Shown: positions 1 through 24,159 of the stretch, in pieces
How positions within the stretch are numbered: the first letter of the stretch is position 1
Layout: each line of letters starts with the position of its first letter
Source: a virus
Length of the DNA stretch: 24,159 bases
IMG/VR virus record: IMGVR_UViG_3300022200_003336
Coordinates: 1-24,159 of that record
Strand: one strand, 5' to 3'
Notes under the pieces: model-generated
Told to the model about the DNA's origin: nothing
The model's input: only the letters and a program-made list of their open reading frames with translations
Database searches by the model: none
Translations under genes and position numbers: made by a program

Positions 1-49
1 GACATACTCCGAGAGATACCAAGGAAACAGATATAAAAAACCATTCTAA
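1..49 (+). CDS. 3' end of an unidentified gene (partial)
   Basis: Reading from base 2, an open frame encodes TYSERYQGNRYKKPF and stops at the TAA at 47-49. Its start lies outside the window. The tail is basic and aromatic, but 15 residues are too few to name a family. It sits just before a tail-completion-like gene, so a structural role is possible but unproven. Confidence 0.4.
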   Translation, partial: TYSERYQGNRYKKPF

Positions 50-52
50 AAG

Positions 53-184
53 ATGGCATATTCCAAAAACGAAAAGAAGCTAAAAGCATTTCTAAGCAAG
101 CAAGATGACATTATCAAACCTGATCGAAAAACTAAAGGTAATCCAAGAAGATCATCCGATGATTCGGACCTTCGGCGAGGGTGA
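53..184 (+). CDS. possible tiny basic protein (43 aa), overlapping the next gene
   Basis: An ATG three bases after the previous stop opens a 43-codon frame beginning MAYSKNEKKLKAF and ending in an Arg/Asp-rich tail. The first 52 bases fill an otherwise empty gap, which favours a gene in such a compact genome. The last 80 bases overlap the gene starting at 105 in another frame, which is unusually long for this window. It could be a small Lys-rich virion or leader peptide, or chance. Confidence 0.27.
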   Translation: MAYSKNEKKLKAFLSKQDDIIKPDRKTKGNPRRSSDDSDLRRG

Positions 185-539
185 TATTTATGACTACACC
201 GACAATGGTGGGGAGATAGTATACCCTGTCTTTTGGACGGTAGTAAGGCCTTCGCAGTATTCAAACATGACGATGCGGTACCGCTTGGTTCTTTTGTTTG
301 CGGATCTACTCACGGAGGATAAAAGCAACAGATTGCAGGTTCAAAGTGATCAGCTTCTTGTGGCCTTGGATGTTTTGGCCAAATTAAAATTGGATAACGA
401 TTACAACTTTAATACCCAGCCTCAGGCATCGGTCGAATTCTTCCAAGAACGATTTGATGACTTTACCGCTGGAGTAAGCATCGAAATTGAAGTGACAAGC
501 CCAATGCCTTTGAACCTTTGTCAAGTCCCAACTATTTAA
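105..539 (+). CDS. tail-completion/neck-like structural protein
   Basis: The 144-residue soluble protein has no signal peptide or membrane segment. An in-frame stop at 93-95 leaves ATG 105 as the only start. The middle (about 78-98, LQVQSDQLLVALDVLAKL) looks like a long amphipathic helix. The C-terminal part (FFQERFDDFTAGVSIEIEV, about 111-129) resembles the conserved ERFDD-x-TAG segment seen in small structural proteins of Bacteroidota phages that lie near head-tail joining genes. The size fits tail terminator or neck proteins. Family membership is from memory, and the role is inferred from size, this motif and its place upstream of the lysis genes. Confidence 0.5.
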   Translation: MTLSNLIEKLKVIQEDHPMIRTFGEGDIYDYTDNGGEIVYPVFWTVVRPSQYSNMTMRYRLVLLFADLLTEDKSNRLQVQSDQLLVALDVLAKLKLDNDYNFNTQPQASVEFFQERFDDFTAGVSIEIEVTSPMPLNLCQVPTI

Positions 540-542
540 GAT

Positions 543-743
543 ATGAACCCATTGAAAAGTGATGAACTCGGAGTACCCTCCACCCTGCTTGCAATCTTTG
601 CTAACGTAACTACCATTGCAGGCCTTCAGCTTGTGAACGTAGGTTTAACAATAGTGATATCTATCCTTTCAATAATTTTTCTTTCTTACAAGATAAAGAA
701 CGAAAAGGAGAAAAACGATAAGCACAAAAATGGCGAAGGCTAA
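543..743 (+). CDS. small membrane protein, holin-like
   Basis: The 66-residue protein has two hydrophobic stretches (about 12-26 and 31-50) followed by a highly charged Lys/Glu tail (KIKNEKEKNDKHKNGEG). Small size, a hydrophobic core and a charged cytoplasmic tail, placed shortly before an endolysin, are typical of holins, but holins share no universal motif. The segment STLLAIF near residue 13 recurs in the small membrane protein at 8539-8688. It starts three bases after the previous stop. A membrane anchor with another purpose is the alternative. Confidence 0.5.
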   Translation: MNPLKSDELGVPSTLLAIFANVTTIAGLQLVNVGLTIVISILSIIFLSYKIKNEKEKNDKHKNGEG

Positions 744-849
744 AGTAACTGCTCAGGCTAAAACTAGCTTTGGAAAGAAGCGATCCGGTAAGACAAAGAA
801 AACCCCGAAGGGTAGCAAGGTAAAAAAATATAGAGGTCAAGGCCGATGA
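730..849 (+). CDS. tiny Lys/Arg-rich protein (39 aa)
   Basis: ATG 730 opens a 39-codon frame that overlaps the end of the preceding membrane protein gene by 14 bases and shares ATGA with the amidase start at 846. The product is very basic (AKAKVTAQAKTSFGKKRSGK at the start) and ends KKYRGQGR. Tiny basic proteins with a C-terminal YRGQG-type end are common in Bacteroidota phages; nucleic-acid binding is a guess from charge. The tight overlaps on both sides and the absence of any other frame covering 744-845 support it as a real gene. Confidence 0.7.
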   Translation: MAKAKVTAQAKTSFGKKRSGKTKKTPKGSKVKKYRGQGR

Positions 850-1268
850 AAAGAAGCATAAAATTTATCGCTATTCACTGCACGGCTACCCAGCCAAGTG
901 CAACCGTGGCAGCTATTCAAAGGCATTGGAAAGATACCCTTGGATGGAAGTCACCGGGGTACCACCTGCTAATCGAAACTAACGGCACTATTCACCGTTT
1001 GCTGCCGTTTGATGGTGTGGCAAATGGGGTAAAAGGTTTTAACAACCATAGCGTTCACATCTCATATATTGGAGGGATAACCAAAGAAGGCAAGCCCGTA
1101 GATAACAGAACTGCTGCGCAAAAAGAAGCTATTTTGTTGTGCATAAATGAGGTGATTGAATGGTCAGATAATAAGTGTTTAATCATTCAAGGACACCGGG
1201 ACTTTCCTAACGCTAATAAAGCTTGCCCTTGTTTTGATGCAAAGGCAGAATACCGGAGCATCGTATGA
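846..1268 (+). CDS. N-acetylmuramoyl-L-alanine amidase (endolysin)
   Basis: This 140-residue enzyme resembles type 2 zinc amidases of the T7 lysozyme kind, which cut the bond between N-acetylmuramic acid and L-alanine in peptidoglycan. Visible zinc-site residues are His11 (IHCTAT), His117 (GHRDF) and Cys129 (ACPCF); Tyr39 in PGYH matches the active-site tyrosine region of T7 lysozyme. It is a single catalytic domain with no signal peptide or separate wall-binding domain, so it would need a holin to reach the wall. Small membrane proteins lie on both sides, forming a lysis cassette. Overlaps are ATGA-type with both neighbours. Confidence 0.9.
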   Translation: MKRSIKFIAIHCTATQPSATVAAIQRHWKDTLGWKSPGYHLLIETNGTIHRLLPFDGVANGVKGFNNHSVHISYIGGITKEGKPVDNRTAAQKEAILLCINEVIEWSDNKCLIIQGHRDFPNANKACPCFDAKAEYRSIV

Positions 1269-1453
1269 AGGTAACTAACATAAAGCAATGGAAAACCACG
1301 GCCTTGGGCTTAGTTATTATCGTTGCCTCAATAGCTTCGGTATTTGTTAAGGGATTATCTTGGGCGGATGCTTCTTTCGGGATCGGGATCGGGGTAGTGC
1401 TTATGTTCAGCCCTGATGCTATACTTTCCAAATTCGACAAATTTGTTAAATAG
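1265..1453 (+). CDS. holin-like membrane protein
   Basis: The 62-residue protein has a positively charged start (MKVTNIKQWK) and two hydrophobic segments (about 12-29 and 36-48) separated by a short polar turn (KGLSWAD), then a Lys-rich end. Two-helix proteins of this size next to an endolysin are the usual picture of a class II holin. Its ATG overlaps the amidase stop (ATGA), so the two are probably co-translated. This is a better holin candidate than the protein at 543-743 because it directly follows the amidase. Confidence 0.6.
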   Translation: MKVTNIKQWKTTALGLVIIVASIASVFVKGLSWADASFGIGIGVVLMFSPDAILSKFDKFVK

Positions 1454-1468
1454 GTTTAACCTTATCAA

Positions 1469-2350
1469 ATGAAATTAAGCAAAGTATCCCGAAACCTTCA
1501 CACCTTGGAACTAGGCAAAGAGGAAAGTAACCTTGCAATTATATCGGATCTACATTGGGACAACCCTAAGTGTGATCGAGTAATGCTTAAAAGACATCTA
1601 GACTATTGTCTTGAAAATGAAATACCTGTGATGATCGTAGGGGATACATTTTGTTTAATGCAAGGCCGTGGAGATCGTAGGGGGAACAAGAGCGATATCC
1701 TTCCTGAGCATAACAACGCAAAGTATCTTGATAGTGTGGTAGATACTGCGGTAGAATGGTTCAGCCCTTACGCTTCAATTCTCACGGTGATCGGATACGG
1801 CAACCACGAGACCGGGATAATTAAATACCAAGAAACAGATTTGCTTCAGAGGTTTGTTGATTTAATGAACTACAAAAACAAGAGCAATATTTTTACCGGA
1901 GGTTACGGGGGTTGGATAATTATTAAAAAAGAATTAAAGGGAAACACTACTATGAGCAAGCTATTGAAGTATTTTCATGGCAGTTCAGGCGGTGGAATTG
2001 TTACACGAGGTGCTATAAATCTTACTAGGGCTTTAGAAATTTACGAGAATATGGACATATTTGTTATGGGCCATATACACGAAAATTCGTGCAGAAATGA
2101 TGTTCGGGATTCTGTTCAATACAATACCGGAAAGAGAAATTACGAGTTAATTCAAAAGCAAATTCACTTGGCTATAACCGGTACTTATAAGGAAGAATAC
2201 GTGGACGGCTTTGGTGGTTGGCACGTTGAAAGAGGGGCACCGGTAAAACCTTTGGGTGGGCGAATCTTGACCTTAACGGGTAGAAGATATCGGCAAGAAG
2301 ATTCAGATCATTACGAAGTCTTAATTGATTCACACAAATTCCCGTTATGA
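1469..2350 (+). CDS. calcineurin-like metallophosphoesterase
   Basis: The 293-residue protein shows the ordered motifs of the calcineurin-like phosphoesterase fold: DLHWD (27-31), GDTF (58-61), GNHE (111-114), a lone His in YFHG (170) and GHIHE (201-205). These residues bind two metal ions and cleave phosphoester bonds, with substrates ranging from nucleotides to nucleic acids and proteins. The substrate is not evident. No membrane segment or signal peptide is seen. It lies 15 bases after the holin-like gene and overlaps the next gene by four bases. Whether it belongs to lysis, nucleotide or DNA metabolism cannot be decided from context. Confidence 0.88.
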   Translation: MKLSKVSRNLHTLELGKEESNLAIISDLHWDNPKCDRVMLKRHLDYCLENEIPVMIVGDTFCLMQGRGDRRGNKSDILPEHNNAKYLDSVVDTAVEWFSPYASILTVIGYGNHETGIIKYQETDLLQRFVDLMNYKNKSNIFTGGYGGWIIIKKELKGNTTMSKLLKYFHGSSGGGIVTRGAINLTRALEIYENMDIFVMGHIHENSCRNDVRDSVQYNTGKRNYELIQKQIHLAITGTYKEEYVDGFGGWHVERGAPVKPLGGRILTLTGRRYRQEDSDHYEVLIDSHKFPL

Positions 2351-2568
2351 AAGCTACCCTTATATTTAATCTTCCTGAAGAAAGTCACGAGTTTGATAAC
2401 GCAACGCAGGGTAGTAAAATGCGTTCAGTCCTATGGGACTTTGACCAGTGGCTGCGATCTAAGGTAAAGTATGAAGACCTAACCGATGAGCAATATCAAG
2501 TCTATCAAGGGTGCAGAGATCATTTGCGAACTTTACTTTACGAAGAAAATTTAGATATTGAAGGGTAA
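2347..2568 (+). CDS. small conserved phage protein, unknown function
   Basis: The 73-residue acidic protein begins MKATLIFNLPEESHEFDNA and has a central WDFDQWLRSKVKY segment. It resembles small proteins common in phages that start K-x-x-x-x-FNLPEE and carry a WDF-x-QWLR motif; no biochemical role is known to me. It is probably helical and cytoplasmic. It overlaps the phosphoesterase gene by four bases and the next gene by one, so it is expressed with the lysis block. Confidence 0.7.
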   Translation: MKATLIFNLPEESHEFDNATQGSKMRSVLWDFDQWLRSKVKYEDLTDEQYQVYQGCRDHLRTLLYEENLDIEG

Positions 2569-3104
2569 TGGACAGAGAACAAACAAGGATAGCAGCAATC
2601 TTCTTTTTAATCGGGGCCGTGGTGGCTATTATCCTATTCCCAAAAAGGGAGCTGGAGACAGTTTACAAAACGAAATATGATCGATTGACCGACACCCTAT
2701 ACATCACCTCCACGGACACGGTTTACATTCCTAAAACTAAGATAAAAACCAAAGTTTTGAGAGATACAATCCTTCTTGAATATAAGCCTAAAATTAGCCT
2801 GTTTGAGACCACTTTTCCTTTCGACTATGGAAGTACTAAGGTAAGTGGAGAAGTCCTTGGAGAGGTGCTTAAAATGACCGCTACGAATGACTACGCTGTG
2901 CCCGTGGTAACCAACACGATCACCGAGACAAAAACCGAGACTATAATAAAGAAGAGCAAAGGAATTTATTTAGGCGCAGGGGTTAACTCCTTGTTACAAC
3001 CGAGCGCAAAAGTAGGCTACTTAGATAACAAGTACCTGTTTCAATATCAGTTCCAGCCTTTGGAAAAAATACACACGCTAAGTGTAAGTAAAAAACTATT
3101 CTGA
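2568..3104 (+). CDS. N-terminally anchored envelope protein, possible spanin
   Basis: The 178-residue protein has one N-terminal membrane segment (about 8-24) followed by Lys/Arg, then a long Thr/Lys-rich region of alternating residues (30-130), and a C-terminal part (about 131-178) with alternating hydrophobic strands ending in a terminal Phe (SVSKKLF). That end resembles the last strand of outer-membrane proteins. An inner-membrane anchor plus a segment able to reach the outer membrane, next to endolysin and holin genes, is what a one-piece spanin would need. No lipobox or spanin family is recognised. Related anchored proteins of unknown function are known near lysis genes in Bacteroidota phages. 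Confidence 0.55.
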   Translation: MDREQTRIAAIFFLIGAVVAIILFPKRELETVYKTKYDRLTDTLYITSTDTVYIPKTKIKTKVLRDTILLEYKPKISLFETTFPFDYGSTKVSGEVLGEVLKMTATNDYAVPVVTNTITETKTETIIKKSKGIYLGAGVNSLLQPSAKVGYLDNKYLFQYQFQPLEKIHTLSVSKKLF

Positions 3105-3349
3105 TGTGGATCGAGATTGACGTGATGCTGGCGGGAAGCACGATGGACTGGAAGGAACTTGGCCTTGAGGTAAAGCACGAGTTCAGTAAAAGGATGGTGC
3201 GGGTAAAGGATGTGGCTTACGTTCAAGAGCTGGTGCACGATATACAAGTAATTTTCTTTTACGATAACACCTCTTGCCTGATCCGTGGTACCTATGCCGA
3301 AATCCGAGATGAGCTGATCCACCTTAGCCAAGATGAGGAATTCGATTAA
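3104..3349 (+). CDS. small protein of unknown function
   Basis: The 81-residue protein begins MWIEIDVMLAGSTMDWKELG and ends with an acidic tail (SQDEEFD). The mix of short strands and a helix suggests a small folded domain without membrane segments. No family is recognised. Its ATG overlaps the previous stop by one base and it is the last gene before the gene-free region, so it closes the lysis transcription unit. Confidence 0.6.
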   Translation: MWIEIDVMLAGSTMDWKELGLEVKHEFSKRMVRVKDVAYVQELVHDIQVIFFYDNTSCLIRGTYAEIRDELIHLSQDEEFD

Positions 3350-3392
3350 CTTATAAGGTAACAAGCCTTTAATTTTTTTGAACTCAAAGGTT

Positions 3393-3451
3393 GGTTTTGT
3401 CGGATATATCCTTCATTAAGCTGCATTAATGCAGGTTTTGTCGGATATGTC
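3393..3451 (+). repeat. direct repeat pair GGTTTTGTCGGATATnTC flanking a palindrome
   Basis: Copies at 3393-3410 and 3434-3451 match at 17 of 18 bases and start 41 bases apart, about four helical turns. Between them lies the perfect palindrome CTGCATTAATGCAG (3421-3434), whose last base is shared with the second copy. This arrangement suggests cooperative binding by a regulator or initiator; no matching protein can be named. Confidence 0.7.
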
Positions 3452-3479
3452 GTACATTTAGTGAATTTTTGGGACAAGC

Positions 3480-3551
3480 GTAGACGGATTGTCTACAGTT
3501 CAAAGGTAAAAAACTGCAAAATTTACCCTAGTACTTCGGAAAGCTTCCGAA
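3480..3551 (+). repeat. two short inverted repeats (hairpins)
   Basis: GTAGAC at 3480-3485 pairs with GTCTAC at 3491-3496 around a five-base loop. TTCGGAA at 3535-3541 pairs with TTCCGAA at 3545-3551 around AGC. Neither is followed directly by a T-run, so they are not classic terminators. They may be protein sites or RNA structures. Confidence 0.5.
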
Positions 3552-3595
3552 AAATTGCATGAATTTTTACTAAAAGTGGCGGATCTGCCATACTT

Positions 3596-3623
3596 ACCCG
3601 GCCCTTCTTTGGGTTATTTTTTT
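3596..3623 (+). terminator. weak candidate terminator before the early promoter
   Basis: A four-pair stem ACCC/GGGT (3596-3599 with 3611-3614) is followed by TA and seven T. The stem is short, but the position between the lysis block and the early promoter is where an end of transcription is expected. Confidence 0.3.
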
Positions 3624-3673
3624 GGGATTGAGAAAAAAAATCAACTTTTGTGAGATTTATTTTTAGAAATATG

Positions 3674-3703
3674 TTGGAATTTAATTTATTTGTTTTAATT
3701 TTG
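3674..3703 (+). promoter_or_regulatory. Bacteroidota-type promoter P1 (TTG-N19-TAATTTTG)
   Basis: TTG at 3674-3676 and TAATTTTG at 3696-3703 are separated by 19 bases. This fits the Bacteroidota primary sigma consensus (TTTG near -33, TAnnTTTG near -7). The same spacing and flanks occur at 5693-5722 and 7105-7134. It would start the early transcript about 35 bases before the gene at 3744. Confidence 0.7.
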
Positions 3704-3743
3704 AATCAGTAATTAATCAAACAAAAACCAAAACACATACAAA

Positions 3744-3995
3744 ATGCACGATTCAGAAAATTACTTCGACCAAGAAATCACCTTCAGCTACGAAGACAGG
3801 GATTACCTGTGGGTGGGTGACTACACGATTGAAACCTACGGCGAAGAGGAAAGCGAGTACGCTCCAGCCTATGGCGAAATGGAAGTCAAGATAGATCACA
3901 CATACAGTCTCATGTCTTATGAGGATGGAATTGAAATAAAGCCAACCGAGTCTATGCTCATGGCTTTAGAATTAGAAATTGAACGCAATCATTAA
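3744..3995 (+). CDS. small acidic early protein, unknown function
   Basis: The 83-residue protein is rich in Glu, Asp and Tyr (FDQEITFSYEDRDYLW near the start) with no membrane segment. It is the first gene after promoter P1, a position often used by phages for host-takeover or DNA-mimic proteins, but nothing specific identifies it. The start follows an A/C-rich leader rather than a Shine-Dalgarno sequence. It precedes the ERF gene by 12 bases. Confidence 0.65.
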   Translation: MHDSENYFDQEITFSYEDRDYLWVGDYTIETYGEEESEYAPAYGEMEVKIDHTYSLMSYEDGIEIKPTESMLMALELEIERNH

Positions 3996-4007
3996 ACCAA
4001 AAACCAA

Positions 4008-4559
4008 ATGAACACATCACCAAGTATTACCAATCTAACTCAAGGCCTAGCCAAGTTTCACGCAATGGTAGGCCGCATCTCAAAGGATGCAAAGAACCCC
4101 TTCTTTAAATCTAATTATGCAAGCCTACCGCACATCATTACGGAGGTAGCTGAGCCACTAGAAAAAGCAGGGCTAGTGCTGAGTCAGTTCCCAAATGGAG
4201 ACGGGCTTACCACGATGCTAATCCACGCAGAAAGCGGAGAGTTTATTTCAGCTACCTACACGTTGCAGGTGGTAAGGCAGAACGATCCACAGGCGCAAGG
4301 ATCTGCGATCAGCTACGCAAGGCGATATGCGATTACAAGCATCCTTAACCTAGCCATTGCCGATGATGATGCGGAGGCAGCAACTCGCCCGGTAAGGCAG
4401 GCACCAGCACCTAGCAAGGTACCACCTACGGAAGCTCAGTTTGCTGGGATAGTTCAGTACTTGAACGGGACACCTGAGCAGCAGAAGGCAGCCAAGGAGG
4501 CACTAAAAAAATACACGTTAACCAAAGATCAAACAGACACCTTAGACGGGCTACTATGA
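4008..4559 (+). CDS. ERF-family single-strand annealing protein
   Basis: The 183-residue protein has the ERF hallmarks: NPFFKSNYASLPHI (30-43), HAESGE (73-78), then QAQGSAISYARRYAITSIL (95-113) and the acidic ADDDAEA (118-124). ERF proteins bind single-stranded DNA and anneal complementary strands during phage recombination, acting like RecT or Red beta. The C-terminal part (about 130-183) is a Pro/Ala linker and a short helical domain. It is followed by a Gp157-like gene with an ATGA overlap, the usual partner order in recombination modules. Confidence 0.92.
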   Translation: MNTSPSITNLTQGLAKFHAMVGRISKDAKNPFFKSNYASLPHIITEVAEPLEKAGLVLSQFPNGDGLTTMLIHAESGEFISATYTLQVVRQNDPQAQGSAISYARRYAITSILNLAIADDDAEAATRPVRQAPAPSKVPPTEAQFAGIVQYLNGTPEQQKAAKEALKKYTLTKDQTDTLDGLL

Positions 4560-5038
4560 ATTTATATGAAATCACAAGGGAGGCCCAAGAGCTGGCCTTC
4601 CTACTAGAAACAGACGAGCTTACTCCCGAGCTGGAGGCAGCACTACTCATCAACCAAGATCAGCTACAAGCCAAGGCGGGGAACTATGCCAAGGTGATCG
4701 CCAACATCCAAAGCGATAGCGATTCAATCGATGCCGAAATCAAGAGATTGAAGGCGATGAAGGATACTAAGGACAGATCCATAAGCAGGCTAAAAGAAGC
4801 CCTCAGGGATGCGATGCTGGTAAGCGGTATAGACAAGATCGAGTCAAGCCTATTTAAGCTATCCTTGCGAAGATCTGAAGCCGTGGAGGTGGATGTAGTA
4901 GAAGCCCTGCCCAATGCTTTTCAGAATATCAAGAACGTAGTGACTGCCGATAAGCTAGCCATCAAGGAGGCGATCAAAAGAGGAGAGAACGTAATGGGTG
5001 CAAGGATAGTTGAAAACTTTAACCTTCAGATTAAATGA
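4556..5038 (+). CDS. siphovirus Gp157-family protein
   Basis: The 160-residue protein starts with a helical segment (MNLYEITREAQELAFLLE), has a coiled-coil-like middle (about 50-85, IDAEIKRLKAMKDTKDRSIS), and a C-terminal strand-rich part with LSLRRSEAVEVDV and FNLQIK. This arrangement matches the siphovirus Gp157 family. That family lies beside single-strand annealing proteins and is thought to take part in recombination or phage resistance; its biochemistry is unclear. It overlaps ERF upstream and the next gene downstream by ATGA. Confidence 0.85.
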   Translation: MNLYEITREAQELAFLLETDELTPELEAALLINQDQLQAKAGNYAKVIANIQSDSDSIDAEIKRLKAMKDTKDRSISRLKEALRDAMLVSGIDKIESSLFKLSLRRSEAVEVDVVEALPNAFQNIKNVVTADKLAIKEAIKRGENVMGARIVENFNLQIK

Positions 5039-5235
5039 GTCCTGATATCACAATGTGCCTAGGGACAGACTGTCCCCATAAAGAAAGTTGTTATAGGTAC
5101 ACAGACTTGGTAAGTCAGTATCAATCCTACTTTAAAGAACCACCAATCAAGGATGGGAAGTGTGATATGTATTGGGGAGAAAATCAAATTAATATTTGGA
5201 ATCAAATAAACGAAATAATCGAAACGAAAAAATGA
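5035..5235 (+). CDS. small Cys-rich, probably zinc-binding protein
   Basis: The 66-residue protein has four Cys (CLGTDCPHKESC in the first 20 residues and GKCDMYWG later) and a central YQSYFKEPPIKDGKCD segment. Phages of Bacteroidota commonly carry small proteins with this C-x4-C-x5-C ... KDGKCD pattern. The spacing suggests one zinc site, but the function is unknown. It is linked by ATGA overlaps to the Gp157-like gene and to the next small frame. Confidence 0.75.
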   Translation: MSPDITMCLGTDCPHKESCYRYTDLVSQYQSYFKEPPIKDGKCDMYWGENQINIWNQINEIIETKK

Positions 5236-5375
5236 ATTATTTATACCTCGGAAAATTTATAAAGCGGCCCGGTGATCTTGCCCCTAAGGGGGTGAGGTCT
5301 ACCTGCCAAAACGAAAAGCTACCTTTTAACGAAACCTTTGAACGGATATGGCAACTTGCAAGCACGAAGAACTAG
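5232..5375 (+). CDS. small protein (47 aa), unknown function
   Basis: ATG 5232 overlaps the previous stop (ATGA) and opens a 47-codon frame starting MNYLYLGKFIKRPGDLAPKG. It overlaps the following HTH gene by 28 bases. It fills an otherwise empty 110-base gap in a compact operon, which supports translation. No family is recognised. Confidence 0.55.
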   Translation: MNYLYLGKFIKRPGDLAPKGVRSTCQNEKLPFNETFERIWQLASTKN

Positions 5376-5689
5376 CACCGGTGGTACGAGACCTGTACAT
5401 CGAAGGCTTTACTAGAAAGAGAATAAGTGAGATGCTAAAAGTAGATCAGGACTTGATAGGTTACATCCTTTACATCCAGCTAAAGATTCACGAGCGGTAC
5501 CCAAGAAAGCAGACTGGAGAGGATCTACTTGAATGCCTACCAAAGGAAAAGGTGGCTAAGATTATAATGCTGGCTTCCTTCGGGTACACCAACAAAGAGA
5601 TTGCGGAGGATCAGGATCTGCCGCACCGGGATGTAAACAAAATAGTTACGGTAGCATTGAAAAAAAAATTAATAAAAAAGTTTTGCTAA
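5348..5689 (+). CDS. helix-turn-helix protein (113 aa)
   Basis: Two segments have helix-turn-helix character: about 13-40 (DLYIEGFTRKRISEMLKVD) and about 75-105 (FGYTNKEIAEDQDLPHRDVN). Each follows the pattern of a helix, a G-[YF]-T-x-K-x-I turn and a recognition helix, as in MerR/sigma region 4-like DNA-binding modules. It is probably a transcription regulator of the early region. It is the last gene before promoter P2, which starts four bases after its stop. Confidence 0.65.
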   Translation: MATCKHEELAPVVRDLYIEGFTRKRISEMLKVDQDLIGYILYIQLKIHERYPRKQTGEDLLECLPKEKVAKIIMLASFGYTNKEIAEDQDLPHRDVNKIVTVALKKKLIKKFC

Positions 5690-5692
5690 ATG

Positions 5693-5722
5693 TTGGAATC
5701 TAAGAAATATGTTATATATTTG
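5693..5722 (+). promoter_or_regulatory. Bacteroidota-type promoter P2 (TTG-N19-TATATTTG)
   Basis: TTG at 5693-5695 and TATATTTG at 5715-5722 are 19 bases apart. The element starts ATGTTGGAAT and ends TTTGAAT exactly like P1. It would drive a short series of tiny genes beginning at 5755. Confidence 0.75.
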
Positions 5723-5754
5723 AATATCAAAACAGCAACACAAAACCAAATCAC

Positions 5755-5892
5755 ATGAAAACTCTAAAATTTAAAACGGCTTTAAAACAGATCCAGCAGG
5801 GAAAAATCGAATGCGTAACCGATCTAAAAATCGGATATGTAGAAATTTTTAACCTTAGCTCAAGAAAAAGAAATTTTATCGAAATAGTTTAA
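5755..5892 (+). CDS. tiny early protein (45 aa)
   Basis: ATG 5755 opens a 45-codon frame (MKTLKFKTALKQIQQGKIEC at the start) and ends FIEIV. It lies 32 bases downstream of promoter P2 and follows an A/C-rich leader (CACAAAACCAAATCAC). The product is basic, with an amphipathic first half and a strand-like second half. No family is recognised. Confidence 0.6.
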   Translation: MKTLKFKTALKQIQQGKIECVTDLKIGYVEIFNLSSRKRNFIEIV

Positions 5893-5903
5893 GTAAAATA
5901 ATC

Positions 5904-6041
5904 ATGAAAAATTTACAAGCAGCCCAAATCATTGATAAAGAACTTTTATCCCTTTACAGCCAAGCTTTAAAGATGATCCCAAATTCATTAGCTCAATTAA
6001 AAGTAAGATCTAGAATTAACGAAATTTTATCAAACAAATAA
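5904..6041 (+). CDS. tiny early helical protein (45 aa)
   Basis: ATG 5904 opens a 45-codon frame starting MKNLQAAQIIDKELLSLYSQ and ending NEILSNK. The whole product looks like two amphipathic helices. It sits 11 bases after the preceding tiny gene and three bases before the next one, in the same apparent transcript from P2. Function unknown. Confidence 0.6.
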   Translation: MKNLQAAQIIDKELLSLYSQALKMIPNSLAQLKVRSRINEILSNK

Positions 6042-6044
6042 CCC

Positions 6045-6314
6045 ATGGAATTTACATCAGTCGCTTACCTCGAAGCCAAAGGAAAATCACTCGTTTGGAT
6101 GGCCTACGCAAATGATTTTGCAGGCGAAGAAATAATGGAGGAGGGATTCAACCCAAATTCAGGATACGTTTACCTCGCTTTAGGAAACGGAACTACGATT
6201 GCTTCTGCATTCGGTCAAGATGTTGAATACATCATTTACGATTTCGAAACGGATGAAGAAATGACCTTCGATTCATTCGAAGAGTTGGAAAATTATTGGA
6301 TCAATCAAAATTAA
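6045..6314 (+). CDS. small acidic protein, unknown function
   Basis: The 89-residue protein is strongly acidic (EEIMEEGFNPNSG, then FETDEEMTFDSFEELENYW near the end), with strands and no membrane segment. Composition and size recall the first early protein at 3744-3995, although no residue-by-residue similarity is clear. An inhibitor or DNA-mimic role is only a guess. It lies in the P2 transcript. Confidence 0.6.
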   Translation: MEFTSVAYLEAKGKSLVWMAYANDFAGEEIMEEGFNPNSGYVYLALGNGTTIASAFGQDVEYIIYDFETDEEMTFDSFEELENYWINQN

Positions 6315-6322
6315 AAACCATC

Positions 6323-6424
6323 ATGAAAAAAGCAGTTCAAATCACAGGCAAAATCCTTTATTTCATCATTGCCTTATCACCAATCTTTGCCCTTGGCTAT
6401 ATGCTAGGGATGAAATTATCATAA
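6323..6424 (+). CDS. tiny membrane peptide (33 aa)
   Basis: ATG 6323 opens a 33-codon frame with a basic start (MKKAVQITGK) and one hydrophobic segment (about 11-30, ILYFIIALSPIFALGYMLGM). Single-pass peptides like this occur in early regions of many phages, often acting on host membrane proteins; no specific role is evident here. It lies nine bases after the preceding gene, in an otherwise unfilled 128-base gap. Confidence 0.55.
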   Translation: MKKAVQITGKILYFIIALSPIFALGYMLGMKLS

Positions 6425-6442
6425 ACCAAAACCAAAAAGCAA

Positions 6443-6742
6443 ATGAAAAATCTAACCTTAAGAACAACCAAGATTGTGGAGGGCACTACGGAAGTGCCTG
6501 AGTACTTTCGAATCAACCACTCTCAGTACTACCGGATAGTCAGCGACAAGACCTATGTATTAGTCTATTTTCACGATTTAAGTAAGAAGGAAATGGAAGC
6601 ATTAACGATCTACCCGGAGATCCAAGTAAGAATGGTAGAGCACCTTTATATCCACGTTCAAGGCAAGGATATTGTTGAGATCACTAAAGAACAATTCACC
6701 GAGCAGTTTGACGCTTGCATGACATTTATCGATCAGCTATGA
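6443..6742 (+). CDS. small protein of unknown function (99 aa)
   Basis: The protein begins MKNLTLRTTKIVEGTTEVPE and alternates predicted strands with a C-terminal helix (ITKEQFTEQFDACMTFIDQL). It has no membrane segment and no recognisable motif. It follows a clear A/C-rich leader (AAACCAAAACCAAAAAGCAA, 6423-6442) and overlaps the next gene by ATGA. Confidence 0.65.
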   Translation: MKNLTLRTTKIVEGTTEVPEYFRINHSQYYRIVSDKTYVLVYFHDLSKKEMEALTIYPEIQVRMVEHLYIHVQGKDIVEITKEQFTEQFDACMTFIDQL

Positions 6743-6966
6743 AGACAGAATCACAAACTGCACTAATCAAGGGATGGCTATTAAACGGCCATTCCTTGAC
6801 CACCCTAGAGGCTTTAACAATGTTTAGATGCTTCCGGTTAGCCGCAAGGATTGATAACCTCAGAACGGCCGGTTTACCTATCCTGACAGAAATGATAGAT
6901 ATTAACGGAAAGCGAGTTGCACGATATTCATTAATCAAGGATTTTGAAGTTATCGAAAAGCGATGA
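6739..6966 (+). CDS. helix-turn-helix protein (75 aa)
   Basis: From ATG 6739 the product has one HTH domain: ALIKGWLLNGHSLTTLEALT followed by MFRCFRLAARIDNLRTAGLPI, then a short wing-like end (DINGKRVARYSL). This matches small phage winged-helix proteins of the HTH_39 type (L-x-x-G-x-S-L-T-x-x-E-A ... LAARI-x-x-LR-x-x-G). It probably binds DNA, but no target can be given. ATG 6739 is chosen because it overlaps the previous stop (ATGA); a longer TTG start at 6715 is less likely. Confidence 0.78.
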   Translation: MKTESQTALIKGWLLNGHSLTTLEALTMFRCFRLAARIDNLRTAGLPILTEMIDINGKRVARYSLIKDFEVIEKR

Positions 6967-7112
6967 GACGGCGAAACCTAACAGAATACGAAAAAATTGT
7001 AATCTTTGAAATGTGGCAGGATCGAGTACCTACAAAAGTAATAGCACTTACATTAGGGGTTACATATTCTTGCATATATCAGCAGCTAAAAAAACGCTAC
7101 TTAGTTGGATAA
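6963..7112 (+). CDS. small HTH-like protein (49 aa)
   Basis: ATG 6963 overlaps the previous stop (ATGA) and opens a 49-codon frame. The segment MWQDRVPTKVIALTLGVTYS followed by CIYQQLKKRYL has the pattern of a Homeodomain-like/resolvase-type HTH (P-T-K-x-I-A-x-x-L-G-V-T-x-S-x-I-Y). Such a short protein is just the DNA-binding module. The promoter P3 starts inside its last codons. Confidence 0.68.
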   Translation: MRRRNLTEYEKIVIFEMWQDRVPTKVIALTLGVTYSCIYQQLKKRYLVG

Positions 7113-7134
7113 TCTAGAAAAAAACTTATATTTG
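7105..7134 (+). promoter_or_regulatory. Bacteroidota-type promoter P3 (TTG-N19-TATATTTG)
   Basis: TTG at 7105-7107 and TATATTTG at 7127-7134 are 19 bases apart, as in P1 and P2, and TTGGA is shared. The expected RNA start is about 7138-7141, exactly at the base of the first hairpin of the structured RNA. Confidence 0.75.
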
Positions 7135-7137
7135 TGT

Positions 7138-7231
7138 ATCGAATTATTCCTGTGTGGAAGCAAGAATAATTCCAAGGTTAATTTATAACCCAAGCCCGGC
7201 AGCCTTCCACCTGTTGGGCTTTTTTATTTTT
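7138..7231 (+). ncRNA. structured RNA/leader of ~90 nt with complementary hairpin loops
   Basis: Three hairpins follow promoter P3. H1 is GAATTATTC (7141-7149) with GAATAATTC (7164-7172) around a 14-base loop. H2 is GGTTA (7176-7180) with TAACC (7186-7190). H3 is the terminator at 7193-7220. The H1 loop holds GTGGAAG (7154-7160) and the H3 loop holds CTTCCAC (7204-7210), so a 7-bp loop-loop (kissing) contact is possible. The H3 loop CCTTCCA (7203-7209) can instead pair with TGGAAGG (7237-7243), which overlaps the start codon of the next gene. It may be a free small RNA, a cis attenuator, or both. No known RNA family is recognised. Confidence 0.7.
7193..7231 (+). terminator. intrinsic terminator
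   Basis: AGCCCGGCAG (7193-7202) pairs with CTGTTGGGCT (7211-7220), ten pairs including two G-T wobbles, around loop CCTTCCAC, followed by TTTTTATTTTT (7221-7231). This is the clearest intrinsic terminator of the window. It ends four bases before the next gene's ATG. Confidence 0.88.
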
Positions 7232-7235
7232 GATC

Positions 7236-7913
7236 ATGGAAGGAAAAAAATCCTTTGTAATGTATACCGACCAGCGAGAGGTATTTGACGAACTTGATGA
7301 CGTCACGGCTGGTAAATTAATCAAGCACATTTTTGCTTACGTAAATGATGAAGATCCGATTGCGGAAGACCTGCTTTTGAAGGTAGCTTTTTTGCCTATT
7401 AAGACTCAGCTGAAAAGGGACTTAAAGATATGGGATCAAAAGAAGGTACAAAGGGCTGAGGCTGGAAGGAAGGGAGGTCTAGCAAAAGCTAGCAATGCTA
7501 GCGAAGTTCTAGCAAAACCTAGCAATGCTACAAATGAGCTAGCAAACCTAGCTGTAAATGATAATGTAAATGTAAATGGTAATGTAAATGTAATTTCTTC
7601 TATTACTATTTTTAATACTAGCAGGCTAGGAGGTAAAAATCTCTTTGAAGATATGAAACACATTTACGATCTAAATGAAGAGCAAATACAAAAGCTTTAT
7701 CAGGAGTGGAGCCTTACTCACGAGGATCAAACCTTTGAAAGCGAAAGGCATTTAAAAAATAGTTTTATCTTGTTTGTCAAAAATAACGCTAGCAGATTTA
7801 AGCAGGCAAAAAATACCTACAGGCAAAAAGAAGAAAAGCCTAAGGGGAAAAATATTTTTGATGAAATTTATCAAGATTTAAAAAATGAAGAAGAACTAAA
7901 CAAACCAAAATGA
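7236..7913 (+). CDS. DUF6291-like replication-region protein
   Basis: The 225-residue protein has an N-terminal domain (about 1-65, KKSFVMYTDQREVFDELDDV and AGKLIKHIFAYVNDEDP) matching what I recall of DUF6291 proteins of Bacteroidota phages, then a basic AEAGRKGG stretch, a low-complexity Asn/Val/Ala linker (about 83-120), and a C-terminal helical domain (FEDMKHIYDLNEEQIQKLYQ onwards). This layout is like phage initiator or helicase-loader proteins with two domains and a variable linker; the exact role is unproven. ATG 7236 is chosen over TTG 7230. The terminator lies directly upstream, so expression needs read-through or an unusual start of transcription. Confidence 0.72.
   Translation: MEGKKSFVMYTDQREVFDELDDVTAGKLIKHIFAYVNDEDPIAEDLLLKVAFLPIKTQLKRDLKIWDQKKVQRAEAGRKGGLAKASNASEVLAKPSNATNELANLAVNDNVNVNGNVNVISSITIFNTSRLGGKNLFEDMKHIYDLNEEQIQKLYQEWSLTHEDQTFESERHLKNSFILFVKNNASRFKQAKNTYRQKEEKPKGKNIFDEIYQDLKNEEELNKPK
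7481..7603 (+). repeat. low-complexity CTAGC and AATGTA repeats inside the linker
   Basis: About seven CTAGC units occur between 7481 and 7560, several as the palindrome GCTAGC, followed by AATGTAAATG units to about 7593. They encode the Ala-Ser-Asn and Asn-Val linker. Such repeats change length easily by slippage. Confidence 0.75.
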
Positions 7914-8542
7914 TGAAAGGGATAATTTTAACACACCTGCAAAAGATGGAATTTGTATGCGGGCTGAAGCAATTTAAGGAGTATTCAAAAGATGATGGCA
8001 TCCAATTACTGAACTGCCTTAATAAGCTTTTTACTAGCTATGGCTGGATAACTGAGGAGCGAGTCAATTACATCCTTCACGCTGGGATGCGTGGGCAGTA
8101 CGGGGATTTCTACCACGTAAACGAAAAGACCGTGAGCGTATGGATCAATCAATACTACAATCACCACCAAAGTCAAATCGTGCAGGAGGTTCAGGCAAAG
8201 AATACCCAACACCGGGAGCCAACCGAGGAAGAGATTGCGCAATGGATCGAAATCGGCAAGCAGATCTTCCGAGATAATTACCAACACGCAAAGGAAAGCG
8301 GGTTCTGCCGGGATCTATCCGAATGGGGAGGGAACTGGTTTAACAAATTTCAGGAAAAGGGAATCTTAAAGCCTTGGTTGTATCAGGTAGACGAAATCGA
8401 AAAGGATGTCCGTAGGGAATTAAGATTAACTACCCGGTACATAGATGAAGTCACGGTAGGAGCAAAGTCAAAGAATAAAATTTGGAAACTATTTATTTTG
8501 GAATCAATTAAGGAAAACAAAAACCTCGACAAATTAATATGA
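7910..8542 (+). CDS. replication-region protein of unknown function (210 aa)
   Basis: The protein is mainly helical, with a central Trp/Tyr-rich segment (YGDFYHVNEKTVSVWINQYY, about 64-83), an acidic segment (REPTEEEIAQWIEIGKQIF), and a basic C-terminal third. It resembles uncharacterised proteins that follow the DUF6291-like gene in Bacteroidota phages; no catalytic motif is visible. Pairing with the preceding gene by ATGA overlap suggests a joint replication role, such as loader or accessory. The start may be ATG 7910 or the ATG three bases later. Confidence 0.6.
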   Translation: MMKGIILTHLQKMEFVCGLKQFKEYSKDDGIQLLNCLNKLFTSYGWITEERVNYILHAGMRGQYGDFYHVNEKTVSVWINQYYNHHQSQIVQEVQAKNTQHREPTEEEIAQWIEIGKQIFRDNYQHAKESGFCRDLSEWGGNWFNKFQEKGILKPWLYQVDEIEKDVRRELRLTTRYIDEVTVGAKSKNKIWKLFILESIKENKNLDKLI

Positions 8543-8688
8543 AAAAACAAGATCTTTTTAGCGCATCCTCCACTTTGCTTGCCATCTTTGGCTTGATGCA
8601 GGTAGACATCTCAAACCTATTTTTATTCTTGGTGCTGGTGGCTTTGTACACGATCGCAATGGACTTCGTATATAAGGCTTGCAAATGA
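8539..8688 (+). CDS. small membrane protein (49 aa)
   Basis: ATG 8539 overlaps the previous stop (ATGA), and its own stop overlaps the RusA gene start in the same way. The product starts MKKQDLFSASSTLLAIFGLM and has one or two hydrophobic segments (about 10-41). Its STLLAIF segment matches the holin-like protein at 543-743, with 19 of 22 identical bases. It may be a paralogue or share a membrane-insertion signal. Function unknown. Confidence 0.65.
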   Translation: MKKQDLFSASSTLLAIFGLMQVDISNLFLFLVLVALYTIAMDFVYKACK

Positions 8689-9026
8689 TTCAATTTAAGC
8701 TTAACGAGAAGCCCTTGAGTGTTAACCTAGCTTGGCAGGGTAAACGCTTTAAAACGCCAGCATACAAGGCCTACGAAAAAACGATTTTATTAATGATGCC
8801 GAGGGCAAAAATAGATCCAAAGCAGATGTTAAGAATCGAGTTTTTTTTCGGCTTCAGCAACAAGGCCAGCGATCTAGATAACCCAGTCAAGCTCCTGCTG
8901 GATATCGCACAAAAGAAGTACGGCTTTAATGACTCAAACGTATTTGAGTTAAATGTCCGTAAATGCATCGTAAAAAAAGGGGATGATTTTATTCACATAG
9001 GGATCTACCCGATGTTACCTTTTTAA
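8685..9026 (+). CDS. rusA: RusA-family Holliday junction resolvase
   Basis: From ATG 8685 the 113-residue product matches RusA-type endonucleases, which cut four-way DNA junctions. Key features are the basic N-terminal region (NLAWQGKRFKTPAYKAYEKT), the metal-binding acidic motif SDLDNPVKLLLDIAQ (62-76, with Asp63 and Asp65) and FNDSNV with Asp83. Length fits the family (about 100-130). It would resolve recombination or replication intermediates before packaging, alongside the ERF protein. ATG 8685 is preferred over TTG 8679 because it gives an ATGA overlap. Confidence 0.9.
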   Translation: MIQFKLNEKPLSVNLAWQGKRFKTPAYKAYEKTILLMMPRAKIDPKQMLRIEFFFGFSNKASDLDNPVKLLLDIAQKKYGFNDSNVFELNVRKCIVKKGDDFIHIGIYPMLPF

Positions 9027-9052
9027 ATATTTTTCTAACAACCTACCTATTT

Positions 9053-9086
9053 TTACATTTGATTAAAATATAAAAATTACATTTGA
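9053..9086 (+). promoter_or_regulatory. tandem TTACATTTGA elements before the Xre-type gene
   Basis: TTACATTTGA occurs at 9053-9062 and again at 9077-9086, 24 bases apart. Each contains TACATTTG, a match to the -7 element TAnnTTTG. The best -33 match for the second (TTG ending at 9061) is 16 bases away, shorter than in P1-P3. They could be two promoters or an operator for the Xre-type protein encoded just downstream. Confidence 0.45.
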
Positions 9087-9101
9087 AGAAATAACAAACA
9101 C

Positions 9102-9299
9102 ATGGCAGAATTAGAAGGAATCATGATAAGAAGGAGACGCAAGTTACTAGGGTACACTCAGCAGCAGCTTTGCGATAAGATCGGCTTAAGTCATGCTCCA
9201 GTGCATCACTTTGAGAACGGGAAGGAGTCGATCAGCTTGGCCAACCTAAGGGCGATTTGTAAAGAGTTAGGATTGAAAGTAGTAATTCAAGATGCCTAG
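9102..9299 (+). CDS. Xre-family helix-turn-helix regulator
   Basis: The 65-residue protein is a single Xre/Cro-type HTH domain: IMIRRRRKLLGYTQQQLCDK, IGLSHAPVHHFENGKESISL and LRAICKELGLKVVI follow the five-helix order with a Q-x-x-L-x-x-x-x-G-[LV] pattern. There is no effector domain. It probably binds a nearby operator; the tandem element at 9053-9086 is a candidate site. It overlaps the next gene by eight bases. Confidence 0.88.
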   Translation: MAELEGIMIRRRRKLLGYTQQQLCDKIGLSHAPVHHFENGKESISLANLRAICKELGLKVVIQDA

Positions 9300-9543
9300 A
9301 CAGTTACCATTCACAAAGCCTGATTATAGTTTGGAGATCCGTTACAGGAAATCAAATAATGAGTGGAGTGAGTGGTCACCGAAGGGCAAAGGTACCTTCC
9401 AAAGCATTACAATAGTTCAGAGCCAAATTAGATTGCTGGCAAGCCCTTACAAATACCGGGAGAAGGAAGTCCGGTTTATTTTGTTTGGATCGTTTTGTGA
9501 TTTTGAAGGTAACCCCACCGGTAAGGTAATCAGCCTAAAATGA
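9292..9543 (+). CDS. small protein of unknown function (83 aa)
   Basis: The basic protein has alternating strands (YSLEIRYRKSNNEWSEWSPK, then SITIVQSQIRLLASPYKYRE) and ends PTGKVISLK. The region from about 12 to 78 looks like a small beta domain. No family is recognised. It overlaps both the Xre-type gene and the sigma-like gene, so it belongs to one regulatory operon. Confidence 0.6.
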   Translation: MPRQLPFTKPDYSLEIRYRKSNNEWSEWSPKGKGTFQSITIVQSQIRLLASPYKYREKEVRFILFGSFCDFEGNPTGKVISLK

Positions 9544-10025
9544 AGTCCATCGGCTGGCTATATGACCGAGAGTTTGAGTACGTATTTAAGAATATAGGCA
9601 AAGACCTTTGGGAAGACTTGAGGCAGGAGGTAGCTTATATAGTCCTGCAATACGATAGCAAAAAAATAAGCGAGCTGGAGGAGAAAGGAAAGCAGGTATT
9701 TAAGTTTTGGATAGTGAGGATTTGTTGCAATCAAACCAACTCAAAGTACGGTAAGTTCGGGAGGTTGTATGCAAGCCTTATTCCCGTGGAAGATATCATG
9801 AAGTTTGTCAAAGAGGAGGAGCAGATTGATAATAGCCAAGCGGTAGCCGATGGAATTACCAAGATAGTAGAAGGGCTTTACTGGTACGATCAGGAGATCC
9901 TAAAAATGTACGTGGAGCTGGGAAGCGTTCGGAAGGTCAGCAAAGAAACAGGCATCCCACATACCTCAATATTTATAACCATTAAAAACATTCGCAAATG
10001 TATCAAGCAGCAGTTGGTTTACTAG
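9540..10025 (+). CDS. sigma-70-like factor or HTH transcription regulator
   Basis: The 161-residue protein has a sigma region 2-like helical N-terminal part (DLWEDLRQEVAYIVLQYDSK, then FKFWIVRICCNQTNSKYGKF) and a C-terminal region 4-like HTH (EILKMYVELGSVRKVSKETG followed by IPHTSIFITIKNIRKCIKQQ). The order and size match small ECF-type or phage-specific sigma factors. Such a protein could direct host RNA polymerase to late promoters, which fits its place before the packaging and tail genes. The match is weak in region 2, so an anti-sigma or simple HTH role remains possible. Confidence 0.68.
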   Translation: MKSIGWLYDREFEYVFKNIGKDLWEDLRQEVAYIVLQYDSKKISELEEKGKQVFKFWIVRICCNQTNSKYGKFGRLYASLIPVEDIMKFVKEEEQIDNSQAVADGITKIVEGLYWYDQEILKMYVELGSVRKVSKETGIPHTSIFITIKNIRKCIKQQLVY

Positions 10026-10264
10026 GGTCGATCGGTATAACCCTGATCTACTTCTACATTCTAAACTTACCTAAAAAATTTAAGGAAGTGACGGGAAGGA
10101 AAATGGTTAAGCCTTTCTCCTGCTCCTTTTGTATGTCCTTTTGGATTTGTCTTAGCTACCTGCTTTGGAATACAACTGTTATTGAGGCCATATTTATAGG
10201 AAGCACAACACCATTTATTTACCTTTTCATTGAGGATTATTTAACTAACAAATTTGAGCTATGA
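9998..10264 (+). CDS. membrane protein with CSFCMSFW motif
   Basis: The 88-residue protein has hydrophobic segments at about 4-23, 43-56 and 61-78 and a Cys-containing stretch KPFSCSFCMSFW (38-49). Small phage and bacterial membrane proteins with a [KC]-P-x-x-C-x-x-C-x-S-F-W motif exist, but their function is unknown. It overlaps the sigma-like gene by 28 bases and the next gene by ATGA. Confidence 0.62.
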   Translation: MYQAAVGLLGSIGITLIYFYILNLPKKFKEVTGRKMVKPFSCSFCMSFWICLSYLLWNTTVIEAIFIGSTTPFIYLFIEDYLTNKFEL

Positions 10265-10575
10265 TACCTGAAGATCACGAACTATTCAAGAAGCACATGG
10301 AGCTTTATGAGTGCTACAAAAAGCACGCTTTCATCCGGAACTATTCAAAGGAGGTTTACAATGACTTGATTCACCTGTACACCACCTACGTAAACGCAAA
10401 GCATACCTTCTCACATTGGTGCAGCTCCTGCCGAATGGAGCTAGTCAACTATCTTTATGGATGGTACACCAACGAAGAGAATACAACTTGGTACCGAGAG
10501 CAGGAGGCCGCAGCACTTTTGGCAGCAGCAGCACCAGCACCGACCACTAGAAAGAGAAGAACATCAACCAAATAA
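10261..10575 (+). CDS. small protein with helical core and basic Ala/Pro tail
   Basis: The 104-residue protein has an N-terminal helical domain (HELFKKHMELYECYKKHAFI), a CSSCRMEL segment (54-61) with two close Cys, and a low-complexity tail (AAALLAAAAPAPTTRKRRTS). Similar small proteins with a C-S-x-C segment occur in Bacteroidota phages without assigned function. The basic tail could bind nucleic acid. It lies three bases before the SSB-like gene. Confidence 0.6.
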   Translation: MIPEDHELFKKHMELYECYKKHAFIRNYSKEVYNDLIHLYTTYVNAKHTFSHWCSSCRMELVNYLYGWYTNEENTTWYREQEAAALLAAAAPAPTTRKRRTSTK

Positions 10576-10578
10576 ACC

Positions 10579-10842
10579 ATGGAACAAAAACCAAAACTAA
10601 GACTAGGAAACGGCAAGAAGAGAAACCCTACTTGGATGACATCTTCTTTTTGCATCACGGATGCCGAGGCGCACGCTTACGAGTATAACGGCAAGAAGTA
10701 CGTAAACATCAATATCAATCTTTACGATGAGCCGAACCAATACGGCAAGGATGTTGCAATCACTTTGAATGAATTCGAAAAGGAAGCAGCGGTACCAAAG
10801 GCAAACGTAATGGAGCAAGAAACTTACGACCTGCCTTTCTAG
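10579..10842 (+). CDS. possible single-stranded DNA-binding-like protein
   Basis: The 87-residue protein has a basic start (KPKLRLGNGKKRNPTW), strands in the middle (YNGKKYVNININLYDEPNQY) and ends EQETYDLPF. The acidic end with terminal D-x-PF-type residues resembles the tip of bacterial SSB (DDIPF), which recruits partner proteins. The strand content would suit a small OB fold. It is shorter than typical SSB and no family was confirmed, so this is a hypothesis. It overlaps the HNH gene by one base. Confidence 0.5.
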   Translation: MEQKPKLRLGNGKKRNPTWMTSSFCITDAEAHAYEYNGKKYVNININLYDEPNQYGKDVAITLNEFEKEAAVPKANVMEQETYDLPF

Positions 10843-11099
10843 TGAAGAAGCATACCAAGATTTACATGGAATATTTCGGTTACACGATAGCTGATTTTAT
10901 TCCTTGTGAATCCTGCGGATCTCAGGCGGTCGACATTCACCACATCAAAGCTCGAGGGATGGGAGGCAGCAAATCAGCGGATAGGATAGAAAACCTCATG
11001 GCATTGTGCCGAGCTTGTCACGATACTATGGGTGATATCAAAAGCCAAAGGGAATACCTGGAGGAAAAGCACCAACAAAAAATGAATCAAATTAAATAA
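10842..11099 (+). CDS. HNH endonuclease-like protein
   Basis: From a GTG start that overlaps the previous stop, the 85-residue product shows a compact HNH fold: CESC (22-25), DIHHI (31-35), Asn51 and CRACH (56-60). Two Cys pairs would hold a structural zinc, and His33/34 with Asn51 and His60 would form the nuclease site. Small HNH proteins near terminase genes help genome packaging in HK97-like phages; this one lies about 4 kb before the terminase, with the modification cassette between. A homing-type origin is the alternative. Confidence 0.82.
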   Translation: MKKHTKIYMEYFGYTIADFIPCESCGSQAVDIHHIKARGMGGSKSADRIENLMALCRACHDTMGDIKSQREYLEEKHQQKMNQIK

Positions 11100-11105
11100 A
11101 AAACC

Positions 11106-11291
11106 ATGTCAAACTTTCAACTAAATTTCAACTCAGCCAAAAAGGTAGTTACCATTTCACTTGTGGAAGAGGATGCCATCTTTGATCTAGCACTCCTATT
11201 CAAAAAATTACTTGACGATGCAGGGATCGAAAACACGATTAAAGAGACCTTGATTGAAGAGCCAGTAACCGAGACAGAAAATGGAAATTAA
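11106..11291 (+). CDS. small acidic protein of unknown function (61 aa)
   Basis: The product begins MSNFQLNFNSAKKVVTISLV and has a helical middle (DLALLFKKLLDDAGIEN) with an acidic end (EEPVTETENGN). No family is recognised. It follows the HNH gene by six bases and overlaps the ParB-like gene by 11 bases, so it is part of the same unit. Confidence 0.6.
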   Translation: MSNFQLNFNSAKKVVTISLVEEDAIFDLALLFKKLLDDAGIENTIKETLIEEPVTETENGN

Positions 11292-11859
11292 AACCGTAAA
11301 ATTATCTGAGGTCAAAACCAATCCTAATAACCCTCGGATTATCAAGGACGATAAATTTAGCAAGCTGGTAAAGTCTATTCAGGAGTTCCCTAAGATGCTG
11401 GAGATACGGCCGATAGTGGTGAACGCTGACATGATCGTGCTAGGTGGTAACATGAGGCTAAAAGCTTGCAAAGAAGCCGGGCTTAAAGAGGTGCCAATAA
11501 TCTTTGCCGATGATCTCACAGAAGATGAGCAAAGGCAGTTTATCATCAAAGATAACGTAGGCTTTGGTGAATGGGATTGGGATATGCTAGCAAACGAATG
11601 GGAGCCTGAGGAGCTTGAAACTTGGGGCCTTACAGTTCCTAATTGGGGTGAAGCTCCTGATTATTCTATTTTAGATGGGGAAGATGTAAGCGATCAAATG
11701 GATGAGATGAGCAACGGAGTTAAAAAAGCAATTCAAATTGAATTTGAGCCTGAGCATTATGAAGAAGCATTTGAGCTTGTAAAGTTTTGGAGAGAGCAAG
11801 GAGCATACGTTGGGGCTATGATAGTTGAATACTTAAAAGCAGAAAAACATAAATTGTAA
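11281..11859 (+). CDS. ParB N-terminal domain protein
   Basis: The 192-residue protein has the ParB/Srx-type domain: VKLSEVKTNPNNPRI (6-20), PIVVNADMIVLGGNMRLKAC (44-63, including the GGNxR-type motif), EVPIIFADDLTEDEQ and then FGEWDWDML. The rest (about 147-192) is an acidic helical tail. Phage members of this family have been described as DNA-binding proteins or nucleases and often stand next to DNA-modifying enzymes. Here it directly precedes the modification cassette by a one-base overlap. Base use becomes more AT-rich toward its 3' end (from about 11640). Confidence 0.85.
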   Translation: MEIKTVKLSEVKTNPNNPRIIKDDKFSKLVKSIQEFPKMLEIRPIVVNADMIVLGGNMRLKACKEAGLKEVPIIFADDLTEDEQRQFIIKDNVGFGEWDWDMLANEWEPEELETWGLTVPNWGEAPDYSILDGEDVSDQMDEMSNGVKKAIQIEFEPEHYEEAFELVKFWREQGAYVGAMIVEYLKAEKHKL

Positions 11860-12470
11860 TGTGTTCTATAATTGCAGTTTCCGGTAGCTGGGACGAAGAG
11901 ATTGTTAAACAGATAATAAAAAACTCAAGAATAAGAGGGCTTCATAGTTTTGGATATTCATTTGTTAAAAAAAATCAAATCTATAATTTAAAATTTATTG
12001 ACTATAAAAAATTTATACAATCACTGATTGAAAAAAAACCCAAAAAGTTTATTGCACATTTTCGCTATTCAACTAGTGGTGATTGGAAAGTTATTGAAAA
12101 TAATCAGCCAATTTTTTTAAATGATTTTTGTCTTGCCTTCAATGGAGTTATAGACATGAGTTCAAAAACTGAAATGGAAAATAAATTTGATATTAAAATG
12201 GAGACTGAAAACGATGGTGAGATTGCAATTATAAAATACAAACAAGGCAAGGATTCATTTTTAAATTTTATCAACGAAAATAAACGGACTTTTGCTGGGG
12301 TTTTTCTAAATAAAGAAAATCAAATAACTGCAATCAAAAATAATCTTAGGCCTTTGTCTATTTCAAAAGATAAACATGCTACGTATTTAGCAAGCACTTC
12401 AGATATTTTGTCAAGAAGTGGATTAAAAAGCTACGAGAAATTGAAACCTAATAAATTTTATGAAATTTAG
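11859..12470 (+). CDS. class II glutamine amidotransferase domain protein
   Basis: The 203-residue product starts MCSI, so Cys2 becomes the N-terminal nucleophile after Met removal, as in class II (Ntn) amidotransferases. Other matching parts are HFRYSTSGD (67-75), FLNDFCLAFNGVID (86-99) and ENDGE (117-121), corresponding to the glutamine-binding segments of PurF/GlmS. It ends after the glutaminase domain: no synthetase, phosphoribosyltransferase or isomerase domain follows. It would release ammonia from glutamine or hydrolyse a glutamyl amide. In this cassette it could supply nitrogen to, or trim, a modified base. The gene is very AT-rich. Confidence 0.85.
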   Translation: MCSIIAVSGSWDEEIVKQIIKNSRIRGLHSFGYSFVKKNQIYNLKFIDYKKFIQSLIEKKPKKFIAHFRYSTSGDWKVIENNQPIFLNDFCLAFNGVIDMSSKTEMENKFDIKMETENDGEIAIIKYKQGKDSFLNFINENKRTFAGVFLNKENQITAIKNNLRPLSISKDKHATYLASTSDILSRSGLKSYEKLKPNKFYEI

Positions 12471-12864
12471 GCCAGCCTTAAAATCGGATGAATTATTTAT
12501 TAAACTAGTTTATAAAGACTGTAAAAATGAGATTGGAAGTTTTAATCTTTACAACTGCTGGGACGATTATTTAAATCAAGAAAGCCCATATAAATTTTAC
12601 ATTCTTGAAAACATAGGCATGATAAGGTTTGGTTTCTCAAAAAGAATAAATGCCTTTGTGGTTAAGGATTTTGGTATTGTTTCTGAAAAACAGAGATGCG
12701 GGTTTGGTGAATTGTTCTTTAAAAATTTACCTAGACCAGTTTACCTGACTTGTAATACTGACAACGAAAAGGGCAATTCATTTTACAAAAAAATGGGTAT
12801 GAAATTCATTGGCACTAAACTTTCAAAAAATAAAAAGAAAAAAATGAATATATGGGTCATGTAA
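12460..12864 (+). CDS. GNAT-family N-acetyltransferase
   Basis: The 134-residue protein has the GNAT fold order: an N-terminal strand-helix (MKFRPALKSDELFIKLVY), a central strand pair, the acetyl-CoA loop region VSEKQRCGFGELFF (74-87, Q-R-x-G-x-G), and the C-terminal NTDNEKGNSFYKKMGMKF segment (99-116, typical motif B). It would acetylate an amine. In the cassette the likely substrate is an amino group on a modified base or its precursor. It overlaps the amidotransferase gene by 11 bases and the next gene by 13, so the three are translated together. Confidence 0.85.
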   Translation: MKFRPALKSDELFIKLVYKDCKNEIGSFNLYNCWDDYLNQESPYKFYILENIGMIRFGFSKRINAFVVKDFGIVSEKQRCGFGELFFKNLPRPVYLTCNTDNEKGNSFYKKMGMKFIGTKLSKNKKKKMNIWVM

Positions 12865-13682
12865 GCTATACGGATTACCATAATCATTCAATGCAAGCCA
12901 AAGATGTTGATCCTTCTGTGATTTGTTTGAAGTATTTGGCTGACAGGTTTGAATTGAATTTATCCCAAAGGTATTGGATTTCTTTTTTATACGGAACTAA
13001 TTATTGTGCCACAACCACATTTTTAATGTATAATGAATTTCCTGATTTTGAATTAGTTGATTTGAAACGAATGCAAAATTGGTGGGATAGAAACAAAGAA
13101 AAATTAATATTCCAAACAGATCGCCTAAGGGTAAAAACAGGTAATGGTTTTATCCCTGCATTCGTTAGTTATAAAAATTTAGTAAAATCTTCTCAAGAAA
13201 AATATTTCAATGATTCAAAGGATTGGAAAGACTGCTACTCAAAAATAACTTCTATTAAAAATTTCGGCAGATTTAGCACCTTCAATTATCTTGATGTGTT
13301 AAACCAAATAACCTCAACCATCCATTCGCCTACATATTTGAATATGCTTGAGGCTGAAAGTTGTAGGAATGGAATTTGTTTTGCAATAGGAAAAGAAGAT
13401 TGGATTGACCAAAAATTGACAAAAGAAAAAGCAGTTCATTTACATAATGTTTTTTTGAATTTGTTAAAAACTCACGAAGGAAATATTTATCAAATTGAAA
13501 CCACCTTGTGTGCATATAAAAAATACAGACTTGGTAAAAGATATGTTGGTTACTATATTGAACGCATGAGGAAAGAAATAGATACTATGGAGAAGCGATT
13601 CCCTGATGGGGTAGCCTGGGAAACATTATGGCAATTCAGAGAAGAGACATTTGAAAAAAAATATTTAAAAGAATTTAGTTAA
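12852..13682 (+). CDS. probable amino acid:DNA transferase (alpha-glutamyl/putrescinyl thymine pyrophosphorylase-like)
   Basis: The 276-residue protein resembles, from memory, the phage transferases that displace the pyrophosphate of activated 5-hydroxymethyl-dU with an amino compound. Recognised features are KNFGRFSTFNYLDVL (136-150), AESCRNGICFAIGKEDW (168-184), ETTLCAYKKYRLGKRYVGYY (216-235) and a final WETLWQFREE (256-265). The fold is expected to be related to HhH DNA glycosylases. Context is strong: kinase and TET/JBP oxygenase genes follow directly. Substrate (amino acid, polyamine or ammonia) cannot be read from sequence. Confidence 0.8.
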   Translation: MGHVSYTDYHNHSMQAKDVDPSVICLKYLADRFELNLSQRYWISFLYGTNYCATTTFLMYNEFPDFELVDLKRMQNWWDRNKEKLIFQTDRLRVKTGNGFIPAFVSYKNLVKSSQEKYFNDSKDWKDCYSKITSIKNFGRFSTFNYLDVLNQITSTIHSPTYLNMLEAESCRNGICFAIGKEDWIDQKLTKEKAVHLHNVFLNLLKTHEGNIYQIETTLCAYKKYRLGKRYVGYYIERMRKEIDTMEKRFPDGVAWETLWQFREETFEKKYLKEFS

Positions 13683-14161
13683 TGACAATTTTGTTAATTG
13701 GATATTGTGGAAGTGGGAAAACTTGGGTAATGAAAAACCTAATAAAACATCACGATTTAAATTTAAAAGCTAAAACGAAATTAATTCATTTTAGAACTAA
13801 TAAAAAAATATGCGTTCTTGGCAATTATGATGGAAGCGTTTTTGAAGGAGGAGACAAATTATCAATGGCTGTTAGTTTAGATTTTCAAAACTTTAAAAAG
13901 ATAAAAGATAAGGAAAATTTTATAGTGATTTGTGAAGGAGATAGATTTATGAATCAAAATTTTATAAAAACATTTAATCCTTTTATAATTAAGATTCAAG
14001 ATAATGGCGAAATGGGTAGAAAAGCAAGAGGATCAAATCAAACCCAAAGACATCTTACGTCAATTCAAACTAGAGTAAACAATATTAAAGAAAATAGGAT
14101 AGTTAAAAATAGCAATGAAGCTTTATCACTAATAAATCAAATAATAAATGAAACGAATTGA
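13682..14161 (+). CDS. P-loop kinase, probable 5-hydroxymethyl-dU DNA kinase
   Basis: The 159-residue protein has a Walker A loop GYCGSGKT (7-14), the segment GNYDGSVFEGGDKLSMAV (47-64), an acidic EGDRFM (85-90) in the place of Walker B, and a basic lid-like RKARGSNQTQRH (113-124). The YDG-x-x-FxGGDKLSM and EGDR motifs match what I recall of phage 5-hydroxymethyluracil DNA kinases, which phosphorylate the hydroxymethyl group in DNA. It overlaps the transferase by one base and the oxygenase by 14 bases. A general nucleotide kinase is the alternative but would not explain these motifs. Confidence 0.83.
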   Translation: MTILLIGYCGSGKTWVMKNLIKHHDLNLKAKTKLIHFRTNKKICVLGNYDGSVFEGGDKLSMAVSLDFQNFKKIKDKENFIVICEGDRFMNQNFIKTFNPFIIKIQDNGEMGRKARGSNQTQRHLTSIQTRVNNIKENRIVKNSNEALSLINQIINETN

Positions 14162-14942
14162 TCTTGTTAAAATAGACCATGATCGGAAGATCGGTGAGGT
14201 TTGCGAATACATTGAACCAAATGTTATTGAAGATTGTGTTTTTTATTCAGAGGGTGAGCCGATTGGATTTTACTTAACCAAAATGCCTGAAAAAATGTGC
14301 AAGTTAGCAGATTTGGCAAACGCAGAATTAAGAAGTAAAAATGTGCCAAAGTCAAATATGAATAGAAGTGATGCCGTAAAGAAATTTATGGAAGGAGGAA
14401 TGTCAGAAATGAAAAAAGGAGTTTCTCAGTATTCAACAATTATTGGCTCAACTCCTCCAAGACCTCACATGAGAAGGCCATACCCTTCTATATCTTCAGT
14501 TCATGGAGTAAAGACAGCCCAAACTTTTATAAAAGCTATGCTTTTGCTTGCAAGGGAAAGTGAAGAGTTAATTAAACAAATACTTCCAGAACAATATGAA
14601 AGGCAAGTAAAGGTTTTTTCTGATGTTCCTGAAAAATGGAGATTCGCAAATTTATTTACTAGCTCTATTTCAAACTACAATATTCCTGCTCCTTTTCATA
14701 GAGACACTGGAAACATAGTTGGGGCTGTAAATGTCATTATTTGCAAAAAGCAAAATTCAAAAGGAGGTGATCTCCACATTCCTGATTACAATGCGACAAT
14801 AGGACAAAGAGATAATTCAATTTTAGTTTACCCGGCTTGGAGGAACGTACACGGGGTTACCCCGATTGTGCCAACTCACGAAGGAGGGTACCGGAACAGT
14901 CTAGTTTTTTACCCGTTGAAAGCATTTAAAGGACTTGAATAA
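14148..14942 (+). CDS. TET/JBP-type 2-oxoglutarate/Fe(II) dioxygenase
   Basis: The 264-residue enzyme shows the double-stranded beta-helix iron site: His184 and Asp186 in FHRDTGN, His235 in NVHGVTPI, and the 2-oxoglutarate-binding Arg249 in GGYRNSLVFYPL. GGDLHIPDYN (206-215) and HGVTPI are typical of phage TET/JBP proteins, which hydroxylate the methyl group of thymine or 5-methylcytosine in DNA. The N-terminal part (VSQYSTIIG, PPRPHMRRPYPSISSVH) also fits phage members. It ends the cassette, 18 bases before the small terminase gene. Base composition turns GC-richer in its last 115 bases. Confidence 0.9.
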   Translation: MKRIDLVKIDHDRKIGEVCEYIEPNVIEDCVFYSEGEPIGFYLTKMPEKMCKLADLANAELRSKNVPKSNMNRSDAVKKFMEGGMSEMKKGVSQYSTIIGSTPPRPHMRRPYPSISSVHGVKTAQTFIKAMLLLARESEELIKQILPEQYERQVKVFSDVPEKWRFANLFTSSISNYNIPAPFHRDTGNIVGAVNVIICKKQNSKGGDLHIPDYNATIGQRDNSILVYPAWRNVHGVTPIVPTHEGGYRNSLVFYPLKAFKGLE

Positions 14943-14960
14943 TTATCAAAATTCAACACT

Positions 14961-15296
14961 ATGAAAAAGCCTGAAGTATCAGTAATCGAGAAAGCCATTG
15001 TGAAGTCATTTGGGAACCTTTCTACGGCCGCAAGGTCTTTGCAGGTAGATAGAGCCACCCTTTACAAATGGATCGAGCAGGAGGGCCTAGAACAGGCCGT
15101 AATCGAAGGCAGGAATACGAGGCTAGATTTTGTTGAAAGCAAACTTGATCAGAAGATAGATAGCGGTGATACCACTGCCATTATTTTCTTTCTCAAGACT
15201 CAAGGTAAAAGCCGAGGATACATCGAACGTCAAGAGGTAACCGGGGCCGATGGCAAAAAACTATTCGAGGTGACCATTGTAGATGGAACTGATTAA
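14961..15296 (+). CDS. terS: terminase small subunit (HTH type)
   Basis: The 111-residue protein has an N-terminal HTH (SVIEKAIVKSFGNLSTAARS and LQVDRATLYKWIEQEGLEQA, about 7-46), and a helical oligomerisation region ending GKSRGYIERQEVTGADGKK. This Fis-like HTH and RGY-x-ER-x-E ending are typical of small terminases that recognise the packaging site. It overlaps the large subunit gene by 14 bases. Confidence 0.83.
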   Translation: MKKPEVSVIEKAIVKSFGNLSTAARSLQVDRATLYKWIEQEGLEQAVIEGRNTRLDFVESKLDQKIDSGDTTAIIFFLKTQGKSRGYIERQEVTGADGKKLFEVTIVDGTD

Positions 15297-16443
15297 GCTA
15301 AAAACCAACAAAGTATTTAAGCAGCTTGAAACCTCCACGGCTAAAATTGTAGTTCAGCAGGGAGGCACGAGATCAGGGAAGACCTTCAATATTTTACTTT
15401 GGATTATTTTTTCGTACTGCGAAAGAAATGAGGGTAAGATCATAACCATTTGCCGCAAGTCATTCCCAGCCTTAAGGGGTACTGTGATGCGTGACTTTTT
15501 TCAGATCATTAAAGACCACGAGATCTACACCGAAGAAGCGCACTCCAAGACTGCCAACGAATACACAATAAATAAAAATACAATCGAGTTTATTTCTTTG
15601 GATATGCCTCAGAAGATCAGGGGCCGCAAGAGGGATCTACTATTTGCAAACGAGGCCAATGAGTTAACGCAGGAGGATTGGACTCAGCTACTTTTTAGAA
15701 CCAATGAAAAGGTGATTTTAGACTACAACCCATCTGAAGAATTCCATTGGATTTATGATCAGGTGCTACCTAGAAAGGATGTCGACTTCTTTCAAACCAC
15801 TTACAAGGATAACCCATTTTTAGGCGATGTAATCAAAGAAGAAATCGAAAGGCTTAGAGGGGTAGATGAAAACTACTGGAGGGTGTACGGCCTCGGAGAA
15901 AGGGGTACTGCTAGATCCTTGGTATATACTTTCACCACCTGCAAAGAAATCCCAACGGAAGCGAAGCTTGTAAGCTACGGCCTTGACTTTGGTTACTCAT
16001 CAGATCCGACATCCTTGGTTCGCACGTATCTTTTAGAGGACAATATGTACGTGGACGAATTGCTTTACCGCACCGGGATGACCAACCAAGACATCGCAAA
16101 TGAGATGAAGGTGTTGGGCCTTGACAGGAGTAACGAGATCTATGCGGATTCAGCTGAGCCAAAAAGTATAGAGGAGATTTACCGGATGGGCTGGAATGTA
16201 AAGCCAACAATTAAGGGATCAATCAACATAGGGATAGACATCATCCGAAGATATAAGCTTCACGCAACCGAAAGCAGTTTTAACCTGATCAAGGAGCTGC
16301 GTAACTACAAATACATCGAGGACAAAAACGGGCACATGACTAACAAGCCGGTTGACAATTTTAACCACGCATTGGATGCCCTGCGCTATTCGGTAGTAAA
16401 CAAGATTTCGCAAAGCCATTTGGGTCGCTACTCCTTCAGATAA
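15283..16443 (+). CDS. terL: terminase large subunit
   Basis: The 386-residue protein has a packaging ATPase domain with Walker A GGTRSGKT (27-34), Walker B-like LLFANEAN (119-126), and the coupling segment LDYNPSEEFHWIYDQVL. The C-terminal nuclease of RNase H fold shows Asp235 in LDFGYSSDP, Asp289 in ADSAEP, and His362/Asp365 in NHALDALRYS. It pumps DNA into the prohead and cuts the concatemer. No portal or capsid gene follows it in this window, which is unusual. Length is near the low end for the family. Confidence 0.95.
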   Translation: MELIKLKTNKVFKQLETSTAKIVVQQGGTRSGKTFNILLWIIFSYCERNEGKIITICRKSFPALRGTVMRDFFQIIKDHEIYTEEAHSKTANEYTINKNTIEFISLDMPQKIRGRKRDLLFANEANELTQEDWTQLLFRTNEKVILDYNPSEEFHWIYDQVLPRKDVDFFQTTYKDNPFLGDVIKEEIERLRGVDENYWRVYGLGERGTARSLVYTFTTCKEIPTEAKLVSYGLDFGYSSDPTSLVRTYLLEDNMYVDELLYRTGMTNQDIANEMKVLGLDRSNEIYADSAEPKSIEEIYRMGWNVKPTIKGSINIGIDIIRRYKLHATESSFNLIKELRNYKYIEDKNGHMTNKPVDNFNHALDALRYSVVNKISQSHLGRYSFR

Positions 16444-16475
16444 ATACACAAACCAAACAAAATATATTTCTAGCT

Positions 16476-17078
16476 ATGTGGGACAAATTAACAGTCGGGC
16501 AGTTCATAACCTTGTACGATATCGAGGTGAACGGAAACCTTAACATTATCGAGAAGCAACAAAAAATGCTAGCGGTGATCGAGGGGAAAGATGAGAGCGA
16601 GTACGATAACTACAAGTACCGGGACCTGATTCAGGAGTACGGGAAAAAGCTTTCTTTCTTTGACAATATACCTGAGACCAAGCCCGTGGACTACTTGCAG
16701 GTTGCAACAAAAAGATACAAGTTTTGTTACGAAATGCACGAGATCACGGCAGGGCAGTACATCGATATCCTAGCCTTTGCAGGGGAGATCATGCAGCTGA
16801 ATAAGATTGCTGCCTGCTTCTTTCTTCCGATGGAAGGGGACAAGTACAAAGGCTATGGGGTAGTGCCTCATGACGTGGTATCTGAGGATCTCTTGGAGGC
16901 TAACTTCCTAGAGGTTTATGGGTGCATGCTTTTTTTTTGTCAACTATTCAACGAATTAATAAGCGTTACAATAACCTCCTCAATTCAGAACAAGGAGCTG
17001 GCGGGGAAGGCAGTCCGTTTATGGAAAGGTGGGGCTGGGTACACAGCACAAAGCAGGTCGCAGACTTCCAAAACATAA
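16476..17078 (+). CDS. tail assembly chaperone-like protein, zero-frame product
   Basis: The 200-residue frame begins MWDKLTVGQFITLYDIEVNG and is well formed up to residue 154 (EVYGCMLFF). After a run of nine T (16930-16938) its translation becomes unlike a natural protein end (ITSSIQNKELAGKAVRLWKG), while the -1 frame continues plausibly. Position after terminase and before tail-completion genes, and the frameshift, fit tail assembly chaperones, although no conserved family motif is recognised. Either both forms are made, or the true product is the fused 242-residue protein. Confidence 0.65.
   Translation: MWDKLTVGQFITLYDIEVNGNLNIIEKQQKMLAVIEGKDESEYDNYKYRDLIQEYGKKLSFFDNIPETKPVDYLQVATKRYKFCYEMHEITAGQYIDILAFAGEIMQLNKIAACFFLPMEGDKYKGYGVVPHDVVSEDLLEANFLEVYGCMLFFCQLFNELISVTITSSIQNKELAGKAVRLWKGGAGYTAQSRSQTSKT
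16931..16937 (+). promoter_or_regulatory. -1 ribosomal frameshift slippery site T_TTT_TTT
   Basis: In the zero frame the codons are CTT TTT TTT TGT, so T16931 TTT TTT16937 is an ideal X_XXY_YYZ heptamer. Slipping back one base leads to codon TTG at 16937-16939 and an open frame to 17203. No obvious stimulatory stem is seen just downstream. The same pattern could come from one inserted T in the genome or in the assembly. Confidence 0.6.
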
Positions 17079-17203
17079 CCGTAAACCAAGCATTTGAATT
17101 AAAGGTAATTGAGTATTTAAATACCCTAGCATATTTAAAGGATTATAACAAGTACAAAGACAACGAATACAAGAAATGGCAGTTGCAACAAAAGCTCAAG
17201 TAG
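16937..17203 (+). CDS. -1 frame continuation of the chaperone-like protein
   Basis: From the slip site this frame adds 88 residues (LSTIQRINKRYNNLLNSEQG, then SPFMERWGWVHSTKQVADFQ and LKVIEYLNTLAYLKDYNKYK). The RWGW segment and the helical LNTLAYL end look like the C-terminal part of proteins in the same position in other Bacteroidota phages. The fused protein would be 242 residues. Independent start at GTG 16922 is unlikely. It overlaps the next gene by 28 bases. Confidence 0.68.
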   Translation: MSTIQRINKRYNNLLNSEQGAGGEGSPFMERWGWVHSTKQVADFQNITVNQAFELKVIEYLNTLAYLKDYNKYKDNEYKKWQLQQKLK

Positions 17204-17805
17204 CGGATCTTAAGATAGGCGGGAGAACCCTGAAGGGCAACGAATATATTGCTGCGGTTGAAGGTGCCTTGGTTAAAAATGTGACCGATGCAATGACCAA
17301 GCTAGGCATTGAGATAGTCGACAACCTAGGCAAATATTCACCTGCCGATAGTGGTAAGCTTGCAAGTTCCTTTTCGGTGATCGGGGTTAAAGAAACAAAG
17401 ACCGGGTACCGATTAGAGATTGCCGTGGGTGCCGACTATTCAGATTTTCAAGACAAAGGAGTAAGGGGTGTTAACCATGATTTAAAAAATAAAAAGACAT
17501 ACCCAAATAAAGACGGAGATCACTACCAATTCAAAACCTACTTTATGCCTGCAAAAGCATTAATGCAATTACAAGGCTGGATGAAGCGTAAGAACATGGA
17601 GATTGAAGCTACCAACCTAATCGAGGGACGGCAGATGCTACCACAGATATCGAGTAGCGCAAAGCGGATGGCTTACTATATTAAAAAGTACGGGATCGAG
17701 GGCAAGCAATTTGTAAAGAAATCAATCGATGAAGCTACACCTCAATTCAATATCGACATTCAAGAAATAGGATTTAATTCACTAGTTTTAAAAGTAAGCA
17801 AATGA
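17176..17805 (+). CDS. HK97 gp10-like tail-completion protein
   Basis: The 209-residue protein has a helical N-terminal half (VKNVTDAMTKLGIEIVDNLG), then SPADSGKLASSFSVIGVKE and VGADYSDFQDKGVRGVNHD. The sequence S-P-x-D-x-G-x-L-x-x-S followed by a strand and [YF]-x-D-x-G-V-x-G is characteristic of HK97 gp10-like proteins that join tail and head. The C-terminal segment (MAYYIKKYGIEGKQFVKKSI) is helical. It overlaps the preceding frame and shares ATGA with the next gene. Confidence 0.72.
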   Translation: MAVATKAQVADLKIGGRTLKGNEYIAAVEGALVKNVTDAMTKLGIEIVDNLGKYSPADSGKLASSFSVIGVKETKTGYRLEIAVGADYSDFQDKGVRGVNHDLKNKKTYPNKDGDHYQFKTYFMPAKALMQLQGWMKRKNMEIEATNLIEGRQMLPQISSSAKRMAYYIKKYGIEGKQFVKKSIDEATPQFNIDIQEIGFNSLVLKVSK

Positions 17806-18986
17806 TCACTTTAGTAGAACCAACCATCGCCTACCTACCTGCATTTAACAGGATAAACTATACGATAAGCAGCACCAACGCAAACCTTCCCGGATTTAAG
17901 TATGTGATCAAGGTTTACAACATTGCGGACGAATTAATTACTCAGGCTTTTTACGATTCCCCTGCCAACCCGGCGGACTCAGTCGAGTTTGATGTAAGCA
18001 AGTTTGTGTCCGTAAACTTTACCTACACGAGCGGATTTTATCAGGTAGCTACATCGGCAAGCGATACCAATATCATTAAGGGATTCTACCTTAAGTGCTA
18101 CGAATACTATGAGGTTGCAGGGGTCTTTCAAATAGTTACTGCTTCCGAGGTAGTAAGTTCAACTAAGTATGCTTTGGCTGCTTCCTTTCCTTTGCTAGAA
18201 GAAAATAATTGGACGGCTGACATAGCAAAATATACGGGGGCAAGCAATACTAATTACCTACCGCTAACCGATTGGTCTACGATTAAAGCAAGGGAAACAG
18301 ATCCGCAAATATTTGCTTTTATTAATACCGGACTTTTAACGAATGTCGAGTTGCTAGTGACGTACAATAACGCAACTACTCAAACGTATTACATTACACC
18401 TTCTGCTCCTGCAGTTAATCCTAGCGTGACTTATATTCAGGTTACTGCTTTAACCTACGGGGCAAACGTCAACAACATTCAGCTATTTACGAATTGGAAT
18501 AACGGATCTGCAAGGCGGGCAAAGTTTGCTACGATCTACACTCAAGGTTGCGGCCGGTACGATCCGATGCGCTTGGCATATATCAACAAGTATGGTGCCT
18601 TCGACTTCTTTAACTTTGACCTAGTAAGCAAGACAACCTTTGATGTTGAGCGAAAGGGATATGAGAAGAATTATAGTGGAGGTATTTATGAGGCCAACGG
18701 AGTAGTAGTAAAAAACATTAACCCAATTTACTATACGAAGGAAACACAAAAGTGGAAGATCATAAGCGATTACCTAACCGATGATCAGGCCGAGATCCTC
18801 AGAGAGTTGTATTCTTCACCCTTGGTTTATATGAACTTGGTGAACGATAACTACATTAACTTTTCTTGGATACCTGTGAAGCTTTCTGCGACCTCCTACG
18901 AGGTCAAAAAGACTGCGATAGATAAAGTATTCAACATAGAATTAGATCTCGAATTTGGGCTTATAAACACCCGACAAGTAATATGA
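17802..18986 (+). CDS. tail structural protein (394 aa)
   Basis: The protein is almost wholly strand-rich (PAFNRINYTISSTNANLPGF, VEFDVSKFVSVNFTY), with repeated Ig-like or carbohydrate-module-like character and no membrane segment. A C-terminal segment (LTDDQAEILRELYSSPLVYM) is followed by a beta end. Such proteins lie between tail-completion and tail-tip genes in Bacteroidota phages and are thought to be virion components. The exact part (distal tail or baseplate) is inferred from order alone. Confidence 0.65.
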   Translation: MITLVEPTIAYLPAFNRINYTISSTNANLPGFKYVIKVYNIADELITQAFYDSPANPADSVEFDVSKFVSVNFTYTSGFYQVATSASDTNIIKGFYLKCYEYYEVAGVFQIVTASEVVSSTKYALAASFPLLEENNWTADIAKYTGASNTNYLPLTDWSTIKARETDPQIFAFINTGLLTNVELLVTYNNATTQTYYITPSAPAVNPSVTYIQVTALTYGANVNNIQLFTNWNNGSARRAKFATIYTQGCGRYDPMRLAYINKYGAFDFFNFDLVSKTTFDVERKGYEKNYSGGIYEANGVVVKNINPIYYTKETQKWKIISDYLTDDQAEILRELYSSPLVYMNLVNDNYINFSWIPVKLSATSYEVKKTAIDKVFNIELDLEFGLINTRQVI

Positions 18987-21160
18987 GCGCAAGACTATTT
19001 GTAGAAGGATACGAGGCGGATACCCTTGGTGATATCGATGTAGAATTCACCTTTTCGGTTGCGGATATCAGCGACATCGAGAGAAGGAATACTAGCTTTT
19101 CCAAAACCTTAACCCTGCCAAGCACCTCAAGGAATCAGCAGCTATTCGGGAACATCTTTGACATCTCGGTTTCAAATACGATTATAGCTGGAGCCAACAT
19201 CGGGCAAAACTTTAACCCGGCGAAACAGGCGAAGGCGCAAATCTTCTTGGATAACGTCAAGATATTTGACGGGGTTTTAAGGATGTCTAAGATCAACAAC
19301 AAAGAAGGGGATATACTTTACGAGGTTAACATGTTTGGACGGCTTAGAGACATCCTAGATGCCCTTGGTGACCTTACCTTGGCTGACCTTGACTTTGATG
19401 ATTACGATCACACTTGGAATCAGGGAAGCATAGAAGGTAGTTGGGCACGAACCGAGTGGGTGGAGGGAGCGCAAAACTATGTTTACCCATTGGTGGATTA
19501 CGGCTACTCAGTCAATAACATAAACTACCCGATTAAAAACTTCAAGCCTGCGGTATTTATCACCGAGATCCTAAAAAGGATTTTTGACGAAGCGGGATTT
19601 ATAATTCAGGCCGACATTTTCGAATCCTTCTTCTTTAGAAAGTTGATTTTATTGACTGCCGAAAAAACGATTACAAGAGAGGTGGCAAATTTGCTGGATC
19701 AAAGGACTGACCTTTTTCAAACAAGCATAACCACTCAGCCTAGCTTTACTCACTTTATGACCTTCCAAAGTGTGGAGGCGGTAAACTTTACAATCAACGC
19801 AGGACGAACTAGGTTTACATACAACAAAACTCAGCCGTTAACCACCGGTTTAAATTTCAATGCGAGTATAAGCTACAGTTCCCTAGCAACATTTACCAAG
19901 AACACTTGGACGGTAAGAATACTCAAGAACGGATCTCAAATTTTATCCGATACCGAGACCGTGACCATAGTTCCTTTGGGTGGTACCTTTACTTGGAATG
20001 TAGAAATAAGCGCAGGGATTAATCTAGTATTTGATGACTACTTTGAAGTTCAGTTGGTAGGTCAAGCCGTAGGTGGTGCAGGCTATAATTTGAACATTCA
20101 AAACCAGCTAACAATCGCTCCAAGTGGTCCGCTTAAGATAGGAAGCACGGTACCTACTGCGATTGATGTAGTGGAAGGGGACACAATGAAGATCGGGTTT
20201 ACTATGCCAAAGTCAATGAAGCAGAGGGACTTTCTAAAGTCGATCATATCGATGTATAATTTGTACATCACTCAAGATCGCTTGCAGACAAACGTATTGG
20301 AGATCATCCCTTATAACGAGTTTTTCCAAGCGTTTAAAAATGAGGCTTTAGATTGGAGCGATAAATTAGACGTGAGTCAAGAAATAACCATTACACCTTT
20401 GAGCGAGCTGAGTGCAAAGGAATACCGCTTAATGTTTGACGATGATCAGGACTACTGGAGCCAAAGCTACAAGACCAAATTCAATAAAGGGTACGGAGAA
20501 AGCCGTACAATAATCGACAACGATTTTATCCTTGACACTAAATCTGTTAAGGTAGTATTTGCTCCTCCTGTAATGCGGGAAGAGGTAGCGAGTAGGGTAA
20601 TGGTTCACCTATACAAGGTCGAGAATAATGTAAAGATTCCCGATAACTTCAAGCCTCGGGTGGTCTTCTTTTCACCGGGAACTCCTTCGACTACCAGCTG
20701 GGAGATTCAGTACGCTGCGGGCCCGGTAACTTACAACACTTACCCCTATGCAGGCCACATTAATAACTTGACAGATCCTGTCTTTGATCAGCTATTTAGT
20801 TACCCGGAGGAGGTGTACTTTTCGATAGGATTGTACCCACAAAGTACTAACCTTTACACCACATATTACGAGCAGTTGATTGACTCGATAGGAGATCGAA
20901 ATAGCAGGCTTTTGGAAGGGTATTTTTACTTAACTCCAACCGATATTTCTAACCTTGACTTCCGGAAGATTATCAAGGTTGGTAATCACTTCTTTCAGCT
21001 TCAGAAGGTAGACAAGTACAACCCGATCGCAAACGGATTAAGCTACGTAGCACTATTCAAGATACTTGGAGAATTGCAGCCTGAGGACTACGATTACATC
21101 CTTTTGGAGAACGATGCATTTATGCTACAAGAAAACGGGGTTAACAAGTTTTATATTTAA
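18983..21160 (+). CDS. large tail-tip/baseplate-like structural protein (725 aa)
   Basis: The N-terminal part (SARLFVEGYEADTLGDIDVE, then RRNTSFSKTLTLPSTSRNQQ, about 36-55) matches my memory of large virion proteins of Bacteroidota phages that begin with an FEVxGY-like strand and a TKTIxLPxTxxN segment. A beta-sandwich region (about 250-380) and a C-terminal part with FYLTPTDISNLDFRKIIKVG (about 642-661) follow. It probably forms the tail hub or baseplate that carries the fibre encoded next. Confidence 0.68.
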   Translation: MSARLFVEGYEADTLGDIDVEFTFSVADISDIERRNTSFSKTLTLPSTSRNQQLFGNIFDISVSNTIIAGANIGQNFNPAKQAKAQIFLDNVKIFDGVLRMSKINNKEGDILYEVNMFGRLRDILDALGDLTLADLDFDDYDHTWNQGSIEGSWARTEWVEGAQNYVYPLVDYGYSVNNINYPIKNFKPAVFITEILKRIFDEAGFIIQADIFESFFFRKLILLTAEKTITREVANLLDQRTDLFQTSITTQPSFTHFMTFQSVEAVNFTINAGRTRFTYNKTQPLTTGLNFNASISYSSLATFTKNTWTVRILKNGSQILSDTETVTIVPLGGTFTWNVEISAGINLVFDDYFEVQLVGQAVGGAGYNLNIQNQLTIAPSGPLKIGSTVPTAIDVVEGDTMKIGFTMPKSMKQRDFLKSIISMYNLYITQDRLQTNVLEIIPYNEFFQAFKNEALDWSDKLDVSQEITITPLSELSAKEYRLMFDDDQDYWSQSYKTKFNKGYGESRTIIDNDFILDTKSVKVVFAPPVMREEVASRVMVHLYKVENNVKIPDNFKPRVVFFSPGTPSTTSWEIQYAAGPVTYNTYPYAGHINNLTDPVFDQLFSYPEEVYFSIGLYPQSTNLYTTYYEQLIDSIGDRNSRLLEGYFYLTPTDISNLDFRKIIKVGNHFFQLQKVDKYNPIANGLSYVALFKILGELQPEDYDYILLENDAFMLQENGVNKFYI

Positions 21161-21165
21161 GAATT

Positions 21166-23487
21166 ATGGCAGACAAGAGGATTAGTCAATTAGTAGATCG
21201 GGGCACAGTTGCAAACAATGACGTGGTGCCAATCGTAGTAAGCGGAGCAACCACAACCAATAAGGCAACGATCTCGAGTATTCAAACATTCATGCAAGGA
21301 AACCTTGATTTGGGTGTTACTTCGGTCGGTATTACTTTGGGAAGTAGTGGCACGGATGTAAGTGTAAGCGGTTCACCAATCACTAGTTCGGGAAACATAA
21401 CTATAAACCTACCTACTGCAAGTGCTACCAATCGGGGACTATTGTCTGCTGCTGATTGGACAACTTTCAATTCAAAGCAGCAAGCAATCACCTTAACTAC
21501 TACGGGCACAAGTGGTGCTGCTACCCTAGTAAGTGGGACTTTGAATATTCCAAATTATAGCACAGACCTAAGTGGATATGTAACCCTAGGAACTGACCAA
21601 ACAATCACGGCACAGAAGACCTTCACCACTTCGGGAAGTTCGGATACGATGATTATTTCTCACGGCAGTGGTAGTGGGTTTGCCTTGGATGTTTTGAAGG
21701 CAGGGAATGGTGAAGCTATTCGAGTGACAAAGACAAGCGGAAGCGGTAATGCAGTGACCATTTCGGGCGGTAATTTTGAAGCGGGAACAATCGTAAAAAC
21801 AGGCGGAACTTCTAGTCAGTTCTTGAAGGCTGATGGTAGTATAGATTCTAATACCTACCTAACTACAGGAAGTGCTACTTCTACCTATGTGCCTTATTCA
21901 GGTGCTGCTGCTAGTGTTAATCTAGGGGTATATAGTATCACTGCAAATGCAATAAATTCAGCAGGTTCAGGGTCTACTGCGGGGCAGATTAATTTGAGAA
22001 GTGATGCCTTTTTCAGTTTGGTAAATGGTTATGGAAGTATAGCTTCAGGCACTACCAATCAATTCAATTTATATCAGACTACAGGAGCAGGTGTTTTTCG
22101 AGGTGCAATTTTAAGTTTGAACAGCATCACTCCATCAGCTACAAGAACCTTCACTTTCCCTGATGCTTCAGGAACTTTGGCTTTAAGCACTGACCTAGGT
22201 GCATACCTTCCTTTGACAGGCGGAACTTTAACAGGTGCTTTGAACGGGACTAGTGCTAGTTTTACGGGGGCTTTAATTGTTTCAAATAATGCTATCACTC
22301 AAGATGGAACAAGACCAATTATAACACTACAACAAAGTGGAAATACAAAAGTATTTTTAGGTGTAAGTAGTGGTGCGAGTGACTTAGTTACAGGAGATTC
22401 TTCAGGGGATGCAGTATTTAGAAAGCCTGCGTCTAGCGGTGCTTTTAGATTTTCAGTTGATGGAGGTAGCAGCTCAGCCTTAACAATTGCCTCCACAGGA
22501 GCAGCGACCTTCAGCAGTAGTGTGACTTCATCACTTGGAAGCGTAGGTGCAAACTTCAATAGCAATGCGGGGACAACAGGTTCAGTAAATGCTTACCGAG
22601 TAAGTCATACATCGGGCATTGGTTCTTTTGGTTTAGAGGCAAATGCAGGAGGAGATTTGATGATTGGAGGTTTGGCAAATGCTACCTTATTGCAATCGGT
22701 ATCAAATACTCCTTTGCAGTTAGGAACTAATCAAACGGCAAGATTAACAATCCTAGCAAACGGCAATGTAGGCATAGGCACTGCTTCGCCAACAAATCCA
22801 CTTCATGTAGAAACTACGGGTGCTGATTTAGGAATTCAGATTTACAGGAATGTAAGTTTTGATTTCGGTTCTGCTCCATTATTTCTAAGCCACAAATCTA
22901 CGGCAGGTGTTATCAATACAGTTAATATTGAAGCCATGGGTATGGGTGCAATGTTATTTAGAACGGGTGCAACAGGGTTAGCTACTTTTGGAACCGAACG
23001 AATGCGCATCACTTCGGATGGCTACGCTAGGCTTTCATCTAGTTCAGGGGGCATCCAATTTAACGGAGACACGGCAGCAGCTAATGCTTTGGATGATTAT
23101 GAGGAGGGTACTTGGACGCCTACCCTACCAAATGGAGGAACACTAGCTGTTGTAAATGCTAGGTATGTAAAAATAGGTCAAAAAGTGACCGTTTCATTGT
23201 ATGTGAATTTGGTAAACCCTACAAATAATTCTTCAGAATTTAGAATTGGTGGTCTACCTTTTGCAAGTACATATAGCAGTCCAAGTTTATATTACGGGGG
23301 GTCTTTTGGATATATGGGAAATGGTAATTTAAGTACTTATTTACCAATTACGGGGTCAAGTTTTACTCATATATATTTTCATGCTAATAATGGTACAGGC
23401 GCAATTAAAACCAATGCAAACTACATAACAGATGCAGGTGCTAATGGAGATATTATTTTAACCATAACATATTTTGCAGCTTCTTAA
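21166..23487 (+). CDS. tail fibre / receptor-binding protein (773 aa)
   Basis: The start (MADKRISQLVDRGTVANNDV) is the usual attachment end of Bacteroidota fibres. The shaft is Gly/Ser/Thr-rich with YLPLTGGTLTGALNGTSA (near 345-362) and NGNVGIGTASPTNPLHV (about 531-547), both common fibre motifs. DDYEEGTWTPTLPNGG (near 642-657) opens a C-terminal domain of about 120 residues (YVKIGQKVTVSLYVNL) likely to bind the host surface. No intramolecular chaperone is visible at the end. The tip region is more AT-rich than the shaft, which suggests exchange. Confidence 0.87.
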   Translation: MADKRISQLVDRGTVANNDVVPIVVSGATTTNKATISSIQTFMQGNLDLGVTSVGITLGSSGTDVSVSGSPITSSGNITINLPTASATNRGLLSAADWTTFNSKQQAITLTTTGTSGAATLVSGTLNIPNYSTDLSGYVTLGTDQTITAQKTFTTSGSSDTMIISHGSGSGFALDVLKAGNGEAIRVTKTSGSGNAVTISGGNFEAGTIVKTGGTSSQFLKADGSIDSNTYLTTGSATSTYVPYSGAAASVNLGVYSITANAINSAGSGSTAGQINLRSDAFFSLVNGYGSIASGTTNQFNLYQTTGAGVFRGAILSLNSITPSATRTFTFPDASGTLALSTDLGAYLPLTGGTLTGALNGTSASFTGALIVSNNAITQDGTRPIITLQQSGNTKVFLGVSSGASDLVTGDSSGDAVFRKPASSGAFRFSVDGGSSSALTIASTGAATFSSSVTSSLGSVGANFNSNAGTTGSVNAYRVSHTSGIGSFGLEANAGGDLMIGGLANATLLQSVSNTPLQLGTNQTARLTILANGNVGIGTASPTNPLHVETTGADLGIQIYRNVSFDFGSAPLFLSHKSTAGVINTVNIEAMGMGAMLFRTGATGLATFGTERMRITSDGYARLSSSSGGIQFNGDTAAANALDDYEEGTWTPTLPNGGTLAVVNARYVKIGQKVTVSLYVNLVNPTNNSSEFRIGGLPFASTYSSPSLYYGGSFGYMGNGNLSTYLPITGSSFTHIYFHANNGTGAIKTNANYITDAGANGDIILTITYFAAS

Positions 23488-23502
23488 TAAAATATAAAAA
23501 AA

Positions 23503-23769
23503 ATGGCTTTAACAGAAAAAACAATCGTAGACAAAATAGAGGTACTTGAAAGCAATAGTATTCAAGTAAGGACTGCAAATGTAATTGAAAAGGATGGGGT
23601 AGAAATTAGCCGAACTTTTCATCGCCATGTAGTTAATCCTAGCAATGACATAAGCGGAGAAGATGCAAAGGTGCAGGCTATAGCTTCTGCTATTTGGACT
23701 GAAGAAATTATTCAAGCATATTTAGAATCACAAAACCAAAACCAAATACAAGATGAAAGTAACGCTTAA
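23503..23769 (+). CDS. small tail-module protein (88 aa)
   Basis: The protein has two strands (VDKIEVLESNSIQVRTANVI and GVEISRTFHRHVVNPSND) and a helical C-terminal part (AKVQAIASAIWTEEIIQAYL) with a Gln/Asn tail. Proteins like this commonly follow tail fibres in Bacteroidota phages, perhaps as fibre-associated proteins or chaperones; this is inferred from position. Its last codons (QNQNQIQ) also make the A/C-rich leader of the next gene. Confidence 0.65.
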   Translation: MALTEKTIVDKIEVLESNSIQVRTANVIEKDGVEISRTFHRHVVNPSNDISGEDAKVQAIASAIWTEEIIQAYLESQNQNQIQDESNA

Positions 23770-23893
23770 CGAGGAACAAATCAAAATGCTAGAAGCATGG
23801 GCGCAAGAGTTGCCTACAAAGTACGGGATGTCCTTCATCCAATTCCTAGCGGCACAAGTGCAGGAGCAGAACCCGAAGGAAGAAGCAGAATAG
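23753..23893 (+). CDS. small protein (46 aa) in the tail module
   Basis: ATG 23753 overlaps the previous gene by 17 bases and opens a 46-codon frame: MKVTLNEEQIKMLEAWAQEL, then PTKYGMSFIQFLAAQVQEQN and an acidic end. It looks like two helices. The A/C-rich leader directly upstream and the lack of another frame over 23770-23890 support it. Function unknown; a chaperone for fibre or tape measure is possible. Confidence 0.62.
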   Translation: MKVTLNEEQIKMLEAWAQELPTKYGMSFIQFLAAQVQEQNPKEEAE

Positions 23894-23898
23894 TAAAT

Positions 23899-23918
23899 GG
23901 GGAATCAATCGATTCCCC
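23899..23918 (+). terminator. hairpin before the tape-measure-like gene
   Basis: GGGGAATC (23899-23906) pairs perfectly with GATTCCCC (23911-23918) around AATC. It is followed by TAAATTTTAAAA rather than a full T-run, so it is either a weak terminator or an RNA element controlling the next gene, which starts 22 bases later. Confidence 0.5.
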
Positions 23919-23939
23919 TAAATTTTAAAACTTACACCA

Positions 23940-24159
23940 ATGGCTGAAGAAAACAAAATTATTTTAGATGCAGATGTCAAACCCTTACAAATACAGCTAA
24001 AGGAAGCTACAGACGCACTGCTAATTGCAAGGGCAAGATTCGGTGAATTAAGTGATGAGGCTATTCAGGCTGCTCAAAATCTCGCAGGCATTAAAGATGA
24101 AATTAATGGTGCAAATGAGGCTGTGGCATTATTTGATCCAGGTAATACCTTTGGTGCAT
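23940..24159 (+). CDS. tape-measure-like tail protein, 5' end only
   Basis: The frame begins MAEENKIILDADVKPLQIQL and continues as a coiled-coil-like helix (ARARFGELSDEAIQAAQNLA, then GIKDEINGANEAVALFDPGN) to the window edge without a stop. A short strand DADVKPL followed by long helices is typical of the N-terminus of phage tape measure proteins, which set tail length. Only 73 residues are visible, so length and membrane segments cannot be checked. Confidence 0.55.
   Translation, partial: MAEENKIILDADVKPLQIQLKEATDALLIARARFGELSDEAIQAAQNLAGIKDEINGANEAVALFDPGNTFGA

What the first reader, a model, noticed from the sequence alone, without database searches (positions are those of the whole stretch)
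11859..14942. Five-gene DNA hypermodification cassette built on a TET/JBP oxygenase
Directly seen: five overlapping genes with the motifs of a class II amidotransferase (Cys2, HFRYSTSGD), a GNAT acetyltransferase (QRCGFG), a transferase-like protein (ETTLCAYKKYRLGKRY), a P-loop kinase (GYCGSGKT, GGDKLSM, EGDR) and a TET/JBP dioxygenase (HRD, NVHG, YRNS). Established: phage 5-hydroxymethyl-dU kinases and amino acid:DNA transferases work in sequence on DNA in thymine-hypermodifying phages, and computational genomics has linked TET/JBP, such kinases, GNATs and amidotransferases. Inferred: this set makes a new or rarely studied thymine derivative in phage DNA, probably to resist host nucleases, before packaging by the adjacent terminase.
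Basis: partly seen in the sequence, partly recalled or inferred. Interest (0 to 1): 0.92.

Follow-up and report, generated by a model that had tools for sequence, protein, structure and literature searches.

The report
Phage thymine-decorating cassette using TET
This phage carries a swappable five-gene kit that probably oxidises thymine in its own DNA, phosphorylates it, replaces the phosphate with an amine taken from glutamine and caps the amine, a rewired version of known phage DNA-camouflage pathways whose chemistry has not yet been tested.

Summary
The five genes are real, at the stated coordinates and correctly identified. The transferase belongs to Pfam ADDT, and its predicted fold best matches the PaMx11 5-phosphomethyl-dU glycinyltransferase (Z 19.4, next 9.5). 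The oxygenase passes Pfam Tet_JBP; the kinase has a nucleoside-kinase fold; the amidotransferase keeps PurF-type catalytic residues; the acetyltransferase family's cultured-phage relatives are mainly PaMx11-type gp48. The cassette fills one exchangeable slot, ParB-[module]-TET-TerS-TerL. Among 157 distinct islands, every acetyltransferase island has the amidotransferase (43/43), every amidotransferase island has ADDT (69/69), 86/88 ADDT islands have a P-loop kinase, and every kinase island has TET (98/98). Glycosyltransferase and methyltransferase modules occupy the same slot and exclude the kinase. No thymidylate synthase was found in the window or 69 related records, and cytosine methylases are uncommon, so thymine is the likeliest substrate. 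Best reading: PaMx11's pathway with two steps replaced. TET hydroxylates thymine in place, and glutamine-derived ammonia replaces the glycine-plus-flavin route, giving aminomethyl-dU that is then acylated. TET+kinase+ADDT is already known (Rhodococcus phage Tonitrus); the amidotransferase-linked version is a new variant. The chemistry is unproven.

The parts
11281..11859 (+). ParB-like N-terminal domain protein, left border of the exchangeable slot
   Evidence: PF02195 33.5 bits, cut-off 26.3; ParB adjacent in 146 of 157 islands
11859..12470 (+). Class II glutamine amidotransferase, stand-alone PurF-like glutaminase domain (GAT)
   Evidence: TIGR01134 purF E 2.4e-10, below its cut-off; 11 of 12 family members match GATase_6; aligns to Bacillus PurF glutaminase domain; C2, R69, N95-G96, D119 invariant
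12460..12864 (+). GNAT acetyltransferase
   Evidence: 7 of 9 family members match Acetyltransf_1, best E 2e-10; family profile matches PaMx11 gp48, 43.6 bits; an island relative hits PaMx11/Ab18-type acetyltransferases
12852..13682 (+). ADDT-family DNA transferase
   Evidence: PF18724 E 2.6e-12, above cut-off; model pLDDT 96 matches PaMx11 5-PmdU glycinyltransferase Z 19.4
13682..14161 (+). P-loop kinase, proposed hydroxymethyl-base DNA kinase
   Evidence: Model pLDDT 95, nucleoside/NMP kinase fold, UCK2 Z 11.7; family profile matches the Tonitrus PF18751 kinase
14148..14942 (+). TET/JBP 2-oxoglutarate/Fe(II) dioxygenase; H184, D186, H235 and R249 are the expected metal and 2-oxoglutarate ligands
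   Evidence: PF12851 39.7 bits, cut-off 34.9; motif positions
11871..14133 (.). Replaceable module: DNA replaced by another module in L002 and L003; 26-31% G+C genes against 37-45% in the flanking genes
   Evidence: blastn borders 11870 and 14134 against L002 and L003; 11854 and 13653 against L004, which shares the kinase
14961..15296 (+). Probable small terminase, right border of the island
   Evidence: phrog_309 terminase small subunit E 2.8e-6 and position
15283..16443 (+). Large terminase
   Evidence: PF04466 61.6 bits, above cut-off; a terminase gene is close by in 145 of 157 islands

Best explanation
A phage DNA hypermodification island. Step 1 (inferred): the TET/JBP enzyme hydroxylates the methyl group of a 5-methylpyrimidine in phage DNA, most likely thymine, giving 5-hydroxymethyl-dU; no modified nucleotide has to be made first. 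Step 2 (inferred): the P-loop kinase phosphorylates the hydroxymethyl group. Step 3 (enzyme class shown, reaction inferred): the ADDT enzyme displaces the phosphate; in this ADDT clade the nucleophile is ammonia released from glutamine by the adjacent PurF-like amidotransferase, leaving 5-aminomethyl-dU. Step 4 (inferred): the GNAT acylates the amine, most simply to 5-acetamidomethyl-dU. This is PaMx11's pathway with two parts replaced: TET for the thymidylate-synthase-type hydroxymethylase, and amidotransferase for glycine plus flavoenzyme. My step estimates: DNA hypermodification 0.9; thymine rather than cytosine 0.8; kinase then ADDT 0.85; ammonia as nucleophile 0.55; acylation of the resulting amine 0.65. 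The confidence below is for the whole chain.
For: ADDT fold and family shared with PaMx11 5-PmdU glycinyltransferase. TET passes PF12851. Kinase fold and link to PF18751. Strict nesting GNAT in GAT in ADDT in kinase in TET over 157 islands, GAT then ADDT in 69 of 69, natural ADDT-kinase fusions. GAT tied to one ADDT clade. GAT keeps the glutaminase catalytic residues and aligns to PurF, whose ammonia displaces pyrophosphate (PurF chemistry is established knowledge). GNAT family related to PaMx11 gp48, which stands next to ADDT and a FAD enzyme. No thymidylate-synthase family gene in the window or 69 relatives, few cytosine methylases, and a complementary pattern in cultured phages.
Against: No chemistry measured. 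The window is a fragment, so a cytosine methylase or flavoenzyme could lie outside it. L004 and L010, which carry ADDT cassettes, do encode cytosine methylases, and phage Melnitz pairs one with TET and a kinase relative. Characterised ADDT enzymes are named for amino acid donors, not ammonia. One GAT-ADDT-TET island, L194, shows no kinase beside it. The window kinase and GAT score below curated cut-offs on their own.
Confidence: 0.45

Rival explanations
1. Same TET-kinase-ADDT order on thymine, but ADDT attaches an amino acid, as characterised relatives do. The amidotransferase then amidates or trims the attached amino acid, and the GNAT acylates its amino group.
For: The closest solved relative is a glycinyltransferase. 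The family is named amino acid:DNA transferase. Other islands carry PLP or FAD enzymes that could tailor an attached amino acid.
Against: The GAT is a bare glutaminase domain with no ATP-dependent synthetase partner in the island. GAT is bound to one ADDT clade, 69/69, rather than scattered as a late tailoring gene would be, and that clade differs at positions shared by the other ADDTs.
Confidence: 0.27
2. The substrate is 5-methylcytosine, made by a phage or host methylase, and the cassette builds an aminomethyl- or amino-acid-cytosine.
For: L004, L010 and a few other records encode cytosine-5 methylases. Melnitz has methylase, TET and kinase side by side. Phage TETs with 5-methylcytosine activity were reported by Burke et al. 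2021 (from memory; not held).
Against: No methylase in the window nor at the place where L004 has one; 0 of 20 kinase-type records and 3 of 40 GAT/ADDT records have one; not more frequent with the kinase than without, 5/65 against 3/24. Tonitrus and LilMcDreamy, whole genomes with TET and ADDT, have none. The best structural match acts on a deoxyuridine derivative.
Confidence: 0.17
3. GAT and GNAT are passengers unrelated to the DNA base, and only TET, kinase and ADDT act in the pathway.
For: Many islands have TET-kinase-ADDT or TET-kinase without them. On the ADDT tree the GNAT label needs at least 8 changes.
Against: 43/43 and 69/69 co-occurrence, fixed GAT-then-ADDT order, overlapping reading frames, close to a single origin of GAT on the ADDT tree, and a PaMx11-type acetyltransferase relative.
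Confidence: 0.06

Closest known systems
Pseudomonas phage PaMx11 / Abidjanvirus thymidine hypermodification cluster (gp46 5-PmdU glycinyltransferase, gp47 FAD enzyme, gp48 acetyltransferase, gp49-gp50 kinase parts, gp51 thymidylate synthase family)
   Same: Transferase family and fold, related GNAT, P-loop kinase step, compact adjacent genes
   Different: Window has TET and no thymidylate synthase family gene, an amidotransferase and no FAD enzyme, a small kinase without the HMUDK helical domain
Rhodococcus phage Tonitrus five-gene thymine hypermodification system (PMC11955845)
   Same: ParB, TET, ADDT and P-loop kinase of the same broad family in one island near the genome's packaging genes; no synthase, no cytosine methylase
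   Different: No amidotransferase or GNAT match; gene order differs; ADDT and TET distant from the window's
Mycobacteriophage LilMcDreamy TET-ADDT island
   Same: ParB, TET, ADDT, terminases in a row
   Different: No kinase next door; an Asp/Arg-hydroxylase-like gene instead of GAT and GNAT
TET-associated glycosyltransferase (PF20691) phage islands; base J synthesis by JBP plus glucosyltransferase
   Same: TET product as a platform; same slot beside ParB and terminase
   Different: A sugar transferase replaces the kinase-ADDT route; never together with the kinase in 25 islands
PurF, glutamine phosphoribosylpyrophosphate amidotransferase
   Same: Same glutaminase domain and catalytic residues; proposed common logic that ammonia displaces a phosphate leaving group
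   Different: Here the acceptor would be a DNA base on a separate ADDT protein; the phosphoribosyltransferase domain is absent

Membership tests
ADDT, amino acid:DNA transferase (PF18724) | Curated Pfam score | tested here: met
   47.4 bits against 26.2
ADDT, amino acid:DNA transferase (PF18724) | Fold of the solved member, PaMx11 gp46 | tested here: met
   Z 19.4 over 251 residues, next family 9.5
ADDT, amino acid:DNA transferase (PF18724) | Transfers an amino acid to a phosphorylated hydroxymethyl base | not testable with these tools
   Needs an assay; the donor may be ammonia in this clade
TET/JBP dioxygenase (PF12851) | Curated Pfam score | tested here: met
   39.7 bits against 34.9
TET/JBP dioxygenase (PF12851) | HxD...H metal triad and 2-oxoglutarate arginine | tested here: met
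   H184, D186, H235, R249 in the sequence; spaced pattern found in 91 of 97 kinase-island TETs
TET/JBP dioxygenase (PF12851) | Oxidises a 5-methylpyrimidine in DNA | not testable with these tools
   Needs an assay
P-loop Nucleotide Kinase3 (PF18751) | Curated Pfam score | tested here: not met
   Window protein 11.4 bits against 27. Relative L176 passes with 27.5, and the family profile matches the Tonitrus PF18751 kinase. Related to, not filed as a member
Known 5-hmdU DNA kinases (HMUDK_HMUD1 PF18748, HMUDK_hel PF18723, HMUD2 PF18747) | Match to these families | tested here: not met
   No match up to E 1; it may still work like them
Class II glutamine amidotransferase | N-terminal catalytic Cys, Arg, Asn-Gly, Asp | tested here: met
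   Invariant in 12 relatives; Met-Cys start in 89 of 91 distinct sequences
Class II glutamine amidotransferase | Curated profile score | tested here: inconclusive
   Window protein: TIGR01134 40.4 bits against 350, a full-length PurF model; no Pfam match at E 0.01, but 11 of 12 family members match GATase_6
GNAT acetyltransferase | Match to GNAT families | tested here: met
   Family level: 7 of 9 relatives match Acetyltransf_1; the window protein alone is below cut-off
PaMx11-type thymidine hypermodification pathway | Thymidylate-synthase-family hydroxymethylase and FAD oxidoreductase present | tested here: not met
   No PF00303 in the 24 kb window; no FAD enzyme among the island's genes. It works like this pathway but is not filed as a member

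The most novel reading that the evidence does not exclude
The amidotransferase and a specialised ADDT clade form a two-protein, PurF-like enzyme that aminates DNA directly: glutamine-derived ammonia displaces phosphate from a phosphomethyl base in the double helix. It would turn the methyl of ordinary thymine into an aminomethyl and then an acylaminomethyl group, without a modified nucleotide pool, an amino acid donor or a flavin enzyme, encoded in an exchangeable slot beside the packaging genes.
Probability: 0.42. Interest if true: 0.75.

Novelty: new variant of a known kind. Interest (0 to 1): 0.62.

Why it matters
If right, it gives a complete, testable route by which a phage rebuilds plain thymine inside finished DNA. 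It suggests that one TET product, a hydroxymethyl-pyrimidine, is a common platform onto which phages plug interchangeable tailoring modules (sugar, methyl, phosphate, amine, acylamine). The nested gene content makes the order of steps testable module by module. A DNA-aminating enzyme pair would also be a useful tool for labelling DNA.

Tried and rejected
A 'DNA methylase' next to the TET in Prochlorococcus phage MED4-184 turned out to be a ParB-like protein, so it is no evidence for cytosine. PHROG label 'queuine tRNA-ribosyltransferase' for the oxygenase is rejected: Pfam and motifs say TET/JBP. PHROG label 'terminase small subunit' for the kinase (phrog_800) is rejected: PaMx11 gp49, annotated the same way, scores as a P-loop NTPase with weak 5-hmdU kinase similarity.

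Eleven GAT-ADDT-TET islands first seemed to lack a kinase; ten carry a second P-loop family (KINB) in the same place, one (L194) has none. L167 first seemed to lack GAT because of my ORF filter; it has one.

Glutamine amidotransferase genes of cultured Pseudomonas phages (Lyrsu01, JB8) lie in other contexts. The megaphage GNAT relative has no cassette around it. A scan of bacterial genomes for the kinase found no relative. PDB sequence searches for ADDT and TET gave nothing useful.

Key papers (Lee 2018/2022, Iyer 2013, Burke 2021, Wen 2024) are not in the library or were not found, so statements about them rest on memory or on citing papers.
Full report
WHAT IS THERE. The window is a 24,159-base virus record from IMG/VR. 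The five ORFs sit at the stated coordinates and overlap by 1-14 bases. Left of them is a ParB-like gene (11281-11859), right of them the probable small and the large terminase genes. Two proteins pass curated Pfam cut-offs: ADDT (PF18724, 47.4 bits) and Tet_JBP (PF12851, 39.7 bits). The amidotransferase (GAT) matches PurF and phage glutamine amidotransferase profiles; 11 of 12 family members match GATase_6, and the family aligns to the glutaminase domain of Bacillus PurF. The catalytic Cys2, Arg69, Asn95-Gly96 and Asp119 are invariant in 12 relatives. The acetyltransferase is weak alone, but 7 of 9 relatives match Acetyltransf_1. The kinase reaches no family cut-off, yet its model (pLDDT 95) has a nucleoside/NMP-kinase fold (UCK2, Z 11.7).

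THE TRANSFERASE. Its model (pLDDT 96) matches best the crystal structure of PaMx11 gp46, the 5-phosphomethyl-dU glycinyltransferase, at Z 19.4 over 251 residues; the next matches are DNA glycosylases at Z 9.5 or less. PaMx11 gp46 is in the same Pfam family. That the acceptor is a phosphorylated hydroxymethyl base is therefore the natural reading, and it fits the kinase gene next door.

A SWAPPABLE SLOT. The TET family has at least 597 relatives in IMG/VR. In most of the 80 nearest, the order is ParB, module, TET, small terminase, large terminase, and the module differs: TET-associated glycosyltransferase family (PF20691), FkbM methyltransferase, another apparent glycosyltransferase, glycosyltransferase-like plus sulfotransferase, ADDT plus kinase, or GAT-GNAT-ADDT-kinase. 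L002, L003 and L004 have TETs 93-94% identical to the window's but different modules. The DNA alignments break sharply at 11870 and 14134 against L002 and L003, and the module genes have 26-31% G+C against 37-45% in the flanking genes.

NESTED CONTENT. Loci were gathered by scans anchored on TET, ADDT, kinase, GAT and GNAT separately. After removing duplicates there were 157 complete islands. GNAT always came with GAT (43/43), GAT with ADDT (69/69), ADDT with a P-loop kinase (86/88; one exception is phage RPN242, whose HMUD2 kinase lies just upstream; the other is L194), and kinase with TET (98/98). In all 69 GAT islands the next gene other than GNAT is ADDT. A PLP-enzyme module occurs with ADDT (12/12) and never with GAT; the PF20691-type and FkbM-type modules never occur with the kinase (0 of 50). 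Fisher tests give p 2e-6 for GNAT with GAT among ADDT islands and far smaller values for the exclusions; related islands are not independent, so these are descriptive. The nesting matches the order oxidise, phosphorylate, substitute, supply amine, acylate. ADDT-kinase fusions occur in nature. On a quick ADDT tree the PALP-type ADDTs form one group, and GAT presence needs only two changes, one of which is a gene my ORF filter had missed; GNAT needs eight, so it looks like an optional last step. The tree has long branches and no outgroup.

WHICH BASE. The characterised thymidine-hypermodifying phages M6, ViI and phi W-14 are thought to put 5-hydroxymethyl-dU into DNA from the nucleotide pool (PMC6449724), and a 5hmdU DNA kinase then phosphorylates it (PMC7653180). 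Here no thymidylate-synthase-family gene was found in the window, in 29 other records or in 40 more. A cytosine-5 methylase was found in 0 of 20 kinase-type records, 3 of 40 GAT/ADDT records and 5 of 30 mixed records; by my tally that is 5 of 65 with the kinase and 3 of 24 without, no difference. Many records are fragments, so each absence is weak alone. Cultured phages give a cleaner pattern: RPN242 (ADDT, HMUD2 kinase) has the synthase and no TET; Tonitrus and LilMcDreamy have TET and ADDT, neither synthase nor methylase; Melnitz has TET, a kinase relative and a HhaI-like methylase, no synthase. So thymine is the likelier substrate for the window, and a cytosine version of the pathway probably exists elsewhere.

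WHERE THE AMINE COMES FROM. PaMx11 encodes, in order, gp46 ADDT, gp47 FAD oxidoreductase, gp48 acetyltransferase, gp49 P-loop protein, gp50 5-hmdU-kinase helical domain and gp51 thymidylate synthase family. The island GNATs are related to gp48: the family profile scores it 43.6 bits, and an island GNAT (L302) searched against 50,697 phage records hit 12 Pseudomonas records, PaMx11 and Ab18 among them, and two records of one uncultured megaphage; Ab18 has the same gene arrangement. The window's own GNAT, a more divergent member, found only the megaphage at E up to 1. In PaMx11 the amine is thought to come from glycine through the flavin enzyme (title of Wen et al. 2024, cited in PMC11946847; details from memory). 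The window's island has no FAD gene but has an amidotransferase tied to its own ADDT clade. In PurF the same domain releases ammonia that displaces pyrophosphate from an activated carbon (established knowledge). I therefore propose ammonia displacing phosphate from phosphomethyl-dU, giving aminomethyl-dU, then acylation. Residues that set the GAT-linked ADDTs apart (Q88, F141, A168, C171 among others) are candidates for the change of nucleophile. This step is inference.

WHAT IS KNOWN AND WHAT IS NEW. TET plus ADDT plus kinase next to ParB has been described for phage Tonitrus as a thymine hypermodification system (PMC11955845), and TET-linked hypermodification was predicted by Iyer et al. 2013 (from memory; not held; whether it mentions the amidotransferase I could not check). 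The kinase and the amidotransferase have only distant relatives in the cultured-phage collection. What I found no description of: the recurrent amidotransferase-ADDT pairing, its strict nesting, the link of the GNAT to PaMx11 gp48, and the exact exchange borders. I file it as a new variant of a known kind.

LIMITS. No chemistry has been measured; the window is a fragment; the search for related loci returns the nearest 80 per scan, so frequencies are not those of nature; island labels come from my own iterated profiles. The protective role and the timing relative to packaging are untested.

Noticed in passing
L095, L096, L098, L100, L123, L141 (kinase beside TET): Nine islands carry only the kinase with TET and no ADDT. 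A phosphomethyl base could itself be an end product there.
   Followed up: no
L311 3652-6534 (Methylophilales phage Melnitz): A cultured phage with a HhaI-like cytosine methylase, TET, an unknown 427-aa protein and a relative of this kinase in a row: a likely cytosine version of the pathway.
   Followed up: partly
L057 947-2247: Glycosyltransferase-like gene followed by a sulfotransferase (PF03567) in the slot before TET; a sulfated sugar on a base is possible.
   Followed up: no
L093 5906-6913 and 11 other islands: A PLP-dependent (PALP-like) enzyme accompanies ADDT and kinase and never the amidotransferase.
   Followed up: partly
L012 5319-6014, L082 16431-17132 and others: An FkbM-type methyltransferase fills the same slot before TET in 25 islands and could cap the hydroxymethyl group.
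   Followed up: partly
L004 314-1114 against window 8542-8679: L004 has a cytosine-5 methylase gene where the otherwise syntenic window has none.
   Followed up: partly
PaMx11 gp49 (L319 14218-14787); phrog_800, phrog_6059, phrog_498; NC_020847 CPAG_00033: Misleading labels: 'terminase small subunit' on a P-loop protein next to the 5-hmdU-kinase helical domain, 'queuine tRNA-ribosyltransferase' on TET/JBP, 'DNA methyltransferase/methylase' on ParB-only proteins.
   Followed up: yes
L084 2656-3759 (mycobacteriophage LilMcDreamy): An aspartyl/asparaginyl-hydroxylase-like gene (PF05118) follows TET and ADDT, before the terminase genes.
   Followed up: no
L169-L171, L173-L175, L182, L186, L229, L266 (gene between ADDT and TET): A second P-loop family (GNYGVGKS type) replaces the window-type kinase at the same position.
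   Followed up: partly
L147, L155, L158, L159, L161: Natural fusions of ADDT with the kinase.
   Followed up: yes
window 11281-11859 and 146 of 157 islands: A ParB-like gene almost always borders the island next to the terminase genes; its role in modification or packaging is unknown.
   Followed up: no
L149 7200-8486: One ORF joins a GP88 domain (PF17338) to the kinase.
   Followed up: no

Follow-up and report, generated by a model that had tools for sequence, protein, structure and literature searches.

A putative post-replicative DNA hypermodification cassette in a phage genome fragment, with a TET/JBP dioxygenase as the likely entry enzyme

The window analysed here, a 24,159-base linear virus record (IMG/VR IMGVR_UViG_3300022200_003336) taken at its whole length, is a fragment of its genome. 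It contains a run of six genes for a ParB protein, a class-II amidotransferase, a GNAT protein, an amino acid:DNA transferase (ADDT), a kinase and a TET dioxygenase, and two terminase genes come next (Table 1). An earlier note on this DNA had singled out the kinase and TET genes (13682-14942), which overlap by 14 bases. Both open reading frames and their overlap were confirmed, but that interval misses the ADDT, GNAT, amidotransferase and ParB genes upstream. The overlap is not unique within the run, since the ParB/amidotransferase, amidotransferase/GNAT, GNAT/ADDT and ADDT/kinase pairs abut or overlap too. GC content drops to 28.7% in the slot that separates ParB from TET, close to the window minimum, against 39.8% for the whole window. 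A scan of the window for promoters and terminators gave matches at chance level.

Table 1. Coordinates of the cassette and neighbouring features in the window
Feature	Coordinates	Strand	Evidence or remark
Empty spot in the window; the relative L005 has a C5 methyltransferase here	8543..8678	.	flanking homologues
ParB_N-domain protein, 192 aa	11281..11859	+	PF02195 4.3e-8; constant TET neighbour
Class-II glutamine-amidotransferase-like protein, 203 aa, starts Met-Cys	11859..12470	+	slot gene
GNAT-like acetyltransferase, 134 aa	12460..12864	+	slot gene; weak GNAT matches
ADDT (amino acid:DNA transferase), 276 aa	12852..13682	+	PF18724 2.6e-12; slot gene
P-loop base kinase (putative), 159 aa, distant 5-hmdU DNA kinase relative	13682..14161	+	slot gene
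TET/JBP dioxygenase, 264 aa	14148..14942	+	PF12851 3.7e-10
Terminase small (14961-15296) and large (15283-16443) subunits	14961..16443	+	PF04466 9.7e-17 (large); synteny

The TET protein matched the Tet_JBP family (PF12851) with 39.7 bits, above the curated cut-off of 34.9. The iron ligands of the HxD...H motif (H184-x-D186 and H235) and the 2OG-binding arginine R249 are invariant in a 39-row TET alignment. The AlphaFold model (pLDDT 89.9) was most similar to TET2 (Z 19.2), NgTET1 (Z 18.7), CcTet and CMD1, and AlkB and FTO ranked behind these. Three residues after the Asp of HxD the window TET has a base-reading Asn which aligns with TET2, a 5mC enzyme. The residue after the motif is Asn in the window clade and in the actinophages, and Asp in the clade of Methylophilales phage Melnitz. 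We rejected this Asn/Asp difference as a discriminator between thymine and cytosine because TET2 has Asn, and because Asp is also found in HTVC112P, P12024L, DLP_6 and Cr30, phages free of a C5 methyltransferase. As modelled, the fold and active-site residues of the window TET do not decide between thymine and 5mC. The family (PHROG 6059) carries the misleading name 'queuine tRNA-ribosyltransferase', which is used in public records too.

The window kinase had no Pfam match above cut-off: PF18751 (Ploopntkinase3) reached 11.4 bits against 27, and PF18748 did not match. It matched PHROG 800 (1.5e-5), which also contains M6 gp054 and ViI 061, both 5-hmdU DNA kinases by Pfam. When the window kinase was compared with M6 gp054 by HHalign (probability 95.8, E 7e-9), the common motifs extended beyond the P-loop. 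An iterated HMM seeded with the window kinase placed the kinase of Melnitz in one family with the Ploopntkinase3 proteins of actinophages, and the closest homologue from an isolate sits in a C5-methyltransferase-TET operon of a Melnitz-type phage. The structural model (pLDDT 90.8) has an NMP/uridine-kinase fold with a best Z of 11.8. The protein is a homologue of the known 5-hmdU DNA kinases, but no more than a distant one. PHROG 800, the 5-hmdU kinase family, is misnamed 'terminase small subunit', a name also found in public records.

For the ADDT, PF18724 gave 47.4 bits against a cut-off of 26.2. The protein matched 377 phage records, and the best rows were ViI-type phages with about 28% identity over 94%. 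Its G139 and ET..C motif are common to M6 gp051 and an Ackermannvirid ADDT. ADDTs are known from the 5hmdU-derived bases of M6 and ViI. The amidotransferase-like protein matched TIGR01134 (purF, 2.4e-10), below the equivalog cut-off, and the PHROG glutamine amidotransferase (1.7e-7). Elsewhere its gene was found only in three TET-bearing loci (L002, L011 and L069), and the same loci have the GNAT-like gene, whose matches are weak (Pfam 0.02, PHROG 0.005). The ParB family is present in 74 of the 81 TET-bearing loci; its role as a DNA-targeting factor is a guess.

ParB, TET and terminase are constant in about 80 relatives, with the terminase subunits as syntenic neighbours downstream of TET, whereas different genes occupy the interval from ParB to TET. 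This slot contains a TET-associated glycosyltransferase (TAGT, PF20691) in 35 cases, an FkbM methyltransferase in 30, ADDT and kinase in 7, a kinase alone in 4 and GT301 (301 aa, family unrecognised) in another 4. Examples with TAGT, the FkbM methyltransferase or the 301-aa protein are L004 3576-4301, L008 8058-8753 and L025 1790-2695. On the TET tree, which is a quick tree with SH-aLRT support only and many weak branches, at least 22 slot changes are needed (shuffled mean 35.8). The ADDT and kinase combination alone needs 6 changes, 4 of them forced by starred branches. Besides one identical protein, the TETs nearest to that of the window are accompanied by slots with TAGT or a different ADDT and kinase. 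L063 and L075 have a second, different ADDT-kinase pair, and L075 also encodes an FAD-like protein related to the one in the Rhodococcus phage Tonitrus and the Gordonia phage CloverMinnie. The simplest explanation for a slot that is swapped while TET stays is that the TET product, a hydroxymethyl group on a DNA pyrimidine, is shared. The pattern fits an exchangeable finishing module behind TET as a fixed entry step.

The kinase directly adjoins TET in separate lineages, namely the window type, L166-L170 (ParB-kinase-TET), L171/L172, and the actinophages Terij and Nigel. The ADDT stands between the two in CloverMinnie and Tonitrus. L166, L167 and L168 have kinases with about 51-54% identity to that of the window, and in each of them the kinase and TET genes again share 14 bases. 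These three loci (L166 430-2238, L167 2005-3816, L168 4147-6027) are minimal sets of ParB, kinase and TET in whose surroundings no ADDT was recognised, and their end product may be a phosphorylated base.

The earlier note had seen neither a hydroxymethylase nor a C5 methyltransferase among the genes of the window, and our profile searches agreed, with no PF00303 or PF00145 match. It had also weighed a dUMP hydroxymethylase elsewhere in the genome against its own idea. The thymidylate-synthase-like hydroxymethylase profile (PF00303) found none in the 34 window-clade relatives, none in five related complete isolate genomes and none in 11 further IMG/VR records, some of these counted before. As a positive control, the ViI hydroxymethylase was found at 7.9e-16, and the search also found a synthase-family gene in Cr30. 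ThyX was absent from all 14 records searched, and DNA polymerase A or B was found neither in the window nor in 21 relatives. The complete genomes of the actinophages Tonitrus and CloverMinnie have ParB, TET, ADDT and kinase, and lack both PF00303 and PF00145. G004 (32.8 kb) is a circularly permuted relative of the window, except for a variable tail gene. The roughly 8 kb that the window lacks could be read from it and contain tape measure, protease-like, probable capsid and portal genes. We therefore largely rejected the missing hydroxymethylase as an effect of the fragment: G004 fills the gap with head and tail genes, and near-complete relatives and complete isolate genomes are also without PF00303. 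In the Caulobacter phage Cr30 (L188 4326-9489), TET lies near an ADDT-like protein and a thymidylate-synthase-family gene is elsewhere in the genome. This means that TET and the nucleotide-pool route may coexist.

A C5 methyltransferase elsewhere was the other gene that the note had counted against itself, and here the result was divided. PF00145 was absent from the window, the spot at 8543..8678 included, from 29 of the 34 window-clade records and from Tonitrus and CloverMinnie, but it was present in the other 5 records, in some as a partial match, and in L011 as a sixth carrier. L005, with a TET 94% identical to that of the window, and L011, with the same cassette, combine ADDT and kinase with a non-adjacent C5 methyltransferase. 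The L005 gene (3155-3955) lies between homologues of window positions 7910-8542 and 8679-9026, where the window has 136 bases. Its 266-aa open reading frame covers PF00145 positions 1-187 only and is overlapped by one in another frame, so the enzyme is possibly truncated or degenerate. The L011 site is not comparable with the window because the region upstream of ParB is not syntenic. A C5 methyltransferase adjoins TET in 64 of 72 Melnitz-clade TETs versus 0 of 82 in the window clade. As an obligate TET partner in the window clade it was rejected, given the 29 of 34 records without it and an adjacency that is never seen. The PHROG label 'DNA methyltransferase' on G004 5677-6714 was also rejected; the match is a stretch shared with head maturation proteases, with no PF00145. 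The Melnitz operon (L092 4010-8090) comprises a C5 methyltransferase, TET, a 427-aa unknown protein and a homologue of the window kinase, and its gene content suggests the same logic applied to cytosine.

What the sequences show is the gene content, the protein families and their folds, the catalytic residues, the lack of a hydroxymethylase and the swapping of the slot. Our preferred reading, with a probability of about 0.65, is a post-replicative hypermodification cassette in which TET acts first and thymine is oxidised in finished DNA. The phage genome would probably be copied by the host replisome with ordinary dTTP. TET would then oxidise the methyl group of thymine, the presumed substrate, to 5-hydroxymethyl-dU. 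The P-loop kinase would phosphorylate the resulting hydroxyl and the ADDT would swap the phosphate for an amino acid, in this presumed order and with a presumed final base. The GNAT and amidotransferase proteins would probably trim the appended group, e.g. by acetylating or amidating it. ParB may recruit the enzymes to DNA. TET-first oxidation that feeds a base kinase, as the earlier note had it, is thus still the best reading, while its choice of thymine over 5mC is not settled. We favour thymine as the probable, not proven, substrate base because there is no linked methyltransferase, because ADDTs are known from 5hmdU-derived bases and because Tonitrus and CloverMinnie, with TET, ADDT and kinase, are without either entry enzyme. 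The L005 and L011 methyltransferases, the presence of the kinase family in C5-methyltransferase-TET operons and the uninformative active site keep this from being settled.

These last points would also suit a TET that oxidises 5mC from a host or phage methyltransferase, with the kinase and ADDT acting on 5-hydroxymethylcytosine. The TET2-like Asn after HxD agrees with this, host methylation could provide the 5mC, and the phage TETs with biochemical proof of activity are those that act on 5mC (Burke 2021, cited in PMC12730594). We nevertheless consider it unlikely. A C5 methyltransferase is missing from the window, even at the spot equivalent to that of L005, and from most relatives, and it never adjoins TET in this clade. 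Tonitrus and CloverMinnie combine TET, ADDT and kinase without it, and the window ADDT resembles those of M6/ViI-type phages, which decorate 5-hydroxymethyluracil.

It is very improbable that 5hmdUMP is made before replication by a host or unrecognised enzyme, with TET oxidising, for example, the appended group. The classical M6 and ViI systems do operate through the nucleotide pool and Cr30 unites TET, an ADDT-like protein and a PF00303 gene, but neither PF00303 (relatives and actinophages) nor ThyX (14 records) was found, the window and 21 relatives have no phage polymerase A or B, and TET is retained even where a glycosyltransferase replaces ADDT in the slot. Least probable to us is that kinase and TET belong to separate pathways, with a nucleotide kinase placed there by coincidence. 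The recurrence of the kinase next to TET in several separate lineages and its motifs in common with M6 gp054 beyond the P-loop speak against this, although the kinase fold is a general one (UCK, GMPK, shikimate kinase) and the sequence is only weakly similar to 5-hmdU kinases.

Iyer et al. 2013 reportedly predicted that TET/JBP enzymes have roles in phage operons of this kind. The idea that TET acts first is not new and is already in print for Tonitrus, where ParB, TET, aGPT-Pplase2/ADDT and kinase were called a possible thymidine hypermodification system (PMC11955845). A test-tube demonstration has probably not been reported, as far as could be checked. Like the window, Tonitrus and CloverMinnie have ParB, TET, ADDT and a P-loop kinase upstream of the terminase. 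They differ in an FAD/oxidoreductase-like gene that replaces the amidotransferase and GNAT genes and in the order TET-ADDT-kinase, and their TETs are only about 26-32% identical to that of the window. Pseudomonas phage M6 and Salmonella phage ViI share related ADDT and 5-hmdU DNA kinase families with the window, but they have a thymidylate-synthase-like entry gene and phage DNA polymerases (M6 gp058, gp062; also in ViI), and the window clade has neither of these. The Melnitz-type operons share a TET/JBP enzyme and a related kinase; unlike in the window clade, the C5 methyltransferase overlaps or adjoins TET and Asp, not Asn, follows HxD.

In kinetoplastids, the dioxygenase JBP oxidises thymine in DNA and the hydroxymethyl group is then decorated to give base J (PMC12730594), which is like the route proposed for the phage. 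Base J is made with a glucosyltransferase, whereas the window has kinase and ADDT and no glycosyltransferase recognised in its slot; close relatives carry TAGT in the same slot. The earlier note had also expected sequence-selective rather than global modification. This was unsupported by the sequence. Phages with global 5hmdU already show a TG/TC preference in the later hypermodification, which was attributed to the kinase (PMC6449724; PMC11347163).

In the literature examined, we did not find in print the controlled absence test, the swappable slot, the amidotransferase-GNAT-ADDT-kinase version or the minimal ParB-kinase-TET sets. The same logic is found in isolates with complete genomes (CloverMinnie, Tonitrus, Nigel, Terij and MED4-184), so the question of thymine versus 5mC can be tested directly by mass spectrometry. 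A wider and rather doubtful possibility is that TET is a universal thymine entry enzyme for interchangeable modules (glycosyltransferase, FkbM, kinase alone, or kinase with ADDT and trimming). Phages with near-identical TETs would then bear chemically different thymines, and the minimal sets of L166-L170, Nigel and Terij would end in a phosphorylated, charged base. If the preferred TET-first reading is true, enzymatic oxidation of thymine in DNA would feed a kinase and amino-acid pathway, in contrast to glucosylation in kinetoplastids. Hypermodification of thymine would then be open to small phages that encode neither a polymerase nor nucleotide-pool enzymes, and the swappable slot would be a catalogue of finishing chemistries.
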